Part shown: positions 1 to 64,000 of the stretch, piece by piece
Numbering within the stretch: position 1 is the first letter of the stretch
Layout: the number at the start of each line of letters is the position of its first letter
From: Synechococcus sp. M16.1
GTDB taxonomy: Bacteria; Cyanobacteriota; Cyanobacteriia; PCC-6307; Cyanobiaceae
Direction: 5' to 3'
Assembly (NCBI RefSeq): GCF_014279895.1
Contig: NZ_CP047954.1
Coordinates: forward strand, 1,054,001-1,118,000
Length of the DNA: 64,000 bases
Translations under genes and position numbers: made by a program
Notes under the pieces: generated by a model
What the model saw: only the letters and a program-made list of their open reading frames with translations
Database searches by the model: none
What the model was told of the DNA's origin: nothing

Positions 1-8
1 GTTGTTGT

Positions 9-49
9 GGAGGTGGATCCGGATCGAACTCTGCGGCGGATCCACCTCC
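9..49. repeat. 13-bp perfect inverted repeat downstream of rpmF
   Basis: Positions 9-21 (GGAGGTGGATCCG) and 37-49 (CGGATCCACCTCC) are perfect reverse complements around a 15-base loop. The element lies just beyond the minus-strand rpmF stop codon. It could be the rpmF transcript end, but no T-run follows on either strand, so a classical intrinsic terminator is not shown. The neighbour to the left is outside the window. Confidence 0.6.
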
Positions 50-59
50 CGAGTTCGAC

Positions 60-236
60 TCAGGATTCGCCGTCTTCGGACTCACTCACCGGATAAACAA
101 AACCCTGGGCGCGGCCACTCAGCACAGACTTGCCGATGGACATGGCGCGCTGGGCGGCAACGGCTGCCTTGGCCTTCCAGGTGGCGCTGCGCTGGTTGCG
201 CTTGGCCTTGGATGTTTTCTTCTTCGGGACGGCCAT
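60..236 (-). CDS. rpmF: 50S ribosomal protein bL32
   Basis: The 58-residue product begins [20 protein letters not shown], which is the recognisable N-terminus of bL32, a small basic protein of the large ribosomal subunit. Length and composition fit the family, with a lysine/arginine-rich first third and an acidic C-terminal end (ESEDGES). The ATG at 236 is the only start giving the conserved MAVPKKK N-terminus. The gene is divergent from ftsH, with 27 bases between start codons, so both promoters must lie within or overlap the neighbouring gene. The 13-bp inverted repeat at 9-49 follows its stop codon. Confidence 0.93.
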
Positions 237-263
237 TGCGCCTGGTGAATTTCCAAACCGAGA

Positions 264-2123
264 TTGTCTCGTTTGGAACCCCCTTGCGTCAAATCGCTAG
301 GCTCCGTGCAGCGCAATGAAGACGTGGCACCAGGTTCGGACGACTCCAGTGGTTCCGCGGCCCCTCAGAAGGCTCAACCTTCTTCGATTCAGGGTTTTTG
401 GACGAAGCAGGACACGGTGAGTTACTCCACCCTGCTGAGAGATATCGATGCGAAAGAGATCAAACAGTTGGATCTTGTGCCCGGTCGTCGGGAGGTAAGA
501 GTCCAATACAACGATGGCCGACGGGTCACCGTTCCTGTTTTCGCCAACGACAACCAAATTCTTCGGGCCGCTGAAAGCTCTGGCACGCCCCTGACGGTTG
601 TTGACATCCGCCGCGAACAAGCAGGACGCGAACTGGCGGGAACCCTGATGTTGGTTCTGCTGGTGGTGGTCGGCTTGTCGTTTCTGTTGAAGCGGTCAGC
701 TCAAATGGCGAACAGAGCTCTTGGGTTTGGGCGCAGTCAACCTCGGTTGAAACCCCAGGAAGACCTTCAGCTTCGTTTTGAGGATGTTGCCGGCATCAAC
801 GATGCGCGGCTGGAACTTGAGGAGGTGGTCACCTTTCTCAAGCAGCCCGAGGCCTTCATCCGCTTGGGCGCGAAGATTCCGCGGGGAGTGCTGCTGGTCG
901 GCCCCCCTGGAACCGGGAAAACGCTTCTTGCCAAGGCGATTGCAGGCGAGGCGGGCGTGCCGTTCTTCTCCATCGCGGCCTCTGAGTTTGTTGAGCTGTT
1001 CGTTGGTGTTGGTGCGAGCAGGGTTCGCGATCTGTTCCGCCAAGCCAAGGAAAAGTCCCCCTGCATCGTTTTCATTGACGAAATCGACGCTGTGGGTCGC
1101 CAGCGGGGTGCTGGTATCGGTGGCGGCAACGATGAACGGGAGCAGACCCTCAACCAACTCCTGACAGAGATGGACGGCTTTGAGGAGAACTCCGGTGTGA
1201 TTCTGCTGGCGGCCACAAACCGTGCCGACGTGCTCGACGCCGCACTGTTGCGTCCAGGACGCTTCGACCGGCGCATTGATGTGGGCCTTCCCGATCGCCG
1301 AGGTCGCGAGGCAATTCTCGCCGTTCATGCGAGAACTCGTCCCCTCGATGACGCGGTCTCGCTATCGGATTGGGCGAGCCGCACGCCGGGTTTTTCCGGG
1401 GCTGACCTCGCCAATCTTCTCAACGAAGCGGCCATCCTTACGGCCCGCCAGAACATGCTCCGCATCGGTCAGTTCCAGCTGGAGGGGGCCTTGGAGCGGA
1501 TCACCATGGGGCTGAGCAATCGTCCCTTGCAGGACAGCGCTAAAAAACGGCTCATCGCTTATCACGAGGTGGGTCATGCCCTGGTGGCCAGTCTTCTTCC
1601 AGCGGCCAACGCGGTGGACAAGGTCACGATTCTTCCCCGGGGAGGAGCCGGTGGTTACACCCGCTTCATGCCTGACGAGGAGGTGCTTGATTCCGGGTTG
1701 ATCACCCGCTCCTCCTGCCTCGCTGATCTGGTGGTGGCCCTGGGGGGACGAGCAGCTGAGCAAGTGGTTTTCGGGTCGCTCGAGATCACCCAGGGAGCCA
1801 GTGGAGACCTCCAGATGGTGGCGCAACTCGCACGGGAGATGGTCACGCGCTTTGGCTTTTCCAGCCTCGGACCGATGGCCCTCGAGGGTCCGGGTACGGA
1901 GGTTTTTCTGGGGCGCGACTGGTTCAACCAACGGCCGGGATACGCCGAATCCACTGGCCAGGCCATTGACGCTCAAATCCGCCAGCTCGCCAAGAGTGCT
2001 CTGACGCAGGCCATCGCCCTGCTGGAACCCCGCCGAGAGTTGATGGATCAACTGGTGGACGTTTTGATTGCCGAGGAAACGATCAACGGTGATCGATTCA
2101 GAGACATCGCTGGCCTCCCATGA
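264..2123 (+). CDS. ftsH: FtsH-family ATP-dependent zinc metalloprotease
   Basis: This is a membrane-anchored AAA+ protease of the FtsH family, which extracts and degrades damaged membrane proteins such as photosystem subunits. Visible in the 619 residues are Walker A GPPGTGKT (213-220), Walker B IVFIDEID (268-275), the arginine-finger region RPGRFDR (330-336), zinc-binding HEVGH (434-438) and the third-ligand region ASGD with D515. Only one hydrophobic helix is seen (about 126-143). The usual N-terminal helix before the periplasmic domain is missing; the protein instead opens with a polar stretch up to about residue 50. The start is TTG at 264; GTG at 306 is an alternative and would not restore a helix. 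The stop overlaps the next start codon (ATGA), indicating translational coupling to the UPF0182 gene. Confidence 0.93.
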
Positions 2124-4900
2124 GACGCCTCCTCCTTCTGCTGCCGCTGGTTGTTGTTGCAGCCCGGATGCAGATCGAGTGGCTCTGGTTCGATCAGTTC
2201 ACCTGGAGCGACGTTCTTCTCAAGCGCTGGCTTCTGCAGCTTCTCTTCGCGGGAGTGGCGATGCTGCCGCTGCTGTCAGCCCAGGCCTGGTCAAGGCAAT
2301 TCAGGAAACACAGCTCGAGTTCATCCAAGGCGATGAGCCTGACGGGATGGTCCTTTGGATTCACGCTGTTGATCAGTGGTGGTGCTGTGCTGATCAGTGC
2401 CTTGCTGACGCTGGATATGTTGGCGTTGGCCATACACGATCCGTTTCAGCTTGGGGAATGGCAGCCAGTTGCGGGGCTCCAGCACCGCATCAGCTCAGCT
2501 GCAGGACTCGTTCAGGCAGGGGCGATAGGGCTTGCGATGGCCTGGCCGCGGTTGAGGCTGTGGCTGGCACGGATCGTGGCGGGTTCGCTGGTGGCTGTCG
2601 TCAGCCGGGCGTGGGGCATCTGGTCGCTGGCGCTATGGATTCCCGATGAATCCACGAGAGACCCCTTGCTGGGAGCGGATCTCAGCTTCGGCTTGGGGCG
2701 TTTTGCCGGATTGCATCTGGCCCTGGACCTGCTGCTCTTGGCTGCCGCGTTCACCCTCACCTTTGAACTCTGGCGGGTGCTGGCGAGCTCAAAATCGATT
2801 TCTGACTGGGCCAGTCCAGCCTTTTCTGCGCGACAGATTCAACTGATCAGGTTGCTTTCGGCGCTTCTGCTGTTCGGAGCGGCGGGGCAGGTGTGGTTAT
2901 CGAGGCATCAGCTGCTGTGGACCCAACACGGCCTGGTAGCAGGGGCGGGCTGGCTCCAGGCCCACATGACCCTTCCGTTGCGAGGCTTCGCCACACTGCT
3001 GCTGGTGCTGATCGCATGTGCACTTCTTGTCCCGTGCCGGCGACGCCTCCGTCAGGGCCTTGCACTGGTGTTGGTGTCTCTTGTGGTGTTGGAAACGGTG
3101 GCAACTCCGGTAACGCGCTGGCTGGTGGTGCGGCCAAGGGAATTTGCACTGCAAGAGCGCTATCTGAACAATGCCATTGAGGCCACGCAATGGGGCTTCC
3201 AGTTGGATCAGATCAAGAGTCAAGTCGTCGACCCGACAAGGTTCAGCGCCGCTGATCGCGAGCAAGGTGTTAGCACGCTCGAAAATGTGCGTCTCTGGGA
3301 CAGCAGCCCTCTGCTGGAAGCCAACCGGCAACTGCAGCAACTGAGGGTGTACTACCGCTTTTCCAATGCCGCTGTTGATCGATACCCGCTGAATGAAAAC
3401 AGCGATTCCTCGCAGCAAGTGATCCTCTCGGCCCGCGAATTGGATCAATCTGCCTTACCGCGTCAATCCAGAACCTGGCAGAACCGTCACTTCATCTTCA
3501 CTCATGGCTATGGATTCACCGTCAGTCCGGTGAATGACCGAAGCAGTGATGGCCTTCCCTCGTATTTCATTAAAGGTCTTGGCCCAGAAACACTCATTGA
3601 GGGAAATCCAGAACTGGGGATTGAACGATCGGAGGTGCAGAAGGCCATCCCCGTTGGTGATGCAGCGATCTATTACGGGATGCTTCCTTCGCCCTATGCC
3701 ATCGCTCCAACGCAGATTGAAGAATTCGACTACCCCGAAGGCGACATCAATGTGATGACGCACTATCAGGGTTCTGGCGGAGTACCGATTGGATCCTGGC
3801 TTCAACGATTCGCAGCGGCTGTTTATCTGCGTGACCCTCGATTGCTGATCACCACAACGATCAATGCTGATTCCAAGCTTTTGATCCGGCGTGATGTGCG
3901 CAGTCGGGTTAAGGCCATCGCTCCCTTTATTGATTTTCGTGGTGAGCCCTACCTGATCTCCATTCCAAACCCTGAGCAAGACAGCTCCAACACCACCAAG
4001 GCAACTTCAGAACAACGCAGCCAACATCAGTATTGGGTTGTCGAGGGTTACACCCATAGTTCAACCCTGCCCTACAGCGCTGCGGTCTCAGCAGATGATC
4101 CGGATCGGTATTTAAGAAACTCAGTGAAGGCCATCGTTGATGCTTATAACGGCAGCATTCGCTTTTTCATCTCGGAGCCTGAGGATCCAATTGTGATGGC
4201 CTGGGCTCACGCTTTTCCAGGCTTGATGGAGCCGATGGAGGCAATGCCAAAGCCTTTTCTTGATCACCGCAGAGTTCCTGAGGACTTCTTCAATGCCCAG
4301 GTCAACCAATTGAAGCGGTACCACGTTTCGAATCCGAGGATTTTCTACAACGGTGATGATGTTTGGCAGGTGCCAAGCGAGATCTACGGCGGCCGCAAAG
4401 TTGATGTTGCTCCGTATCACATCACGGCTCAGCTTCAAAGCAACGACAATTCTGAATTTCTGCTGCTCCAACCACTGACCCCTTTGTCAAGGCCAAATCT
4501 CACGGCGTGGTTGGTGGCTCGGAATGATGGTGATCACTACGGTGAACTGAAACTGATCGACTTTCCCAAAGACAAATACATTCCCGGGCCGGAACAGGTT
4601 CAGGCTCTGATCCATCAGGATCCAGATGTGAGCGAGCAGTTCGGTCTATGGGATCAGGAAGATCTGGAACTCCTGCAGGGAAATCTTCTTGTGCTTCCCG
4701 TGGGCTCCGGACTTCTCTATGTGGAACCGGTGTATCTGCGCACCAAGAAGGTAGGGCTGCCTTCTCTGGCCAGGATTGTTGTGAGTGACGGCCGATTGGT
4801 TGCCATGGACCGCGACCTCAATCTTGCTTTGGATCAACTCATGAAAAAAAGCCCCACCCGTTTGACGGGCAGGGCAAAACGAAGTGACCGATCGGGTTGA
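2120..4900 (+). CDS. UPF0182 family integral membrane protein
   Basis: The 926-residue product has about seven hydrophobic segments in its first 350 residues, followed by a large soluble domain of about 570 residues. This is the architecture of UPF0182 (COG1615), a cyanobacterial and actinobacterial family of unknown function. Conserved-looking stretches include QERYLNNAIEAT and FTHGYGFTVSPVN in the soluble part. Its ATG overlaps the ftsH stop by four bases, so the two are probably co-translated; a role linked to membrane quality control is only an inference from that. The last codons contain, on the opposite strand, the intrinsic terminator of the convergent peroxiredoxin gene. Confidence 0.85.
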   Translation: MRRLLLLLPLVVVAARMQIEWLWFDQFTWSDVLLKRWLLQLLFAGVAMLPLLSAQAWSRQFRKHSSSSSKAMSLTGWSFGFTLLISGGAVLISALLTLDMLALAIHDPFQLGEWQPVAGLQHRISSAAGLVQAGAIGLAMAWPRLRLWLARIVAGSLVAVVSRAWGIWSLALWIPDESTRDPLLGADLSFGLGRFAGLHLALDLLLLAAAFTLTFELWRVLASSKSISDWASPAFSARQIQLIRLLSALLLFGAAGQVWLSRHQLLWTQHGLVAGAGWLQAHMTLPLRGFATLLLVLIACALLVPCRRRLRQGLALVLVSLVVLETVATPVTRWLVVRPREFALQERYLNNAIEATQWGFQLDQIKSQVVDPTRFSAADREQGVSTLENVRLWDSSPLLEANRQLQQLRVYYRFSNAAVDRYPLNENSDSSQQVILSARELDQSALPRQSRTWQNRHFIFTHGYGFTVSPVNDRSSDGLPSYFIKGLGPETLIEGNPELGIERSEVQKAIPVGDAAIYYGMLPSPYAIAPTQIEEFDYPEGDINVMTHYQGSGGVPIGSWLQRFAAAVYLRDPRLLITTTINADSKLLIRRDVRSRVKAIAPFIDFRGEPYLISIPNPEQDSSNTTKATSEQRSQHQYWVVEGYTHSSTLPYSAAVSADDPDRYLRNSVKAIVDAYNGSIRFFISEPEDPIVMAWAHAFPGLMEPMEAMPKPFLDHRRVPEDFFNAQVNQLKRYHVSNPRIFYNGDDVWQVPSEIYGGRKVDVAPYHITAQLQSNDNSEFLLLQPLTPLSRPNLTAWLVARNDGDHYGELKLIDFPKDKYIPGPEQVQALIHQDPDVSEQFGLWDQEDLELLQGNLLVLPVGSGLLYVEPVYLRTKKVGLPSLARIVVSDGRLVAMDRDLNLALDQLMKKSPTRLTGRAKRSDRSG
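4844..4875 (-). terminator. Intrinsic terminator of the peroxiredoxin gene, inside the UPF0182 coding sequence
   Basis: Read on the minus strand, a stem formed by GCCC/GGGC and CCCGT/ACGGG with a CAA loop (4851-4875) is followed directly by seven T residues (4850-4844). That is a textbook factor-independent terminator for the gene at 4909-5508. It lies wholly within the 3' end of the convergent UPF0182 gene, where the A-run encodes two lysines. Confidence 0.8.
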
Positions 4901-4908
4901 TCGAACGA

Positions 4909-5508
4909 TCAGCCGATGGCGGAGAAGTACTCCTTGGAACCCTTGGGATCTTCCAGCATGGTGGCGGCGCCAGGAGTCCAGTTGGCGGGGCAAACCTCGT
5001 CGGGGTTGGACTGCACGTACTGGAAGGCCTGCAGCAAGCGCAGGGTTTCATCCACGTTGCGGCCGACAGGCAGGTTGTTGATGGTGGCATGAACGATCAC
5101 ACCGTCGGGGTCGATCAAGTACAGGCCACGCAGTGCCTTGCCTTCGTCATCGAGGATGTTGAAAGCATTGCCGATTTCCTTGTTCAGGTCGGCAACGAGG
5201 GGGTAGTTGATATCACCGATGCCACCCTGGTTACGGGGGGTCTGAATCCAGGCCAAGTGGCTGAACTTGCTGTCGACGGACACACCGAGGATCTCGCAGT
5301 TCTTGCTGGAGAAGTCGGTGTAGCGATCGCTGAATGCGGTGATTTCCGTCGGGCAGACGAAGGTGAAATCGAGGGGGTAGAAGAACAGCACCACATACTT
5401 GCCGCGGTACTGGGACAGGGAGATTTCCTTGAACTCCTGGTCCACCACTGCAGTGGCAGTGAAATCGGGGGCTTGATGGCCCACACGCAAGCAACCGGTG
5501 TCGGTCAT
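4909..5508 (-). CDS. Typical 2-Cys peroxiredoxin
   Basis: The 199-residue protein belongs to the AhpC/Prx1 class that reduces hydrogen peroxide and organic hydroperoxides using thioredoxin. The peroxidatic cysteine is C52 in FTFVCPTE and the resolving cysteine is C173 in EVCPANW. Both motifs linked to over-oxidation-sensitive peroxiredoxins are present: GGIG (95-98) and a C-terminal YF. In cyanobacteria and chloroplasts this class protects the photosynthetic apparatus. The ATG at 5508 gives the normal N-terminus. The gene is monocistronic by context, with a strong terminator just after the stop codon. Confidence 0.92.
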
Positions 5509-5629
5509 GTTCGGGAGGTGAATGAGTGAGCTGAAGGCCGCAGACGACGTAACACGTAGTCGATCCGACTTCCAGTTTCAGGATTGAACCTATCACGACC
5601 CTAGCCATCCATCGCCATAAACTCAGGTC

Positions 5630-5938
5630 ATGAATGACCAACTCACGAGCTGGGATCCTGCGCTCCTGCGCAAGTTCAGTTCCACCGGACATTTCCGTCT
5701 GTTGAACCAGCTGAAGGGAGATCTGCGCAAGAAACCCCTGGACCGAGACCAGCGCACTGGCCAGCTGAAGAGTCTGGGTGGGAATCGCGGCACAAGCCGA
5801 CGTTCAACGCCAACGCGGAGCATCGAGCCGGCCCCAGCTCCAGCTCCAACACCGGTTGTTGAGACGGCACTCCCACTCACCAGGGACGACCAACCGAAAT
5901 CCTTCCGCGATCGCCTCAATGCGATCGACATGCGCTGA
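5630..5938 (+). CDS. Conserved cyanobacterial hypothetical protein
   Basis: This 102-residue basic protein has no recognised domain. The first 55 residues (WDPALLRKFSSTGHFRLLNQ and following) look folded and conserved, with many K/R residues. The middle is a Pro/Ala/Thr-rich linker (EPAPAPAPTP), and the C-terminus ends in a short amphipathic segment (SFRDRLNAIDMR). No signal peptide or membrane helix is seen. The gene is divergent from the peroxiredoxin gene and lies directly before the tRNA gene. Function is unknown; reality is supported by its ATG start, clean boundaries and coding-like composition. Confidence 0.6.
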   Translation: MNDQLTSWDPALLRKFSSTGHFRLLNQLKGDLRKKPLDRDQRTGQLKSLGGNRGTSRRSTPTRSIEPAPAPAPTPVVETALPLTRDDQPKSFRDRLNAIDMR

Positions 5939-5956
5939 GGCTGAACCCCTGAGATG

Positions 5957-5962
5957 TATGAT
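5957..5962 (+). promoter_or_regulatory. Candidate -10 element for the tRNA gene
   Basis: TATGAT lies 24 bases before the tRNA 5' end, just after the stop of the preceding gene. It matches a sigma-70 type -10 box. No convincing -35 hexamer is seen at the expected spacing, so this is a tentative call. Confidence 0.35.
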
Positions 5963-5985
5963 GGGGACTGGCCTGAAGGGCCTGC

Positions 5986-6059
5986 GTCAGAGTAGCTCAG
6001 CTGGTTAGAGCACAGGATTCATAACCCTGAGGTCGGGAGTTCAAGTCTCCCCTCTGACA
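5986..6059 (+). tRNA. tRNA-Met (anticodon CAT, elongator type)
   Basis: The 74-base gene folds into a cloverleaf: acceptor stem GTCAGAG (5986-5992) with CTCTGAC (6052-6058), D arm GCTC/GAGC, anticodon CAT at 6020-6022 in loop TTCATAA, T arm with TTCAAGT, discriminator A6059. CCA is not encoded. A fully paired first base pair argues against the initiator tRNA. An anticodon CAT could also mark a lysidine-modified tRNA-Ile; the body favours elongator Met but this is not certain from sequence alone. The last anticodon-stem pair is an A-C mismatch. Confidence 0.88.
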
Positions 6060-6089
6060 TTCTTTGACCCTTGCTGTTAATCAGCTCGT

Positions 6090-6110
6090 TCGAACCCTTG
6101 TTGGGTTCGA
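6090..6110. terminator. Hairpin between the convergent tRNA and M23 peptidase genes
   Basis: TCGAACCC (6090-6097) and GGGTTCGA (6103-6110) form an 8-bp perfect stem with a TTGTT loop. It sits between two convergent transcription units and could end either, but there is no adjacent T-run, so termination is only inferred from position. Confidence 0.4.
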
Positions 6111-6121
6111 GCATGCCTGAT

Positions 6122-7210
6122 TCAGGCCTTGCGTGCCGGTAGTTTCACCAAGGGATTGAGAGCAGCGCCACCGGCCCGACGGATTTCAAAGTGAAGGTGA
6201 GGTCCGGTGCTTCGTCCGGTGCTTCCCATCAGTGAAATGCGAGACCCACGGGGAACAATCTGCCCTTTTTTGACCAAAAGACGGCTGTTGTGGGCATAAC
6301 GCGTGAATTCGCCATCACTGTGGGCGATTTCAACCAGATAGCCGTAGGCGCCTCTCCAGCCGGAAAATGAAACGATCCCATCACGGGCCGCAACAACGGG
6401 CGTGCCAGTGTTGTTGGCGATATCAATGCCTTTGTGCATGCGTCCCCAGCGCCACCCATAACCGGAGGTGAAAACCCCCTTGGTGGGCCACTGGTAACCA
6501 ACAATCGGTGGCTTCAGGCTGTCGGGCTGATCGGCTGAAGACGTCAGGGGGCGATCAGGCCATGCAGCACCTCCACTGCTGAGGGGGCGAACAGCCAGGA
6601 TTGACTGACCCGAAGTGGCTTCAGCGATCTGCAGTTCCTGGCCAATCGTCAAAGCACTGAGCTGAAGGCCTGGATTCCAACTCAACAGCTGCTGTTGCGT
6701 CACGCCGTGGCGTTCGAGGAATGACGCAAGAGAGTCTCCGGTTTTGATTTTGGCCGTGGCGCTAAACGGAGGTGGGGCAACCATCGGAAGCGTCTCAAGT
6801 TCACTGGAGCGGTTGAGTGACGACAACGTCACGGCAACAACCCGTGCAGAGTCCGGCAGGGAAAGCCAACTCTCTTTTTCAAAAACGTGGGAGCTTGGCA
6901 CGTTGTTCAACGAGGCCAGCTGCTCACGATCGAGCTTCAACAGCTCAGCGAAACGCCGCAGGGACGTGGCACGAACAACTTGGAACGAGACAGAACTGTT
7001 GGAATCGACTTTGCTGACAACAGCAACGGGATTGTTCGGGGAGAGAGCTGGCAGAGGGGGCAGCTCGGCAAGATCAAAAGTGGCGTTATCGGCAATCCCG
7101 GGAAGAGAACTCCACAGACCCAGGGACAGAACAGGGGTTACAGCAGCTGCCAGAGCAAGCGTTGCGCGCATGAAACCACTGAGACGCGTTGAAGGTAACG
7201 AGCCGAACAT
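6122..7210 (-). CDS. LysM and M23 peptidase domain envelope protein
   Basis: The 362-residue protein has an N-terminal hydrophobic segment (about 14-35) fitting a signal peptide or anchor. A LysM-like region covers about 75-120, a clear LysM repeat 152-197 (IKTGDSLASF to LTIGQELQI), and a C-terminal M23 (LytM) domain 240-362. Zinc ligands are visible: H259 and D263 (HKGID), H307, and HLH at 338-340 (GPHLHFE). All metal ligands are present, so it may be an active peptidoglycan endopeptidase rather than a degenerate EnvC/NlpD-type activator. It should act in the periplasm. The gene is convergent with the tRNA gene. Confidence 0.88.
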   Translation of the reverse strand: MFGSLPSTRLSGFMRATLALAAAVTPVLSLGLWSSLPGIADNATFDLAELPPLPALSPNNPVAVVSKVDSNSSVSFQVVRATSLRRFAELLKLDREQLASLNNVPSSHVFEKESWLSLPDSARVVAVTLSSLNRSSELETLPMVAPPPFSATAKIKTGDSLASFLERHGVTQQQLLSWNPGLQLSALTIGQELQIAEATSGQSILAVRPLSSGGAAWPDRPLTSSADQPDSLKPPIVGYQWPTKGVFTSGYGWRWGRMHKGIDIANNTGTPVVAARDGIVSFSGWRGAYGYLVEIAHSDGEFTRYAHNSRLLVKKGQIVPRGSRISLMGSTGRSTGPHLHFEIRRAGGAALNPLVKLPARKA

Positions 7211-7243
7211 CCCCGCGCAAGGGGGTTTGGAGCAGTGGTGGGA

Positions 7244-7735
7244 TCACCACAACCGCAACTGTTGTCCAGCCACGTAGGTCACCAGGGCGCAGGCCACGGA
7301 AAGATTGAGGCTGCGAACACCTCCCTGGCCTGCGTCATCAGCAGCTCCAGGCATGGGGATCGTGAGGATGCTGTCGCAGGCTTCGCGAACCGGTTCCGGT
7401 AGCCCCGTATCTTCCCGGCCGAAGAGCAGAACATCTCCCCGTTGAAACGTGAACGAGGAGAGCGATGAACCACCACGACGACTGCAGCCGATCAACCTCT
7501 GTTCAGGACGAAGCTCAGCTTGAAACTCGGCAAAGTTCGAAGCGATGGAAAGCTGAACGTGGGGCCAGTAATCAAGTCCGGCACGACGAACGCTCCGATC
7601 ATCCACTTTGAAGCCGAGGGGTTCAATCAGGGTCAACGGCACCCTGAAGGCCGCCGAGGTGCGGGCGATGTTGCCTGTGTTCGGAGGGATCTGAGGTTCG
7701 AACAGGGCAATCCGCAGGGGGGCGATCTCAGTCAT
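7244..7735 (-). CDS. trmL: tRNA (cytidine/uridine-34-2'-O)-methyltransferase, SpoU family
   Basis: At 163 residues this is the compact, C-terminal-domain-only form of the SPOUT/SpoU methyltransferases typified by TrmL (YibK). Family motifs are clear: IPPNTGNIAR (motif 1), LLFGREDTGLP (motif 2) and SLNLSVACAL (motif 3). These form the trefoil knot that binds S-adenosylmethionine. The expected reaction is 2'-O-methylation of the wobble nucleotide of certain leucine tRNAs. Its start overlaps the cobU stop by four bases, so the genes are probably co-transcribed although they are functionally unrelated. Confidence 0.9.
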   Translation of the reverse strand: MTEIAPLRIALFEPQIPPNTGNIARTSAAFRVPLTLIEPLGFKVDDRSVRRAGLDYWPHVQLSIASNFAEFQAELRPEQRLIGCSRRGGSSLSSFTFQRGDVLLFGREDTGLPEPVREACDSILTIPMPGAADDAGQGGVRSLNLSVACALVTYVAGQQLRLW

Positions 7736-8316
7736 GGCACCACCTGGCCAAGGGCATGAAGATCAAGTGCACGACCCTGGAGAACAAGCCAGGCAGCGTC
7801 AGCAACGGGGTCAAGTGCCTGCGCGAGGGTTCCGAGGCGATCACGGAACAATCCTCCGATGCGTGTTGGAGGAACGACGCCCCATCCTGTCTCTTCGATC
7901 ACCAGAACAAACGTGCAGTGCGATGCCCTAATCGAGGCGATCAACTGTTCACAGAGCTGATCCCACTCCTGGGCAGTGAGGTCCAGGTGGTGGGCAACAA
8001 AGCCACCAAGGGCATCAATCAGAACAGATTGCCCGGGAGCCAGGCCGTTGATCACGCTCACCAGCTCTGCCCCACATTCAGAAACGCTCCAATGGTCGGG
8101 CCGACGCTGCCGGTGGGCCTCCAAACGCTTTTGCCAATCTCGGTCATCCGGCCGGGCGGCCGCCGTGGCGATGTAGGTGACAAACGGGTGGTGTTTCAAC
8201 AGGTGCTCAGCCCAGCGGCTCTTCCCACTGCGGGTTGGCCCACTCACCAGGATCAGCCGGCTGGTCTGGCCGGCAACGGGGGGCTCCACTGTGGAGGAGG
8301 GGTCAACCACTGCCAT
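7732..8316 (-). CDS. cobU: Adenosylcobinamide kinase / adenosylcobinamide-phosphate guanylyltransferase
   Basis: CobU phosphorylates adenosylcobinamide and transfers GMP to it, activating it for attachment of the lower ligand in cobalamin synthesis. The 194-residue protein has the P-loop GPTRSGKS (26-33) followed by YIATAAARPDDRDWQKRLEAHRQRRPDHW, the conserved nucleotide and cobinamide region of the family. About 18 extra residues precede the conserved core, so a later start is possible. It overlaps the pxcA 3' end by 14 bases and the trmL start by four. Together with cobN and metH further along, it shows the host makes and uses cobalamin-type cofactor. Confidence 0.92.
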   Translation of the reverse strand: MAVVDPSSTVEPPVAGQTSRLILVSGPTRSGKSRWAEHLLKHHPFVTYIATAAARPDDRDWQKRLEAHRQRRPDHWSVSECGAELVSVINGLAPGQSVLIDALGGFVAHHLDLTAQEWDQLCEQLIASIRASHCTFVLVIEETGWGVVPPTRIGGLFRDRLGTLAQALDPVADAAWLVLQGRALDLHALGQVVP

Positions 8317-9451
8317 TCATTCCCTTCAGCGTCGCGACGGAAGACGGAGACACACGGTTGAGGTACCTGAAAATCCAATACTTGAAGATCGTCGCCAACA
8401 CCACCGGGAATGTCGCGATGAAGAGGTTGACGAAACTTTGGCTGGAGGGAAGACCGAAATGCTCGGCAATCCCTTCCAGCAAGACCTGCCAACCTTCCGG
8501 GCTGTGGTATCCGACGAAGATGTCGGTGAACAGGATGATGGCGAAGGCCTTGGCGGAATCACTCAGCCCGTAAACCGCCTCATCAACAAATCCACGCAGA
8601 ACACGCAGTTCATCACGGCTCAGAAAACACACCACGGCGAAAGCGATCAGGCCCGCCAGATCCGCAAACACATTCTTGATCGCCTTGAGACTTTCCTGAT
8701 CGGCATCGTGCTTGAGCTCAGTCGCCTTTTTGGTGAGCTTGTCGCGCAGCGCACCATCATCAAGGGGCTGCACGCCCTTGAGGAAGGCATCGAATTCCAG
8801 TTCTTGCTTGTAGAGCCGAAGTTTTTCAGCCGCCTTCTCTTCCAGCTGAGGCTTGGGGTAGCTCAGGAAAGGGAGTTCGGGGGAAAACTGATTGACCGCA
8901 GGCGAGATCAGATAGGTACCGGCAATCTGCTGAACAAGAAGGGGAACCAGAATGAGCAGAAGCAGAACCCTCAGGGAAATCAGCGTGCTGTCCCGCCGGC
9001 GTCGATACCCCGCCACGACGCTGTCTTCCGTTGAGGGATCCAACTGGAGGCGAATGCTGTCGAAGACACCCAGAAGCGATCGGGGGAGGGCATCCGGTGA
9101 GCGGCTGATCGACGGCGAACTGCTGGATCGTCTCGATCCATAGCGGCTCACGACGGATTCAATCAGTTGAAGTTGACGCAACTCTTGGGAATCCAGTTGG
9201 CCCCGTTGTTTCGAGAGAGTTGCTGCTGTATTGCGGCAGATGGCCAGCGCGGTTTTGAAGCGGCGAAGAATCGTGGCCTGAACAGAGCGCGGCACGGAGA
9301 GCTTGAGCTCCGGACGAATCTGCCGGTCGCCGTAGTACTCCAACTCAAGGCTTTGGATGAGCAGAGCCGCCTCGTAGCCACGCTCAAGATCACTGGAGAG
9401 CTCGATCGCTTGGCTGTTGCTGAACAGGTTGATCCAGTTACGGCGGCTCAT
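8303..9451 (-). CDS. pxcA: Proton extrusion protein PxcA (CemA/CotA family)
   Basis: The 382-residue protein matches cyanobacterial PxcA, the homologue of plastid CemA, needed for light-induced proton extrusion and pH homeostasis. It has a long soluble N-terminal region (1-155). Four hydrophobic segments follow: about 157-180, the FADLAGLIAFAVVCFL region, the AFAIILFTDIFVGY region, and a C-terminal one (FVNLFIATFPVVLATIFKYW). The signature HSPEGWQVLLEGI, typical of CemA-like proteins, lies before the last helix. The start ATG at 9451 abuts a 14-bp tandem repeat that duplicates the start-codon context. Confidence 0.9.
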   Translation of the reverse strand: MSRRNWINLFSNSQAIELSSDLERGYEAALLIQSLELEYYGDRQIRPELKLSVPRSVQATILRRFKTALAICRNTAATLSKQRGQLDSQELRQLQLIESVVSRYGSRRSSSSPSISRSPDALPRSLLGVFDSIRLQLDPSTEDSVVAGYRRRRDSTLISLRVLLLLILVPLLVQQIAGTYLISPAVNQFSPELPFLSYPKPQLEEKAAEKLRLYKQELEFDAFLKGVQPLDDGALRDKLTKKATELKHDADQESLKAIKNVFADLAGLIAFAVVCFLSRDELRVLRGFVDEAVYGLSDSAKAFAIILFTDIFVGYHSPEGWQVLLEGIAEHFGLPSSQSFVNLFIATFPVVLATIFKYWIFRYLNRVSPSSVATLKGMNGSG

Positions 9452-9452
9452 T

Positions 9453-9494
9453 GCAGTCAGCTCATCGCAGTCAGCTCATCGCAGTCGGGTCATC
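9453..9494. repeat. Three tandem 14-bp repeats at the pxcA translation start
   Basis: GCAGTCAGCTCATC occurs at 9453-9466 and 9467-9480, with a diverged third copy (GCAGTCGGGTCATC) at 9481-9494. On the minus strand each full copy carries ATGAGCTGA, a two-codon mini-ORF. The array joins the stop codon of the Psb32-like gene to the pxcA start, so it occupies the whole ribosome-binding region of pxcA. Confidence 0.85.
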
Positions 9495-10179
9495 AGCGCG
9501 AGAACACCCACCAGGTGGCCATCGGAATGATGGTGCCAAGCACCAACAGGATGATCACCCACTTGGTGGCATCGCTTTCAGCGGTTTCCGCCTTGGTGGG
9601 AATGTTGGTGGGAAGGGTGACCCGTTCGATCTCCTTCGGCGGGCCGGGATCCTCGCCACCCGAGAGGACGGTTGAAAGTCGGGTGAGTCCATCAACTGAT
9701 GCCTGGCGATAACGATCGCCCTCCCTCAGGGGCACAGTCATCGTTGTACGGGCGGTGCTCTTCAGCAGGCTGGGAGGAAGCTGTGCCTCAAGCTCCAGAT
9801 TGGCCACAACAGCGGAGCGCTTGTTCGAGGCTTCGATCAACATCAGCAGCAAGGGATTGCCGCTGGGTGAGCTCCACGTCTCGAGGAGTTCCTCACCGAA
9901 GCTGTTCAAGGTGATGCCGTAATCCAAACGCCGCAGCGTGATCAGGCGGGCATCGACCCGTTGATCTTCAAAGCTGCGTAATTTCGCTTCCAATTCACCA
10001 CGGCTGGCGCGGCTGAACACGTCGGCATCGTCGATCACCAACGCATCCGGCAGGCTTTCACCCAGGGCAGCAGGTGAGATCGCCAGACTGGCTGGTGCCC
10101 AGAGGAGAAGACAGACCCCGAAACTGAGCAGGCTGGCCAACAGGCGTCGGGCGGAACGGGGCATCCCTTCAAGCGTCAT
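9493..10179 (-). CDS. TPM domain protein, Psb32-like
   Basis: The 228-residue protein has a signal peptide (1-33, ending ASLA), a TPM domain (about 40-170: DALVIDDADVFSRASRGELEAKL to LLLMLIEASNKRSAVV), and one C-terminal membrane helix (about 206-226, KWVIILLVLGTIIPM). This topology, a lumen- or periplasm-facing TPM domain held by a C-terminal anchor, is that of cyanobacterial Psb32, which helps protect and repair photosystem II. It is directly upstream of pxcA on the same strand and likely in the same transcript. Assignment to Psb32 rather than another TPM protein rests on topology and context. Confidence 0.8.
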   Translation of the reverse strand: MTLEGMPRSARRLLASLLSFGVCLLLWAPASLAISPAALGESLPDALVIDDADVFSRASRGELEAKLRSFEDQRVDARLITLRRLDYGITLNSFGEELLETWSSPSGNPLLLMLIEASNKRSAVVANLELEAQLPPSLLKSTARTTMTVPLREGDRYRQASVDGLTRLSTVLSGGEDPGPPKEIERVTLPTNIPTKAETAESDATKWVIILLVLGTIIPMATWWVFSR

Positions 10180-10197
10180 GACTGTCTCAGTCTGCCG

Positions 10198-10605
10198 TTA
10201 GCTGTCCAGCATGTCGCGGTTCAAAGCTGCAATTGCCTCAACAACCATGCGGGCTTCGTTGTCGGGCAGAGTCATTTGACGGGTGAGCTGGTCGAGGAGA
10301 TCGGTTTCCTCCGCTGTGATCTTGCGGTCGGCATGCACCAGATGCGCTGCCACAGCCAGGGCGGACTGCTGCTGAATTCGATTGAGCTGAGGCAAGGCGG
10401 ACGTGATCAAGCCCTGAACGCCCTGCTCCCGCAACAACAACAGCAGGCGGTCAAACAATTCACCCATGGCCGCTTCAGAGCTGTCGCTGTAAAGCGATCG
10501 GTTCTCCAGCTGACGGCGCAGAGCATGGGCCTCATCCCGCCCCAGCCTTCCATCGCAGGCAACAGCGGCAAGGGCAACAGCAGCAAAAGCCTCGGGAGTC
10601 GTCAT
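10198..10605 (-). CDS. TerB-like tellurite resistance family protein
   Basis: The 135-residue all-helical protein shows the TerB-like pattern of two pseudo-repeated acidic loops: VACDGRLGRDEAHALRRQL near the start and VHADRKITAEETDLLDQL near the end. These D-G-x-(I/L)-xxxE loops resemble metal-binding sites in TerB. No membrane segment is present. The ATG at 10605 gives a normal TerB-like start; upstream in-frame codons such as ATG 10620 run towards the divergent gene and are less likely. The gene lies 19 bases before the Psb32-like gene and probably shares its transcript. Function in cyanobacteria is not established. Confidence 0.75.
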   Translation of the reverse strand: MTTPEAFAAVALAAVACDGRLGRDEAHALRRQLENRSLYSDSSEAAMGELFDRLLLLLREQGVQGLITSALPQLNRIQQQSALAVAAHLVHADRKITAEETDLLDQLTRQMTLPDNEARMVVEAIAALNRDMLDS

Positions 10606-10667
10606 GGCAGAGACGCACATGTCCGTATTTGAGCAGGATGATTGCGTTCTGACAGCACCCTCTGTTG

Positions 10668-11318
10668 ATGCCAGGTCCCGCCCGAGCTGTTCTGATCTGT
10701 GCGCTTCTGTTGCTGGGTCTGACCGTGACCAATGCAGGGGTAGCGCAGACCGTGACACCGGAATTTCAACGGGCCGAAGTTCTGGCGGGGATGGCAGCGG
10801 TGGGCCTGATGCTGGTGGCTGTGCTGTGGACTCGGGCGAACCCCAAGTCAGCAGCGAAAGTTCCGTTGCAGGGGGAACAGGGACTTTTGATGACGGATCA
10901 GTTCAGCGAAAACCAACAACAGGAGCTGGCCTGGGGCAGCCACATGCTGTTGACGGCGACGCCAGCGGCATCCGTGCTCGTGATATGGCGCCATCAGGTT
11001 GTGCTGCGTCGGGGCCTGATCAGTCAGGAGGCTTTCGAGCCAGGAGCAATCACCCAACGGGCCATGGAGCGTGAGCAAACGATCTCCTTGGTCAACACAA
11101 CGCTGTTTCCGGGCCGAGCGGAATTCGACGCCATGCTGCCGTCACTTCCTGCCATCGTTGTTTGCCCGATGGGAACCGAGGGGGCCGTGATCGTGGGGGG
11201 TTGGTCGCCCCGTTGCTTCACCCGCTCCGATGAGCGATGGATTGAGGGCTGGACCCAGCGGCTCAGAACGACACTTGGGGCCGGCGAGGCTTCTCCTGTG
11301 CCGCCGGACTCAGCTTGA
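10668..11318 (+). CDS. Cofactor assembly of complex C subunit B (CCB2/CCB4-like)
   Basis: The 216-residue product resembles cyanobacterial homologues of CCB2/CCB4, factors for covalent attachment of haem c(i) to cytochrome b6 of the b6f complex. Two N-terminal membrane helices (about 5-24 and 36-54) are followed by a soluble domain with WGSHMLLTATPAASVLVIW and a C-terminal WSPRCFTRSDERWIEGW. The ATG at 10668 is preferred over the TTG one codon earlier. The 3' end overlaps the convergent lptC-like gene by 56 bases. The assignment rests on recalled family resemblance and topology. Confidence 0.7.
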   Translation: MPGPARAVLICALLLLGLTVTNAGVAQTVTPEFQRAEVLAGMAAVGLMLVAVLWTRANPKSAAKVPLQGEQGLLMTDQFSENQQQELAWGSHMLLTATPAASVLVIWRHQVVLRRGLISQEAFEPGAITQRAMEREQTISLVNTTLFPGRAEFDAMLPSLPAIVVCPMGTEGAVIVGGWSPRCFTRSDERWIEGWTQRLRTTLGAGEASPVPPDSA

Positions 11319-12429
11319 TCGTTGATTGAACCCTCGCTCCGGCCTGGCCGAAGCGGACCTCGCCATTCTCCGAAATCCTGGCCTCCATGCGTGAGGCCCG
11401 CGTGATCTGCTCTGGTTTGGTCCGCTCAAGAACCACATCGCCATCGGCCACAACCCGTTCACTGCGCCAGTTCCATGCGCAGCGCCGGGCCGTCAATGTT
11501 TCCGACGTCTGCTCAACGCGACAATCATTGGCAATGATCACGGTGCCGGAAGTCTGATCCAGCTTGAATCCCCTGCCCTGCACCTTGCTGTTTTTCAAAT
11601 CAGCCTGCACGGGTTGATCGGATTGAAATTGCTTCGCTGTAAATAACCAACGTGTTTGACCGGCATTGATCTGACCGCGGTCGTTCTCCAGCACCAGCGT
11701 GACCGGTTCTTGCAGGTCGAGGTAACCCTGGAGGGTGTTGCCATCGAGGCCTGAAGCGCTGAGTATGCGTCCATCGCTGCGGATGGCCTGCACAGGGCCA
11801 GGCGCCTGCAACAAACCACTCTTCAGATTCCAGGTGCCGTTACCACCTTTCACCACCGTGGAAGCAGAACTGATTTCATCAACACGGTTGAGCTGGGTTG
11901 GGCCGCTGAACTCCAGTACCTCGGTGTCCTGCTGGAACACCAGCTCGCGTGAACGAATTTGCGTCTCACCATCATTGGCCTTGGGCCGTTGATTGATGAC
12001 CATCCGCGACTGCGATGGCGTCCAGATCAGATTGTCTCCCTCAATCGTCAGCCCCCGTTGGTTCAACTGCCGCAGCTGGACCGATCCTTCAAGAACGACG
12101 AGCTCACCATCCCGCAACACCGTGGCGAGATCGGCGGTGATCCTGAAGTGCGGTTGATCATTTCGATAGAGAACGCCCTCGGGACCTCGCGCACGGATGG
12201 TTCGACTGATCAGGTCGTAGCGCGCCTCGGGGCTGATGAGATCCCAGTCACGGTTGCCATCAACGGCCCGCTGGCTCAAATCCAGCGACCGGAAGACAAA
12301 GGACGGCGTGGGTTCAAGCGCAATCTGCCGCCGCGTTGTGCAACCGGTGAGCCATGCACTCGCCACAAGGGCTGCTGTCAGACCACAACGTGACCAGCGA
12401 CCCAGCATGCTTTGTTCAGAGCGGTTCAT
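11263..12429 (-). CDS. lptC: LptC-like lipopolysaccharide export lipoprotein
   Basis: This 388-residue protein begins with a lipoprotein signal ending in the lipobox LTGC (C30). It continues with beta-rich LptC/OstA-like repeats such as LRDGELVVLEGSVQLRQLNQRGLTIEGDNLIW and ELVFQQDTEVLEFSGPTQLNRV. It is much longer than proteobacterial LptC (about 190 residues), as is usual in cyanobacteria. It should sit at the periplasmic face of the inner membrane and pass lipopolysaccharide to LptA-like partners. Its start overlaps the metG 3' end by 14 bases and its 3' end overlaps the convergent CCB-type gene by 56 bases. Confidence 0.8.
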   Translation of the reverse strand: MNRSEQSMLGRWSRCGLTAALVASAWLTGCTTRRQIALEPTPSFVFRSLDLSQRAVDGNRDWDLISPEARYDLISRTIRARGPEGVLYRNDQPHFRITADLATVLRDGELVVLEGSVQLRQLNQRGLTIEGDNLIWTPSQSRMVINQRPKANDGETQIRSRELVFQQDTEVLEFSGPTQLNRVDEISSASTVVKGGNGTWNLKSGLLQAPGPVQAIRSDGRILSASGLDGNTLQGYLDLQEPVTLVLENDRGQINAGQTRWLFTAKQFQSDQPVQADLKNSKVQGRGFKLDQTSGTVIIANDCRVEQTSETLTARRCAWNWRSERVVADGDVVLERTKPEQITRASRMEARISENGEVRFGQAGARVQSTIKLSPAAQEKPRRPQVSF

Positions 12430-13960
12430 CCAGCTCCAACCGCTGCATCACCGGTGTTGGATTCGGCAGCGCGGAACCGCTGCACAGCCTGCCCCAATTC
12501 AGCTGTTTCGACCAGTTGTCTGGATCCAGGCGTTCCCCAAGTTGAGACAGGATCCGCTCGCTGAGGTCGGGCAACAGCGGGGCAAGCAGGAGTCCAACGA
12601 TGCGGGTGGTTTCCAGCACAGCAAACAAATCCTCGGCCACGCTCTGCTCTTGACCGGGTTCCTTCATGCGACTCCAGGGAGCCGTGTCATTGAGATGACC
12701 GTTCGCGGCAATGGCCAACTGAAGGATCGACTCGGCCGCGGTCTTGAACGCGAGCTGCGGCATCGCCTCCATCACCGTGCTGACGGTTTCCGCAGCCTTG
12801 AGGGCCAGGGGATGGTCAGCACTTGAGGCTGCCCCTGCCGGGGGAACGCCGTCATCGAACCATTTGCGCGCCATCGACGAGGTGCGATTCAGCAGGTTGC
12901 CGATGGTGTTGGCCAGATCGTTGTTGACCAGATCAACAAAGCGTTGCTGTTGGAAATCGCCGTCGTCTCCGAATTGGATGTCGCGCAGGAGGTACCAACG
13001 AACGGCATCACTGCCGCATCGCTCCAGCAACAGTTCGGGGTCCAGCACATTGCCGAGGGATTTGCCCATCTTCTGGCCCTCACGGGTGAGGAAGCCATGG
13101 CCGAAAACCTTTTGCGGCAGCGGCAGTCCTGCAGACATGCACATGGCAGGCCAGAACACAGCGTGGAAGCGGAGGATGTCCTTGCCGATCACGTGCACGG
13201 AGGCGGGCCAACCGCAGGAGGCGAGCCGATCGAGCGATACCGCTTCTCCATCATCAAGAAGCGCTGTGAGATAACCCAGCAGGGCATCAAACCAGACGTA
13301 GAAGGTGTGGCCTGGATGGTCGGGGACCGGAAGTCCCCAGGACACATTCACCCGCGAAATGGAGAAGTCGCGCAGACCTTGAGCGACGAAGTTGCGCACT
13401 TCCTGTCGTCGGCTGGCAGGGGCGATGAAGTCATCGCGCGCCACCAACTCCTCAATGGCGGATTGATAGCGGGAGAGCCGAAAGAACAGGTTCTCCTCAT
13501 CGCGCCACTCGAGAGGCTTGCGGTGGATCGAACAGGAGGGCGACTCCGCTTCGGCCGGATCATCCTTGTATTCCTCGCAATCGACGCAGTACCAGCCGGT
13601 CTGCTTGCCGACAACGATGTCGCCGGATGCCTTGACCCTTTTGTAGAACTGTTCCACCAATTCCAGGTGGCGCGGGTTGGTGGTGCGCACAAAGCGATCG
13701 TCAGAAATCCCCCACTGATTCCAGAGATCGCGGTATCGGCTGCTGACCTTGTCGCAGTGGTCCTGGGGGCTCAGCTGCTGACGTTCTGCCGTGCGCTGAA
13801 TCTTCTGGCCGTGCTCATCAACACCGGTCACGAAGGTCACCTTCTCCAGCTGCAGCCGCTCAAAGCGAGCCAAGGCATCACAGGCCAGGGTCGTGTAAGT
13901 GCTGCCCAGATGGGGACGATCGTTGACGTAATAGAGCGGAGTCGTAAGGGTGTAAGGCAT
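12416..13960 (-). CDS. metG: Methionine--tRNA ligase
   Basis: The 514-residue class I synthetase charges tRNA-Met. The HIGH-type motif appears as HLGS (17-20) and the KMSKS loop as KMGKS in GQKMGKSLGN. A zinc-knuckle region with CVDC and CSIH follows residue 120. There is no C-terminal EMAP-like tRNA-binding domain, so this is the short form usual in cyanobacteria. The ATG at 13960 gives the expected start (MPYTLTTPLYYVNDRPHLGS). The gene precedes lptC on the same strand with a 14-base overlap. Confidence 0.95.
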   Translation of the reverse strand: MPYTLTTPLYYVNDRPHLGSTYTTLACDALARFERLQLEKVTFVTGVDEHGQKIQRTAERQQLSPQDHCDKVSSRYRDLWNQWGISDDRFVRTTNPRHLELVEQFYKRVKASGDIVVGKQTGWYCVDCEEYKDDPAEAESPSCSIHRKPLEWRDEENLFFRLSRYQSAIEELVARDDFIAPASRRQEVRNFVAQGLRDFSISRVNVSWGLPVPDHPGHTFYVWFDALLGYLTALLDDGEAVSLDRLASCGWPASVHVIGKDILRFHAVFWPAMCMSAGLPLPQKVFGHGFLTREGQKMGKSLGNVLDPELLLERCGSDAVRWYLLRDIQFGDDGDFQQQRFVDLVNNDLANTIGNLLNRTSSMARKWFDDGVPPAGAASSADHPLALKAAETVSTVMEAMPQLAFKTAAESILQLAIAANGHLNDTAPWSRMKEPGQEQSVAEDLFAVLETTRIVGLLLAPLLPDLSERILSQLGERLDPDNWSKQLNWGRLCSGSALPNPTPVMQRLELDEPL

Positions 13961-14046
13961 CAGAAAAGTTCGAACTCCGCTGCACCGCAGCGACGACAGA
14001 CTCTAACGAGCATGCCCATCTCGCTCCACGCCAAACAGCCCTCCTC

Positions 14047-15831
14047 ATGACGCACCGCGACGTGGTGGTCTGGGGTGGTGGCTGCGGCGGCGTTGCTGCT
14101 GCACTGCAGAGCGCAAGATCAGGAGCAGACACGACACTGTTCACCCCTGGCCCCTGGCTGGGGGGCATGGTGAGTTCAGCAGGAGTCTGTGCCCCGGATG
14201 GCCATGAACTCACCTGTTGGCAAACCGGGATCTGGGGCGCCTTTCTGCGCCAGTTGGAGTTGGAGGAGCCGAGTGGGCTCGACCACAACTGGGTGAGTTG
14301 TTTCGGATACAGGCCGCAAACAGCCGAACGGATCCTGCAACGCTGGGTGGCGGCTGAGCCCAGGCTGGACTGGCGTCCCCACTGCAGGCTGGAACAGGTT
14401 TACGGCCAGCAGGGTCGCCTCCAGTCTGTGGAGATCCACAGCACCAATGGCGTCGAAAGCTATTCCGCCGACGTGTTTGTGGATGGCAGCGATCTGGGTG
14501 ATCTGCTTGCCCTGTCGTCCGCCCCCTTCCGCTGGGGGTGGGAAGCCAAGGAGATCTGGGATGAACCCAGCGCTCCCGAGCAGTCCCGGCTTGAGAGCGA
14601 AGCGTTTTTTCAAGAGCAACCGATTCAGTCACCCACCTGGGTGGTGATGGGCCAATTGCATGGGGAACTCGATCCGCGCCAGGCCGCAGCGATCCCGCGG
14701 ATTCCGTTCGATCGGAGCACCGCCAGCTTCGGCCTCGAGAAAACCATCACCTATGGCCGTCTGCCCAGCGGCCTGGTCATGCTCAATTGGCCCCTTGAGG
14801 GCAACGACTGGCACCACAGCCTCGATCGAGCCCTCAGTGCTGATGGCGAGGTTCGTGCGGAGCTGGCCCAGGAGATGCAACGGCACAGCAAGGATTTCCT
14901 GGCGGCCCTGGAGGACTGCAGCGGTGGTTGGATCACTTCCGGTAACGCCTTCCCGGGAGCCGATCCCAGCCTGGCGTTGATGCCGTACTGGCGAGAAGGC
15001 CGGCGGCTGATGGGTCGCACAACGGTCACGGAACGCGACCTCTTGCCGGTCTCCAAACAAGCCCTGCGGGGACCGCTCCCCATCGATGCCCAGGGTCGCT
15101 GCACCAGCATCGCTGTGGGTACCTATGCCAATGACCATCACTACCCGGGCGAGGACTGGCCTCTCGCGCCAAAAAGTGTTCGTTGGGGAGGACGTTGGAG
15201 CGGTACGCCCTTCTGCATCCCCTTCGATGCCCTGATCACAGACTCAATACCCAACCTTGTGATGGCAGAGAAAGGCTTCAGCGTCAGCCACATGGCCAAT
15301 GGGGCCACGCGCCTGCAGCCTTTGATCCTCAACCTGGGCCAGGTGGCGGGTCTGGCGGCGGCCATGGCGGTTCGCCAGGGCTGTGACACTGCTGATCTGC
15401 AAGTTGAGGCCATCCAGTCAGCCCTGATCCACGAGCCGCAGGCCCCTGCAGCAGTTCTCCCGATCTGGGACTGGCCGCTCTGGCATCCGCACTGGGTTAA
15501 GGCACAGGAGCAGGGCTTGGCTCAGCCTGAACACCTGGACGCCATGGGCCGCCTTTCAGGCCCAAGGTCCAGCCTGCTTCCCCCTGGCGTGAACCAGGCG
15601 CCAAATCAGCCCCATGAGGTTGGCCTCAGTGGCGTGCTCACCGGCAACCTCCATGAGGGCTACCACTTGGAAACCGCTGAAAAGATCTGGCCTCTGATCA
15701 CCCTTGAACCGGCAATCCATCGCTGGCTATCCGACGAGGATCATTCGGGCCGAACCCTGAACCTCCGCGGCATTAAGAATCCCTGGGGGCCCTGGGTGCG
15801 GATCACTGGGGTTATGGATCAAGCCAACTGA
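14047..15831 (+). CDS. FAD-dependent oxidoreductase
   Basis: The 594-residue protein opens with a dinucleotide-binding fold, DVVVWGGGCGGVAAALQSARSGADTTLF, followed by GPWLGGMVSSAGVCAPDG, a pattern typical of the FAD_oxidored family (PF12831). Later it has SHMANGATRLQPLILNLGQVAGLAAAMAVRQG, the C-terminal FAD-contact region. No signal peptide is obvious. Substrate is unknown. Family members are widespread and mostly uncharacterised. It is divergent from metG, and its 3' end overlaps the convergent RNase II-type gene by 13 bases. Confidence 0.8.
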   Translation: MTHRDVVVWGGGCGGVAAALQSARSGADTTLFTPGPWLGGMVSSAGVCAPDGHELTCWQTGIWGAFLRQLELEEPSGLDHNWVSCFGYRPQTAERILQRWVAAEPRLDWRPHCRLEQVYGQQGRLQSVEIHSTNGVESYSADVFVDGSDLGDLLALSSAPFRWGWEAKEIWDEPSAPEQSRLESEAFFQEQPIQSPTWVVMGQLHGELDPRQAAAIPRIPFDRSTASFGLEKTITYGRLPSGLVMLNWPLEGNDWHHSLDRALSADGEVRAELAQEMQRHSKDFLAALEDCSGGWITSGNAFPGADPSLALMPYWREGRRLMGRTTVTERDLLPVSKQALRGPLPIDAQGRCTSIAVGTYANDHHYPGEDWPLAPKSVRWGGRWSGTPFCIPFDALITDSIPNLVMAEKGFSVSHMANGATRLQPLILNLGQVAGLAAAMAVRQGCDTADLQVEAIQSALIHEPQAPAAVLPIWDWPLWHPHWVKAQEQGLAQPEHLDAMGRLSGPRSSLLPPGVNQAPNQPHEVGLSGVLTGNLHEGYHLETAEKIWPLITLEPAIHRWLSDEDHSGRTLNLRGIKNPWGPWVRITGVMDQAN

Positions 15832-17849
15832 AGCTGCAGCTCACCGCGTACCGGGTCAGCCCGCCCCACCCTGAGTTCAAGAGCATCACCAGGAGCAGGG
15901 TCTGCTGCAGACACACAACCGACCAGATCCATGGCCAGCTCGCTCACATGAACCAGGGCCAAGCGATCCTGCGGGCGCAGCCAGCGCAGGAACACGGCCG
16001 ACCAAACGGTGTTCTGATGCTCAGCGAACCACACCTGCTGCCAGTGGCGCTGATCCTCACGGCTGATCTGAATGGATTGGCGCAATGGATCATCGAGGTC
16101 ATCGATCACTTCCCGCAGACGCTCTTCATCCATCGGTGCAAGCGCCGAGAGTTGGGCAATGATCTGGCGGTGGGCGACGAGATCGGCGTAGCGTCGGATG
16201 GGTGACGTCGCCTGCACATAGGCCTCAAGCCCGAGGCTGAAATGGGGCATGGCTCGCGTGCCCTGCACGCCTCGGCTCAAGCAGCGCTTGATCGCCGCAT
16301 CACGGGCTGGTCCCTCGGGGATTCGATCGAGTTCATCGCTGGAGGGCAACTCCGCCGCAGGCTGACTGCGGAAGGGCAACGGCAGGCTGTGCTCCTGCCC
16401 AAAGCCGGCCACAACAGCTCCCATCAGCAGCATCGCTTCACTCACCATCAGGCGGGAAGGTGAAGGGTCAATCACCTGCAGCGTCAAGGCTCCATCGCTA
16501 AGGCGGAAGCGTCCTTCAGGCCGGTCAAACATCACGGCTCCTTTGGAACGGCGCCAGCGCATGCGCAACATCAGAAGTCCCGAGAGATCCGAGAGGGCTT
16601 CATCCCCTGGGGGTGCCAACTCGATCAGCTCATCACCATCGGTGTAGGTGAGGCCATAGCGGGGTCGGATCCAGCTGCGCGCAATCCGTTGCTCCGCCAC
16701 AGCACCATCCCCATCGAGGCGAACGGCCACACTGAGGGCTGCACAGCGCTGTCCAGCCCGAAGACTGAGGGGACCGGCCGCCAGCTCCAGAGGCAGCATG
16801 GGCATCACACCCTCCGCCAGATACAAACTGGTGGCTCGACGTCTGGCTTCCTGATCAAGGGGGGAGTCAATGTCGATCAGACGGCTGGGATCAGCGATGT
16901 GGATCCAGATCCAATCGACGCCATCACGACGCTCCAGCGAGAGCGCGTCATCAATTTCTCGAGTGCCCGCATCGTCCAGGCTGTAGGTGGCCAGGTCAGT
17001 GAGGTCGATGCGTTGCTCATCCCCAGGTCGCTCTCCATTCGAAAGAGCAACAAGACGATTCGCTTCCTCCACCAGATCAGAGGGAAAACAGCGGGACCAG
17101 ACGCTGCCCCTCAGGCCAATGGGCTCGTTGGGATCGAGCAACCCACGCACGATCAACCACTGCCGAAGATCAGCGGCATCTGATCCAATCGACAACGCTG
17201 CCGACCACTGCTGGAGATCCAGGTCGGAACCCACCGCAGCGGGATTGTCTTTCAGCAACTGAATCCAGTGGTTGAAGCGCTCGTCCCAAACCGGGTCCAG
17301 CTCCAGGCGTTCATCGTCGCTAAGGCCTCGCTCTGCCCGCAGCAATGCGAGCTGCCGTTGTTCATGTTGTTGCGCCTGCCGCTCAGCTCGGCGTTGGCGC
17401 CGCAGGCTGGCCCTCTCTTCGCGGGAGAGTGGCTGGATCAAACGGTCACGACGCCAGCGGAACAACTGTTGGTCCCCATGCAGCCAGGCCCACAGCGCTG
17501 CCAGACCAGCGAGGTTGAGCGGGGTCAACACCAACTCGCCCAGCTCGCAGAGGCTCAGCCGAGCCAATCCACCCGGTTGATCCGTTTCCAACAGCTGCCA
17601 GGCCTCCACAACGGCCCGCGCTGATGGAGCGCTGTCCTGCACCTGCTCAGGGGCAGGTAGTTCACTGCCATCGAACAGATGCTCGGGATCGATGGCAATC
17701 AGATCGCGCAGGGGCAGGCCCTGGTCACGACGTTGACCACCAAAAGAAAGAACCGCCTTGCTGCCCTTGATGGACAGAAGACGGCCGAAGAGAGGAGAAC
17801 CCTTGAGAACAACCGCGACGGTGTCTCCGGGTTGGATTGAATTGTTCAA
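15819..17849 (-). CDS. RNase II family 3'-5' exoribonuclease
   Basis: The 676-residue protein carries an RNB catalytic domain, seen as YSLDDAGTREIDDALSLE (aspartates near 292-301 that bind the metal ions), followed by WIHIADPSRLIDIDSPLD and SLYLAEGVMPMLP. A short C-terminal S1-like segment ends the protein (LALVHVSELAMDLVG). The N-terminal 60 residues look like a small beta-barrel. It should degrade RNA processively from the 3' end. The start is taken as TTG at 17849, because no ATG or GTG fits before the conserved region; it lies 10 bases after the rpsR stop, which suggests an rpmG-rpsR-rnb transcript. Confidence 0.88.
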   Translation of the reverse strand: MNNSIQPGDTVAVVLKGSPLFGRLLSIKGSKAVLSFGGQRRDQGLPLRDLIAIDPEHLFDGSELPAPEQVQDSAPSARAVVEAWQLLETDQPGGLARLSLCELGELVLTPLNLAGLAALWAWLHGDQQLFRWRRDRLIQPLSREERASLRRQRRAERQAQQHEQRQLALLRAERGLSDDERLELDPVWDERFNHWIQLLKDNPAAVGSDLDLQQWSAALSIGSDAADLRQWLIVRGLLDPNEPIGLRGSVWSRCFPSDLVEEANRLVALSNGERPGDEQRIDLTDLATYSLDDAGTREIDDALSLERRDGVDWIWIHIADPSRLIDIDSPLDQEARRRATSLYLAEGVMPMLPLELAAGPLSLRAGQRCAALSVAVRLDGDGAVAEQRIARSWIRPRYGLTYTDGDELIELAPPGDEALSDLSGLLMLRMRWRRSKGAVMFDRPEGRFRLSDGALTLQVIDPSPSRLMVSEAMLLMGAVVAGFGQEHSLPLPFRSQPAAELPSSDELDRIPEGPARDAAIKRCLSRGVQGTRAMPHFSLGLEAYVQATSPIRRYADLVAHRQIIAQLSALAPMDEERLREVIDDLDDPLRQSIQISREDQRHWQQVWFAEHQNTVWSAVFLRWLRPQDRLALVHVSELAMDLVGCVSAADPAPGDALELRVGRADPVRGELQLQLA

Positions 17850-17859
17850 CGCCCGAGGA

Positions 17860-18081
17860 TCAACCTTCGGGGTTCACAAACGGCAGAAGGGCAACGATGC
17901 GTGCACGCTTGACGGCGTTGGTGAGATCGCGCTGCTGCTTGGCGGTGAGGCCGGTGAGGCGACGGGGAAGGATCTTGCCGCGTTCGGTGATGAACTTCTT
18001 GAGAAGATCCACATCCTTGTAATCGATGGGATCACCGGGCTTGATCGGCGAAAGACGCTTCTTGAAGAAGGAGCTGGACAT
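17860..18081 (-). CDS. rpsR: 30S ribosomal protein bS18
   Basis: The 73-residue basic protein has the bS18 pattern: [53 protein letters not shown]. It binds 16S rRNA beside bS6 on the small subunit platform. Length is normal. It lies 38 bases after rpmG on the same strand, the conserved rpmG-rpsR pair of cyanobacteria and plastids. Confidence 0.96.
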
Positions 18082-18119
18082 GACTCAGGAACGGATGGAG
18101 GAAAGACGGACCTGCAAGG

Positions 18120-18314
18120 TCACTTGATCTCCTTATGGAGCGTGGACTTGTTGCAGTGGGGACAGAACTTTTTGATCTCCAGCCGTTCGGTGGTGTTCCG
18201 GCGGTTCTTTTCCGTCGTGTAGCGAGACACGCCGGGTGAACGCTTGGCGGGATTGGACCGGCATTCGGTGCACTCGAGAGTGATCACGATCCGGACGCCC
18301 TTGTTCTTGGCCAT
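18120..18314 (-). CDS. rpmG: 50S ribosomal protein bL33
   Basis: The 64-residue product [20 protein letters not shown]... is bL33. It keeps two CxxC pairs (CTEC and CPHC), so it is the zinc-ribbon form. The ATG at 18314 gives the conserved MAKNKG start; an in-frame upstream ATG would add 14 residues unlike the family. The gene is divergent from pheT, with 127 bases between them holding both promoters. Confidence 0.95.
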
Positions 18315-18441
18315 AAAGGACGTTGCGCCGCAGGTGCGAAGCGAATTGACAAACATCGAGCTTACCCCCTGACCCGACAGGTTCAGAGCAGCTCCCCCAG
18401 AGGGGACTTCCTAAGATCGCGCGCTGTCTGGCTTAGATCCG

Positions 18442-20865
18442 ATGCGGGTATCCATCTCCTGGCTGAAGCAGCTGGTCCAGGTGAATGAGTCCGTGGACGA
18501 TCTCTCCGAGCGCCTGTCGATGGCGGGCTTTGAGGTGGAAGACGTTGATGACCTCAGCGCCCGAGCCCAGGGCGTGGTGGTTGGCCATGTGCTGGAACGG
18601 GAGAAACACCCCAACGCCGACAAGCTCAGCGTTTGCACGGTGGATGTGGGAGCTCAGGACCCCATCCAGATCGTGTGTGGAGCCAGCAACGTGCGTGCCG
18701 GGATCCACGTTCCGGTGGCCATGGTCGGAGCCACCCTCCCCGCCGTTGGCTTGACGATCAAAGCCGGTGAATTGCGGGGTGTGACCAGCAACGGAATGAT
18801 CTGCTCCCTGACGGAGCTGGGCCTGACGGAGCAGTCCGACGGCATCGCCATCCTGGATGAACTTGATGAATCCCTGCCGCCTAACGGGTCGCCCGTGGCG
18901 CCCCTGCTGGGACTCGACGACACCGTTCTGGAGCTGGCCATCACCGCTAATCGCCCCGACGGCCTCTCGATGGTGGGTATTGCCCGCGAGGTGGCGGCCC
19001 TGACCGGTGGCAGTTTGAGCCTGCCCGAGCTGGATCTGGATCCCAGCACCACTCCGCTGAACGCAGAACTGGATGGCTGCTTCTACTCGATCACCAGGAT
19101 CGAGGGTGTGGACGGCTCCAAGCCCTCACCCACCTGGTTGCAGCAGCGCCTTGAGCGTGGTGGCGTGAACAGCGTCAATGCGGTGGTTGACGTCACCAAT
19201 CTGGTGATGCTGGAGCAGGGGCAGCCCCTCCACGCCTTTGATGCCGATGCGCTGGAACAACTGACCGGGCAACCGATCGACGCCAAGAGTTTTGCCGTCC
19301 GTTCCGCTCGCGATGGGGAAATTTTCGTGGGTCTGGATGACCAGAAGCGCACCCTCGACAGCCGTGTGCAGGTCGTCACCTGCCATGACCGGCCTGTCGC
19401 CGTTGCTGGTGTGATGGGGAGTCGCGAGAGTGGGGTGACTGCCGGTACCCGGAACATTTGGCTCGAATCCGCTCTGTTTACTCCGCCGCGGGTTCGTCAG
19501 TCGGCCCGGGCCCTGGGCTTGCGCACGGATGCCAGCAGCCGTTTCGAAAAAGGGTTGCCTGTGGAAATGACCCTGCCCTGTTCGGCCCGTGCCTCGGCCT
19601 TGTTGATTCAGGAGTTTTCCTGCTCTGAGAGCGGCCGTTGGGTGGGCGGTAACGGTCCCGCAGAAGCGGAACCGGTGCTGTTGAGGCGCAGTGCCCTCCA
19701 TCAACTGCTTGGCCCCCTCGATGCTGCCGATGGCCCGGAGGATCTCGATGACACCAGCATCGAAACCTGCCTGACAGCCCTCGGTTGCCAGCTCTCAGCC
19801 CATGAGCAGGGATGGCAGGTGATTGCACCGCCCTCAAGACGGCAAGACCTTCAGCGTGAAGTTGATCTGATCGAGGAGGTGGCGCGTCTTGTGGGCTTCG
19901 ATCGGTTTGAGGCTCACCTGCCGGATCCGCTGGAGCCCGGTGCCCTCACCCCCCGCCAGCAGGCGGAACGGCGCCTGCGGCAGCTGTTCTGTTCCACAGG
20001 TTTGCAGGAGGTCACCACCCTGTCCCTTGTCCCGGCTTCGGAGCAGGAACAGCGCATCGCCATCAGCAATCCGTTGTTGGCCGACACAAGCCATCTGCGC
20101 ACGAACCTCTGGGAAGAGCACCTGCAGATCTGTGTTCGCAATCTGAAGGCATCACAGCGCGGTTGCTCTGTTTTCGAGATCGGCAACACCTACAGCGGTT
20201 CACCGGAAGCCGTCAGCCAGACCGGCATTTTGGGTGGCGTGATCTGCGGAGATCGACGACTCTCCACCTGGGCCACCAGCGGCAAGCCGCAGGCGCCCGA
20301 CTATTTCCAGGCCCGTGGCGTTCTCACCAGGGTGATGGAGGCCTTGCAGCTGGAGCTGTCTGACCGTCGCCTCACGGACGACGCACGACTGCATCCGGGT
20401 CGTGCCGCCACCCTGGTGTTGGAAGGACGCCCCTTGGGTTGCTTCGGTCAGCTTCATCCAGCCATGGCTGAGGAGCTGGATCTCCCAGAAGCCACGTATC
20501 TGTTCGAACTCGACCTTGCGCGACTGCTGGATTCCGCTACCCGCAGCAACCGTTGGACGCCGGCCTTCAAGCCCTACCCAACCGTGCCCTTCAGCGAGCG
20601 GGATCTTGCCGTCATCGTCGACCGATCCAGTGCAGCTGCTGATCTGATCCAAGCCATCCGCAAGGCGGGCAAACCCCTTCTGGAGCAGGTGGAACTTGTG
20701 GATCGCTTTGAGGGCGAACAGCTGGGCGACAACAAAGTGAGCCAGGCATTCCGTTTGCGCTACCGCGGCAAGAACGAAACCCTCACAGACGACAAAATTC
20801 AGCCTGTTCACGACAAGGTGCGTGCCGCCTTGAGCAAGCAGTTTCAGGCTGAGCTCAGGAGCTGA
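18442..20865 (+). CDS. pheT: Phenylalanine--tRNA ligase beta subunit
   Basis: The 807-residue protein is the large subunit of the alpha2-beta2 class II synthetase. In order it shows an EMAP-type tRNA-binding domain (about 40-150, GHVLEREKHPNADKLSVCTVD), the B3/4 editing domain, the B5 domain, a catalytic-like core, and the C-terminal FDX-ACB anticodon-binding domain (from about 710, PTVPFSERDLAVIVD). Length is normal. The ATG at 18442 is well placed. The alpha subunit gene pheS is not in this window, which is common in cyanobacteria. Its 3' end overlaps the convergent rlmD-like gene by 11 bases. Confidence 0.96.
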   Translation: MRVSISWLKQLVQVNESVDDLSERLSMAGFEVEDVDDLSARAQGVVVGHVLEREKHPNADKLSVCTVDVGAQDPIQIVCGASNVRAGIHVPVAMVGATLPAVGLTIKAGELRGVTSNGMICSLTELGLTEQSDGIAILDELDESLPPNGSPVAPLLGLDDTVLELAITANRPDGLSMVGIAREVAALTGGSLSLPELDLDPSTTPLNAELDGCFYSITRIEGVDGSKPSPTWLQQRLERGGVNSVNAVVDVTNLVMLEQGQPLHAFDADALEQLTGQPIDAKSFAVRSARDGEIFVGLDDQKRTLDSRVQVVTCHDRPVAVAGVMGSRESGVTAGTRNIWLESALFTPPRVRQSARALGLRTDASSRFEKGLPVEMTLPCSARASALLIQEFSCSESGRWVGGNGPAEAEPVLLRRSALHQLLGPLDAADGPEDLDDTSIETCLTALGCQLSAHEQGWQVIAPPSRRQDLQREVDLIEEVARLVGFDRFEAHLPDPLEPGALTPRQQAERRLRQLFCSTGLQEVTTLSLVPASEQEQRIAISNPLLADTSHLRTNLWEEHLQICVRNLKASQRGCSVFEIGNTYSGSPEAVSQTGILGGVICGDRRLSTWATSGKPQAPDYFQARGVLTRVMEALQLELSDRRLTDDARLHPGRAATLVLEGRPLGCFGQLHPAMAEELDLPEATYLFELDLARLLDSATRSNRWTPAFKPYPTVPFSERDLAVIVDRSSAAADLIQAIRKAGKPLLEQVELVDRFEGEQLGDNKVSQAFRLRYRGKNETLTDDKIQPVHDKVRAALSKQFQAELRS

Positions 20866-22252
20866 TCCGTTTCAGCAGCGCCAACGATTCGAGGTGCGTT
20901 GTCTGGGGGAAGAAGTCGACGGGCTGGAGCATCTCCAGCTCGTAGGGGCCTGATGGGGCGAGCAGTGCTTTGAGATCCCGTGCTTGCGTGGCGGGGTCAC
21001 AGCTGAGGTAAGTCAGCACGGCAGGTGGCCGCTCAAGGATGCTGTCCACCACGCGTCGATCGAGCCCCCGGCGCGGGGGATCCAACACCAGCGCCTGACA
21101 GTCGTCCAGCTGAGCAGCGAGAAGATCGGCAACATCGCCGGCATCAAAGGCACAGCGCGAGGAAAGGCCGTTGTGCATGGCATTCAGCCGGGCCTGCTCC
21201 ACCGAGTCGGGGTTGAGTTCCAGACCTTGAACATCAAAACCGGCCTTGGCCAGGGGCAGGGCAATGGTTCCGACGCCGCAATAGGCGTCGACCACCCGTG
21301 CGCCGGCGCACTGAGTCAAAAGCCAGTCTGTGAGGCGTTGAACGATCCGTTCCGCCTGCAGCGTATTCACCTGAACAAAGGTGGTGCTGCTGAGGGCGAG
21401 CTTGATGCCGCAGAACTGTTCCTCAATGGTGGGAACACCGGCGAGACAATGGGTGGTGCGACCGAGCACCAGGTTGTTGGCCTTGGGTTGAAGGTTGAGG
21501 CAGACCCCTTTCACCGCGGGCCAACGCTCCACCCAGCTCTGTGCGAGGTCCTCAAGGCCTCGAAGCTGAGCATGGCTGCTGATCAGCGTGATCAACACGT
21601 CTCCGGTGGCGCTGGCCAGACGAAGCCCGAGATGGCGCAGCCCCTTGGCTTCGAGCAGGTCATGGTCGGCCGGCCACCCCCCTGCATCCAGGTCCTGCTT
21701 GAGAGGTTCCACCAACGCGTCCAGGCGTGGATCGAGCACCGGGCAGTGGTTCAGGTTGACGATCTTGTGGGTCTTCGGTCGGAAGTAGCCAGCCTTCAAG
21801 CGTCCGTTCTGGTCACGCTTCAGCGGGATCAAGGCCCTGTTGCGGTAACCGAAGCAGCGTTCCGCATCAACAAGCGTGGGCGCAGGGGCAACGTCAATCC
21901 CCCCGATGCGCTGCATGGTCTGTTGAATTTGCTGGGCTTTCCAACGGGTTTGGGCGGGGTCATCCAGGCGTTGCAGGGTGCAACCACCGCAGTCATCGGC
22001 AAGGATGCAGGGAGGGCGGCGCCGATCAGCGGAGAACGTGATCTGATCCACCCGACGGCTCAACCAGCGCGACTTCTGGCGTTGCTGCAGCTGGACCGTG
22101 GCGCGTTCCCCTGGCAAGAGATCAGGAACGACGATCACCCAGTTGTTCCAACGGGCCAGACCCTTGCCGTCGCGATCCAGGTCAACAGCTTCGAGCTCAA
22201 TCGTGAGCCCGGGCCGCGGTTCACTGCTGTTCGGGCTGTCGACTTTGGTCAT
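20855..22252 (-). CDS. rlmD: 23S rRNA (uracil-C5)-methyltransferase RlmD/RumA type
   Basis: The 465-residue protein has an N-terminal TRAM domain (LTIELEAVDLDRDGKGLARWNNWVIVVPDLLPGE). Fe-S ligand cysteines follow in CILADDCGGC, with a fourth in NHCPVL. The SAM-binding methyltransferase domain shows DAYCGVGTIALPLAKAG and the catalytic region VLDPPRRGLD...LSCDPATQARDL. This is the RumA/RlmD type that makes m5U in 23S rRNA; tRNA or other rRNA positions cannot be excluded. The ATG at 22252 is preferred over an upstream TTG at 22276. It is divergent from apcD. Confidence 0.87.
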   Translation of the reverse strand: MTKVDSPNSSEPRPGLTIELEAVDLDRDGKGLARWNNWVIVVPDLLPGERATVQLQQRQKSRWLSRRVDQITFSADRRRPPCILADDCGGCTLQRLDDPAQTRWKAQQIQQTMQRIGGIDVAPAPTLVDAERCFGYRNRALIPLKRDQNGRLKAGYFRPKTHKIVNLNHCPVLDPRLDALVEPLKQDLDAGGWPADHDLLEAKGLRHLGLRLASATGDVLITLISSHAQLRGLEDLAQSWVERWPAVKGVCLNLQPKANNLVLGRTTHCLAGVPTIEEQFCGIKLALSSTTFVQVNTLQAERIVQRLTDWLLTQCAGARVVDAYCGVGTIALPLAKAGFDVQGLELNPDSVEQARLNAMHNGLSSRCAFDAGDVADLLAAQLDDCQALVLDPPRRGLDRRVVDSILERPPAVLTYLSCDPATQARDLKALLAPSGPYELEMLQPVDFFPQTTHLESLALLKRISS

Positions 22253-22352
22253 GCTCTCGATTCCCTGCCATTGCAATGGCGTAACACCCAGGCGGTGATG
22301 GGTCAGGTGAACGGGTCGAGACCACTAAACTCCACGAAGCCTGACCAGTTCC

Positions 22353-22847
22353 ATGAGCGTTGTCCGGGATCTCATCCTCCAGGCCGATGACGATCTGCGG
22401 TATCCCACCAGCGGAGAACTCCGCACCATGGTGGATTTCCTCGACCAAGGCGCCATGCGCGTGTCTGTGGTCAAGGTTCTGACCGAGAACGAAAAAAAGA
22501 TCGTCGACGAATCCGCCAAGCAACTGTTTGGTCGCAAACCTGAGTACGTCGCCCCTGGCGGTAATGCCTACGGTCAGCGCCAGCGGGCCCAGTGCCTCCG
22601 CGACTACAGCTGGTACCTCCGTCTGATCACCTACGGAGTTCTGGCCGGCAGCACCGAAATGATCCAGGAGATCGGTCTGGTGGGGGCTCGCGAGATGTAC
22701 AACAGCCTGGGTGTTCCGATGCCCGGAATGGTTGAAGCCATGAAGTGCATGAAGGAAGCGTCCCTGTCGTTGTTGTCGGAACAGCAGGTGAAGCTCACGT
22801 CTCCTTATTTCGACTTCCTGATTCAGGGCATGCAGACGTCCACCTGA
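22353..22847 (+). CDS. apcD: Allophycocyanin alpha-B subunit
   Basis: The 164-residue phycobiliprotein has the globin-like fold signatures GELRTMVDFLDQG, PGGNAYGQRQRAQCLRDYSWYLRLITYG and REMYNSLGVPMPGMVEAMKCMKEASL. The bilin-binding cysteine is in QRQRAQCLRDY. The N-terminus MSVVRDLILQADDDLRYP points to ApcD rather than ApcA or ApcF. ApcD is a terminal emitter of the phycobilisome core and directs energy to the photosystems, with a bias to photosystem I. Start and length are normal. An intrinsic terminator follows 26 bases after the stop, so it is a single-gene unit. Confidence 0.93.
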   Translation: MSVVRDLILQADDDLRYPTSGELRTMVDFLDQGAMRVSVVKVLTENEKKIVDESAKQLFGRKPEYVAPGGNAYGQRQRAQCLRDYSWYLRLITYGVLAGSTEMIQEIGLVGAREMYNSLGVPMPGMVEAMKCMKEASLSLLSEQQVKLTSPYFDFLIQGMQTST

Positions 22848-22873
22848 TTCAAGGTTGAACGTTTTCAAAAGAG

Positions 22874-22898
22874 CCGGGCCCTCGAGCCCGGTTTTTTT
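22874..22898 (+). terminator. Intrinsic terminator of apcD
   Basis: CCGGGC (22874-22879) pairs with GCCCGG (22886-22891) around a six-base loop and is followed by seven T residues (22892-22898). This is a strong factor-independent terminator directly downstream of apcD. Confidence 0.9.
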
Positions 22899-22905
22899 AT
22901 TTTCT

Positions 22906-22958
22906 ACTTGTCTTGACTGAGACAGCTTTCAAGACCTGAAATGCGCCTCAGTTGAGAC
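22906..22958 (+). repeat. Left copy of an imperfect inverted repeat pair
   Basis: This element has ACTGAGAC at 22916 and GTTGAGAC at 22951, exactly 35 bases apart. Inside is a 7-bp hairpin (GTCTTGA 22910-22916 with TCAAGAC 22929-22935, 12-base loop). The reverse complement of 23857-23910 has the same layout: CTTATCTCTACTGAGAC, then a CAAGACA/TGTCTTG hairpin with a 12-base loop, then GTTGAGAC 35 bases after the first motif. The two copies face each other about 1 kb apart. Confidence 0.5.
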
Positions 22959-23304
22959 CTACGAGATGGAGATCTGCTTTTTAATTTTCTGCCAATCACC
23001 TGTTGAAGTCGTGCAGGGCATCCTCTCGATAATTCAATCGGCCGCACAAGGGCGTCAGGTCTCTGCCTTGTCCATAGGCCGACATTCTTAAGCAGCCGAC
23101 CGGCGAAGCTTCGAGGCGCCAATCCGTCTCGGGCGAGACTTCAATTAAGACCCATAACAGGTCTATGTTGAGCCGCTTGGTACTTATCTCTGGCTTAAAG
23201 ATGATCGATAGGCGCGTGATTGAAGCTGTGGAGCGATCCCCGGATCAACAGCCAGACACTGGTCCCGATTCGAGGTTTCGAGGCCCAAAAAAGTGAGGAT
23301 GCAT

Positions 23305-23333
23305 TGCGTACCTGTGTCTACAGCAGGTACGCA
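23305..23333. other. Strong 10-bp hairpin in the gene-poor interval
   Basis: TGCGTACCTG (23305-23314) and CAGGTACGCA (23324-23333) are perfect complements around a 9-base loop. No T-run follows on either strand. It may belong to a small non-coding RNA or be an operator-like palindrome; sequence alone does not decide. Confidence 0.5.
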
Positions 23334-23587
23334 GGGCTGAAAACCGGCTTTTACAGGGGTTTCATCGCTCACGGGCATCCCCTGGACTGGCCGTGGACTA
23401 CAGGCAGAACAATCAAGCACAGAGTTTTTTGAGAAGGAAAGGTGACGCAATACTCCACTGCTCAGCAAACAAAAACCACCAATTTTGTGGATCTTGAGGA
23501 TTAGCGCTCATCGCAGGCAAGTCTCTTTATGGGTCCCGCTGCGCGTCGCAGGCAAGACCACAGACTCTGTGAGCAGACTGCGAACGG

Positions 23588-23848
23588 ATGAACAAATTGG
23601 ACCTCGATCCACGCCTGGAGGGTGGCGAAGAACAGCACACCAACATTCTCTCGGTAAACAGCCTCCAAAGCCTGAAGAACAATCTGTCCAATGTGATTGT
23701 TGTGGGCCTGATGGTTGCGGCATTCAAAAAGACCATCGGCTTCGAGGTGAACAACGCCGCTGATTTGTTGGTGCTGTGTGGCTCCGTGGCCATGTTGGCC
23801 CTCAGTGCTTGGTTGATTGTTCGAGGCCACGGAGCTGTCCATGAATGA
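23588..23848 (+). CDS. Small membrane protein of unknown function
   Basis: The 86-residue product has a polar N-terminus (MNKLDLDPRLEGGEEQHTN) and two hydrophobic segments, NVIVVGLMVAAF and ADLLVLCGSVAMLALSAWLIV. The layout SLQSLKNNLSNVIVVGLMVAAFKK...DLLVLCGSVAMLAL resembles the C-terminal half of UPF0114 (YqhA-like) membrane proteins as I recall them, which would make it a truncated relative. That is an inference, not shown. An in-frame TGA lies just upstream, so the start at 23588 is firm if the gene is expressed. It sits between the two inverted-repeat copies. Confidence 0.5.
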   Translation: MNKLDLDPRLEGGEEQHTNILSVNSLQSLKNNLSNVIVVGLMVAAFKKTIGFEVNNAADLLVLCGSVAMLALSAWLIVRGHGAVHE

Positions 23849-23856
23849 CAACGCAG

Positions 23857-23910
23857 CCGTCTCAACCAAGACATGCGCTTGGACCTGTCTTGCGTCTCAG
23901 TAGAGATAAG
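23857..23910 (-). repeat. Right copy of an imperfect inverted repeat pair
   Basis: On the plus strand GTCTCAAC (23859) and GTCTCAGT (23894) are 35 bases apart and enclose the hairpin CAAGACA (23867-23873) / TGTCTTG (23886-23892) with a 12-base loop. This mirrors the left copy at 22906-22958 in inverted orientation: 14 of 17 bases match over CTTATCTCTACTGAGAC, and GTTGAGAC is identical. It lies just after the small membrane protein gene and just before the convergent J-domain gene. Confidence 0.5.
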
Positions 23911-23913
23911 CGG

Positions 23914-24915
23914 TCAACGGTTTCTGTACAGCTCACGCAGGAGCCGATAGGCCTCATTGAGTCGGCGCATCGCGTCTGTGGACCCACCTGCATCAGGATG
24001 TTCCTCAAGCGCCCGTTGCTTGTAAGCCTCCCGGATGGAGCTCAGGGTGACCGAAGTCCCTGCTTGGGTTGACAACCCCAGCAGTTTGAGAGCCCCATGC
24101 ACCGTCATGGTCGACTCAAGGGTTTCGAATGAGGTGACCTGTCTGCTGCGGCGGAAACGGTTCACGAAGCGGCGGATCAGGGTCGGCATGCGTTCCGCCA
24201 ATGAGGATGTTGCAAAGGGATCCTCTAGAGCGCCAGCCACGACCATCACCCGACCCAGCGATGGGTCGCTTGACTCCCAGCTGGCACAGAGTGTCTCAAC
24301 GGCTGCATTGGCAGCCGACCAGGTGAATGGACGCCCATCACTGGCATCGGTACTGGACCAGACATCTCGGGCCAGCCAGGTCATGGCCGCTTCAATCACT
24401 GTTGGGCCCGGTGGTTGGCCATAAAGGGACCTCCAGTGCTCTTCTGCGGCAGCACTGGCCTCTCTTAGATCGGTGAGGTCCACCGTTGAGACAAGGGGGT
24501 CGTTCTGAGGGGAATCGCGTTGCTGCGGAGAGCGAAGCGTCGCTTTCAGCTGACTGGTGCGCTTGCTGACGAACCCCGGCAGGTCGATGCCTGAGGAGCC
24601 ACCTCCCGAAGGAAGCCCAGAGGCTGAGGCTGGAGCGTCTTCACCCCCTTGCTGTTGGTTCCCCGTTGAGATCAGAACGAGACTGGTGACCTCATCGGGC
24701 CCAGTGGCGACCGCTGGTTCAGCATCGTCCTTGAGAGGATCGACCTCAGGATCCGATGCTGCATCCCCAGGGTCGAGCAGATCCTGGAGGAGCATTTCGA
24801 GCACCCGGCCCCGGGAACGGGCTCCGTATTCACCCTTGAGCTGGTCAATCAACGCGACCATGGGCTCTGACATCTCCACAGAGATGCGTTGACGTTTTGA
24901 GTCCTCGCCGCTCAA
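23914..24915 (-). CDS. RHH-like and C-terminal J-domain protein
   Basis: The 333-residue protein has an unusual order. Residues about 9-48 (RISVEMSEPMVALIDQLKGEYGARSRGRVLEMLLQDLLD) resemble a ribbon-helix-helix or CopG-like segment. An acidic, Ser/Pro-rich linker follows (50-125), then a helical middle (about 150-260). The extreme C-terminus (about 278-333) is a J domain with HPD at 306-308 and the helix LNEAYRLLRELY. The HPD tripeptide means it could stimulate a DnaK ATPase. No glycine/phenylalanine or zinc-finger region of true DnaJ is present. The gene is 24 bases after DUF3370 on the same strand. Confidence 0.75.
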   Translation of the reverse strand: MSGEDSKRQRISVEMSEPMVALIDQLKGEYGARSRGRVLEMLLQDLLDPGDAASDPEVDPLKDDAEPAVATGPDEVTSLVLISTGNQQQGGEDAPASASGLPSGGGSSGIDLPGFVSKRTSQLKATLRSPQQRDSPQNDPLVSTVDLTDLREASAAAEEHWRSLYGQPPGPTVIEAAMTWLARDVWSSTDASDGRPFTWSAANAAVETLCASWESSDPSLGRVMVVAGALEDPFATSSLAERMPTLIRRFVNRFRRSRQVTSFETLESTMTVHGALKLLGLSTQAGTSVTLSSIREAYKQRALEEHPDAGGSTDAMRRLNEAYRLLRELYRNR

Positions 24916-24939
24916 AAGTTCAATCCACCTTTGGGCAGG

Positions 24940-26481
24940 TTATCGACCCTGAAGCTGGAGCAACCACTGCTGCTGAGATCGAATCACATCGCCGTAACCG
25001 GGTCGGGCGACAGGCACCACAGCAGGAATCACAGAACCCGGCCTCACAGATGCTGGCCTCGCAGCTGCAGGGTTCACAACAACAGGCTTGGCTTCAGGTG
25101 GAGGAGGAGCGGTCTTCGGCCCCACCATGCGGGATTTACTGTCCGCGATTTTGACCTGGGCGTCCCGCTGTTGTTGCTTGCGGTGATGAAGCATGGCCAG
25201 CTGCTGAACGGGAACCACACTGAGGAGATGGCCTGGGGTGGCATCAGCCGGATAAACCAAGCTCACCTTCACCGCCTTGCGCGTTCCAGGGACCAGGTTG
25301 AAATCAGCCAGGGCCAGGCTCTCCCCTGAGCGCATGCCCACGTGAACCTCTTGAAGGGTTCGTTCCTGACGAATCTGCAGCGATCCACGGAAGGCTGTGA
25401 ACGTCTTCTTGCCAGACACAACCGGATGACTGAGCACCAGTTGATGGGGCCCTTCACCAGCAACATTGAGGGTCACGTCATAGCGAACCCCATAGGTGCC
25501 GACGTTGTTCAGAGCGGAATCAACCATCCGTGTGGTCAAGGGATTGACCTGAACATCGCTGGTGCCGAAGTGATGCCGCTTCGTGCTGGTCAGGGGCACG
25601 TGGAGTGGCCCCTGGTTGAGGTCATGGCTGATCTCAGCTTTGTAGGCATCGCCCAGGGCAACGCCGGCCACCCTGGAAAAAACACGACCCAGTTGGATCT
25701 CGCGAATCCGGTTGAGATAAATCCTTCCGGGTGCCAGTCGTCCCGACTGCAGCACTGCGAACAGATCGGCATCCTGTGCTGATTGCTCGGCGGCAACGAC
25801 AGCCATCGTGAAAGGACCGTTGCTGCGTCCTCTCAGCAGCCCGTTGGCAATGCCACGGGCAGGGAGCACCGTGCGCACAACAACCCTCTGCCCTCCTGCC
25901 GGAATCACGACCTGTTCGGGTATTTTCCGGTCCAGTTCACCGCGCAGCAGTTGAACGGCGGTGGCATCGCCTGGCCCTGTGTTCCAAGGACGCTTCCCAA
26001 GGGGTTTGACCCCCATCAAACGATTCGGGTGATAAGGCGCTTCAAAACTGTTTTTGACAGAGCCTCGATCGAACTTCAGTGTGATCGGGCTTGACCCGGG
26101 ATTCGTCGCGATCAGAGCCAGGGTCATCAAGCCTCTGGATCGACGGCTCCCCAACTTGGATTGGTCTTTGGGGTAGTACTTGTGATGCATATGAACGCCG
26201 AACTCACCGTTGAAGGTGTGGGCGGCATTGCGAAGCGGCTGGTTCGACTCCGCAGCGATGGCTGAGCCCGCAGCCGTGTTCACCATGATTCCTGGACCGG
26301 TGACGATCTCCGGTTGATTGGAATGAAGAACCGGAACGTTGTTGAAGGTGCCGTTGAGCGGTCGTGCCTTTTGACCTGCCATGAGCGCGACGTAGGCCTC
26401 AGCGTTGCGCTGAGGCATGCACTCAAAGCCCGCAAGCGAGACGCAGGTCAAGACCAAGATTGGGATTTGCCTGAGACTCAT
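24940..26481 (-). CDS. DUF3370 domain-containing secreted protein
   Basis: The 513-residue protein has an N-terminal hydrophobic segment (about 5-20) consistent with a signal peptide. It is followed by the cyanobacterial DUF3370 region, for example YVALMAGQKARPLNGTFNNVPVLHSNQPEIVTGPGIMVNTAAGSAIAAESNQPLRN and FGVHMHHKYYP. The C-terminal 60 residues are Pro/Ala/Val-rich (PPPPEAKPVVVNPAAARP) and probably disordered. It is likely periplasmic or surface-located; its function is unknown. The DUF name is from recognition, the secretion from the sequence. Confidence 0.78.
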   Translation of the reverse strand: MSLRQIPILVLTCVSLAGFECMPQRNAEAYVALMAGQKARPLNGTFNNVPVLHSNQPEIVTGPGIMVNTAAGSAIAAESNQPLRNAAHTFNGEFGVHMHHKYYPKDQSKLGSRRSRGLMTLALIATNPGSSPITLKFDRGSVKNSFEAPYHPNRLMGVKPLGKRPWNTGPGDATAVQLLRGELDRKIPEQVVIPAGGQRVVVRTVLPARGIANGLLRGRSNGPFTMAVVAAEQSAQDADLFAVLQSGRLAPGRIYLNRIREIQLGRVFSRVAGVALGDAYKAEISHDLNQGPLHVPLTSTKRHHFGTSDVQVNPLTTRMVDSALNNVGTYGVRYDVTLNVAGEGPHQLVLSHPVVSGKKTFTAFRGSLQIRQERTLQEVHVGMRSGESLALADFNLVPGTRKAVKVSLVYPADATPGHLLSVVPVQQLAMLHHRKQQQRDAQVKIADSKSRMVGPKTAPPPPEAKPVVVNPAAARPASVRPGSVIPAVVPVARPGYGDVIRSQQQWLLQLQGR

Positions 26482-26635
26482 GCGGCTTGCTGTTGTGGTG
26501 TTCGGAGCAACGTCGACACCACGATGTGGATGCTCTCAATTCACACCGTAGTTCCACCTTCTGAGACAACCAACAGATTGATGAGTCACACTGTGCCTGA
26601 AAATCGGTCAGCATGAGCTCAGCGTCGACGCTGAA

Positions 26636-26821
26636 ATGCTTCCTCCGTTCTGCTGCAGCCCCAGCACCGATCACACAAGCCTGCGTCGCCAGCATCAGGA
26701 ACGGAAGTTGTCGATGCTGCGGTTCTGGCGTGATGGTGCTGAACGGCAGCTGTCGGCTATGAATGCCGCCATCAAAACTCTTCAGGAACAGATGGATCGC
26801 GATGCTCAGACGTCCGGCTAA
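26636..26821 (+). CDS. Small conserved cyanobacterial protein
   Basis: The 61-residue product ends with an amphipathic helical region, RRQHQERKLSMLRFWRDGAERQLSAMNAAIKTLQEQMDRDAQ, which resembles short helical proteins seen in marine cyanobacteria. The start is uncertain: ATG 26636 or the internal ATG 26714, which would keep only MLRFWRDG onward. No domain is recognised. Its last four bases overlap the convergent sigma factor stop. Confidence 0.5.
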   Translation: MLPPFCCSPSTDHTSLRRQHQERKLSMLRFWRDGAERQLSAMNAAIKTLQEQMDRDAQTSG

Positions 26822-27486
26822 GCGGCGTTCAACTGCTTCGCGATGGTGTTGAGGCCGCGTTTCAAACGCCTCTGAACTGTCATTGCTGAAATCCCAAGCA
26901 GTCGCGCTGTCTGCCTCAGACTCATTCCATCAATGGCGACCATCTGCAGGGCACATTGGTCGTCGTTCTCAAGGTTGCGGAAGAGCTTGTTAACCCTGCT
27001 CCAGGCCTCCGAGCGTTCGACCAGATCCATTGCTTGCGCCGTGTCGCCGAGAAGGTCGTCGTTGAATTCCACCCAGTGCTGTTTGCTGCGGTAGTGGTCA
27101 ACCACGAGGGCATCGGCTGGGCTCAGAGCAGAGCCCTCCGAACTGCGCACCATCTGCATGGCCCGTTCTTCAACGGCCCTGGGGAGTCGTATCAATCCGA
27201 CTCTGTCGCGAAGGAAGTGGAGAATGGCTCCGCGAATGTGCGGCTTGGCGAAGCTTGGAAAGGGAACCCCCCGCTGGGCGTCGTAGCGGTTGTAGGCCTT
27301 GATCAGGCCAAGACATCCCACTTGCAGGAGATCGTCGCTTTCTAGGCCTGTCTGTTGGGCGTAATGACGGGCAATGGGTTGAACCAGATGCAGGTTGTCC
27401 TGAATTTGACGGTTCCGACGCTTGAGGCAGGTCTTGTCCAATGGATGGTTGTGAGTTGCATCTCCAGCCTTGGCAGAGAGAAGCAA
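26818..27486 (-). CDS. Small sigma-70 family sigma factor (group 3-like)
   Basis: The 222-residue protein has sigma region 2 (NLHLVQPIARHYAQQTGLESDDLLQVGCLGLIKAYNRYD...FPSFAKPHIRGAILHFLRDR) and a C-terminal region 4 helix-turn-helix (MSLRQTARLLGISAMTVQRRLKRGL). Region 1 and the non-conserved insert of primary sigma factors are missing, and region 3 is short, so it is an alternative sigma factor of the SigF/SigB-like class. The start is taken as TTG at 27486; the TTG at 27441 is another possibility. No anti-sigma factor gene is adjacent. It lies 30 bases after the Ap4A phosphorylase gene. Confidence 0.85.
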   Translation of the reverse strand: MLLSAKAGDATHNHPLDKTCLKRRNRQIQDNLHLVQPIARHYAQQTGLESDDLLQVGCLGLIKAYNRYDAQRGVPFPSFAKPHIRGAILHFLRDRVGLIRLPRAVEERAMQMVRSSEGSALSPADALVVDHYRSKQHWVEFNDDLLGDTAQAMDLVERSEAWSRVNKLFRNLENDDQCALQMVAIDGMSLRQTARLLGISAMTVQRRLKRGLNTIAKQLNAA

Positions 27487-27516
27487 GTCAAGACATCCGT
27501 GCCATCACCGAACTTT

Positions 27517-28362
27517 TCAGTCCTGCGTGTCAACAACAGCTTGAAGCAGGGCCTCCGGTCCAGAACGATGAATCCACTCTAGATCGGAGACTTCGGTGCT
27601 CAACAAGGATCCGGCGAAGCCGAGGGCGTTGACACTGAAGCCGCGAATTCCCTCCCTGCTGCGGCGAACCATGGCCATCCACTGCCGTGTGATCAGCAGG
27701 TTGTAAGCCCCTCGAGGACATTCATCGGTGCTGGGGTGCCCCAGACCGAGATCTTCAGCTAGGGCGAGATACAACGCTTGAAGCATTTCACCCGTCAGGA
27801 TTGAACTGATCGCTGCGACCCGTGAACTGCGCAACAGAGGATCCTGAGCAGACGTGGTTGTGCCAGCCGCACAGCAACGGAACCAATCTTCCCGTGCACA
27901 GATCCGCTCCCCTTCTAACCGCGGTAACAACTGCAGATGTCGATGGGGCTGACTGGCGCCGGCATCAGGCCCGCTGTTGAAGAACCACAGCCCCGTCGTC
28001 GTGGCATCAATCCTGGCGAGGGAGTGCCAATCCTCCAAGGACAACCAACCGGTCTGGGGTTGCCAGTCCTGGGTGATGAGCAACATGTGGGAGGTCTGAA
28101 CGGGATATTTGTTCAGGATTACGACGTGGGATTCACCGATCCGGTCAACCTCCAGACGTTGATCCCAGGGAAGAAACGGATTTGGCTTTGGACCCGATGC
28201 TCGAAGGTGTTTTGGTGTGGCGCTGAGGAGGTGGCGCAACTCAAAGCGACAGCCTCTTTCCCCGACCAGGTGGCTCAATGAGGTGTCGAGCGGAACAAGA
28301 GCTCCGGATGCGGTCGCTGCAACCGTGACCTCCATCGCTTTTCGAAGCAGTTCACTGGTCAT
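27517..28362 (-). CDS. ATP adenylyltransferase (Ap4A phosphorylase)
   Basis: The 281-residue protein matches the Apa1/Apa2-type HIT-superfamily phosphorylases that split diadenosine tetraphosphate into ATP and ADP. The histidine-triad signature SQPHRHLQLLP is present, preceded by HVVILNKYPVQTSHMLLIT, the nucleotide-binding region. The C-terminal part with PRGAYNLLITRQWMAMVRRSREGIRGFSVNALGFAGSLL is also typical. Its start overlaps the SpoIID-like stop by 11 bases, implying a common transcript. The catalytic nucleophile would be the middle histidine of PHRH. Confidence 0.85.
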   Translation of the reverse strand: MTSELLRKAMEVTVAATASGALVPLDTSLSHLVGERGCRFELRHLLSATPKHLRASGPKPNPFLPWDQRLEVDRIGESHVVILNKYPVQTSHMLLITQDWQPQTGWLSLEDWHSLARIDATTTGLWFFNSGPDAGASQPHRHLQLLPRLEGERICAREDWFRCCAAGTTTSAQDPLLRSSRVAAISSILTGEMLQALYLALAEDLGLGHPSTDECPRGAYNLLITRQWMAMVRRSREGIRGFSVNALGFAGSLLSTEVSDLEWIHRSGPEALLQAVVDTQD

Positions 28363-29224
28363 GCCATGTCAACCGTGCCAGCGAGGCTCCTGCGTAGTAC
28401 CTGCCGAGAATGGCATTGAAGGGGAGTCCCTGATGGGCAAGTTGCTGTGACCCTGATTGACTCATGCTGGCGCCGAGATGGCCATGGGCTTCAGCACTCA
28501 CCTGCGCATTTGACGCATAAAGGCTTTCCACAATGCCGCCGCCGTAACTCAGGATGATCCCGCGGGTTTCCCGTGTTGCTGAACGACTGGCCGGGGTGGT
28601 GCTTTGCTCCCCTGCAAACACCTGCCAACGGGTTGTATCCCCCAGGTGATAGGCCGTCGTTGCCGGTCGGGCGAGATGGGCAATCGCATAGGAGCGTGCT
28701 GCAACGGCTTGCGCCTTGAGGGCTTCCCCATGCCAACTGCTTGGCATTTCGGCGCCGACCACGGAGGCCACGTAGGTCTCCAGATCAAGCGAGACAACCG
28801 GCAGCCAATCACCTTGGCCTTTCAGCAGTGATATATCACCTTGACAATGCTGCTGGTTGATCTGAACAGGTCCACCGGAGCAATGAATCTCATGCTGAGG
28901 TGAGGAAGCGATCCTCTTCATCAGCTCTTGGGCAGGGATCACATCGCCGTGCTGGTAGCGACAGAGCACGTTGGGTCCGGGTCGGAAGGCGGTGATAGGG
29001 CTCTGGCTGACCAAACCGACGCGGATCTCCAGGGGCACATGGTCAGCACCAGGCGGCACCTTTGGAACCACGCTCGAACCGACAGTTGAATCGTGATTGA
29101 GCAGATCAGCCAAGCTTGATCTGAGCTGATCAGGCCGCTGTGAGAGCGGCCGAGCCAACCAGCCGATCAAAGCCGCCATGAAAAGACTTCCGATCGCGGC
29201 CGGGAGCCAGAAATGACAGCGCAT
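28352..29224 (-). CDS. SpoIID/LytB domain protein
   Basis: The 290-residue protein begins at ATG 29224 with MRCHFWLPAAIGSLFMAALIGW, a signal or anchor segment. The SpoIID domain follows, recognised by DLETYVASVVGAEMPSSWHGEALKAQAVAARSYAIAHLARP. SpoIID-type enzymes are lytic transglycosylases acting on peptidoglycan stripped of stem peptides; in cyanobacteria the role is unknown but a wall function is likely. The catalytic glutamate would be in AEMPSSW. A longer reading frame upstream overlaps the divergent SDR promoter and lacks similarity, so the later start is chosen. Confidence 0.82.
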   Translation of the reverse strand: MRCHFWLPAAIGSLFMAALIGWLARPLSQRPDQLRSSLADLLNHDSTVGSSVVPKVPPGADHVPLEIRVGLVSQSPITAFRPGPNVLCRYQHGDVIPAQELMKRIASSPQHEIHCSGGPVQINQQHCQGDISLLKGQGDWLPVVSLDLETYVASVVGAEMPSSWHGEALKAQAVAARSYAIAHLARPATTAYHLGDTTRWQVFAGEQSTTPASRSATRETRGIILSYGGGIVESLYASNAQVSAEAHGHLGASMSQSGSQQLAHQGLPFNAILGRYYAGASLARLTWHDQ

Positions 29225-29305
29225 CGGCACCAGTACTGCTGTCAGAGCCACCAGCCGATGATGCCTGATTTCCGCTAGACGGTCTCCTCTTCGCAGCAAG
29301 TTCAC

Positions 29306-30034
29306 ATGGTCGAAGAAGCTCCGACCACTTGGGCTGGCTTGGCTCTGGTGGTTGGCCCCGGCGGCATCGGAGCTGCGGTGGCAGCAGAACTGAAGCGCAC
29401 CTGCCCTGATCTGAAGGTGCTGACCGCTGGACGTCATGGACCTCCGGTCTCCTCACTGCAACTGGACCTCCAAAACGACAGTGATCTGGATGGTCTGAGC
29501 TCAAGCCTGCGAGCCCAGGGGCTCCCCCTGCGTTTGGTGTTCAACTGCAGCGGCCGTCTGCATGGTCCTGGGCTTCAACCGGAAAAACGTCTTCAGCAGA
29601 TCGATCGATCTCAGTTGGAGCAGCAATTCGGCATCAACGCCATGGCACCGATTTTGCTGGCCAAGGCGATCGAGTCCTTGCTGCATAGGGATCAACTCTT
29701 TCATTTCGCCAGCCTCAGTGCTCGTGTGGGAAGCATCGGTGACAACCGCACTGGGGGCTGGTACGGCTACAGGGCGGCCAAGGCGGCTCAGAACCAGCTG
29801 CTGCGCTGCCTGAGCATTGAATGGGCCCGCCGCTGGCCATTGGCCACCGTGAGCCTGTTGCATCCCGGTACGACCGACACAGCCCTGTCTCGTCCGTTCC
29901 AGAGCTTCGTGGCTCCGGACAAACTTTTCACTCCAGAAAGGGCTGCGCGTCAGTTGGTTGAAGTGTTGCTGCAACAGACCCCGGAACAATCAGGAGCTTT
30001 TCTCGCCTGGGACGGTCAGTCGATCGATTGGTGA
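29306..30034 (+). CDS. Short-chain dehydrogenase/reductase
   Basis: The 242-residue protein has a glycine-rich NAD(P)-binding turn, VVGPGGIGAAVAAEL, and the SDR catalytic residues: serine in FHFASLSARVGS, then YRAAK with tyrosine and lysine spaced as required. NAG of the classical motif appears as NCSGRLHG. The substrate cannot be told from sequence. The second residue context after the dinucleotide motif (TAGRHG) suggests NADPH use, which is tentative. Its 3' end overlaps the convergent DUF2237 gene by 19 bases. Confidence 0.85.
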   Translation: MVEEAPTTWAGLALVVGPGGIGAAVAAELKRTCPDLKVLTAGRHGPPVSSLQLDLQNDSDLDGLSSSLRAQGLPLRLVFNCSGRLHGPGLQPEKRLQQIDRSQLEQQFGINAMAPILLAKAIESLLHRDQLFHFASLSARVGSIGDNRTGGWYGYRAAKAAQNQLLRCLSIEWARRWPLATVSLLHPGTTDTALSRPFQSFVAPDKLFTPERAARQLVEVLLQQTPEQSGAFLAWDGQSIDW

Positions 30035-30411
30035 GCGTGCTGCTTCAGCTGGTCAAGGCTGACAACCGTCAGGGCTGTGTCTTCCGTGGCTTCCAGGCGC
30101 ACCAGCGGTGCGACGCCATCGTCGTAGGCCTGTTTCCAGCGCGGTGCACAGACGCACCAGTGATCCCCTGGTTTCAAGCCCGGGAACTGAAACGTGGGCA
30201 TCGGTGTGCTCAGGTCATTGCCCTGGGCCTTGCTGTAACTGAGAAATTGCTCGGTCATCACGCAGCAGATGCTGTGCTGGCCGAGATCCGATGGATCGGT
30301 TTGGCAGAGACCATTGCGATACCAACCCGTCATCGGTTCACAACTGCAACTCTCCAGTGGGTCGCCAAGAACGTTCCTGGCCGGCGGAAATTCGGGGCTG
30401 CTGCTGGACAT
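30016..30411 (-). CDS. DUF2237 family protein
   Basis: The 131-residue protein carries the DUF2237 pattern: NVLGDPLESCSCEPMTGWYRNGLCQTDPSDLGQHSICCVMTEQFLSYSKAQGNDLSTP and WCVCAPRWKQAYDDGVAPLVRLEATE. The conserved cysteines (CSC, C, CC, CVC) suggest metal or disulfide roles, but no function is established. It is cytoplasmic by absence of a signal. The ATG at 30411 fits the family; a GTG at 30453 would add 14 residues. Confidence 0.85.
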   Translation of the reverse strand: MSSSSPEFPPARNVLGDPLESCSCEPMTGWYRNGLCQTDPSDLGQHSICCVMTEQFLSYSKAQGNDLSTPMPTFQFPGLKPGDHWCVCAPRWKQAYDDGVAPLVRLEATEDTALTVVSLDQLKQHAHQSID

Positions 30412-30522
30412 CTGAGCGCTCGTTTGAGGGGGAGTCTGCCCAAGGACTGGCACATTTTGACTTCAGACGGTTGACGAACCCCTGGGGGAGCGGGTTAAAG
30501 GTCATTCAGTCATGTCCACTCG

Positions 30523-30753
30523 ATGGATTGGGAGTTCACTGAAGACGCTGCTTTTCTGGCGCTCTGCGATGCGTTTCGCGAGAGCGGTGAAAGCACGGCG
30601 ATCGAGTTCCTTGCCAATGGAGAGGGAGCCTTTCATTTCCAGGACCTGGCCCAGAACGCCGCTGGCGAAGGCCTTGATCTGAGCGAGTCCAGTGCCCTGG
30701 AATCGTTCCAGCAAGAGGTGATCGACACGATGGAGAAGCTCTGCCAGGACTGA
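30523..30753 (+). CDS. Small acidic conserved hypothetical protein
   Basis: This 76-residue, strongly acidic protein (MDWEFTEDAAFLALCDAFRESGESTAIEFL...) has no recognised domain, signal or membrane segment. Predicted structure is mostly helical, with a C-terminal helix ALESFQQEVIDTMEKLCQD. The start is a clear ATG. It lies alone between two minus-strand genes. Function unknown. Confidence 0.6.
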   Translation: MDWEFTEDAAFLALCDAFRESGESTAIEFLANGEGAFHFQDLAQNAAGEGLDLSESSALESFQQEVIDTMEKLCQD

Positions 30754-30787
30754 GCCCGGCAAAGGGTGCTTCTCCGTCAGCAGGAGA

Positions 30788-31060
30788 TCATCCGTAGAAG
30801 AAAGCGATCTCCTTGTCCTTCAGACCGTCCCATCCGGCCTCAAGGAGCCTTTGATTGAGCGTTTCCTGGTCGAAATGCTTGGCTCCGGTCTTGACCACCC
30901 TGTTGCGCATCGATTTCAGAACACCACTGCGGGCGCGCTGACTTTCCAGATCCATCACCTGGTTGTAAAGGGCGAGCATCGCTTCAGGGATTGGACTTCC
31001 ATCAAGATCCACACCAGCTTTGATGGCGACATCAACACCATCCGGTCCGGCAATGGCCAT
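30788..31060 (-). CDS. Conserved hypothetical protein
   Basis: The 90-residue soluble protein (MAIAGPDGVDVAIKAGVDLDGSPIPEAMLALYNQVMDLESQRARSGVLKSMRNRVV and following) has no domain I recognise. It shows a central helix with conserved-looking basic residues (LKSMRNRVVKTGAKHFD) and a C-terminal GWDGLKDKEIAFFYG. It lies 47 bases after the metH stop on the same strand and might be co-transcribed with it. Function unknown; the orderly composition supports a real gene. Confidence 0.6.
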   Translation of the reverse strand: MAIAGPDGVDVAIKAGVDLDGSPIPEAMLALYNQVMDLESQRARSGVLKSMRNRVVKTGAKHFDQETLNQRLLEAGWDGLKDKEIAFFYG

Positions 31061-31107
31061 GGTGAACGCAAACAGGGCACCTCAGGCTATGGGACGCCAC
31101 TCAGGGC

Positions 31108-34100
31108 TCAGGCGCTGAAGTAACGGGCCTGCGAGTGCAGAGCCACCAACGCTGTGGTGCTCTGCTCCGGTTCGAGCTGGTCACTGGCGTCCATGCTCAA
31201 GCCGATCCGCTCAGCTCCGAGCCAGTCCAGCTGCTGCCTGGAGTCGGCCACATTTGGGCAGGCAGGGTAGCCGAAGGAGTACCGGCTGCCGCGGTACCGC
31301 TGCGCCAGCACATCCCGCAGTGGCATCCCAGCTGGATCTGCGAAACCGAGTTCCGACCGAATCCGTGCGTGCACCCATTCGGCCATCGCTTCGGCCATCT
31401 GAACCGCCAGGCCATGGAAGTACAGGTAATCGCTGTAGCGATCGCCCTTGAACAGCTCCTGCGCCACCACAGAGGCCTTCTGGCCCATGGTCACGGCCTG
31501 CATCGGCAGCACGTCCGTCGGGCGTCCCTCAGCGTCCATATCGTTGAAGAAATCGGCAATGCAGTAGCGGTTGCCAGACCGTTGACGAGGAAGCTCAAAA
31601 CACCCAAGTTCCTGCGTGCCGTCGGCATCGAAGACCCGCAGGCTGTTGCCATCGCGTCCCGCAGGGAAATAGCCGTACACCGCCCGGGGGGTCAACAGTG
31701 ACTCGTTGATGCAGCGCTGCATCCACTCCTGCAACACCGGCTCTGCCTTCTCCTGAAGCATCGCCTCGTAGTCGTCCCGACTCTGCTCCTTGGTTTTGCG
31801 GAGCATCCACTGGCCGGCGAAGAGGGCATTGCGGTCGAGGTAGTGGAAAACCTCGGCGATGTCGATGTCGGCCTCAGTGATCACCGCAGAGCCGAGGAAG
31901 GGCGGCACCGGTGTGGTTTCAGCGGGAACGGCGTCGGATCGATCTGAGCTCACCGGCGGCAGAGCCGCTGCCGGAGCATCCGATGCGGAGCTGGATGTCT
32001 CCTCAGCATTCTCGGAGGTTGTCGACTCTTCATCCAGGCCAACCCCCTGGGGAGCATCAGCCAGGAAGCCCTTGGTATTGGTCCAGTTGTCGCTGCGCTT
32101 CGCATCCATCAACGCATCCATGAAGCGCAGATCAGCGAAGGCATCACGGCCGTAGATCACCTTGCCGTCGTAAACCTCACGGCAGTCCTTCTGAACGAAG
32201 CGTGGGGTCAGTGCCGCACCACCGAGGATCACAGGAACATCAATGCCCGCATCGTTGAAGGCCTGAAGGTTGTCCTTCATGAAGGCCGTGGACTTCACCA
32301 GCAGACCGCTCATGGCGATGCAATCGGCCTGATGTTCACGTTGGGCCTCAACGATGGCTTCACAGCTCTGCTTGATGCCCAGATTGATCACTTCATAACC
32401 GTTGTTGGTGAGGATGATGTCCACCAGGTTCTTGCCGATGTCGTGGACATCGCCCTTCACCGTGGCGATCAGGAACTTGCCCTTGCTTGTGCTCTCGCCC
32501 TCGCTTTTTTCCATGTGCGGCTCGAGGTGAGCCACCGCGGATTTCATCGTCTCGGCGCTTTGCAGCACGAAGGGGAGCTGCATCTGGCCACTGCCGAACA
32601 ATTCACCCACCACCTTCATGCCATCCAGAAGGAAGGTGTTGATGATCTGCAGAGGGAGGTAGGTCTGCAACGCCTCATCCAGGGAGGGCTCCAGACCGAT
32701 GCGCTCACCATCAATGATGTGCTGCTTGAGCCGTTGCTCAATCGGCAGATCCGCCAGCGAGGGGCCTGAAGCACGGGCTTCCTTGGTGCTCACTCCCTCA
32801 AACAGCTTGGTGAGTTCGGTGAGCGGGTCGTACACGCAGATGCCGTCCTCGAAACGGCGGTTGTCATTGATCAGATCACGACACACCTTCTGGTGGTCGT
32901 CGCTGATTTTGATCAGCGGGAGGATCTTGGCGGGGCTGACGATGGCTGAATCCATTCCGGCTTCACAGCAGTCGTGAAGGAAGACCGAATTGAGGGTGAT
33001 CCGGGCCGCCGGTGACAGGCCGAAACTCACATTGCTGACCCCGAGCACCACGTGCACGCCGGGGAGGTTCTCCCGGATCATCCGGATGGCATCCACGGTG
33101 GCGCGACCATTCAGCCGGTCTTCCTCAATGCCAGTAGAGATGGGAAGGGCCAGGGGGTCGTAGAAGATCTCGTGGGCAGGGATGCCGAACTCGAGGGCAT
33201 CGCGATAGGCCCGCTGGGCGATGGCGAACTTCTTCTCGGCTGTTCTGGCCATCCCGTCTTCATCGATCGTGCCGACCACCACAGCGGCGCCGTAGCGGCG
33301 GGCCAGCTCCAAGACCTTGAAGAAGCGCTCGTCACCGTCTTCGTAGTTGGTGGAGTTGAGAATGCATTTGCCCCCAGCCACCTTCAGGCCCGCCTCCATC
33401 TTTTGCCACTCGGTGGAATCGAGCATCAGGGGCAGGTTGACATTGGTGACCAGACGGCTCACCAGCTCGTGCATGTCCCGTTCGCCATCGCGACCGACGT
33501 AGTCGACGTTGACGTCGAGCACGTGGGCGTTTTCCTTCACTTGGCCGCGGGCCACCGACACCAACCCGTCCCAGTCTTCCTCCGCCAGAAGTTCTCGCAC
33601 CTTGCGACTGCCACTGGCATTGAGCCGCTCACCAATGATCAGGAAAGAGTTGTCCTGGTGATAGGGCGTGACGCCATAGATCGATGAGGCTGCGGGCTCG
33701 TAATTGAGGCTGGGGCGCACATCCTCCGCGCTGGCGCGATCCCAGCGGGAGGGGCGTTCAGCAGGCTTGAGCTCCTGCGCCAGTTCCGCAAGGCTGCCGA
33801 TGTGGGCGGGAGTGGTGCCGCAGCATCCACCGATCACCTGCACGCCGAGGTCTTCAACGAAGTGCATCAGCTGCATCTTCAGCTCCACCGGCGTGAGGCG
33901 GTAATGGGCCACCCCGCCAACGTTTTCCGGCAGTCCGGCGTTGGGAATGCAGCTGACGGTGAAGGGGGAATGCTCAGAGAGGTAGCGAATGTGCTCCTTC
34001 ATCTGCTCCGGACCGGTGGCGCAGTTCAGGCCGAGGATGTCGATCGGGAATGGCTCAAGGATCGACACCACAGCGGCGATGTCTGTGCCGACGAGCATGG

Positions 34101-34734
34101 TGCCCGTGGTTTCCATCGTGACGGAGACCATCAGGGCCCGCCGCTCACCGGTGGCGGCAAAGGCCGCTTCGATGCCCTGGAGTGCTGCCTTGATTTGCAG
34201 CACGTCCTGACAGGTTTCGACGATGAACAGGTCGACGTTGCCAGCGATCAGTCCCTCAGCCTGCTCGCGGAACGAATCCCGCATCGTGTCGAAATCGATG
34301 TGGCCAAGGGTGGGCAGCTTGGTGGTGGGCCCCATGGAGCCCGCCACGAAACGTGGCTTCTCAGGGGTGCTGAATTCATCAGCCATTTCCCGGGCCAGCT
34401 CGGCTGCCCGCTTGTTCAGCTCAAAGGCCTTGTCTTCCAGGCCGTATTCCGCCAGCACAATCGATGCAGCGCCGAAGGTATCGGTTTCGATGACATCGCA
34501 GCCCACCTCGAGGAACTGGCGATGCACTGCCTTGACTGCATCCGGCTTGGTGACCGCCAGGTTCTCGTTGCAACCCTCCAGGTCAGGACCACCGAAATCA
34601 ACCGCCGTAAGCCCAAGCCCCTGAAGGCTGGTGCCAGTGGCACCGTCGAACACGAGCACGGGACGCTGTGGCCCATGCAGGTACTCAAGGAATGCAGAGG
34701 TGGTGGCTTGCCGATCTGCCTGCGTCACCACCAT
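31108..34734 (-). CDS. metH: Cobalamin-dependent methionine synthase
   Basis: The 1208-residue enzyme transfers a methyl group from 5-methyltetrahydrofolate to homocysteine through cobalamin. Domains in order: homocysteine-binding (about 1-330, ending [11 protein letters not shown] with the zinc cysteines), pterin-binding (about 360-620), B12 cap and B12-binding (about 650-890, with DVHDIGKN whose histidine ligates cobalt), and the SAM-dependent activation domain (about 960-1208). A low-complexity Ser/Ala/Pro linker separates the last two. No cobalamin riboswitch fits in the 63 bases between it and ilvE. cobU and cobN in the same window supply its cofactor. Confidence 0.97.
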
Positions 34735-34797
34735 CCATGCACCCTCTTAGAAGCACCGATCTTAAGAAAAGCTCAGGGCGAACTTCAGGCTGTTGAT

Positions 34798-35712
34798 CTA
34801 GGAGATCGGAATACGGGTCACCCAGTGCTCATAGGCGGGATCCCGTCCTTCGGTGATCGCCACGAGCTTGGCCTTCAGGGCATCCATCACAGGACGATTG
34901 GCGTTCAGCACCGTTGATTCGATCTGACGGATCGGCGTCACCTTGGCGGCCGTGCCGGACAGGAACACTTCGTCGGCGATGAACAACTCGGTTTTGTCCA
35001 CCGGACGTTCAATTACAGGGATGTCCATCGCTTTGGCCAGCTCAATCACGCTGGCGCGGGTGATGCCCTCAAGGATGTCCTGATCAACTCCAGGCGTGAT
35101 CAGTTGGCCATCACGCACCAGAAACAGGTTCATGCCGCTGGCTTCACTGATCTTGCCGCGACTGTTCAACAGCAAGGCTTCGTCGAAACCGCTCTGCACG
35201 GCTTCCGTCTTGGCCAGGGAACTGGTGATGTAGGCGCCGGAGATCTTGCCGCGTAGCGGCAGGGAGCGGTCCTCCTGGCGGGTCCAGCTGCTGATCCTGC
35301 AGCTCACCCCCTCCGGAGACAGGTAATCACCCAGGGGGAGTCCGTAAATCAGGAAGTCGGTCTCGATGTTGTGCAGGCGCGGGGCGATGCCCAGATCGCT
35401 GGTGTACACAAAGGGCCGCAGATAGATCGGCTGATCAGGCTTGTTGGCCTGCAGCATTGCCGTGAGCGCCGAGAGGATCGTGTCCTCACTCAGATCCGTG
35501 AGCAACAACCGGGCGCTCTGGCTGAGACGCCGGGCGTGCCGATCAGCACGGAACAGCAGCATGGTGTTGCTGTTCTGGGGATCGGGAATGGCGCGCATGC
35601 CGCCGAAGGCACCGGTGCCGTAGTGCAGGGCATGGGTGGCAATGGAGATCCTGGCCTCCTCGAAGGGGACGCACTGGCCCTGGAACCAGGCATAGGGCAG
35701 GAACTGATGCAT
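34798..35712 (-). CDS. ilvE: Branched-chain amino acid aminotransferase
   Basis: The 304-residue PLP enzyme of fold type IV makes leucine, isoleucine and valine from their keto acids. Signatures include ISIATHALHYGTGAFGGMRAI at the N-terminus, the PLP-lysine region ISGAYITSSLAKTEA, and the motif EALLLNSRGKISEASGMNLFLVRDG. Length is normal. The ATG at 35712 is chosen over a GTG one codon upstream. It is on the same strand as metH with a 63-base gap and is divergent from cobN. Confidence 0.92.
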   Translation of the reverse strand: MHQFLPYAWFQGQCVPFEEARISIATHALHYGTGAFGGMRAIPDPQNSNTMLLFRADRHARRLSQSARLLLTDLSEDTILSALTAMLQANKPDQPIYLRPFVYTSDLGIAPRLHNIETDFLIYGLPLGDYLSPEGVSCRISSWTRQEDRSLPLRGKISGAYITSSLAKTEAVQSGFDEALLLNSRGKISEASGMNLFLVRDGQLITPGVDQDILEGITRASVIELAKAMDIPVIERPVDKTELFIADEVFLSGTAAKVTPIRQIESTVLNANRPVMDALKAKLVAITEGRDPAYEHWVTRIPIS

Positions 35713-35777
35713 CACCGTGATGGATCCGATCGCTGAATCTTCTCACCACCGCGCACCGCGACACGGAGAATGGGGGC

Positions 35778-38700
35778 ATGCATCGCCTTGCCACCTGTCC
35801 GGGTCTGGACCCACCGGAAGATGTGGTGCTCGTGGAGCAGCCGGGCGCGGATGTGCTGTTCCTCACCAGCGCAGGCACTGACATCAGCTGCCTGGACGCC
35901 AGCCTGCCGAGCTACCCGGCCTGGAACGAGCGGATCCGGGCGTTGCCCCTGAGCTGCCTGGACCACCCAGCGCAGCTGGACCATTACCTCAACACCACCG
36001 CCAAGGCGGCGCACTTGATCGTGGTGCGCCTGCTCGGCAGCCGTGGGCACTGGAGCTACGGCCTGGAGCAACTGCAGCGCTGGTGCAGCGAAGCGAAACA
36101 GCGACAACTGATCGTCCTTGCCGGAACGGCTGATCAGAGCAACGAGCTGCATGGGCTGGGCTCCTGCAGTGCTGAACTGGCCGATCAGCTGTCGGCACTG
36201 CTGCGGGAAGGGGGCATCGACAACATGGGGCGGTTCCTCAGAGCTCTCGAGGCTCTGCTGGAGGGCAACCCCCCATCACCCGACAACGTTGCGGTGGTGC
36301 CTTGCCCCGATCCGATGCCCTGGGATTGGCGCGACGAAGCCGGGGCTGCGGTGGGAGTTGTTCTCTATCGGGCTCAGTTTCAAGCCGGAGACCTTGCCCT
36401 GGCGGATGCCCTGACGGCCGCACTTCGGAAGGAGGGACTGCGGCCCTGCCTGCTCTGGGTCAGCAGCCTGAGAAACCCGGCGGTGCAGGCCGGCGTCCAC
36501 GACCTGTTGAATCAGCAAAATGCTGAGCTGGTGATTGCTGGCACGTCCTTTGCCTCGGTGCAGACCGAACAGGCCGGCCTTGGCAGCCCTCTCTGGGATC
36601 GGCTCGATCGACCGGTGTTGCAACTGCTCAGCAGCAGCCGCAGCCGGGCTTTGTGGCTGGAGAGCAGCCAGGGGCTGAATCCGATGGATCTGTCGTTGCA
36701 GGTGGTGATGCCGGAGCTGGATGCTCGGATCACCACGCGGCCCTGCGGTTTTCGTGACCACCTGCAGACCACCGGCCCCCTGGCCACAGCCATTCCCTGC
36801 CTGCAGCCGGATCCATCTGGACTCGCGTGGCTGGCAGAGCACAGCCGTCGCTGGGTGGAGCTGAGACAGACCCCCTGTGCCAAGAGGCGCATCGCGATGG
36901 TGCTGGCCAACTATCCCGTTCGCGACGGTCGTGTAGCCAATGGCGTGGGCCTTGATACGCCAGACAGCACGGCGCGGATGCTCCGCTGGCTGGCTGACGC
37001 CGGCCATGACCTCGGTTCGGGAGCCTTGCCGGATTCAGGCGATGGCCTGATGCAACAGCTGTTGTCCGGTCGCACCAATGCACCGGACGGACAGCACCGC
37101 CCAGCGCTGGATCATCTGCCCCTCACCACCTATCAGAAGTGGTGGGCCGGCGTTCCGGAATCGGCTCGACGCTTGATCGAATCCCGTTGGGGACCTCCAG
37201 AAGCCGCCTGCGATCTGGATCCAAACAAGGGGTTTGCCATTCATGGCCTGCGCTTCGGTCATGTGGTGGTGCTGATCCAGCCGGATCGCGGCTATGACGC
37301 CGATCAGATCGCCGATCTCCACTCACCGGATCTGCCGCCACCGCACCGGTATCTGGCTCAGTACCTCTGGCTGCGCTGCGTGCATCAGACACAGGTGATG
37401 CTGCATGTGGGCAAGCACGGCAGTGCGGAATGGCTGCCGGGCAAGTCGGTGGGGCTGAGCGATGCCTGCGGCCCCGAGCTGGCCCTGGGACCGATCCCTC
37501 ACCTCTACCCCTTCATCGTCAACGACCCGGGCGAAGGATCTCAGGCCAAGCGACGGGGTCATGCCGTGGTGCTGGACCACCTCACACCGCCCTTGGGGCG
37601 TGCTGGATTGCACGGACCACTGCAACGGTTGGAGGGCCTGCTTGATGAACTGGTGGAGGTGCGGCAGCTGGGCGGCCAGCGGGCCCGGGTGCTGGAACAG
37701 GCAGTGCATTCCAGCCTGCTGTCCCTCAACTGGCCCGGAATCCCCAGCCAAGCGGAGATTCGCCGCCAACCGGAGCTGCTGGAGACCTGCCTGGACCAGG
37801 CGGAGACCTATCTCTGCGAGCTCAAGGAATCGCAGATCCGCACCGGCTTGCATCGGTTTGGTGTGGCGCCATCGACAGAAGCCGCCGATGAGCTGCTGGT
37901 CGCCCTGGCCCGTCCCCCCCGGCAGGGGCAGCCCGGCTTGCTGCAGGCCATGGCCCTGCAGGCAGAACTGTGCTTTGACCCCTGGCAGCAGGACGAAGGC
38001 GACAAGCTCTCGGAGGCGGATCAGACCCGCCTGAGGCTGCTGGGTGGCACGAACTGCCGACGGGTGGGGGATGGTTGCGCCTGGCTGGAACAGCAGGCCC
38101 AGTTGTTGATCCGATGGATCATCCATGGGGAACAGGGGGACGGACTGGCGGAACCGTTCCGAACCTGGAGCCGAAAGGATCCCTGCCTGCAGAGCCTGCA
38201 CGACGACCTCTGGCCCCGCTTGAACGCTTGTGCCTCAGCTGAAAAAGAGGCCTTCCTGCGGGGCATTCAGGGGCAGCGCATCGCTGCGGGACCATCAGGA
38301 GCACCGAGTCGTGGTCGCCCCGATGTGTTGCCCACCGGCCGCAATTTTTATTCCGTGGATCTGCGGGGATTGCCTACGGAAGCCGCCTGGGATCTGGGGC
38401 GACGCTCGGCGGAGCAGTTGCTGGATCTCCATCTGCTGGAGCAGGGGGAACCGCTGCGCCATCTGGCGTTATCGGTCTGGGGAACAGCAACGATGCGCAA
38501 TGGCGGAGAAGACATTGCTCAGCTGTTGGCCCTGATCGGTGTTCGACCGGTTTGGGACGGCCCCACCCGAAGGTTGGTGGACCTGGAGGTGATTCCAGCC
38601 CGTTTGCTGGGTCGACCGCGGGTGGATGTGGTGCTGCGCATCTCCGGGCTGTTTCGCGACGCCTTCCCCCAGTTGGTGGGCTGGGTGCATCAGGCCCAGT

Positions 38701-39506
38701 CGATGGTGGCGGCCCTCGATGAACCGGATGAACTGAATCCCCTGGCTGAGCTCACCCGTCAAGGCGGGCCCCAGGGCCGCATTTATGGGTCCGCCCCCGG
38801 TGCCTACGGAGCCGGTCTGCAAGCCCTGATCGACAGTGGCGCCTGGGACTCGCGAGCAGACCTGGGCCAAGCCTTTCTCCGTTGGAGCCAATGGTCGTAC
38901 GACGGTGCCGCTGCCCCCAGCCTTGATCGTTCCGGTCTCGAGCAGGCCCTGGGAAGGGTGCAGGTGGTGCTCCACAACCAGGACAACCGCGAACACGATC
39001 TGCTCGATTCCGACGACTACTACCAGTTCCAGGGGGGCCTTAGTGCAGCGGTGGAAGAGGTGTCAGGAGCACGGCCGCAACTGTGGTTCGGAGACCATTC
39101 CCGCCCCGAACGGCCTCGCCTGCACCGGCTCGAAAAGGAACTGGACAAGGTGATGCGGAGCCGGATGCTCAACCCCCGCTGGATCGAGGGAATGATGCAG
39201 CACGGCTACAAGGGTGCCTTCGAGATGGGGGCCAGCCTTGACTACCTCTTTGCCTACGACGCCTCCACCGATCGCGTTCCCGATTGGTGTTACGGGGCGC
39301 TGTGTGAGCAGTGGCTCAGCCAGCCGGAAATCCTCGACTTCCTGAAGGGGAGCAACCCCTGGGTGCTGAGGGACATGGCCGAACGGCTGCTGGAGGCCTC
39401 GAATCGAGGCCTTTGGACGTCAACAACGAAAGACCAGCTGCTTCACCTGCAACAGCTGGTGATCAGCAGCGAAGCCCAAATTGAACGGGGAAGCCCTATT
39501 TGTTGA
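35778..39506 (+). CDS. cobN: Aerobic cobaltochelatase subunit CobN
   Basis: The 1242-residue protein is the large subunit that binds hydrogenobyrinic acid a,c-diamide for cobalt insertion. It shows CobN/Mg-chelatase H signatures such as QVMLHVGKHGSAEWLPGKSVGLSDACGPELALGPIPHLYPFIVNDPGEG, KRRGHAVVLDHLTPPL, VDVVLRISGLFRDAFPQLVG and GYKGAFEMGASLDYLFAYDA. Divergence from ChlH in the N-terminal third supports CobN over the chlorophyll enzyme. In cyanobacteria the ChlI/ChlD subunits are thought to serve both. It overlaps the convergent hypothetical gene by 11 bases. Confidence 0.92.
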   Translation: MHRLATCPGLDPPEDVVLVEQPGADVLFLTSAGTDISCLDASLPSYPAWNERIRALPLSCLDHPAQLDHYLNTTAKAAHLIVVRLLGSRGHWSYGLEQLQRWCSEAKQRQLIVLAGTADQSNELHGLGSCSAELADQLSALLREGGIDNMGRFLRALEALLEGNPPSPDNVAVVPCPDPMPWDWRDEAGAAVGVVLYRAQFQAGDLALADALTAALRKEGLRPCLLWVSSLRNPAVQAGVHDLLNQQNAELVIAGTSFASVQTEQAGLGSPLWDRLDRPVLQLLSSSRSRALWLESSQGLNPMDLSLQVVMPELDARITTRPCGFRDHLQTTGPLATAIPCLQPDPSGLAWLAEHSRRWVELRQTPCAKRRIAMVLANYPVRDGRVANGVGLDTPDSTARMLRWLADAGHDLGSGALPDSGDGLMQQLLSGRTNAPDGQHRPALDHLPLTTYQKWWAGVPESARRLIESRWGPPEAACDLDPNKGFAIHGLRFGHVVVLIQPDRGYDADQIADLHSPDLPPPHRYLAQYLWLRCVHQTQVMLHVGKHGSAEWLPGKSVGLSDACGPELALGPIPHLYPFIVNDPGEGSQAKRRGHAVVLDHLTPPLGRAGLHGPLQRLEGLLDELVEVRQLGGQRARVLEQAVHSSLLSLNWPGIPSQAEIRRQPELLETCLDQAETYLCELKESQIRTGLHRFGVAPSTEAADELLVALARPPRQGQPGLLQAMALQAELCFDPWQQDEGDKLSEADQTRLRLLGGTNCRRVGDGCAWLEQQAQLLIRWIIHGEQGDGLAEPFRTWSRKDPCLQSLHDDLWPRLNACASAEKEAFLRGIQGQRIAAGPSGAPSRGRPDVLPTGRNFYSVDLRGLPTEAAWDLGRRSAEQLLDLHLLEQGEPLRHLALSVWGTATMRNGGEDIAQLLALIGVRPVWDGPTRRLVDLEVIPARLLGRPRVDVVLRISGLFRDAFPQLVGWVHQAQSMVAALDEPDELNPLAELTRQGGPQGRIYGSAPGAYGAGLQALIDSGAWDSRADLGQAFLRWSQWSYDGAAAPSLDRSGLEQALGRVQVVLHNQDNREHDLLDSDDYYQFQGGLSAAVEEVSGARPQLWFGDHSRPERPRLHRLEKELDKVMRSRMLNPRWIEGMMQHGYKGAFEMGASLDYLFAYDASTDRVPDWCYGALCEQWLSQPEILDFLKGSNPWVLRDMAERLLEASNRGLWTSTTKDQLLHLQQLVISSEAQIERGSPIC

Positions 39507-40050
39507 GGTCGCGAACCATCTGACGGAACGGATCGATCGATCCAGGCTTGGAGGACGGCGCAGTGGATCCAGCCTTGGCCACTGGTTCCTCCTTGGGGTT
39601 CAGCTCTTCCTTACGGCCGAGGGGAGCAGCACCGGCTGGAGCAGGGGTGTTCACACCCGTGATGGCCGTGCCCTTGAGGCGCTTGCTCATCTCCTCGGTG
39701 CTCACCTGCTCAGCGAAGGTTTTCTTCACTGGGGTGGGAATGCCCGCGTTGAGGCTGATTGATTCTTCCTTCTTGACAACGCCGCCGAGGCCTTCGCTGC
39801 GCTTCTCAAGCTTCTCGGTTTCGGCAGCCACCTCCATGATCTGCTCCTTGGTGCCGGGACTGTCGACCGTGCCGGGGAAGGTGCGGCGAATCGTCTTCGA
39901 CTCGCGCATGTAGTTCACATCCCCGAGGGAGGAGGAAGCGTCGGCATCAAGGAAGAACTCGGCCGGCTTCTCCTTTGCCGGCTTGCGCGGCTGAATCGTG
40001 GAGTCGGAATCTGCGGAATCCTTTTTCAGCAGACGATCCAAGAAGCCCAT
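39496..40050 (-). CDS. Conserved hypothetical protein, largely disordered
   Basis: The 184-residue protein begins MGFLDRLLKKDSADSD, a short amphipathic helix of a type often used for peripheral membrane contact. A motif-like core follows, DADASSSLGDVNYMRESKTIRRTFPGTVDSPGTKEQIMEVAAETEKLEKR. The second half is charged and Pro/Ala-rich with a terminal helix SIDPFRQMVRDLNK. No domain, signal or cysteine is seen. I do not recognise a function; conservation of both ends suggests a scaffold or adaptor, which is only an inference. Confidence 0.6.
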   Translation of the reverse strand: MGFLDRLLKKDSADSDSTIQPRKPAKEKPAEFFLDADASSSLGDVNYMRESKTIRRTFPGTVDSPGTKEQIMEVAAETEKLEKRSEGLGGVVKKEESISLNAGIPTPVKKTFAEQVSTEEMSKRLKGTAITGVNTPAPAGAAPLGRKEELNPKEEPVAKAGSTAPSSKPGSIDPFRQMVRDLNK

Positions 40051-40077
40051 GTCGACCGGAACTGAGATGGAATGAAC

Positions 40078-40725
40078 TTAGCGGCCGCAAAGGTCAATTC
40101 CATGGGTATCGGTGCCACACGTACGCAAAAGGCCAAGGTTGCTCAGCTGACGATCGATGGCCTCGCAGATCAACGGGCTGGCGGACCAGGTTGGTTGCAT
40201 CTCGTAGTCGTACCAGGCCTCACCACCATCGAAACCAAGCCGGGCCGCCTCATCGATCAGCACGTCATGGCCCAGGCGGTAACGGGCGGGATGGGCCAAC
40301 ACTGCCAATCCACCGGCTTCATGGATGGCTTTAACCACCGCCTCAGCCCTTAGCGGTTCACCGACGACGGCATCACCACGGTTGTAGGGCTGGAGCGCAG
40401 GGTGGTTGAGCTCGAAGCCAAGGGCGAGCACATGAACGAGGCACCCCTTCAGCAGTGCACTGATTTCCATGCCGCTCCACACCGTGGGGACCTCAACACC
40501 GCTGGCACGCTGCTGATCCAGCCAGACGTGAATCTCCCGGTAGGCATGGCTGCTGTGGTGATCCGTCACCGCCAGGTGCTTGAGCCCCCGCTCGGTGGCC
40601 TGCTGGATGAGCTCGAGCGGTTCGAGGCTGCCGTCACTGCAGATGGTGTGGCAGTGGAAGTTGTGCGTAGTGGGACAGCTCGACGGTCCCACCTGTTCGA
40701 GCACGGCTTGGAGGGGGTGGGTCAT
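40078..40725 (-). CDS. PHP domain metal-dependent phosphoesterase
   Basis: The 215-residue protein has the PHP motifs: NFHCHTICSDGSLEP (motif I), LAVTDHHSSHA (motif II), AVLAHPARYRLG (motif III) and CGTDTHGID (motif IV). These supply the histidines and aspartates for a trinuclear metal site. Small stand-alone PHP proteins of this type hydrolyse nucleotides or 3'-phosphates; the substrate is not evident. The ATG at 40725 has a GAGG stretch just upstream; an in-frame ATG at 40737 is the alternative. It starts right after hemJ on the same strand. Confidence 0.85.
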   Translation of the reverse strand: MTHPLQAVLEQVGPSSCPTTHNFHCHTICSDGSLEPLELIQQATERGLKHLAVTDHHSSHAYREIHVWLDQQRASGVEVPTVWSGMEISALLKGCLVHVLALGFELNHPALQPYNRGDAVVGEPLRAEAVVKAIHEAGGLAVLAHPARYRLGHDVLIDEAARLGFDGGEAWYDYEMQPTWSASPLICEAIDRQLSNLGLLRTCGTDTHGIDLCGR

Positions 40726-40738
40726 CTCAACCCTCATC

Positions 40739-41311
40739 TCAGGCTTTGGCGGAGGCTTCGGCCCGCAGGCGGCGCCAACGGGCATAGAACTGAATCGACG
40801 CTGCCATGAACACCACCAGGGCGACGATGAACCAGGTCGCTGCGCTGGTGGGGAACTGCGTTTTGAACACCACCAGCATCACCACGATCACCAGCAGCAG
40901 CGTGGGCAGCTCATTCAGGGCGCGAAGCTGCTTGCCTGACCAGGCACAGGTGCCGGCGTGGAGTTGGCCCATCAGTCGGTAACAAAACACGTGATAAGCC
41001 AGCAGGGCCGCCACAAAACCGAGCTTGGCGTGCATCCAGCCCTGCTGAAGCCAAGAGGGCTGGGCCAGCAGCAACCCGATGGCCATCGATACCGCCACAG
41101 CCATTCCCGGCGTGGTGATGATGTTGGCGAGACGTTTCTCCATCAAGGCGTACTGATCGCGGAACGGCTGCTGCAGTTCCGGCGCCAGTTCCTCCGTTTC
41201 AACGTGATAGATGAACAGGCGCACCAGATAGAAGAGGCCCGCAAACCAAACCACGACCCCAACGATGTGCAGGGTCTTGAACCAGAGGTAGGCCTCGGGC
41301 GAAAACGTCAT
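40739..41311 (-). CDS. hemJ: Protoporphyrinogen IX oxidase HemJ
   Basis: The 190-residue integral membrane protein shows the HemJ pattern: WFKTLHIVGVVVWFAGLFYLVRLFIYH, with the essential first-helix histidine, followed by MEKRLANIITTPGMAVAVSMAIGL and LQQGWMHAKLGFVAALLAYH. Four to five membrane helices are evident. HemJ oxidises protoporphyrinogen IX to protoporphyrin IX, the last shared step towards haem and chlorophyll in many cyanobacteria. The ATG at 41311 is preferred over a GTG two codons upstream. Confidence 0.9.
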   Translation of the reverse strand: MTFSPEAYLWFKTLHIVGVVVWFAGLFYLVRLFIYHVETEELAPELQQPFRDQYALMEKRLANIITTPGMAVAVSMAIGLLLAQPSWLQQGWMHAKLGFVAALLAYHVFCYRLMGQLHAGTCAWSGKQLRALNELPTLLLVIVVMLVVFKTQFPTSAATWFIVALVVFMAASIQFYARWRRLRAEASAKA

Positions 41312-41346
41312 CAACACAACTGATCTGGAGCGACCTTACGCAGGGT

Positions 41347-42843
41347 TCAGGTGAGCGCGTCAAGAAAATCGCCGGCTCGACGTTGATGGGCCAACAGAAC
41401 CTCGGGAGCCATGCGATCCAGGTTGCGGGCCATCATTGCTAGCCGGTATTGGCGCCGAAAGAAGTCTTGATGGCGATGGATGAACGTCCAGAACAGGGCA
41501 TCCCAGGTGTCACACCACTCCCCTTTGCGGTAATCCGACATCTTGCGCACGTAGTTCGAGCCGGAGAGATAGGGCTTGGTGGTGAAGATGCCACCATCAG
41601 CGAACTGACTCATGCCATAGACGTTGGGAACCATCACCCAGTCGTAGGCATCCACAAACAGCTCCATGAACCAGGTGTAGATCCGGGTTGGATGGAATCC
41701 GCAGAGGAGCATCACATTGCCCAGGAGCATCAGGCGTTCGATGTGATGGCAATAGCCGGTCTCCAGGGCATGGCGGATGGCGTCATCAATCGGGGGCAGA
41801 CCCGTTGATGCGGTGTAGAAGGCGGAGGGAATCGGCCGATCGTCGAAGCCCCAGAAATTGCCGTTGCGCATCTCCACGCCATGGCGCCGGTACATCGCCG
41901 CCATGAACTCCCGCCAGCCGACGATCTGACGCAGAAATCCCTCCAATGAATTGAGGGGGATGTCACCGGCTTCAGCCCGCTCCAGCGTTCGATCCAGCAC
42001 CTGCTGCGGCGTGAGCAGACCGATGTTGAGCATCGGCGTAAGCACGCTGTGCCACATCACCTGGTGCTGAGTGCTGATCGCATCCTCGTAAGCCCCGAAC
42101 TGGCGCAGGCGTTGTTCGAGGAATTGATCCAGCCAACGGGCTGCATCGCCATGGGTGACGGGGTAATGGAACCCGTCCCAGCTGCCGATGCCAGTCACCC
42201 CCTCCCCGATGAGCTGCTGCCGGGCGGTTTCAACGATGGCGTTCGTTGCGCTGGAGCAACCGGCCGGGGGCTCTGGAACCAGGATTCCCTTGGGGAGCTT
42301 CTTGCGGTTGTCGGCATCGAAACTCCAGCGGCCACCAACAGGACCACCATCAGGATCGATCAGCAGATCCAGTCGCTTGCGCTGCATCTCGTAGAAGCGA
42401 CCCATCAGGGGCTTCTTGCCGGAGGCGAAATGGTCCTCGATGAAGGCCTCTGGAGTGAGCAGCATCGGGGTGGCGACGATCTCCAGACCGCAGCCGTGAC
42501 GGGAGGCGAAGGTGGAGATCCGTTGGCTCAGAACATCGTCCACCGGATCCGCCAGATGAAAGGCCCGGTAGCCCTGATCGAGCAGATCACCAAGGATCTC
42601 AGCGGTGCTGGCCGCCTGCCCCTGGAGCACCCGCAACACGGTGAAGCCCTTGGCCTGAAGCATCTCGGCATAGGCATTCATCGAGGCCCGATGCAGGAGC
42701 AGGCGCTGCCGATGCACCTGGATGGGCCAGCGGGGATCAGAGCCGAACAGCAGCGGATCTTCGATCAGGGCCACGGCCCGTCCCGCCCGAAGCGCGGGAT
42801 GGTGCTCAAACAGCTGATGGGGAAAAACGAGACTGAGATCCAC
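41347..42843 (-). CDS. Cryptochrome/photolyase-related protein (FeS-BCP type, ligands apparently lost)
   Basis: The 498-residue protein is of the deoxyribodipyrimidine photolyase-related (PF04244) lineage that includes bacterial (6-4) photolyases such as PhrB. The FAD-binding half is recognisable: GWREFMAAMYRR, GYCHHIERLMLLGN (363-376) and VPNVYGMSQFADGGIFTTKPYLSGSNYVRKMSDY (405-438). In PhrB four cysteines hold a 4Fe-4S cluster. Here the region after MSDY reads RKGEWCDTWDALFW with one cysteine and a shorter loop, and the first ligand site near residue 351 appears to be proline. The GTG start at 42843 lies two bases after the preceding gene. Confidence 0.85.
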   Translation of the reverse strand: MDLSLVFPHQLFEHHPALRAGRAVALIEDPLLFGSDPRWPIQVHRQRLLLHRASMNAYAEMLQAKGFTVLRVLQGQAASTAEILGDLLDQGYRAFHLADPVDDVLSQRISTFASRHGCGLEIVATPMLLTPEAFIEDHFASGKKPLMGRFYEMQRKRLDLLIDPDGGPVGGRWSFDADNRKKLPKGILVPEPPAGCSSATNAIVETARQQLIGEGVTGIGSWDGFHYPVTHGDAARWLDQFLEQRLRQFGAYEDAISTQHQVMWHSVLTPMLNIGLLTPQQVLDRTLERAEAGDIPLNSLEGFLRQIVGWREFMAAMYRRHGVEMRNGNFWGFDDRPIPSAFYTASTGLPPIDDAIRHALETGYCHHIERLMLLGNVMLLCGFHPTRIYTWFMELFVDAYDWVMVPNVYGMSQFADGGIFTTKPYLSGSNYVRKMSDYRKGEWCDTWDALFWTFIHRHQDFFRRQYRLAMMARNLDRMAPEVLLAHQRRAGDFLDALT

Positions 42844-42845
42844 CG

Positions 42846-43133
42846 TCAGCTGTCCTCCCCAGCAAGACGGCAGGCGCGTCGACCCAGCGCGGTGGCATAG
42901 GCGCGATCCACGGGTCCGGCCATGGGGCTCAACTGGCCAGCCCGGCAATTCATCACCACTTTTTCGCGATGGCCCTGCTGATCGTTGAGCCGCAGCACCA
43001 GCTGCCAGTGGTTCTTGGCGCTGCGGGTGATGCCGTCGGCACACACAGGGCCCGTGCACAGCCCGGGAGACGCCCAGACCGGAGTGGCAAGAAGAAACAC
43101 TCCTGCCAGAGCCATGCAGAGATGACGGATCAT
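42846..43133 (-). CDS. Small secreted protein
   Basis: The 95-residue product has a clear signal peptide ([21 protein letters not shown], cleavage about 21/22) and a mature part of about 74 residues with four cysteines ([22 protein letters not shown]), which may form disulfides. No domain is recognised. Its ATG overlaps the uvrC stop by four bases and its stop is two bases before the photolyase-like start, so it sits in the middle of a DNA-repair transcript despite an exported product. Function unknown. Confidence 0.75.
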
Positions 43134-45115
43134 GCGGAGAGTTCCTGAGGCTGTTCTTCTAAAGCAGCCCTGGCATCAGCGTCGGCTCCGTCGTCGGAAG
43201 GATGGAAGAAATCGTGGATGTCGCGGGCCAGCGCCTGTCCAACGCCAGGGGCCTTGGACAGGGTCTCAACCGATGCCAGCTGAATGGCATCAATCGAATG
43301 GAAGTGGGCCAAGAGATCCTTGACCCGCTTGGGCCCAACCCCAGGGATGTCAGAGAGACGTGAACGCTTCATCCGCTCACCACGCTGTTGGCGATGGAAG
43401 CTGACAGCGAAACGGTGGGCTTCGTCGCGAAGGCGGCGAAGGAGCACAACTCCGAGCTGATCCGGTTCACTCTCCAGCGGCTGGCTTTCGCCGGGGAGAA
43501 ACACCTCCTCGCGCTGCTTGGCGAGGGAGCAGACGTTGAGATCCTCGTGCAGATCAAGCTCGCGCAGGGCCTCCATCACGGCAGACAGCTGGCCCTTGCC
43601 ACCGTCGATCATCACCACATCGGGCCAGTCGTTGAGGCCGTCTGTCTGCAGAGCGCTGCCACCTTTGTGACGCAGGGCACCCACATCCACCCCTTCCGCC
43701 TTGGCCCGGGCCCAGCGCCGGAAACGACGGCGCATGATTTCCGCCATCGCCATGAAGTCGTCGCTGTGGCCAGCTCGGATGCTGCTGCTGCGGATCTTGT
43801 ACTTGCGGTAGTGCTGCTTGGCGGGCAGCCCGTCGATGAACACCACCTGGGAGGCCACGGCATCGCTGCCCTGGATGTGACTGATGTCGTAGCCCTCGAT
43901 CCGCCGCGGCGGGGTGGGCAACTCCAGCAGTTGCGCCAGATCCTCCGTGGCCAACGACTGCTTCTCCTGACCTTGCTTGGCGCGGAGCAACTCAAACTCC
44001 GCGTTGCGCTGCACCAGTTCGATCAGGTCGGCTTTCTGCTGGCGCTGCGGGCAGTGGATCTGCACCCGACGCTCGCGCTGTTCCGAGAGCCAATCCTCCA
44101 TCAGTTTCTGCTGGGGCAGAGCGTGCTGCACCAACAACTCGGGGGGCACCTCAACCGAATCCACCTGGCTGTAGTGCTCTTCGATCACCCGTTGCAGGAT
44201 CAGTCCAGGTTCCAGACCTGAGGCGTCAGCGGTGTAGCCAAGACGTCCCACCAACTTCCCGGCGCGCATCTGAAACAGCTGCACGGCCGCCAAACGTTCA
44301 TCGAAGGCAAGGGCCAGCACATCGCGACTCACGGAGGAATCCGGAAGGCTCATCTTCTGATCGGCGGTGAGCTGATCCAGCCCCTGAAGTTGATCGCGAA
44401 CCCGGGCCGCCGACTCGTAGTCCATTCGCTCGGCATACCGCTCCATCTGCTCCTGAAGCAGCTGCTGCAGTTCATCGCTGCGGCCCTGGAACACCATCGC
44501 CACCTTGCGCAGTGTGCGGTGATAGTCCTCCGAGCTGATTTTTTCCTGGCAGACCCCCGGACAGCGCCCGATGCTGTAGTTGAGGCAGGTGCGGTCGGGG
44601 TACATCGGCCGGGGTCGTTGCCGCAGCGGGAACACCCGCTTCACCAGAAACAGGGTGCGACGCAGCAGCCCCACATCGACATAGGGCCCGTAAAAGCGAT
44701 CCAGGGGGCTGCGGAAGCGACGGCGACGGGTGATGAAAATCCGCGGATAGGCCTCACTCCAGGTGATGCAGAGGTAGGGGTATTTCTTGTCGTCCTTCAG
44801 CAACACGTTGAAGTGGGGCTGATGGTTCTTGATCAGGTTCGACTCGAGAACGAGGGCCTCCGCCTCGCTGTCGGTGACGATGAACTCAATCTCACAGACC
44901 TGGCGTGTCATCAGCCGGATCCGTGGCGACAGATCATGCCGACTGCGGAAATAGCTGCGCACACGGCTGCGCAACGCTTTCGACTTGCCGACGTAGAGGA
45001 TCCGGTCGTCACCGTCCCGCATCAGATAGCAACCCGGCTCAGCGGGGATCTCTTTGAGGCGGCGTTCAAGACGCTTGGGCTGCGTCAGCAGCGGTGCACC
45101 GGAGGCGGCATCCAC
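43130..45115 (-). CDS. uvrC: Excinuclease ABC subunit C
   Basis: The 661-residue protein makes both incisions in nucleotide excision repair. In order: GIY-YIG nuclease domain (about 19-97, [28 protein letters not shown]), UVR domain (about 215-250, [20 protein letters not shown]), the RNase H-like C-terminal nuclease ([24 protein letters not shown] and MIDGGKGQL) and tandem helix-hairpin-helix motifs ([28 protein letters not shown]). Length is normal. It starts with GTG at 45115. Confidence 0.96.
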
Positions 45116-45124
45116 CAGGCCAGC

Positions 45125-45607
45125 TCAGCCGCCGTAATTCCAGCCGGTGCTGGCCAGGTTCAGGGCCTCGCCATCGGCGATCAGGCGCGCAGTTTTCACT
45201 TCGCCCACAAAAACGGTGTGGTCACCATGCTTGATCGAGCCCACGAGTTCGCACTCCACACCACCGACGGCATCGGTGAGCAGGGGAAGACCAAGTTCGC
45301 CCTCCTCGAAGGGTGCCGCTTCAAAGCGACCACCGAGCGCCTTCTGGGGCTTGAAGAACACGGCTGCCAGATCTTTCTGATCGGCCCGCAGCACGTTGAG
45401 CGAGAACTTGCCGGTGGCCTCGATGATGGCGTGACTGCTGCTGTCAGCCCGAACACCCATCACCACCAAGGGCGGTTCGAACGATCCCTGGGTCACCCAG
45501 CTGGCCGTGAATCCGTTGACCTCATCGCCGTTGCGAACGCCGCAGATGAAGAGCCCATGGGGGATCTTGCGAAGCAGGACCTTCTTGGCGTCGGCGTCGA
45601 GGCTCAT
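45125..45607 (-). CDS. Flavin reductase domain protein
   Basis: The 160-residue protein has the FMN-binding split-barrel pattern of the flavin reductase-like family: GLFICGVRNGDEVNGFTASWVTQGSFEPPLVVMGVRADSSSHAII, then FSLNVLRADQKDLA and a C-terminal HTVFVGEVKTARL. The N-terminal ASWVTQGSFEPP is the FMN phosphate region. In cyanobacteria similar domains also occur at the C-terminus of flavodiiron proteins; here it stands alone. Partner and substrate are unknown. The ATG at 45607 is chosen; a longer upstream frame is antisense to coaD and rejected. Confidence 0.83.
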   Translation of the reverse strand: MSLDADAKKVLLRKIPHGLFICGVRNGDEVNGFTASWVTQGSFEPPLVVMGVRADSSSHAIIEATGKFSLNVLRADQKDLAAVFFKPQKALGGRFEAAPFEEGELGLPLLTDAVGGVECELVGSIKHGDHTVFVGEVKTARLIADGEALNLASTGWNYGG

Positions 45608-45676
45608 GGCACAGATGCGTTGGTTGAAATCTAAACAGCGATCCACTGCATAGGATCCGCCCATCGCTGATTCCCG

Positions 45677-46168
45677 ATGCGGGCGCTCTACCCCGGCAGT
45701 TTCGACCCTCTCACCAATGGTCATATGGACCTGATCGAGCGGGCGGTAAGCCTGTTTGGAGAGGTGGTTGTCGCGGTGCTCAGCAATCCGAGCAAACGAC
45801 CCGCGTTCAGTGTCGAAGAGCGGATCGAACAGATCCGCACGGCGACACGCCACCTCTCCGGCGTTGAAGTGATCAGTTTTGATGGCCTCACAGTGAACTG
45901 TGCCGTCACCCATCGCGCCGACCTGATCCTGAGGGGCCTGCGAGCGATGAGTGACTTCGAATACGAACTGCAGATCGCCCACACCAACCGCTCCTTGGCA
46001 GACGATCTGGAAACGGTGTTCATGGCCACCACAGCCCGCCACAGCTTCCTCAGCAGCTCGGTGGTGAAGGAAGTGGCCCGCTTCGGTGGATCGATCGACC
46101 ACATGGTTCCGCCAGAGGTGGCGAAGGACCTCAACAGGCTCTTTAATTCAACTTTCCATGCCAGCTGA
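45677..46168 (+). CDS. coaD: Phosphopantetheine adenylyltransferase
   Basis: The 163-residue nucleotidyltransferase makes dephospho-CoA from 4'-phosphopantetheine and ATP. The signatures are [21 protein letters not shown] with the HxGH-like TNGH motif, the [20 protein letters not shown] substrate loop and [26 protein letters not shown] near the end. Length is normal. It is divergent from the flavin reductase gene with 69 bases between, and the next gene follows within two bases of its stop. Confidence 0.95.
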
Positions 46169-46169
46169 G

Positions 46170-47189
46170 ATGAACGACGTCCGGTTCTCCGTTCTCGATC
46201 AACTCGATCAGCTGGAGGAAGTTGTGCTGGAGGGCAGTCGGCTGCCCTTCACCGGCGGACGATTGGTCAACGAAACGGATGCCGTCGAGCTGCTGGATGC
46301 AGTCCGCGATGAATTGCCGAAGGAGCTGGAGCGGGCCGCCAAACTGCTTGATCGCCGGGACGAGTTCATTAACACCGCCCGCAGGAACGCCGAGGAGATC
46401 GTTGAACAAGCCCAGCGTCAGCGCGAACAGCTGGTGAACAACGCCGCGATCCGCCAGGAAGCGGAACGGCAGGTGAATGAGATGCGTGAGCAAGCCCGCC
46501 AGCAGTGTGAGCAGTTGCTCCAGAAAACGCGCGAGCAGGGGGCGAAGTTGGAGCAGGAGATGCAAAGCAAGCTGGCCCAGTTGGAACAGCAGTTCGCCTC
46601 ACGCCGCCAGCAGCTGGAGCAGGAAGCACTGGAGCGTCGCCAGCAGCTGGATCAAGAAGCGATTGAGCTGAAGCGTCAACACGCTGAGCGACTCGACGCC
46701 AGCCGCCAACAGGCCCAGCAGCAAATCCAACAGATCGAGGCCAACGCAGCGGAACTCAAGCGCCATCACGCTGAGCAGCATGAAGCCAACCGACAGCAGG
46801 CGCTGCAGGATCTGGAGACCATTCGCCGTGAAGCCCTGCGTCTGCAGAAGGAAGGCCGCGATGAGGCCGAGCGAATTCACAACGACGCGCTGCAGTTCCG
46901 CCAGCAGACCCAACAACAGTGCGAGTCGCTGATCCAACGCAGCCGCCAGGAAGCAGCCGGCGTTCAGGACGGGGCCAACCGTTACGCCGAGCAGACCCTG
47001 GGGGAGCTGGAGGTTCGCCTCAAGGAAATGGCCCAGGTGGTGATGGCCGGCCGTCAGGAGCTCTCCAAGATTCAGACGATCCGCTCCGCGGCCCCTGGCG
47101 CCAACGCTGGCGACGACAGCAAAACCGTTCCGTTCAGTCGGGCTCAGAGGGCAGCGTCACGGCTGCGGTCCATGCGGGGCAACGTCTGA
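46170..47189 (+). CDS. Long coiled-coil protein, DivIVA or F0 b-like
   Basis: The 339-residue protein has a short conserved N-terminal domain (VRFSVLDQLDQLEEVVLEGSRLPFTGGRLVNETDAVELLDAVRDELP) followed by about 260 residues of continuous Gln/Glu/Arg-rich coiled coil. Two near-repeats of about 29 residues begin ELKRQHAERLDASRQQA and ELKRHHAEQHEANRQQA. The N-terminus resembles the conserved segment of cyanobacterial proteins annotated as DivIVA-like or ATP synthase b-like. The second ATG at 46170 is preferred to one at 46158 that overlaps coaD. A structural or cell-division role is inferred only. It overlaps convergent dacB by 56 bases. Confidence 0.7.
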   Translation: MNDVRFSVLDQLDQLEEVVLEGSRLPFTGGRLVNETDAVELLDAVRDELPKELERAAKLLDRRDEFINTARRNAEEIVEQAQRQREQLVNNAAIRQEAERQVNEMREQARQQCEQLLQKTREQGAKLEQEMQSKLAQLEQQFASRRQQLEQEALERRQQLDQEAIELKRQHAERLDASRQQAQQQIQQIEANAAELKRHHAEQHEANRQQALQDLETIRREALRLQKEGRDEAERIHNDALQFRQQTQQQCESLIQRSRQEAAGVQDGANRYAEQTLGELEVRLKEMAQVVMAGRQELSKIQTIRSAAPGANAGDDSKTVPFSRAQRAASRLRSMRGNV

Positions 47190-48441
47190 TCCGCTGGCTG
47201 GCCAGCAGGATCTGGCCCATCACGGAGTTGGGTGCATAGGACCCGTTGGCAATCATGCTCACGTAACGGGGTCCATCAGCGGTTTCAAGAATGCCCGAGA
47301 TCGATCGAACTCCTCTGAGGGTGCCGGTCTTTCCCCAGAAGCGACCCACAAGTGGTGTGCCCCAGAAGTAGTTGCGCAGCGTTCCCCTCTGGCCTGCAAT
47401 CGCCATCGAGGCCTGGTAGTAAGCCGCCAGGGGGTGTTGCGCCATGCGCCACAGCAGCACAGACAGGGAACGGCTGGTGAGACGGTTGCCACGTGAGAGT
47501 CCGCTGCCGTCCCGCAGCCGAAGTCCCGTCATCGGGATGCCCTGGGCTTGCAACCAGCGGGTGGTGGCGATGGACGCACGATTCACATCCCAAACGTCCG
47601 CCGCCTCACGCATCAGCACCTCAGCGGTGAAATTGTGGCTCTCCGTGTTGGCCAGGCTGAGCAGGGCGTGCATCGGCGCGGAATCCTCGCTGTGCAGGAC
47701 AACACTCGCTCGCCAGTTCCGCGCAAGGGCCGCCTCTCGGGTCCGCTGATCAACCATCTGCAGGCGGATCTGTCCCCCTTGCTGCTGCACGGTGGAATTG
47801 AGGATCCGCTGCAGCCGTGCCGCTGGATCCATCACCGCCATGTGCAAGGCGTTGCTGGTGAGGGCAAGGCGGGTTATCGGTGCGCCGTAGGCGTAGGAGC
47901 GATCCGCAGGGTCCCAATCGGCAGGCCACCAGAGTTGACGCGGTTCCTCCCGCACCATCAGCTGAACCGGCGCAGAGGCGGAGCTGGAGGTGCTACTGGA
48001 GCCGCCCTGGCCGAGGGCCACCATGGCGAACTTCTGGATCTCGGCAATGCTGAGGTCGGGATCGCCCTCCCCCACGATCTCCAGTGATCCATCGGGATGA
48101 CGCAACAGCTGCGTCTTCAGACGGAAGTCGGGGCCGAGGCGATCCAGGGCAAAGGCCGTGCTGACCAGTTTCTGATTTGATGCAGGAATCCGGGGGATCC
48201 CCCCGTTGAGATCAGCCAGCAGCTGACCCCGTTGATCGACAACGCTGACGCTCCAAAGCCGCTCTTCCGTGCCCACCGCTGATTCCAGGGCCGTCTGCAA
48301 GGCCGGGCACAGTGCACCGCCGCTGAGCATGGCCTGGCCCTGACGCTGCACCACCGGAGGTGGTGCCAACAGTGGAGGCGCTGCCCTGACGGGCAACTGG
48401 GGCGCCAGCACCAGCAGGGAGACCAGGGCAGATCGAATCAC
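47134..48441 (-). CDS. dacB: D-alanyl-D-alanine carboxypeptidase/endopeptidase (PBP4, S13)
   Basis: The 435-residue protein has a signal peptide (1-20, ending VRA) and the three penicillin-binding active-site motifs: SNQK (88-91, nucleophile S88), SGN-type SGLSRGN, and KTG in FWGKTGTLRGVRSISG. The order and the large insert between motifs 1 and 2 identify family S13 (PBP4). It trims or cleaves peptidoglycan cross-links in the periplasm. It starts with GTG, overlapping the DUF4330 stop by four bases, and its 3' end overlaps the convergent coiled-coil gene by 56 bases. Confidence 0.92.
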   Translation of the reverse strand: MIRSALVSLLVLAPQLPVRAAPPLLAPPPVVQRQGQAMLSGGALCPALQTALESAVGTEERLWSVSVVDQRGQLLADLNGGIPRIPASNQKLVSTAFALDRLGPDFRLKTQLLRHPDGSLEIVGEGDPDLSIAEIQKFAMVALGQGGSSSTSSSASAPVQLMVREEPRQLWWPADWDPADRSYAYGAPITRLALTSNALHMAVMDPAARLQRILNSTVQQQGGQIRLQMVDQRTREAALARNWRASVVLHSEDSAPMHALLSLANTESHNFTAEVLMREAADVWDVNRASIATTRWLQAQGIPMTGLRLRDGSGLSRGNRLTSRSLSVLLWRMAQHPLAAYYQASMAIAGQRGTLRNYFWGTPLVGRFWGKTGTLRGVRSISGILETADGPRYVSMIANGSYAPNSVMGQILLASQRIRRCPAWTAAVTLPSEPD

Positions 48442-48944
48442 AGAGGCATCACTCCGCTCACGACCCCGTTCAAGCGGTAGAGGCGACCCTCCAGCTCAAC
48501 GGGCACACCCACCTTGAGCTTGGTTCCACCGATCACAACACCGGAGGGTTTGATCTCAGCCTGGGCCTCCATCACGAACCGGGCATGGCGGGGTAGAGCC
48601 GTGGCGGGGGCATCGGCGAGCACCACCGAACCATCGGGCTGCACCGCCGTCAGTGGAGTGGTGACGTCATCCACCGACACCAGGCTCACCCGTCCAGCCG
48701 GTTGATTGCGAATCACGATGTTGAGGGCTGCTTCCTCCCGCACTGAATTCAGCAGCTGCTCGGGATCAGCGCTGTACAGCCGCACCACATCAACGCTCAC
48801 CTGCACAGGCTTCACGGCACCGGTGGCCTTGGCGACCGCATTCGAGAGCTTGGGGGACCAGACAACCCCGGCCAGAGCGGCCAAGGCGACGACTCCAGCC
48901 ACGGCATCGATGGGTGAAAGGGATCGAAGCCTGTTGAGCACCAT
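48438..48944 (-). CDS. DUF4330 domain-containing protein
   Basis: The 168-residue protein has one N-terminal membrane helix (about 11-29, PIDAVAGVVALAALAGVVW) and a beta-rich extracytoplasmic domain (VKPVQVSVDVVRLYSADPEQLLNSVREEAALNIVIRNQPAG...GTKLKVGVPVELEGRLYRLNGVV). This matches DUF4330, a cyanobacterial family of unknown function. It is translationally coupled to dacB, which hints at an envelope role. Confidence 0.8.
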   Translation of the reverse strand: MVLNRLRSLSPIDAVAGVVALAALAGVVWSPKLSNAVAKATGAVKPVQVSVDVVRLYSADPEQLLNSVREEAALNIVIRNQPAGRVSLVSVDDVTTPLTAVQPDGSVVLADAPATALPRHARFVMEAQAEIKPSGVVIGGTKLKVGVPVELEGRLYRLNGVVSGVMPL

Positions 48945-49006
48945 CGAAGGGGAGCCTGGGCTTGAACCTTAAGGAGGGTCTGAGCCTGGATCAAGCCAGA
49001 GGCGGC

Positions 49007-49723
49007 TCAATTGCGCAGACCATCAAGGAAGCGGTCGACCCCGGACAGCTGTTGCTTGATGCTGTCGGGATCTTCACCGGCCAGAAGCGCTGCTGTGGTG
49101 TCGGGATCCGGACGTTCGGGGAGCACCTCCAGTTGCCGGTAACCATCGGGATCCTGGCGATAGAGACGCCAGTCATCGGGGAAGCAGCGCATCAACGCGC
49201 CTCCCTCCAGGGGCTGGAGCCAGTAGGCCTGCTGCCAGCTGGCCACGAAACCCTTTCGGCGCTCCCGGGCCACGCTGCCGATGCCGACGGCGGCGTCTTC
49301 GAGACGTCCATTCAGCATCAGAACCACTCCTGCGTGGTTCTCACACAAGGCCTGGAACTCCTCGTAATCCGCAGGGGAGGGGTTCACCGAAAGCAGAAGG
49401 CGGGTGTCGGGAACATCGCTCTCCGCCCGTTTGAGCTGATTGAAATCAAGGATCACCTCCTTGAGGTCCTCCGCATCGCGCCGGGCCAGGGCGGCAGCAC
49501 CGGCATCGGGCCAAACCATCAACAAATCCCTACCGGCAGCGATCAGTGCTCGGGCCAGCCGCACCGCCACCGGAAGCAGGCGAAGACCTTCAAAACGGAG
49601 GCTTGCGGCCCAGCGTTGACCGTCGCCGGATCCAACGGCCGCCAGGGCGGCTTGCAGCATGGCCTCCTCGGCGGCAAGCAGATCCGCGGGGAGGGCGAGA
49701 CAGGAAGCGTCGGATTGAGTCAT
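49007..49723 (-). CDS. DUF1995 domain-containing protein
   Basis: The 238-residue protein matches the DUF1995 family of cyanobacteria and chloroplasts: LPADLLAAEEAMLQAALAAVGSGDGQRWAASLRFEGLRLLPVAVRLARAL at the start and CENHAGVVLMLNGRLEDAAVGIGSVARERRKGFVASW in the middle. The plant relative LPA3 is linked to photosystem II assembly; a similar role here is inference. No membrane segment or signal. The ATG at 49723 is preferred to a TTG two codons earlier. It lies 12 bases after the cysteine desulfurase stop. Confidence 0.78.
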   Translation of the reverse strand: MTQSDASCLALPADLLAAEEAMLQAALAAVGSGDGQRWAASLRFEGLRLLPVAVRLARALIAAGRDLLMVWPDAGAAALARRDAEDLKEVILDFNQLKRAESDVPDTRLLLSVNPSPADYEEFQALCENHAGVVLMLNGRLEDAAVGIGSVARERRKGFVASWQQAYWLQPLEGGALMRCFPDDWRLYRQDPDGYRQLEVLPERPDPDTTAALLAGEDPDSIKQQLSGVDRFLDGLRN

Positions 49724-49735
49724 CGCCAAAGCATG

Positions 49736-50908
49736 TCAGGACAATGCCGTTAACGCGGAGGCAAAGCGGCCGGGAACTGCGTCGAGATCCTGATCCGACA
49801 ACCAGGAGCCAAGGGTCAACCGCAGGCCCGACTGACGTTCAGGCCCGGGAATGCCCATGGCCGTGAGCACAGCACTGTCGGCACTGCTGCCACTGCTGCA
49901 GGCACTGCCGCTGCTGCAGGCCACCCCCCCCGCCGCCAGCCGTCGCACCAGATCGCGTCCGGGCAGCGGCTGTCCACCAACGGTTTTGGCCAACAACGCG
50001 ATGTGATGGGGCAGACGCTGATCGGGAGAAGGGCCGCAGAGCTGAAGCTGGGGTAGCTCCAGCAGGCGTTCGAGCAGTTGATCCCGTTGACGACGGATCT
50101 GGGTTGAACTGCCCGGTGGAACGTGCTGGCTGACGGGGTCAAAGCTGGGAAGGGCCATCAGGGCTTCGGCCATGCCACCCACCAAAACAACAGGTTCGGT
50201 ACCGGAGCGCAGGCCGTGCTCCTGTCCACCGCCGCCCTGGAGCGGTGAAAGGTCCACACCCGGTGCCCGAATCAACAGGCCCACGCCACGGGGGCCACGG
50301 AACTTGTGGGCGGAGAGGGTCAGCAGATCAACGCCGAGCCGGTCGAAGGCGAAGCAACCCTGGGGAACAAGCTGGGTGGCATCGCTATGGATGACGATGC
50401 CGCGCTCGCGGCAGGCCCGAGCGATCGTGCTGATCGGTTGCAGTGCACCCACCTCGCCCTGGGCTGCAATCAGTGAAACCAATCGGGTTGGAGCGGATAT
50501 CAACCGATCGAGCTGATCGAGCCGCAGTACGCCCTGCCCATCAACGGGCCATTCGGCAATGGTCCAGCCCAGGGCTTCCAGTTGGTGCGCCGCAGCGACC
50601 ACCGCCGGATGCTCCACCGCAGAGATCACCAACCGGCCCGGGACAAGACCGGCAGCACTGCCGAGCAAGGCAAGGTGCACGGATTCCGTCGCCCCTGAGG
50701 TGACGATCAACTGGTCAGGATTGACAGCAAAGCGCTCGGCGATGCGCCAGCGCGCTCGCTCTAGAGCTTCCGCTGCTGCCAACCCAGCCCCATGGAGGCT
50801 GCTGGGGTTAGCCCAGGCCGTCTGCTGGAGCTGCTGCATCACCGCGATCACCGCCGGCAGGGGCGGTGTCGTGGCAGCAGCATCCAGGTAGAGCTCAGGG
50901 GGTTCCAC
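49736..50908 (-). CDS. Cysteine desulfurase (NifS/IscS-type)
   Basis: The 390-residue PLP enzyme removes sulfur from cysteine for Fe-S clusters or thio-modification. The PLP lysine is in LTLSAHKFRGPRGVGLL and the catalytic cysteine loop is GVACSSGSACSSGSSADSAVL, the long flexible-loop (class I) type. The N-terminus ELYLDAAATTPPLPAV is typical. The GTG start at 50908 overlaps the dapF stop by 14 bases, so its translation is probably coupled to the cysteine-bearing DapF tail. No iscU-like scaffold is adjacent. Confidence 0.92.
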   Translation of the reverse strand: MEPPELYLDAAATTPPLPAVIAVMQQLQQTAWANPSSLHGAGLAAAEALERARWRIAERFAVNPDQLIVTSGATESVHLALLGSAAGLVPGRLVISAVEHPAVVAAAHQLEALGWTIAEWPVDGQGVLRLDQLDRLISAPTRLVSLIAAQGEVGALQPISTIARACRERGIVIHSDATQLVPQGCFAFDRLGVDLLTLSAHKFRGPRGVGLLIRAPGVDLSPLQGGGGQEHGLRSGTEPVVLVGGMAEALMALPSFDPVSQHVPPGSSTQIRRQRDQLLERLLELPQLQLCGPSPDQRLPHHIALLAKTVGGQPLPGRDLVRRLAAGGVACSSGSACSSGSSADSAVLTAMGIPGPERQSGLRLTLGSWLSDQDLDAVPGRFASALTALS

Positions 50909-52001
50909 GCTCGAACCGCGCCTTGGTGCGCTGCTCCAGGGACTCACTGGCGAGATTGAGCATCGAGTCGAGGGACGTGCTGCTGAGGAAAGCCTGCACC
51001 TTCTGCTGCGCCTCATCGCGGAGGCAGCGGTCGGGGCGCTGACACTGCTCAGCGCAATCCTTGGAGCAATCGAAGTCGGTTGCGGCCATCGGCGCAGGTG
51101 AAGCGGCAGGGGCTTCGCTGGTCGAAGCCATCGAGGATCCTGCCGGCACCAGATCGGGCGTCAGCACCCCGTCAAACACCGCTTCGGCGGGTCCCTTCAT
51201 CAGCACGGAACCGGTGCGATCACGCCACTCAATCATCAGTGGACCGCCGGGCAGCACCACCTCGGCGCAGTCATCGGCGAGGCCCAGCAGTACCGCCGCC
51301 ACCAGGGTGGCGCAGGCACCGGTGCCGCAGGCCAATGTCGGGCCAGCACCCCGTTCCCAGACCCGGATCTCCAGCCGCTCACGGCTATGCACCTGGAGGA
51401 AATGAACGTTGGTCTTGGCCGGGAAGGCCGGATGCACCTCCAGGGCAGCACCCCAGGCATCAAAGGGAATGCTGGCCAGGTCGTCGACGGGCACCACCAC
51501 ATGGGGATTGCCCATGCCAACAGCCGCCACTTTCAGCTGTTCTCCCTCCAGCAGCAGCACCCCCTGCGGCAGGCCGTCTTCGGGCATCAGGGTTGTGGGG
51601 ATGCCCTCGGAGGTGAGGAAAGGAGGACCCATGTCCACCCGCAACTGGCCATCGGCCATCAGTTCGGGGCGAATCATTCCCGCCAGGGTTTCGATGTCCC
51701 AGCGGCGGCCAGGGGCATCACCGTCGGTGTCGGCCAGGTAGCGGGCCAGGCAGCGAATGCCGTTGCCACACATTTCGGCTTCACTGCCATCGGCATTGAG
51801 AATCCGCATCCGCAGTTCTCCCTCTGCCTGAGGAGGCAGCGCCAGAATCAGGCCATCGCCACCAACGCCGAAGCGCCGATCACAGATGCGCCGCACCCAG
51901 GCGGGATCGGGATTGCTGATGGCATCGGGCAGTTGTCCCTGCCGGCCTTCAACGATCAGGAAGTCGTTGCCAAGTCCCTGATATTTGCTGAACTGCAGCA
52001 T
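50895..52001 (-). CDS. dapF: Diaminopimelate epimerase with C-terminal cysteine-bearing extension
   Basis: DapF converts LL- to meso-diaminopimelate for lysine and peptidoglycan. Both catalytic cysteines are present, C78 in EMCGNGIRC and C225 in LACGTGACA, and the core ends around residue 285 (VFDGVLTPDLV). The frame then continues without a stop for about 83 more residues: an Ala/Ser/Pro linker, four cysteines (312, 316, 320, 326) in DCSKDCAEQCQRPDRC, and a helical tail. An internal ATG at 51131 could also start this segment as a separate 78-residue protein. The start is ATG 52001, divergent from hfq. Confidence 0.92.
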   Translation of the reverse strand: MLQFSKYQGLGNDFLIVEGRQGQLPDAISNPDPAWVRRICDRRFGVGGDGLILALPPQAEGELRMRILNADGSEAEMCGNGIRCLARYLADTDGDAPGRRWDIETLAGMIRPELMADGQLRVDMGPPFLTSEGIPTTLMPEDGLPQGVLLLEGEQLKVAAVGMGNPHVVVPVDDLASIPFDAWGAALEVHPAFPAKTNVHFLQVHSRERLEIRVWERGAGPTLACGTGACATLVAAVLLGLADDCAEVVLPGGPLMIEWRDRTGSVLMKGPAEAVFDGVLTPDLVPAGSSMASTSEAPAASPAPMAATDFDCSKDCAEQCQRPDRCLRDEAQQKVQAFLSSTSLDSMLNLASESLEQRTKARFERGTP

Positions 52002-52028
52002 GCGTGGCCGGTATTGCCCCCGAATCCT

Positions 52029-52250
52029 ATGGAGACATCTCCACTCGATCCAAGCCTTCCGGGGGTTCGGTTGCTGCAGAGCTGGATTCGTGAACAGCTC
52101 CCCCTCAGCATTGCTGTGGTGGGACAGGAGCCCATCGAGGGGCGTCTGATCTGGCAGGACCCTGAATTTCTGGCCATCGAACGGGCGGGTGCGAGCCGGC
52201 CCGTGCTGATCAACCGTCGGCAGATCAGTGTGATCCGCTCCCTCGGCTGA
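52029..52250 (+). CDS. hfq: Cyanobacterial Hfq
   Basis: The 73-residue protein [30 protein letters not shown]... fits the divergent cyanobacterial Hfq pattern: an N-terminal helix, then an Sm fold with [20 protein letters not shown] and a short Sm2-like [15 protein letters not shown]. Cyanobacterial Hfq is known to work with the type IV pilus ATPase PilB and lacks several RNA-binding residues of enterobacterial Hfq. The gene is divergent from dapF with 27 bases between start codons and is upstream of leuS. Confidence 0.83.
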
Positions 52251-52296
52251 ACACCAGGCATGTGGCACGATCGCAACCTTGCCGAGCGCTGGTTCC

Positions 52297-54906
52297 GTGA
52301 ACGCTGCCAACCCTGCCGTCGACGCCAGTGCACAGACCGGTCGTTATGACCCCACTGCGCTGGAGCAGCGCTGGCAGGAGAGTTGGAAGGCGGATGGGGT
52401 CGATACCACAGAAGAAGGTGGTGAGAAGCCCGGATTCTTTGCCCTGTCGATGTTCCCGTACCCCTCGGGAAGCCTGCACATGGGCCATGTGCGCAACTAC
52501 GTGATCACCGATGTGATCGCCCGGGTTCAACGCATGCGGGGCCATGCCGTGCTGCATCCGATGGGCTGGGATGCCTTCGGACTTCCCGCTGAAAACGCGG
52601 CAATCGAACGCAATGTGGACCCCGGCGAGTGGACCGACCGCAACATCGATCAGATGCGGGCGCAGCTGGATCGCCTTGGCCTTTCGATCGATTGGAGCCG
52701 CGAACAGGCGACCTGCCACAGCGACTACTACCGCTGGACCCAGTGGCTGTTCCTTGAACTGCTCGAAGGAGGGCTGGCCTATCGCAAGAACGCCACCGTC
52801 AACTGGGATCCCGTCGACCAGACCGTGCTGGCCAATGAGCAGGTGGATGGTGACGGCCGCTCCTGGCGCTCCGGAGCTCTGGTGGAACAACGCCAGCTGA
52901 ACCAGTGGTTCCTGCGCATCACTGACTACGCCGAGCCACTGCTCAACGACCTGGACGCCCTCAAGGGCTGGCCGGAACGGGTGCGCACCATGCAGGCCAA
53001 CTGGATCGGTCGCTCGGAAGGGGCGGAGATCAGCTTCAGCGTTGAGGGAGAACAGGATCAGACGATCACGGTGTTCACCACCCGACCCGACACCCTCGCT
53101 GGGGCGAGCTACGTGGTGCTGGCACCGGAAAACGAGCTGGTGGAGAGCCTCACCAGCACTGAACAGAAGGACACGGTGGAGGCTTTCAGCAAGGAGGTGG
53201 CTCGTCTGAGCACGATCGAACGCACCAGTGATGACAGGCCCAAACGGGGCGTGCCCATCGGCAGTCATGTGATCAACCCCCTGACGGGGGCGGTGCTACC
53301 GGTGTGGATCGCCGACTACGTGCTGGCCGAGTACGGCACGGGCGCCGTGATGGGCGTACCGGCCCACGACCAACGCGACATCGCCTTTGCCCAGTCGAAC
53401 GGTCTGCCGATCCAGCAGGTGATCGACGCCGAGGGAGCTGCTGAAGCCATCGCGGCCGGTCAGGCCTGGACGGATGCCGGAACACTGGTCAACTCCGGCA
53501 GCTTCGATGGCACGGCCTCCAGCGAAGCCAAGGGCGCCATCACCGGCCACGGCGCCGAAAAGGGCTGGGCACGGAGCAAGGTCACCTATCGCCTTCGCGA
53601 CTGGCTGATCTCACGCCAGCGCTACTGGGGCTGCCCCATTCCCGTCATCCACTGCGATGACTGCGGTGCTGTTCCGGTGCCCCGCGAGGACCTTCCGGTG
53701 GAGCTGCCCCGGGGCATTGATCTCTCTGGAAAGGGCGGTTCGCCCCTGAGCCAGCAGAGCGACTGGGTGAATGTGGCTTGCCCCTGCTGCGGCAAGCCGG
53801 CCAAGCGGGAAACAGACACCATGGACACCTTCATGTGTTCCTCCTGGTATTTCCTGCGCTTCGCCGATCCCCACAACACCGAGAAACCCTTCAGCAAGGA
53901 GGCGGTGAACCGCTGGTTGCCGGTGAAGCAATACGTGGGCGGCATCGAACACGCGATCCTGCACCTGCTCTACGCCCGTTTCTTCACCAAGGCGCTGAAG
54001 GATCGCGGCCTGGTCGACATCAACGAACCGTTTGAACGGCTCCTCACCCAGGGCATGGTGCAGGGAATCACCTACCGCAATGCGACAACCGGCAAGTACA
54101 TCGCTCCAGCGGACGTGGCAGATCCCGAAAATCCCCGGGACCCCAACACGGGCGACAAGCTTGAAGTGTTGTTCGAGAAGATGTCGAAGTCGAAGTACAA
54201 CGGCGTTGACCCCGCGGCGGTGATCGACCGCTACGGCGCAGACACAGCCCGCATGTTCATCCTGTTCAAGGCTCCGCCGGAGAAGGATCTGGAGTGGGAT
54301 GACGCCGATGTGGAGGGCCAGTTCCGCTTCCTGCAACGGCTTTGGCGCCTTGTTGAGACGGGTGCAGCCCGCATCGACTCACTCGAGCCGATGCAACGGC
54401 CAGCCGATCTGAGCGATGCCGACAGCGACGTACGTCGGGCGCTGCACCTGGCCATCGAAGCCGTCAGCGAGGACCTCAGCGACGAGATCCAACTGAACAC
54501 GGCCATCTCCGAGCTGATGAAGCTCTCCAATGCCATCAGCTCCACGGGCATCGAGGCCCTGAGTGCACCTGTGTTGCAGGAAGCTCTTTCCGGACTGGTT
54601 CGCCTGCTGGCTCCGTTCGCGCCTCATCTGGCGGAGGAGTTCTGGAGCCGTCTGGGGGGAAGCGACAGCGTGCACCGTCAAAGCTGGCCGGTTCTGGATC
54701 CAACGGCGCTGGTGCAGGACAGCGTTGAAGTGGTGATCCAGGTGAAGGGCAAGGTGCGGGGCAAGCTGCAGGTTCCGGCCTCCGCAGACAAGGAAGAGCT
54801 GGAACGTCTCGCCCTGGCCAGTGATGTGGCCGAAAAATGGTTGGAGGGCGCAGCCCCCCGTCGGGTGATCGTGGTCCCCGGAAAACTGGTGAACCTGGTT
54901 CCCTGA
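52297..54906 (+). CDS. leuS: Leucine--tRNA ligase
   Basis: The 869-residue class I synthetase shows the HIGH motif as HMGH in [15 protein letters not shown], a CP1 editing domain (about 225-415, with [18 protein letters not shown] and [12 protein letters not shown]), a zinc-binding stretch [21 protein letters not shown] in [14 protein letters not shown], and the anticodon-binding and C-terminal domains. The start may be GTG 52297, chosen here, or TTG 52279; neither has a strong ribosome-binding site. It follows hfq by 46 bases. Confidence 0.96.
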
Positions 54907-54918
54907 ACCCAGGCGGGA

Positions 54919-56517
54919 TCAGCCTTTGCTGAAACGCATCGAGGCGGGCTGGCTCCAGTCGCCCTGGGCACTGAAGCCGCGCTGGTTGCCGATGAGGTGA
55001 CGCAGAATCCAAAAGATGGATTCATCGGTGCCATCCCCGAGGGCCAGGCGAATTTCATCGGCGGAGCGGGCCACACCGTCGGCCAGGATCGCTTCTACAC
55101 GACCTTGAAGGTCGAGAATCGCCGCCGCCGCCTTCTTGCCGGCTTCCACGCCGGGCTGGTGGTAGGCGTTGATGTTCACCAGTTCGCCGTAGAGACCGAC
55201 GGCGCGCTCGAACAGAGCGATCAAGGCGCCGAGACGGCGGGCATCAAAGCGGCGCATGCTGATCGTCATGCTCTGGCGGCCACCCTCGGTAAGGGCTGAG
55301 CGGGTGCCCTGGAGGAAACCATCAAGGAAGTCGCCGGGGCATTCCCCGCCAAGCGTGGGGATATCGCTCACGTCTTCGAGCACCTCAATAAAGGTGGCGA
55401 AGAAATTGTCGACGCCGTCGCGCAGCTGCTGCACGTAGGCGTGCTGGTCGGTGGAGCCTTTGTTGCCGTACACAGCGATGCCCTGATGCACAACGTCACC
55501 GTTGCGATCGAGACGCTTGCCCAGGGATTCCATCACCAGCTGCTGGAGGTAACGGCTGAACACCTCCAGACGATCGCGGTAGGGCAGAACAACCATGTCG
55601 CGCTGACCACGACCACCACCGGCCACGAACCAGGAAGCGGCCATCAGGGCGGCTGGATTGCGGCGCAGATCCGCGGCGCGGGTGGCGGCATCCATCTGAG
55701 AGGCGCCGGTAAGGAAATCGCGGATGTCACAGCCAATCAAGGCACCGGGCAGCAGACCAACGGCACTAGTGATGCTGGTGCGCCCCCCCACCCAATCGAA
55801 CATGTCGAAGCGCTTGAGCCAACCTTCCTTCTGGGCCTGCTGATCCAGCTTGCTGTCGAGCATCGTCACGGCAACGGCCTGGCCGGCCCACTGGCCCCCA
55901 GCGGCCTCGAGGCGGTGGCGAGCCTGCTCCATGCCGAGATGGGGTTCGGGTGTCCCCCCCGACTTGCTCACCGTCACCACCAGGGTGCGGTCGAGACGAC
56001 CCTCCAACCCCGCCAGGACGTTGCTCATCCCATTGGGATCGACGTTGTCGAAGAAATGAAACGGAAGCCCCTCGCCCGGATTCTGAAGAGCCTTGATCAT
56101 CAAGGCGGGACCCAAACCACTGCCGCCGATGCCGATCCAGAGCACATCGGTGAAGGCTTCGCCGTTGGGGGCCTTGATCGTTCCGTTGATCACATCCCGC
56201 CCAAAGGCGGCGATCAGATCGATTTCCCTGGAGATGTGCTGCTGAAGCTCTGACGAGGGGGCGAGTTCAGGGGTGCGCAGCCAGTAATGCCCCACCTGGC
56301 GCTGCTCATCAGGATTGGCGATGGCGCCGGCTTCCAGCTCCTGCATCGCTGCGAACGCCTTGTCCATTCGCGGCTGCAGCTGTTGCAGATCGGTGGCGTT
56401 CACATGCATCCGGCTGATGTCGAGCCAGACGCCCAGATCATCGTGATACCAGCTGAGATCGCAGAACCTCTGCCACTGAATATGAGCGTCGGAAGCGTTG
56501 AAATCCGGAAAGCTCAT
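54919..56517 (-). CDS. pgi: Glucose-6-phosphate isomerase
   Basis: The 532-residue enzyme interconverts glucose-6-phosphate and fructose-6-phosphate. Signatures are DVLWIGIGGSGLGPALMIKAL, the sugar-phosphate loop VVTVSKSGGTPEPH, FDWVGGRTSITSAVGLLPGAL and, near the C-terminus, NINAYHQPGVEAGKKAA. Length is normal for cyanobacteria. The ATG at 56517 gives the expected MSFPDFNASDAH start. It is convergent with leuS (12-base gap) and divergent from the secreted protein gene. Confidence 0.95.
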   Translation of the reverse strand: MSFPDFNASDAHIQWQRFCDLSWYHDDLGVWLDISRMHVNATDLQQLQPRMDKAFAAMQELEAGAIANPDEQRQVGHYWLRTPELAPSSELQQHISREIDLIAAFGRDVINGTIKAPNGEAFTDVLWIGIGGSGLGPALMIKALQNPGEGLPFHFFDNVDPNGMSNVLAGLEGRLDRTLVVTVSKSGGTPEPHLGMEQARHRLEAAGGQWAGQAVAVTMLDSKLDQQAQKEGWLKRFDMFDWVGGRTSITSAVGLLPGALIGCDIRDFLTGASQMDAATRAADLRRNPAALMAASWFVAGGGRGQRDMVVLPYRDRLEVFSRYLQQLVMESLGKRLDRNGDVVHQGIAVYGNKGSTDQHAYVQQLRDGVDNFFATFIEVLEDVSDIPTLGGECPGDFLDGFLQGTRSALTEGGRQSMTISMRRFDARRLGALIALFERAVGLYGELVNINAYHQPGVEAGKKAAAAILDLQGRVEAILADGVARSADEIRLALGDGTDESIFWILRHLIGNQRGFSAQGDWSQPASMRFSKG

Positions 56518-56626
56518 GCCTGGCGGACGGTGCAGTCCTGCTGAACGTATCCAGAATCTGACGGGTTGCCCGCATAAAAGGACACCACAGCTAGTTTCAT
56601 GTCCCCTGACCCCATTTCCATCCCCC

Positions 56627-57397
56627 ATGGCTGAGCCATTGCGATGGACAACAGCCTTTTTGGCGACGGCAGCGAGCCTGTGCATGGTTGGCCAGTGGTC
56701 ACACCCGGTTGCTGAGGTTGGGGATCAAGCGCGTGTTCTGGTGGGGGACAGGCTCGAGCCCACTGACTTCACACCCGAAGAACTGAAGCTGCTGCAACGG
56801 CGCTTCGGGGTGCACGGCCCCCAGACGCAGCTGGCCCAGCTCTTCACCAGCGGGATGGATCAGCTCCGTCCATTGCGCGCATCCACCCTGGATCGTCTTC
56901 GCGAGCTGAAGCCGGTGATCCTGCGCCAAGCAGCGGCGCATCAGGTGAATCCAATGCTGATCACCGCCGTTCTTTTCGACGAAATTCAGCACTCCAAGCC
57001 GGGAGAGAGCCTCCCCTTCATCGCCCATTCCGGTCTGGTGAAGACCCATGGACCGGCCCAGATCAGCGTTTCGGAACTGATCCATCAGAACCGACTGCCG
57101 GCGAACCCAACACAGGAGGAGATCACCTGGGCCCGCAATCAATTGCTGGACCCCGAGATGAACATCACCCTGCTGGCGGCCAAGTTTCAACGGCTGAAGC
57201 TGGCCCTTGGTCTGCCGGAGAGCTTGATGCTTCAGGCGAGCCGTTCCTATTTGGATGCCAAGGCGATCGCCACCCTCACCTATCTCCACAACGGAAAATT
57301 GGATTACCCAGCACGGGTGTTGGGCTACATGCAGGACCCTGAACTGCACGCGTTAATTTACGGCGGTCGCCAACCAAATCCCGACATCACGGTTTAG
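56627..57397 (+). CDS. Secreted protein, DUF1402-like
   Basis: The 256-residue protein has an N-terminal hydrophobic segment (about 5-22) and a helical domain. The central part, LKPVILRQAAAHQVNPMLITAVLFDEIQHSKPGESLPFIAHSGLVKTHGPAQISVSEL, has a lysozyme-like feel: a glutamate after a helix, then a GPAQIS motif as in transglycosylase folds. It resembles DUF1402 proteins as I recall them. A peptidoglycan-lytic role is inferred only. The ATG at 56627 is preferred because the upstream frame overlaps the pgi start. Confidence 0.65.
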   Translation: MAEPLRWTTAFLATAASLCMVGQWSHPVAEVGDQARVLVGDRLEPTDFTPEELKLLQRRFGVHGPQTQLAQLFTSGMDQLRPLRASTLDRLRELKPVILRQAAAHQVNPMLITAVLFDEIQHSKPGESLPFIAHSGLVKTHGPAQISVSELIHQNRLPANPTQEEITWARNQLLDPEMNITLLAAKFQRLKLALGLPESLMLQASRSYLDAKAIATLTYLHNGKLDYPARVLGYMQDPELHALIYGGRQPNPDITV

Positions 57398-57456
57398 GGA
57401 TCCATGACGAGCACTTGGCTGCGTGAGCGGCCCAACCCAATCCCTCGTCTCCTCAT

Positions 57457-57504
57457 CCCTCAGTTGAGGGAGTTCATCAGCTCTGCCTCTCCCCCATATG
57501 GGGG
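57457..57504. promoter_or_regulatory. Two palindromes upstream of a secreted protein gene
   Basis: CCCTCAGTTGAGGG (57457-57470) is a 6-bp stem with a GT loop, and CCCCCATATGGGGG (57491-57504) is a perfect 14-base palindrome. They are 20 bases apart in the 157-base gap before the start at 57555. They could be operators, or the first could end the upstream transcript. No T-run follows. Confidence 0.45.
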
Positions 57505-57554
57505 ATGTGGACGCTCACCTATCTGATGAAACATCGATCCAGCACGGCAGATCG

Positions 57555-57854
57555 ATGAAACAACTCCTTCACCTGCTGGCATTTGGCCTGCTTGTCCCAT
57601 CAACCGCACTCGCTCAGGTGAACGCCGAAGTGGTAGCACAGTGCAGAGACGCCAGGGATTTCTATGGCTGCGTCAGGGCCTTCACCACTCCAGTACGGCG
57701 TTCCGATGACACTCCCCCTTTTGACGGCGTGATGGGGCAGGTGGCTGCAGGCCTGATCTCAGGCCCGAGCTATCGCAATACACCGACAACTTTCCCCGGG
57801 GGCATGAATCCGGCTGGTCTTCTTGAAGGGATCCTGCGGGGCGTCCTGCGCTGA
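57555..57854 (+). CDS. Small secreted protein
   Basis: The 99-residue product has a strong signal peptide (MKQLLHLLAFGLLVPSTALA, cleavage after ALA). The mature protein is about 79 residues with two cysteines in VVAQCRDARDFYGCVRAF, well placed for a disulfide, and a Gly/Pro-rich C-terminal half. I recognise no domain. The ATG at 57555 is preferred since the signal peptide begins there. Its 3' end is overlapped by 173 bases of the convergent TIGR03643-like gene. Confidence 0.68.
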   Translation: MKQLLHLLAFGLLVPSTALAQVNAEVVAQCRDARDFYGCVRAFTTPVRRSDDTPPFDGVMGQVAAGLISGPSYRNTPTTFPGGMNPAGLLEGILRGVLR

Positions 57855-58071
57855 ACCGATTGAAGCGGCTGATGGCGGCGTGTTTGGTTTTGCGGCCGCT
57901 GACCCGCTTGCGCCAAAGCTTGAACGATGACGCTTTCATCTGTTGCCGCATCACTGCGATCACCTGCGGCTCGGAGAGTCCGAATTGAAACTCGATCGCC
58001 TCGAAGGGCGTTCGATCTTCCCAAGCCATTTCGATAATGCGATCAAGATCCTCGCTGGGGAGCGTTTTCAC
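57682..58071 (-). CDS. TIGR03643-like protein with extended C-terminus
   Basis: The first 75 residues (MKTLPSEDLDRIIEMAWEDRTPFEAIEFQFGLSEPQVIAVMRQQMKASSFKLWRKRVSGRKTKH) are the TIGR03643 type, a small helix-turn-helix-like protein of cyanobacteria and other bacteria with unknown role. Family members usually end soon after SGRKTKH. Here the frame runs on for about 55 more residues with no similarity, antisense to the secreted protein gene. The extension may be a lost stop codon rather than a functional domain. Confidence 0.75.
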   Translation of the reverse strand: MKTLPSEDLDRIIEMAWEDRTPFEAIEFQFGLSEPQVIAVMRQQMKASSFKLWRKRVSGRKTKHAAISRFNRFSAGRPAGSLQEDQPDSCPRGKLSVYCDSSGLRSGLQPPAPSRRQKGECHRNAVLEW

Positions 58072-58108
58072 CGACGCAGTACACAGGAATGCGAACGCTA
58101 ACGACGCA

Positions 58109-58996
58109 TCAACTCACGCAGAGGTCACCGAGGGCCGCCAGCCGCGTCTGAAGTTTCGACCAGTCAAAACTGCGGGGATCATCCCGTTCTCCGCCCAGAT
58201 CCACATGGCGATGGGTGGTGATCGCCGCTGGCGGCAGATTGAAGGAGCGGATCCAACCCGATAACACCAGGGCCAGCGCGTCGTATTGCTTGGAGGTGTA
58301 GCCAACGTGGGAACGGTTGGCATTCGCGCCTGATGGTGGTGTCTCCAAGCTCAGATGAAGAGCAAAGTTGTTGATGGAACCCTTGAGCTTCCTGTTGGTG
58401 ATCGCCCACTCTCCCAGAAAGGCTGAAAAACCTGCGCCATAGGCCCGGCTCAAGGGATCCACCAGATCCAGAGCGCGTCCGTCCTGGCCCACCAGGGTGT
58501 GATAACTCACCTGATCCTCATCGCGGGGATGGGGCGTCATGAAGGTGTTCAGAGCGGAGCTCAAGGAGTAGACGGTTTCGTGCAGCACCACCACCCTCGG
58601 CGTGGCGTCGATTACACGACCGTAGGCGTCCTTGTTGTAGCGCTCGCCAAAATTGGTGGGATCGATCTTCACGAAGGTCCGCCAGGAAGCCGAACGGGCA
58701 TCGAGCTTGTTCAAACGCGACCGCAACGCCCTGTCCACACCCGAACACTGCCGGGCCAGGGGCGATCGCCAGGAGCGCGACTTCGGCGGTAACGGCACTG
58801 AAGCGGAGGGGTTGTCCTCCCGTTGGCGACCACGCTCCATCCCCACAGAAGAGAGCTTCCCTGGCTCCATCAACGACCAGCTGGTCAGCCCCAGAGCCAA
58901 CGTCCCCGCTGCAGCAACGCCGATGGAGAGCGGACGGTGCTGTTCAACGCGGTTCCATACACCGGTGCAGAAACGGCTTAGACGATCTCGAACCAT
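58109..58996 (-). CDS. N-acetylmuramoyl-L-alanine amidase (Amidase_2)
   Basis: The 295-residue protein has an N-terminal membrane segment (about 22-41, PLSIGVAAAGTLALGLTSW), a linker, and an Amidase_2 domain from about residue 130. Zinc-ligand regions are VVVLHETVYS and TTHRHVDLGG with the final aspartate in RDDPRSFDW. YHTLVGQDGRALDLVDPLSRAYGAG matches the family core. It should cleave the bond between muramic acid and the peptide in the periplasm. Start ATG 58996 overlaps the M61 peptidase stop by 19 bases, indicating one transcript. Confidence 0.85.
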   Translation of the reverse strand: MVRDRLSRFCTGVWNRVEQHRPLSIGVAAAGTLALGLTSWSLMEPGKLSSVGMERGRQREDNPSASVPLPPKSRSWRSPLARQCSGVDRALRSRLNKLDARSASWRTFVKIDPTNFGERYNKDAYGRVIDATPRVVVLHETVYSLSSALNTFMTPHPRDEDQVSYHTLVGQDGRALDLVDPLSRAYGAGFSAFLGEWAITNRKLKGSINNFALHLSLETPPSGANANRSHVGYTSKQYDALALVLSGWIRSFNLPPAAITTHRHVDLGGERDDPRSFDWSKLQTRLAALGDLCVS

Positions 58997-60675
58997 CGAT
59001 CCCGCAACTGCCGTTGTTCCGTTGTGCACCCAGGATCCCAATCCAACGTCCAATGGTCCACACCCGCATCAGGGAAGAGCTGGGTCTCCTTGAGCAGGCT
59101 GCGTCGTGAATAGGTGACGCGCACACACTCATGCTTCTCAAGCAGAACTGCGAGGTCACTGCTGCGACGCACCCGGTAGCCATTGATCGCCAACAGCTCA
59201 TCACCCACCACAAGCCCTGCCTGTTGTCCGGGACTGTCGCGCCGCACCCGCTGAATCAAAGCGGCGCCCTCAGCATCCTTGAGGGTGAGTCCATGATCGG
59301 GATGCTTGAGCGGCACAGGGTCCATGCGCAGCCCCAGAGCCTTTACGCAATCAAGCAGGGGAACGGCCTCGGGCTGGTCCAACCATTGATCCAGATCCGA
59401 GGCAAGATCGCGATCCCATCGAGCCACCGCCGCCTTGATGTGATCACGGCTGTAGCCACGGGCCTGACGGCCGGGGCCTTGCCACAACTCGCGCAGGATC
59501 GCGGCCATGGAGTGGCCGCGCTGCCGCAGGCGCACGTCGAGGCAGAAGGCCACCGCTGCACCGAGGCGGTAGTAGCTGATCTGGCTGTCCCGCGAGGCTG
59601 GCGTGGCTTTGTAGAGCTTGATCCACGCCTCACGGGCACTGGCCGCCAACGACTGGATCGAGCAACCGGGTGACATCAGCACGCTGGACAGCTCCTCACC
59701 CAGATCCTTGAGCAGAGTCGGTCGATCCGAACAGCCCGCCAACAGGGGCAGGCTGAGGTCGAAGTAGCTGGTGATTCCCTCGGCAAACCAGAGGCCTTCG
59801 GTGATCACCGCCTGCCCGTAGTCGTAGGGGCGAAGCTCAACGGGCCGCAGCCGCCGCACATTCCACTGGTGCAGGTATTCATGGCCGATCAGCTGCAACA
59901 GCTGCCGGTACCCCTTGGGCTTGGCCAGAGCCGACCAGCTGAACTGCAGTACAGCACTGTGGTCGTGTTCGAGGCCGCCGTAACCCTGATCAAGCAGTTG
60001 CAGCACAAGCTGGTAGCGGTCCCCCGACGGGGGAGGGGTTCCCAGCAAGCGACAGGTGGCACTGCACACCTTTTCGATGTCGCTGATGAAGTTCGGCGGC
60101 CAACCCATCGGTGGCGTTCCGATCAGCAACAGCTCATGGGTCTTGCCCTCCACCATGAAGGGTTCTGCCTGAAAAGGCCCCGCATGCAGCGGGCTGTCCA
60201 CGAGGGCATCGAAATCGGCAGCGACCCAGCCCTCAGCGCTGGGCTCCAGCGGCAGATGCACACTCCAGTGCTCCGGAACCGTGACGGCAACGTGGTGTGG
60301 TGACCAGCGGCACCCGTCGATGTCCATCGCCACAGCAGCGAGGCAGAGCGACGCGAAATCAGGATCCAGCAACCCGGTGCGGACAGTGAGATCCCGGGCT
60401 TCCAGCTGATAGTTGAGCGTGAGCGGGCTCAGATCCGGCAGATCACAGAGCCACTGGTGCGGCGCGATGCGACGCACCGGCAGCTCCTCGTCATTGGCCA
60501 GCAGCTGCAGGCTGTGCAAGTGCTGGGCGTGATCACGAACCGTGTACGACCCCGGTGTCCACACCGGCAGTTGGAAGGTCTGGCGTTGGGTCTGCGGTGT
60601 CCACTGGATGGAGACCGCGATGGTCTGTGTTTCGGGATGGCTCAGATCGAGCCGGATCTGAACCGGTTCGAACAC
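58978..60675 (-). CDS. M61 family metallopeptidase with PDZ domain
   Basis: The 565-residue protein has the M61 layout: a beta-rich N-terminal domain (1-170), a gluzincin catalytic domain with GGLEH (233-237), zinc-binding HEYLH (265-269) and downstream glutamate in ITEGLWFAEG, and a C-terminal PDZ domain (about 455-540, GLTLKDAEGAALIQRVRRDSPGQQAGLVVGDELLAINGYRV). Family members are glycyl/alanyl aminopeptidase-like. No signal peptide is seen, so it may be cytoplasmic. The GTG start at 60675 lies one base after the ycf35 stop. Confidence 0.9.
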   Translation of the reverse strand: MFEPVQIRLDLSHPETQTIAVSIQWTPQTQRQTFQLPVWTPGSYTVRDHAQHLHSLQLLANDEELPVRRIAPHQWLCDLPDLSPLTLNYQLEARDLTVRTGLLDPDFASLCLAAVAMDIDGCRWSPHHVAVTVPEHWSVHLPLEPSAEGWVAADFDALVDSPLHAGPFQAEPFMVEGKTHELLLIGTPPMGWPPNFISDIEKVCSATCRLLGTPPPSGDRYQLVLQLLDQGYGGLEHDHSAVLQFSWSALAKPKGYRQLLQLIGHEYLHQWNVRRLRPVELRPYDYGQAVITEGLWFAEGITSYFDLSLPLLAGCSDRPTLLKDLGEELSSVLMSPGCSIQSLAASAREAWIKLYKATPASRDSQISYYRLGAAVAFCLDVRLRQRGHSMAAILRELWQGPGRQARGYSRDHIKAAVARWDRDLASDLDQWLDQPEAVPLLDCVKALGLRMDPVPLKHPDHGLTLKDAEGAALIQRVRRDSPGQQAGLVVGDELLAINGYRVRRSSDLAVLLEKHECVRVTYSRRSLLKETQLFPDAGVDHWTLDWDPGCTTEQRQLRDRWFEIV

Positions 60676-60676
60676 G

Positions 60677-61027
60677 TCAGTTGGTCTGCAGGATCAGCTC
60701 AGCGGAACCCAAACCACAAAGGCGCACTTCGTCCATGGCGTGGAGCAGGGCGTAGCGGCGCGTCACCCGTTGCAAGCGCTGTTCAAGCCCGGGCTGGCGG
60801 CTGATCCGTTGGATGTCGCCATGCATCACGATTGTTCCGTCCTCCCGCTGGGTCCAGCCCAGGGGCATGGCTGAGCCCTGAAACGCGAGCACATCCACGG
60901 CATGGGAGTCGTCCGCGAATCCCTGCAATTTTGTCGATCGCTCCACCATGAAGCCCTCATCACAAAGGGCCTGAACCAGACGCTCGAGGTCGGTGAAGAC
61001 AGTCGGCAGGATGGAGAGATGGGACAT
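60677..61027 (-). CDS. ycf35: DUF1257 protein, Ycf35 family
   Basis: The 116-residue protein MSHLSILPTVFTDLERLVQALCDEGFMVE... matches DUF1257, the family of plastid Ycf35, conserved from cyanobacteria to red-algal plastids with no settled function. The sequence DDSHAVDVLAFQGSAMPLGWTQREDGTIVMHGD is typical. It is the first gene of a tight ycf35-M61-amidase series. The ATG at 61027 overlaps, head to head, the best-placed ATG of purN at 61019. Confidence 0.85.
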   Translation of the reverse strand: MSHLSILPTVFTDLERLVQALCDEGFMVERSTKLQGFADDSHAVDVLAFQGSAMPLGWTQREDGTIVMHGDIQRISRQPGLEQRLQRVTRRYALLHAMDEVRLCGLGSAELILQTN

Positions 61028-61660
61028 GGACCGAACCCCGCTTTGACAGACCCTAGCCACAACAATCGAGCTGACCAGGCCCCGCTGCAGCTGGGGGTGA
61101 TGGCATCCGGAAGCGGCAGCAACTTCGAGGCCCTGGCCCAGGCCATTCAGACGGGGAATCTCAACGCGCGGATCCAGCGGCTGGTGGTGAACAATCCGGG
61201 CTGTGGTGCCCAGCAGCGGGCGGAGCGTCTCGGCATTCCGGTGTCGGTGCTTGACCATCGCCTGATCAAGAACCGGCGCGAGCTGGACGGCGAACTGGTG
61301 CGCCTGTTCCGCGCCGACCAGGTGGAACTGGTGGTGATGGCGGGGTGGATGCGGATCGTTACCGAGGTGCTGGTCAGCGGCTATTCCGATCGCCTGATCA
61401 ACATCCACCCCTCACTGCTGCCCAGCTTCCGTGGCCTGGATGCCATCGGGCAGGCCCTGGAGGCCGGGGTGAAGGTCACCGGCTGCACGGTGCACATCGT
61501 CACCGAGGAGCTGGATGCCGGTCCGATCCTGGCCCAGGCCGCTGTTCCTGTTCTCGATGGGGATGACCACGCCAGGCTCGCCAAACGGATTCAGGAGCAG
61601 GAACACCTGCTCCTGCCCAGGGCACTGGCTGAGCTCAAGCCAACCTGGCGTCAGGGATAG
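61019..61660 (+). CDS. purN: Phosphoribosylglycinamide formyltransferase
   Basis: The 213-residue enzyme transfers a formyl group from 10-formyltetrahydrofolate to GAR in purine synthesis. Signatures: LGVMASGSGSNFEALAQAI, VVMAGWMRIVTEV, INIHPSLLPSFRGLDAIGQALEAGVKVTGCTVHIVTEELDAGPIL (catalytic N and H in NIHPS, D in LDAGPI). The start may be ATG 61019, preceded by GGAG, or TTG 61043. The first overlaps the ycf35 start region on the other strand. It overlaps convergent argC by 10 bases. Confidence 0.93.
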   Translation: MGHGPNPALTDPSHNNRADQAPLQLGVMASGSGSNFEALAQAIQTGNLNARIQRLVVNNPGCGAQQRAERLGIPVSVLDHRLIKNRRELDGELVRLFRADQVELVVMAGWMRIVTEVLVSGYSDRLINIHPSLLPSFRGLDAIGQALEAGVKVTGCTVHIVTEELDAGPILAQAAVPVLDGDDHARLAKRIQEQEHLLLPRALAELKPTWRQG

Positions 61661-62724
61661 AAGGACTGCAAGGGCAGCCCCGTCTCCGGAGCAAGGCCCG
61701 CCATCAGGTTGAGGCACTGCACGCCCTGCCCGGCCTGACCCTTGATCAGGTTGTCGATGGCACTCATCAACACCAGCTGGCCGGTGCGGGTGTCCACCTG
61801 AACCGACAGCAGGGCACGGTTGGTGTGGCGCGCCCACTTGGTGGCGGGATAGGTGCCCACCGGCAGAACCTGAACGCAGGGGTGGTGGCGATAGATCGCC
61901 TCCAGAACCGTGGTGCAATCCTCGGCGGTGAGACCGGGGTCGCGCAGGCGGGCATACACCGTGGACAGCAGACCACGCACCATCGGCACCAGATGCGGCG
62001 TGAACTGAAGCCGCACCTCCTGGCCAGCCACCTCCATCGCCATCTGCTCGATCTCAGACGTGTGGCGATGGCCGATCACGCCGTAGGGCGCGATGGATTC
62101 CGAGGCCTCCGCCAGCAGCATGGCCTCCTTCGGCACGCGCCCTCCGCCGGAGGTGCCCGTCTTGGCATCAATGATGATGCCGCTGGTCTCGATCAGGCCC
62201 TGCTTGAGGAACGGCAGCAGGGGCAGCAGGCTGGCGGTGGGGAAGCAACCCGGAGCAGCAACAAGCTTCGCGTCAGCGATGGCAGGGCCGTTCCATTCCG
62301 GCAGGCCGTAGACGGCCCTGCTGCAGAGTTCAGCATCCTGACGGTTGAGGGAGCCGGCCTCCTTGGCATACACCTGCAACCACTGCTCCAGGGAGCGGTA
62401 GCGGAAGTCGGCGGAGAGGTCCACCACCCGCACACCCCGCTCCAGCAGTTGCGGTGCCAACTGACAGGCAAGGCCGTTGGGGAGGCTCAGAACAGCAAAA
62501 TCGGAACAGGCCGCAATCCGATCCGGATCCGCTGATTCCACCGATGGGTCATCCGGCAGGGGCAGGAAGGAGCAGACGGAGCTCCAGCGTTGGCCAGCAC
62601 TACGTTCACCGCCAAGAAAACTCACAGACAGGCCGGGGTGGCCCTGGAGCAGACGGATGGTCTGCAGGCCGCCGTAGCCGGAGGCGCCGATCACAGCAAC
62701 CCGTCCGCCCTTCACCGTTGCCAT
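61651..62724 (-). CDS. argC: N-acetyl-gamma-glutamyl-phosphate reductase
   Basis: The 357-residue enzyme makes N-acetylglutamate semialdehyde in arginine synthesis. The NADP-binding start is RVAVIGASGYGGLQTIRLLQGHP, and the catalytic cysteine is in LVAAPGCFPTASLLPLLP. HRHTSEIEQMA is the conserved substrate-binding histidine region. Length is normal. ATG 62724 (MATVKGGRVAVIG) is preferred over ATG 62757, which adds 11 residues. It is divergent from ribBA. Confidence 0.95.
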   Translation of the reverse strand: MATVKGGRVAVIGASGYGGLQTIRLLQGHPGLSVSFLGGERSAGQRWSSVCSFLPLPDDPSVESADPDRIAACSDFAVLSLPNGLACQLAPQLLERGVRVVDLSADFRYRSLEQWLQVYAKEAGSLNRQDAELCSRAVYGLPEWNGPAIADAKLVAAPGCFPTASLLPLLPFLKQGLIETSGIIIDAKTGTSGGGRVPKEAMLLAEASESIAPYGVIGHRHTSEIEQMAMEVAGQEVRLQFTPHLVPMVRGLLSTVYARLRDPGLTAEDCTTVLEAIYRHHPCVQVLPVGTYPATKWARHTNRALLSVQVDTRTGQLVLMSAIDNLIKGQAGQGVQCLNLMAGLAPETGLPLQSFYP

Positions 62725-62825
62725 CGCTTCAACCGCCGACGTTGTCCTGCCTGCCATTGAACCAACCAGCCAACGGTCGATCGTACAGAGATCAATAATG
62801 AAGTCATCTCCCGGCGACCAGGCTC

Positions 62826-64000
62826 CTGAACCCCAGTTCCCTTGACCCCGCGAACGAACCGATCGCGTTTGATGCCATCAGCGACGCCCTGGCGGCGATC
62901 CGCAATGGGGAATGCGTTGTCGTGGTGGACGACGAGCAACGGGAGAACGAAGGCGATCTGATCTGCGCGGCCCAGTTCGCCACCCCGGAAGCGATCAACT
63001 TCATGGCCACCGAGGCACGGGGCCTGATCTGTCTGGCCATGGAGGGGCAGAGGCTGGACGAACTGGATCTGCCGCTGATGGTGGACCGCAACACCGATGC
63101 CAACGAAACGGCCTTCACCGTGAGCATCGATGCCGGCATCGAACATGGGGTGACCACCGGCATCTCCGCCGAAGACCGCGCCGCCACGATTCAGGTGGCC
63201 CTCAACCCAGCCACACGGCCAGCGGAACTGCGCCGCCCTGGGCACATCTTTCCCCTGCGCGCCCGTCCCGGCGGCGTGCTCAAACGGGCCGGTCACACCG
63301 AAGCCGCCGTGGATCTGGCTCAGCTGTCGGGCCTAAGCCCCTCCGGAGTGATCTGTGAAATCCAGAACAGCGATGGCTCGATGGCCCGCTTGCCCGAGCT
63401 GCGCAGCTACGCCGATCGCTGGGGGCTGAAGCTAATCAGCATTGCTGACCTGATCCGCTACCGGCTGGAGAACGAGCGCTTCGTTCGCCGCATGGCCCAG
63501 GCCCAGATGCCCAGCCGCTTCGGCAGCTTTCAGGCGGTGGGCTACCGCAACGAACTGGATGGCTCAGAACACGTGGCCCTGATCAAGGGTGAGCCCAATG
63601 CCCTGAGCGAACCCGTGCTGGTGCGCATGCATTCCGAATGCCTCACCGGCGATGCCTTCGGCTCACTGCGCTGCGACTGCCGTCCCCAGCTGGAGGCGGC
63701 CCTGCGTCAGATCGAAGCGGAGGGCGAGGGTGTGGTCGTTTATCTGCGCCAGGAAGGGCGGGGCATCGGCCTGATCAATAAATTGAAGGCCTACAGCCTC
63801 CAGGAAGCCGGGCTCGACACCGTTGAAGCCAACGAGCGGCTTGGCTTCCCGGCGGATCTGCGCAACTACGGCGTTGGCGCACAGATCCTCTCCGACCTCG
63901 GCATCCATCGGCTGCGGTTGCTTACCAACAACCCCCGCAAGATTGCCGGCCTTGGCGGCTATGGCCTGCAGGTGGAGGAGCGGGTACCTCTGGTGATGGA
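62826..64000 (+). CDS. ribBA: RibBA, DHBP synthase / GTP cyclohydrolase II (partial, 3' end outside window)
   Basis: The bifunctional riboflavin enzyme makes 3,4-dihydroxy-2-butanone 4-phosphate and starts the GTP branch. The first domain shows [20 protein letters not shown] and [28 protein letters not shown]. The second shows the zinc site [17 protein letters not shown] and [21 protein letters not shown]. The open frame begins after a TGA at 62799 and has no ATG, GTG or TTG before the conserved core, so the start given (CTG 62826) is a guess. An ATG at 62798 in another frame reads 15 codons to CCT TGA, where a +1 shift would enter this frame. No stop is reached before the window end. Confidence 0.9.

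Follow-up and report, generated by a model that had tools for sequence, protein, structure and literature searches.

The closest known system to the locus described here is dif/XerL of Legionellales. In that system, a single recombinase acts on a site with long uninterrupted inverted arms (10 to 12 bp in Legionellales), the recombinase gene lies far from dif, the site is near the terminus, and mimicry by a mobile element served as a clue; each of these traits has an observed or proposed counterpart at our locus (PMC9765430). The E. coli dif/XerCD/FtsK system shares with it a dyad of about 28 bp at the terminus and the tyrosine recombinase chemistry that would be expected here (PMC5357621).

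A genome-wide prediction of dif sites succeeded in 0 of the 5 cyanobacteria tried (PMC3025954), a 2019 genome paper states that no dif is predicted in cyanobacteria and that its own species has FtsK (PMC6416890), and xerC has been called rare in the phylum (PMC5101192). The words dif and Xer are absent from a paper on cyanobacterial replication (PMC7198777), and no earlier report of a picocyanobacterial dif site was among the matches listed for the open-access literature. Here, we examine an interval of about 1 kb in Synechococcus sp. M16.1 that is, in our judgment, quite probably a replication-terminus recombination (dif-like) locus of the picocyanobacteria (Cyanobiaceae).

An interval of low G+C between apcD and a J-domain gene

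The window, by which we mean the whole 64,000-nucleotide stretch that was analyzed, covers positions 1,054,001 to 1,118,000 of the closed 2,112,236-bp genome. Within it, a spacer of about 1 kb separates apcD (22353-22847) from a minus-strand gene (23914-24915). An earlier note on this DNA had described the spacer as low in G+C, which our counts bear out (0.522 versus 0.612 in the remaining window), and only 16 of 1260 windows of the same length are lower. The interval and its boundaries contain the following features.

22353-22847, plus strand: apcD-type phycobiliprotein gene, the left boundary (open reading frame; name taken from the earlier sequence-only note)
22874-22898, plus strand: hairpin and T run resembling an intrinsic terminator, 3' of apcD (seen in the printed sequence)
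22910-22958, unstranded: palindrome A, 24/25, the left repeat of the earlier note
23126-23174, unstranded: palindrome B, 23/25
23306-23332, plus strand: dif-like core, 27 bp, with 9-bp perfect inverted arms and an asymmetric center, read as 10+7+10
23383-23399, plus strand: accessory GGAC repeats, starting +51 and +62 past the end of the core, with an 11-bp period
23510-23558, unstranded: palindrome C, 21/25
23588-23848, plus strand: 86-aa remnant of a UPF0114/YqhA-like membrane protein, comprising its C-terminal part and lacking the 5' part
23859-23907, unstranded: palindrome D, 24/25, the right repeat of the earlier note
23914-24915, minus strand: RHH-DnaJ gene, the right boundary, encoding an RHH-like N terminus, a helical middle domain, and a C-terminal J domain

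A match to apcD was present in 34/34 genus genomes (E <= 0.001, with paralogues counted in), and apcD adjoins the core in most loci of the family, where the gene order pheT-rumA-apcD-core-RHH/DnaJ recurs. One Prochlorococcus contig, L287, has rumA, the core, and RHH-DnaJ without apcD.

The small membrane gene named in the earlier note is, to judge by its sequence, a truncated UPF0114-like remnant. Its match to UPF0114 (E of 0.0004) lies below the family cutoff, the matching frames of relatives are longer (up to 200 codons and more), and 282 bp that lie between the two matched blocks in the related genome G033 are missing from the M16.1 interval. A UPF0114-like gene occupies the place downstream of apcD in only part of the genus, and in some genus genomes the homologue lies elsewhere or is absent. 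The suggestion that two copies of a regulatory element surround a small membrane gene therefore came nearer to what we found than its alternatives but needs amending, since there are four DNA palindromes, they flank a recombination-type site, and the gene is a remnant.

A conserved core recurs across the family

The core, an inverted repeat at 23306-23332 that had been overlooked in the earlier note, is the most strongly conserved part of the interval. Its dimensions agree with those of a dif site (about 28 bp, with inverted arms around a center of 6 to 8 bp), the cut positions being predicted only, and its tenth arm pair in M16.1 is T-G. At up to three mismatches, we found it in 46/201 family genomes, against 0 for a reversed control; it is single in M16.1 itself and in 45 of the 46, the exception being G170, which has two cores on two contigs.

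Comparing the region downstream of apcD across relatives, which the earlier note had proposed as a check, recovered the core in 28/30 genus regions with 0 to 4 arm mismatches, and a palindrome scoring at least 20 was likewise present in 28/30. Core and palindrome were both missed in G032, where 308 bases were covered, and in G029, a member of the same genus with 35% G+C (locus L085), where neither is recognizable in the 1.5 kb read after apcD.

For family genomes without a match at three or fewer mismatches, the evidence comes from 39 regions chosen by gene, each adjoining the RHH-DnaJ gene. A diverged core was present in 18 of the 20 regions of a first batch, 331 to 687 bp from the RHH-DnaJ stop and with 1 to 4 arm mismatches, and the two misses were genomes of group g17. 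A second batch had 19 usable regions; all 12 non-g17 regions contained the core (0 to 4 arm mismatches, 275 to 848 bp), and a core of this form was absent from all 7 g17 regions. Both batches together give 30/30 non-g17 regions, and the g17 regions, at 27 to 28% G+C, have a further variant of the core, AGTACTGTCTWTRAGRCAGYAC, in 9/9.

A search for the exact arms with any center in a collection of 84,980 species returned 68 stretches. In 58 of them the flanks contain host genes, namely pheT, rumA, apcD, or RHH-DnaJ. Nine are labeled as other bacteria; one of these (L288, labeled as a Bacteroidetes metagenome-assembled genome) has a flank equal to that of viral contigs L210 and L226 and is therefore probably of phage origin, assigned to a wrong host during binning. 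One more of the 68, L294, is an additional contig of a Synechococcus that has a core too: contig C27 (10.4 kb) of Synechococcus sp. Cruz-7E5, with a core-like site at 3306 and a replication-type protein (PHROG 4913). This contig may belong to a plasmid or phage that is served by the same recombinase.

Some family members depart from the common form. Three good genomes of group g8 (G040, G094, and G121) have the recombinase described below and neither a close core nor an RHH-DnaJ match, the latter being absent in at least three g8 genomes; in these three, the locus would be lost or diverged. In the AT-rich Prochlorococcus-like contigs L287 (603-629), L112, and L292, the dyad extends past the arms.

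GGAC repeats lie at a fixed distance on one side of the core

We found GGAC starting +51 to +54 after the core in 57/69 host sites, where shuffling predicts 1.0, and at the mirror position in 6/69; the remaining 12 of the 69 sites lack it at +51 to +54. A second GGAC often comes 11 bases later; in many freshwater genomes the distance is about 23. That this spacing stays constant from 27% to 65% G+C suggests that a nucleoprotein complex forms to one side of the core.

The core lies where strand composition switches

In sampled stretches of the M16.1 chromosome, the GC skew is positive to about 0.9 Mb, near zero between 0.99 and 1.055 Mb, and negative beyond 1.118 Mb. The 64-kb window by itself has no sharp GC-skew turn; across 303 contiguous kb, the change points fall at -18.5 kb (AT), +32 kb (GC), and +17.5 kb (combined) relative to the core. 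With stretches sampled 80 to 100 kb off on both sides and read in the orientation of the site, the AT skew rises across the core in 19/19 genomes and the GC skew falls in 13 of the 19. These tests are not independent, because gene order around the core is conserved. As is expected of a dif, the core is thus found at the terminus in a fixed orientation to replication, with the qualification that the synteny is shared.

A near-universal tyrosine recombinase, and no FtsK detected

M16.1 has six matches to PF00589. The candidate for action at the core is a divergent tyrosine recombinase of 400 aa encoded outside the window, at 611,131-612,330. It was matched in 190/201 family genomes (E <= 0.001) and in 130 of the 131 good ones, 128 of them below 1e-100; matches were weak in G057 and G081 and absent in G118. 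Of 23 chosen genomes, 7 have a single PF00589 match, and in the six of these other than G140 its coordinates identify it as the candidate. All 21 sequences compared retain the motifs GLRNHE, KTGEHQ, PYDLRHAWA/PYDLRHSWA, MMGHS, and TYHHW, which are of catalytic type, with a tyrosine at what we take to be the usual position of the second catalytic histidine. A chromosomal tyrosine recombinase of nearly universal occurrence, as a Xer protein should be, is therefore present, and near-universality together with elimination leads us to infer that it serves the core. The XerC, XerD, XerA, and XerS equivalogs of NCBIfam gave at best 21.4 bits against a curated cutoff of 267. Elsewhere in the M16.1 genome (G000:C1:1737144-1744161) there are broken or partial phage-type integrase genes, perhaps the remains of an island.

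With one Pfam model for FtsK/SpoIIIE (PF01580), 0/29 genomes gave a match over the cutoff, and two weak matches fell below it. The same model was positive in 10 of 14 known genomes, over the cutoff in 8.

Palindromes flank the core beside an RHH-DnaJ gene

The four palindromes of the interval follow a 49-bp pattern with 25 informative positions, GTCTY-N4-RAGAC-N8-RGWCY-N8-GTCTY-N4-RAGAC. Two of them, A and D, are the facing repeats that the earlier note had placed at 22906-22958 and 23857-23910, and these proved real: the [AG][CT]TGAGAC motifs stand 35 bases apart in A and in the reverse complement of D, each has a 12-base loop closed by a 7-bp stem (GTCTTGA/TCAAGAC in A and CAAGACA/TGTCTTG in D), and the agreement of their outer ends at 14 of 17 positions holds after a shift of one base (counted by eye; an unshifted comparison by script gave 2/17).

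After A to D, the best palindrome score in the window is 20 (at 26429), followed by 17. The best scores of 20 mononucleotide-shuffled windows ranged from 17 to 21, and 600 kb drawn from the same genome in stretches that partly overlap gave a score of 19 once, so that A, B, and D are each clear of chance and C barely so. The fifth, weaker match (26429-26477, 20/25) lies near the start of a gene whose open reading frame ends at 26481 and is perhaps due to chance, its score being within the range of the shuffled windows.

We also searched whole genomes with a shorter, 27-base version of the palindrome pattern. The repeat search of the host genome that the earlier note had called for placed 6/6 matches at up to one mismatch within the interval, the reversed control giving 4. 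Across 34 genus genomes, 12/12 zero-mismatch matches lie at the terminus locus by coordinates; with one mismatch allowed there were 117 matches, 60 of them at the locus, against 170 for the reversed control. The short pattern is thus concentrated at the locus and not enriched genome-wide.

The gene next to palindrome D was matched in 166/201 family genomes and in 120/131 good ones (E <= 0.001). Among 27 aligned proteins, the DnaJ domain was recognized in all and RHH_1 in 11 (E <= 0.01). An AlphaFold2 model of the protein had a mean pLDDT of 73 and a pTM of 0.42, with the middle helical domain confidently predicted. Foldseek returned nothing at E <= 0.001 for this model; the RHH and J matches come from a second structure comparison, in which the N terminus resembled the RHH proteins NikR (Z of 6.6) and MazE9 (Z of 6.6; 1.2 A over 43 residues), the Z scores for RHH being middling. 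We consider this protein the first candidate for binding the 49-bp palindromes, a role that its neighborhood and predicted fold suggest.

A candidate binder of this type raises the potential that the palindromes carry the main function and that the interval is a fork trap or a terminus-organizing region of the Tus/Ter, RTP, or MatP/matS type, in which they would be bound by the RHH-DnaJ protein. MatP itself has the RHH fold. The palindromes flank the core on both sides, an RHH-like domain is encoded next door, and the half-pattern GTCTYN4RAGAC, with one mismatch allowed, occurs 88 times, where 4.6 would be expected, across 39 regions beside the RHH-DnaJ gene, each of 1.2 kb; 37 of these contain it. 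Against this, the palindromes are packed into about 1 kb, and because the elements are symmetric they have no polarity of their own. Loci L242 and L260 keep palindromes with no RHH-DnaJ gene in the flanks examined (3.4 and 1.7 kb), 9/58 host loci, including several that have the RHH-DnaJ gene, contain no palindrome scoring at least 20 within 900 bp, and the occurrence of the core and GGAC array in phages (see below) is left unexplained. As the main account of the interval we judge this unlikely, although it may be true alongside the recombination site.

Changes in the arms favor a DNA site over an RNA stem

A hairpin-forming sequence of this size could also act as RNA, and we considered whether the core might be a conserved small RNA or terminator that phages encode as well. 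The stem is strong, with 26 contiguous paired bases in the dyad of L287, and the tenth pair is T-G, which would be G-U in RNA, in 25/45 distinct non-g17 cores. In arm pairs 1 to 9 of these 45 cores (405 cells), however, we counted 383 Watson-Crick pairs, 3 G-U pairs, and 19 other mismatches, so that G-U is rarer than the rest. Changed cells in the same pairs comprise 20 that are altered on both sides and still paired and 22 that are unpaired. Short of proof, these counts favor a palindrome that a symmetric protein recognizes in the DNA over an RNA stem. Conservation, moreover, extends to the sequence of the arms, beyond pairing alone (pairs 7 to 9, the inner CTG/CAG, are invariant in 45/45), and GGAC repeats at a fixed helical spacing are not accounted for by a hairpin. 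Rfam gave four matches at E <= 5 between 22500 and 24500, all far below gathering scores. An RNA element, which the earlier note had also raised, is accordingly disfavored, and we regard it as improbable.

Viruses carry host-matched copies of the core

Synechococcus-type arms were found in 49 viral contigs. The Prochlorococcus-type arm pattern, GCRTAACTGT-N8-CAGTTAYGC, which was predicted from host sites, was found in 77, whereas a reversed-arm palindrome of like make-up and a stricter unrelated palindrome each gave 0. These 49 and 77 contigs have what marks IMEX, the elements that use the host Xer system, namely a mimic of dif on a mobile element. No viral contig had a further host arm type; g17-type arms, for which the pattern is weaker, gave 18, few of them convincing and two with T7-like genes. 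In the 49 Synechococcus-type contigs (pieces of up to 15 kb), the flanking host genes and the recombinase were unmatched.

Phage genes were sought at 127 viral loci, namely 126 contigs and one named phage, with query families assigned by PHROGs. At least one of six phage queries matched at 66 loci, three of them via thyX alone, and none of the six at the other 61. The phage genes are mostly T7-like; the large terminase was matched at 55 of the 127 loci and the RNA polymerase at 36.

The spaced GGAC pair accompanies 44/70 distinct Prochlorococcus-type viral sites (0.11 expected) and 8/43 distinct Synechococcus-type sites (0.33 expected). The viruses have no copies of the 49-bp palindromes: in 1.03 Mb, three places scored 20 and none above. 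The isolate P-SCSP1k, which infects Prochlorococcus MED4, has a site that, on visual inspection, combines two host arm types; its GGAC repeats stand at +43, +54, and +65. Pedosvirus S28C3 has a site with five mismatches to the Synechococcus core, between the terminase gene and the next annotated gene and without the spaced GGAC pair. A short blast search with the core found one credible place among named phages (AP013539.1) and none among plasmids, and the Prochlorococcus core had no match among named phages.

These viral copies might suggest that the core is no more than a host attachment site for phages or other mobile elements, and the commonest host center does occur in 3 of the 49 Synechococcus-type contigs. 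Viral centers vary, however, and most are unlike those of the host; the place of the core is constant across the family, and the host loci read contain no integrated element at it. A role in the host is further suggested by the paired changes in the arms, and we hold a mere attachment site to be very improbable. As for the small non-autonomous mobile element (a MITE or similar transposon) that the earlier note had proposed from facing repeats bounding a low-G+C interval, we rule it out with near certainty, since M16.1 has no dispersed copies, palindromes lie inside the interval as well, the elements are kept in 28/30 genus regions, and relatives retain the interval with its gene order family-wide.

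A model for terminus recombination in picocyanobacteria

A single-copy core, one-sided GGAC repeats, flanking palindromes, a recurring gene order, a zone of skew switch, and host-matched viral copies come together at this locus. They are best read as a putative dif/Xer locus with a single recombinase and without FtsK. Two monomers of the near-universal tyrosine recombinase would bind the arms, and strand exchange in the center, between two sister copies, would turn chromosome dimers into monomers. Because FtsK was not detected, we propose that the GGAC array would give the synapse a direction, as accessory sites do in plasmid resolution sites; its binder would be either some other protein or a second part of the recombinase. 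A protein that marks the terminus or bundles it would probably bind the 49-bp palindromes, and phages that possess the core and GGAC array would have the host recombinase act on phage DNA.

A more specific version of this model can be offered only tentatively, and we are inclined to doubt it as a whole: in place of FtsK, a terminus complex, assembled on the palindromes by the RHH-DnaJ protein and on the helically spaced GGAC repeats, may pair and activate a single Xer-like recombinase, and T7-like phages may copy the core and GGAC repeats but not the palindromes and harness the host recombinase to process their own genomes, with arms that follow the host lineage.

If the dif-like reading is true, the ocean's most abundant photosynthetic cells gain a named terminus site and a named recombinase, and how joined chromosomes are separated without FtsK becomes a directly testable question. 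A group of cyanophages would also be shown to exploit this host machinery. Estimates of growth from metagenomes could use the core to mark the terminus. The core appears to be the dif that had long been missing in Prochlorococcus and marine Synechococcus, and the viruses of these cells carry a host-matched form of it.

Comparison with known systems

Set against related systems, the picocyanobacterial locus has several features of its own. Unlike dif/XerL (PMC9765430), it has GGAC repeats, 49-bp palindromes, and mimics in T7-like phages, FtsK is undetected, and it is described here from sequence. Unlike E. coli dif/XerCD/FtsK (PMC5357621), it would use one recombinase on near-symmetric arms with accessory repeats, and FtsK was not found. 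With plasmid resolution sites such as cer (PMC5357621) it shares a core plus accessory sequence, although it is chromosomal and its accessory repeats are GGAC at +51 and +62. With the MatP/matS terminus macrodomain (PMC3330122) it shares a gene for an RHH-type protein and short palindromes at the terminus; here, in contrast, the elements lie within about 1 kb, the RHH domain is fused to a J domain, and binding is a prediction. We conclude that the picocyanobacterial locus, for which no FtsK was detected, would belong to the dif/Xer kind, to which it adds a fixed accessory array and flanking palindromes.
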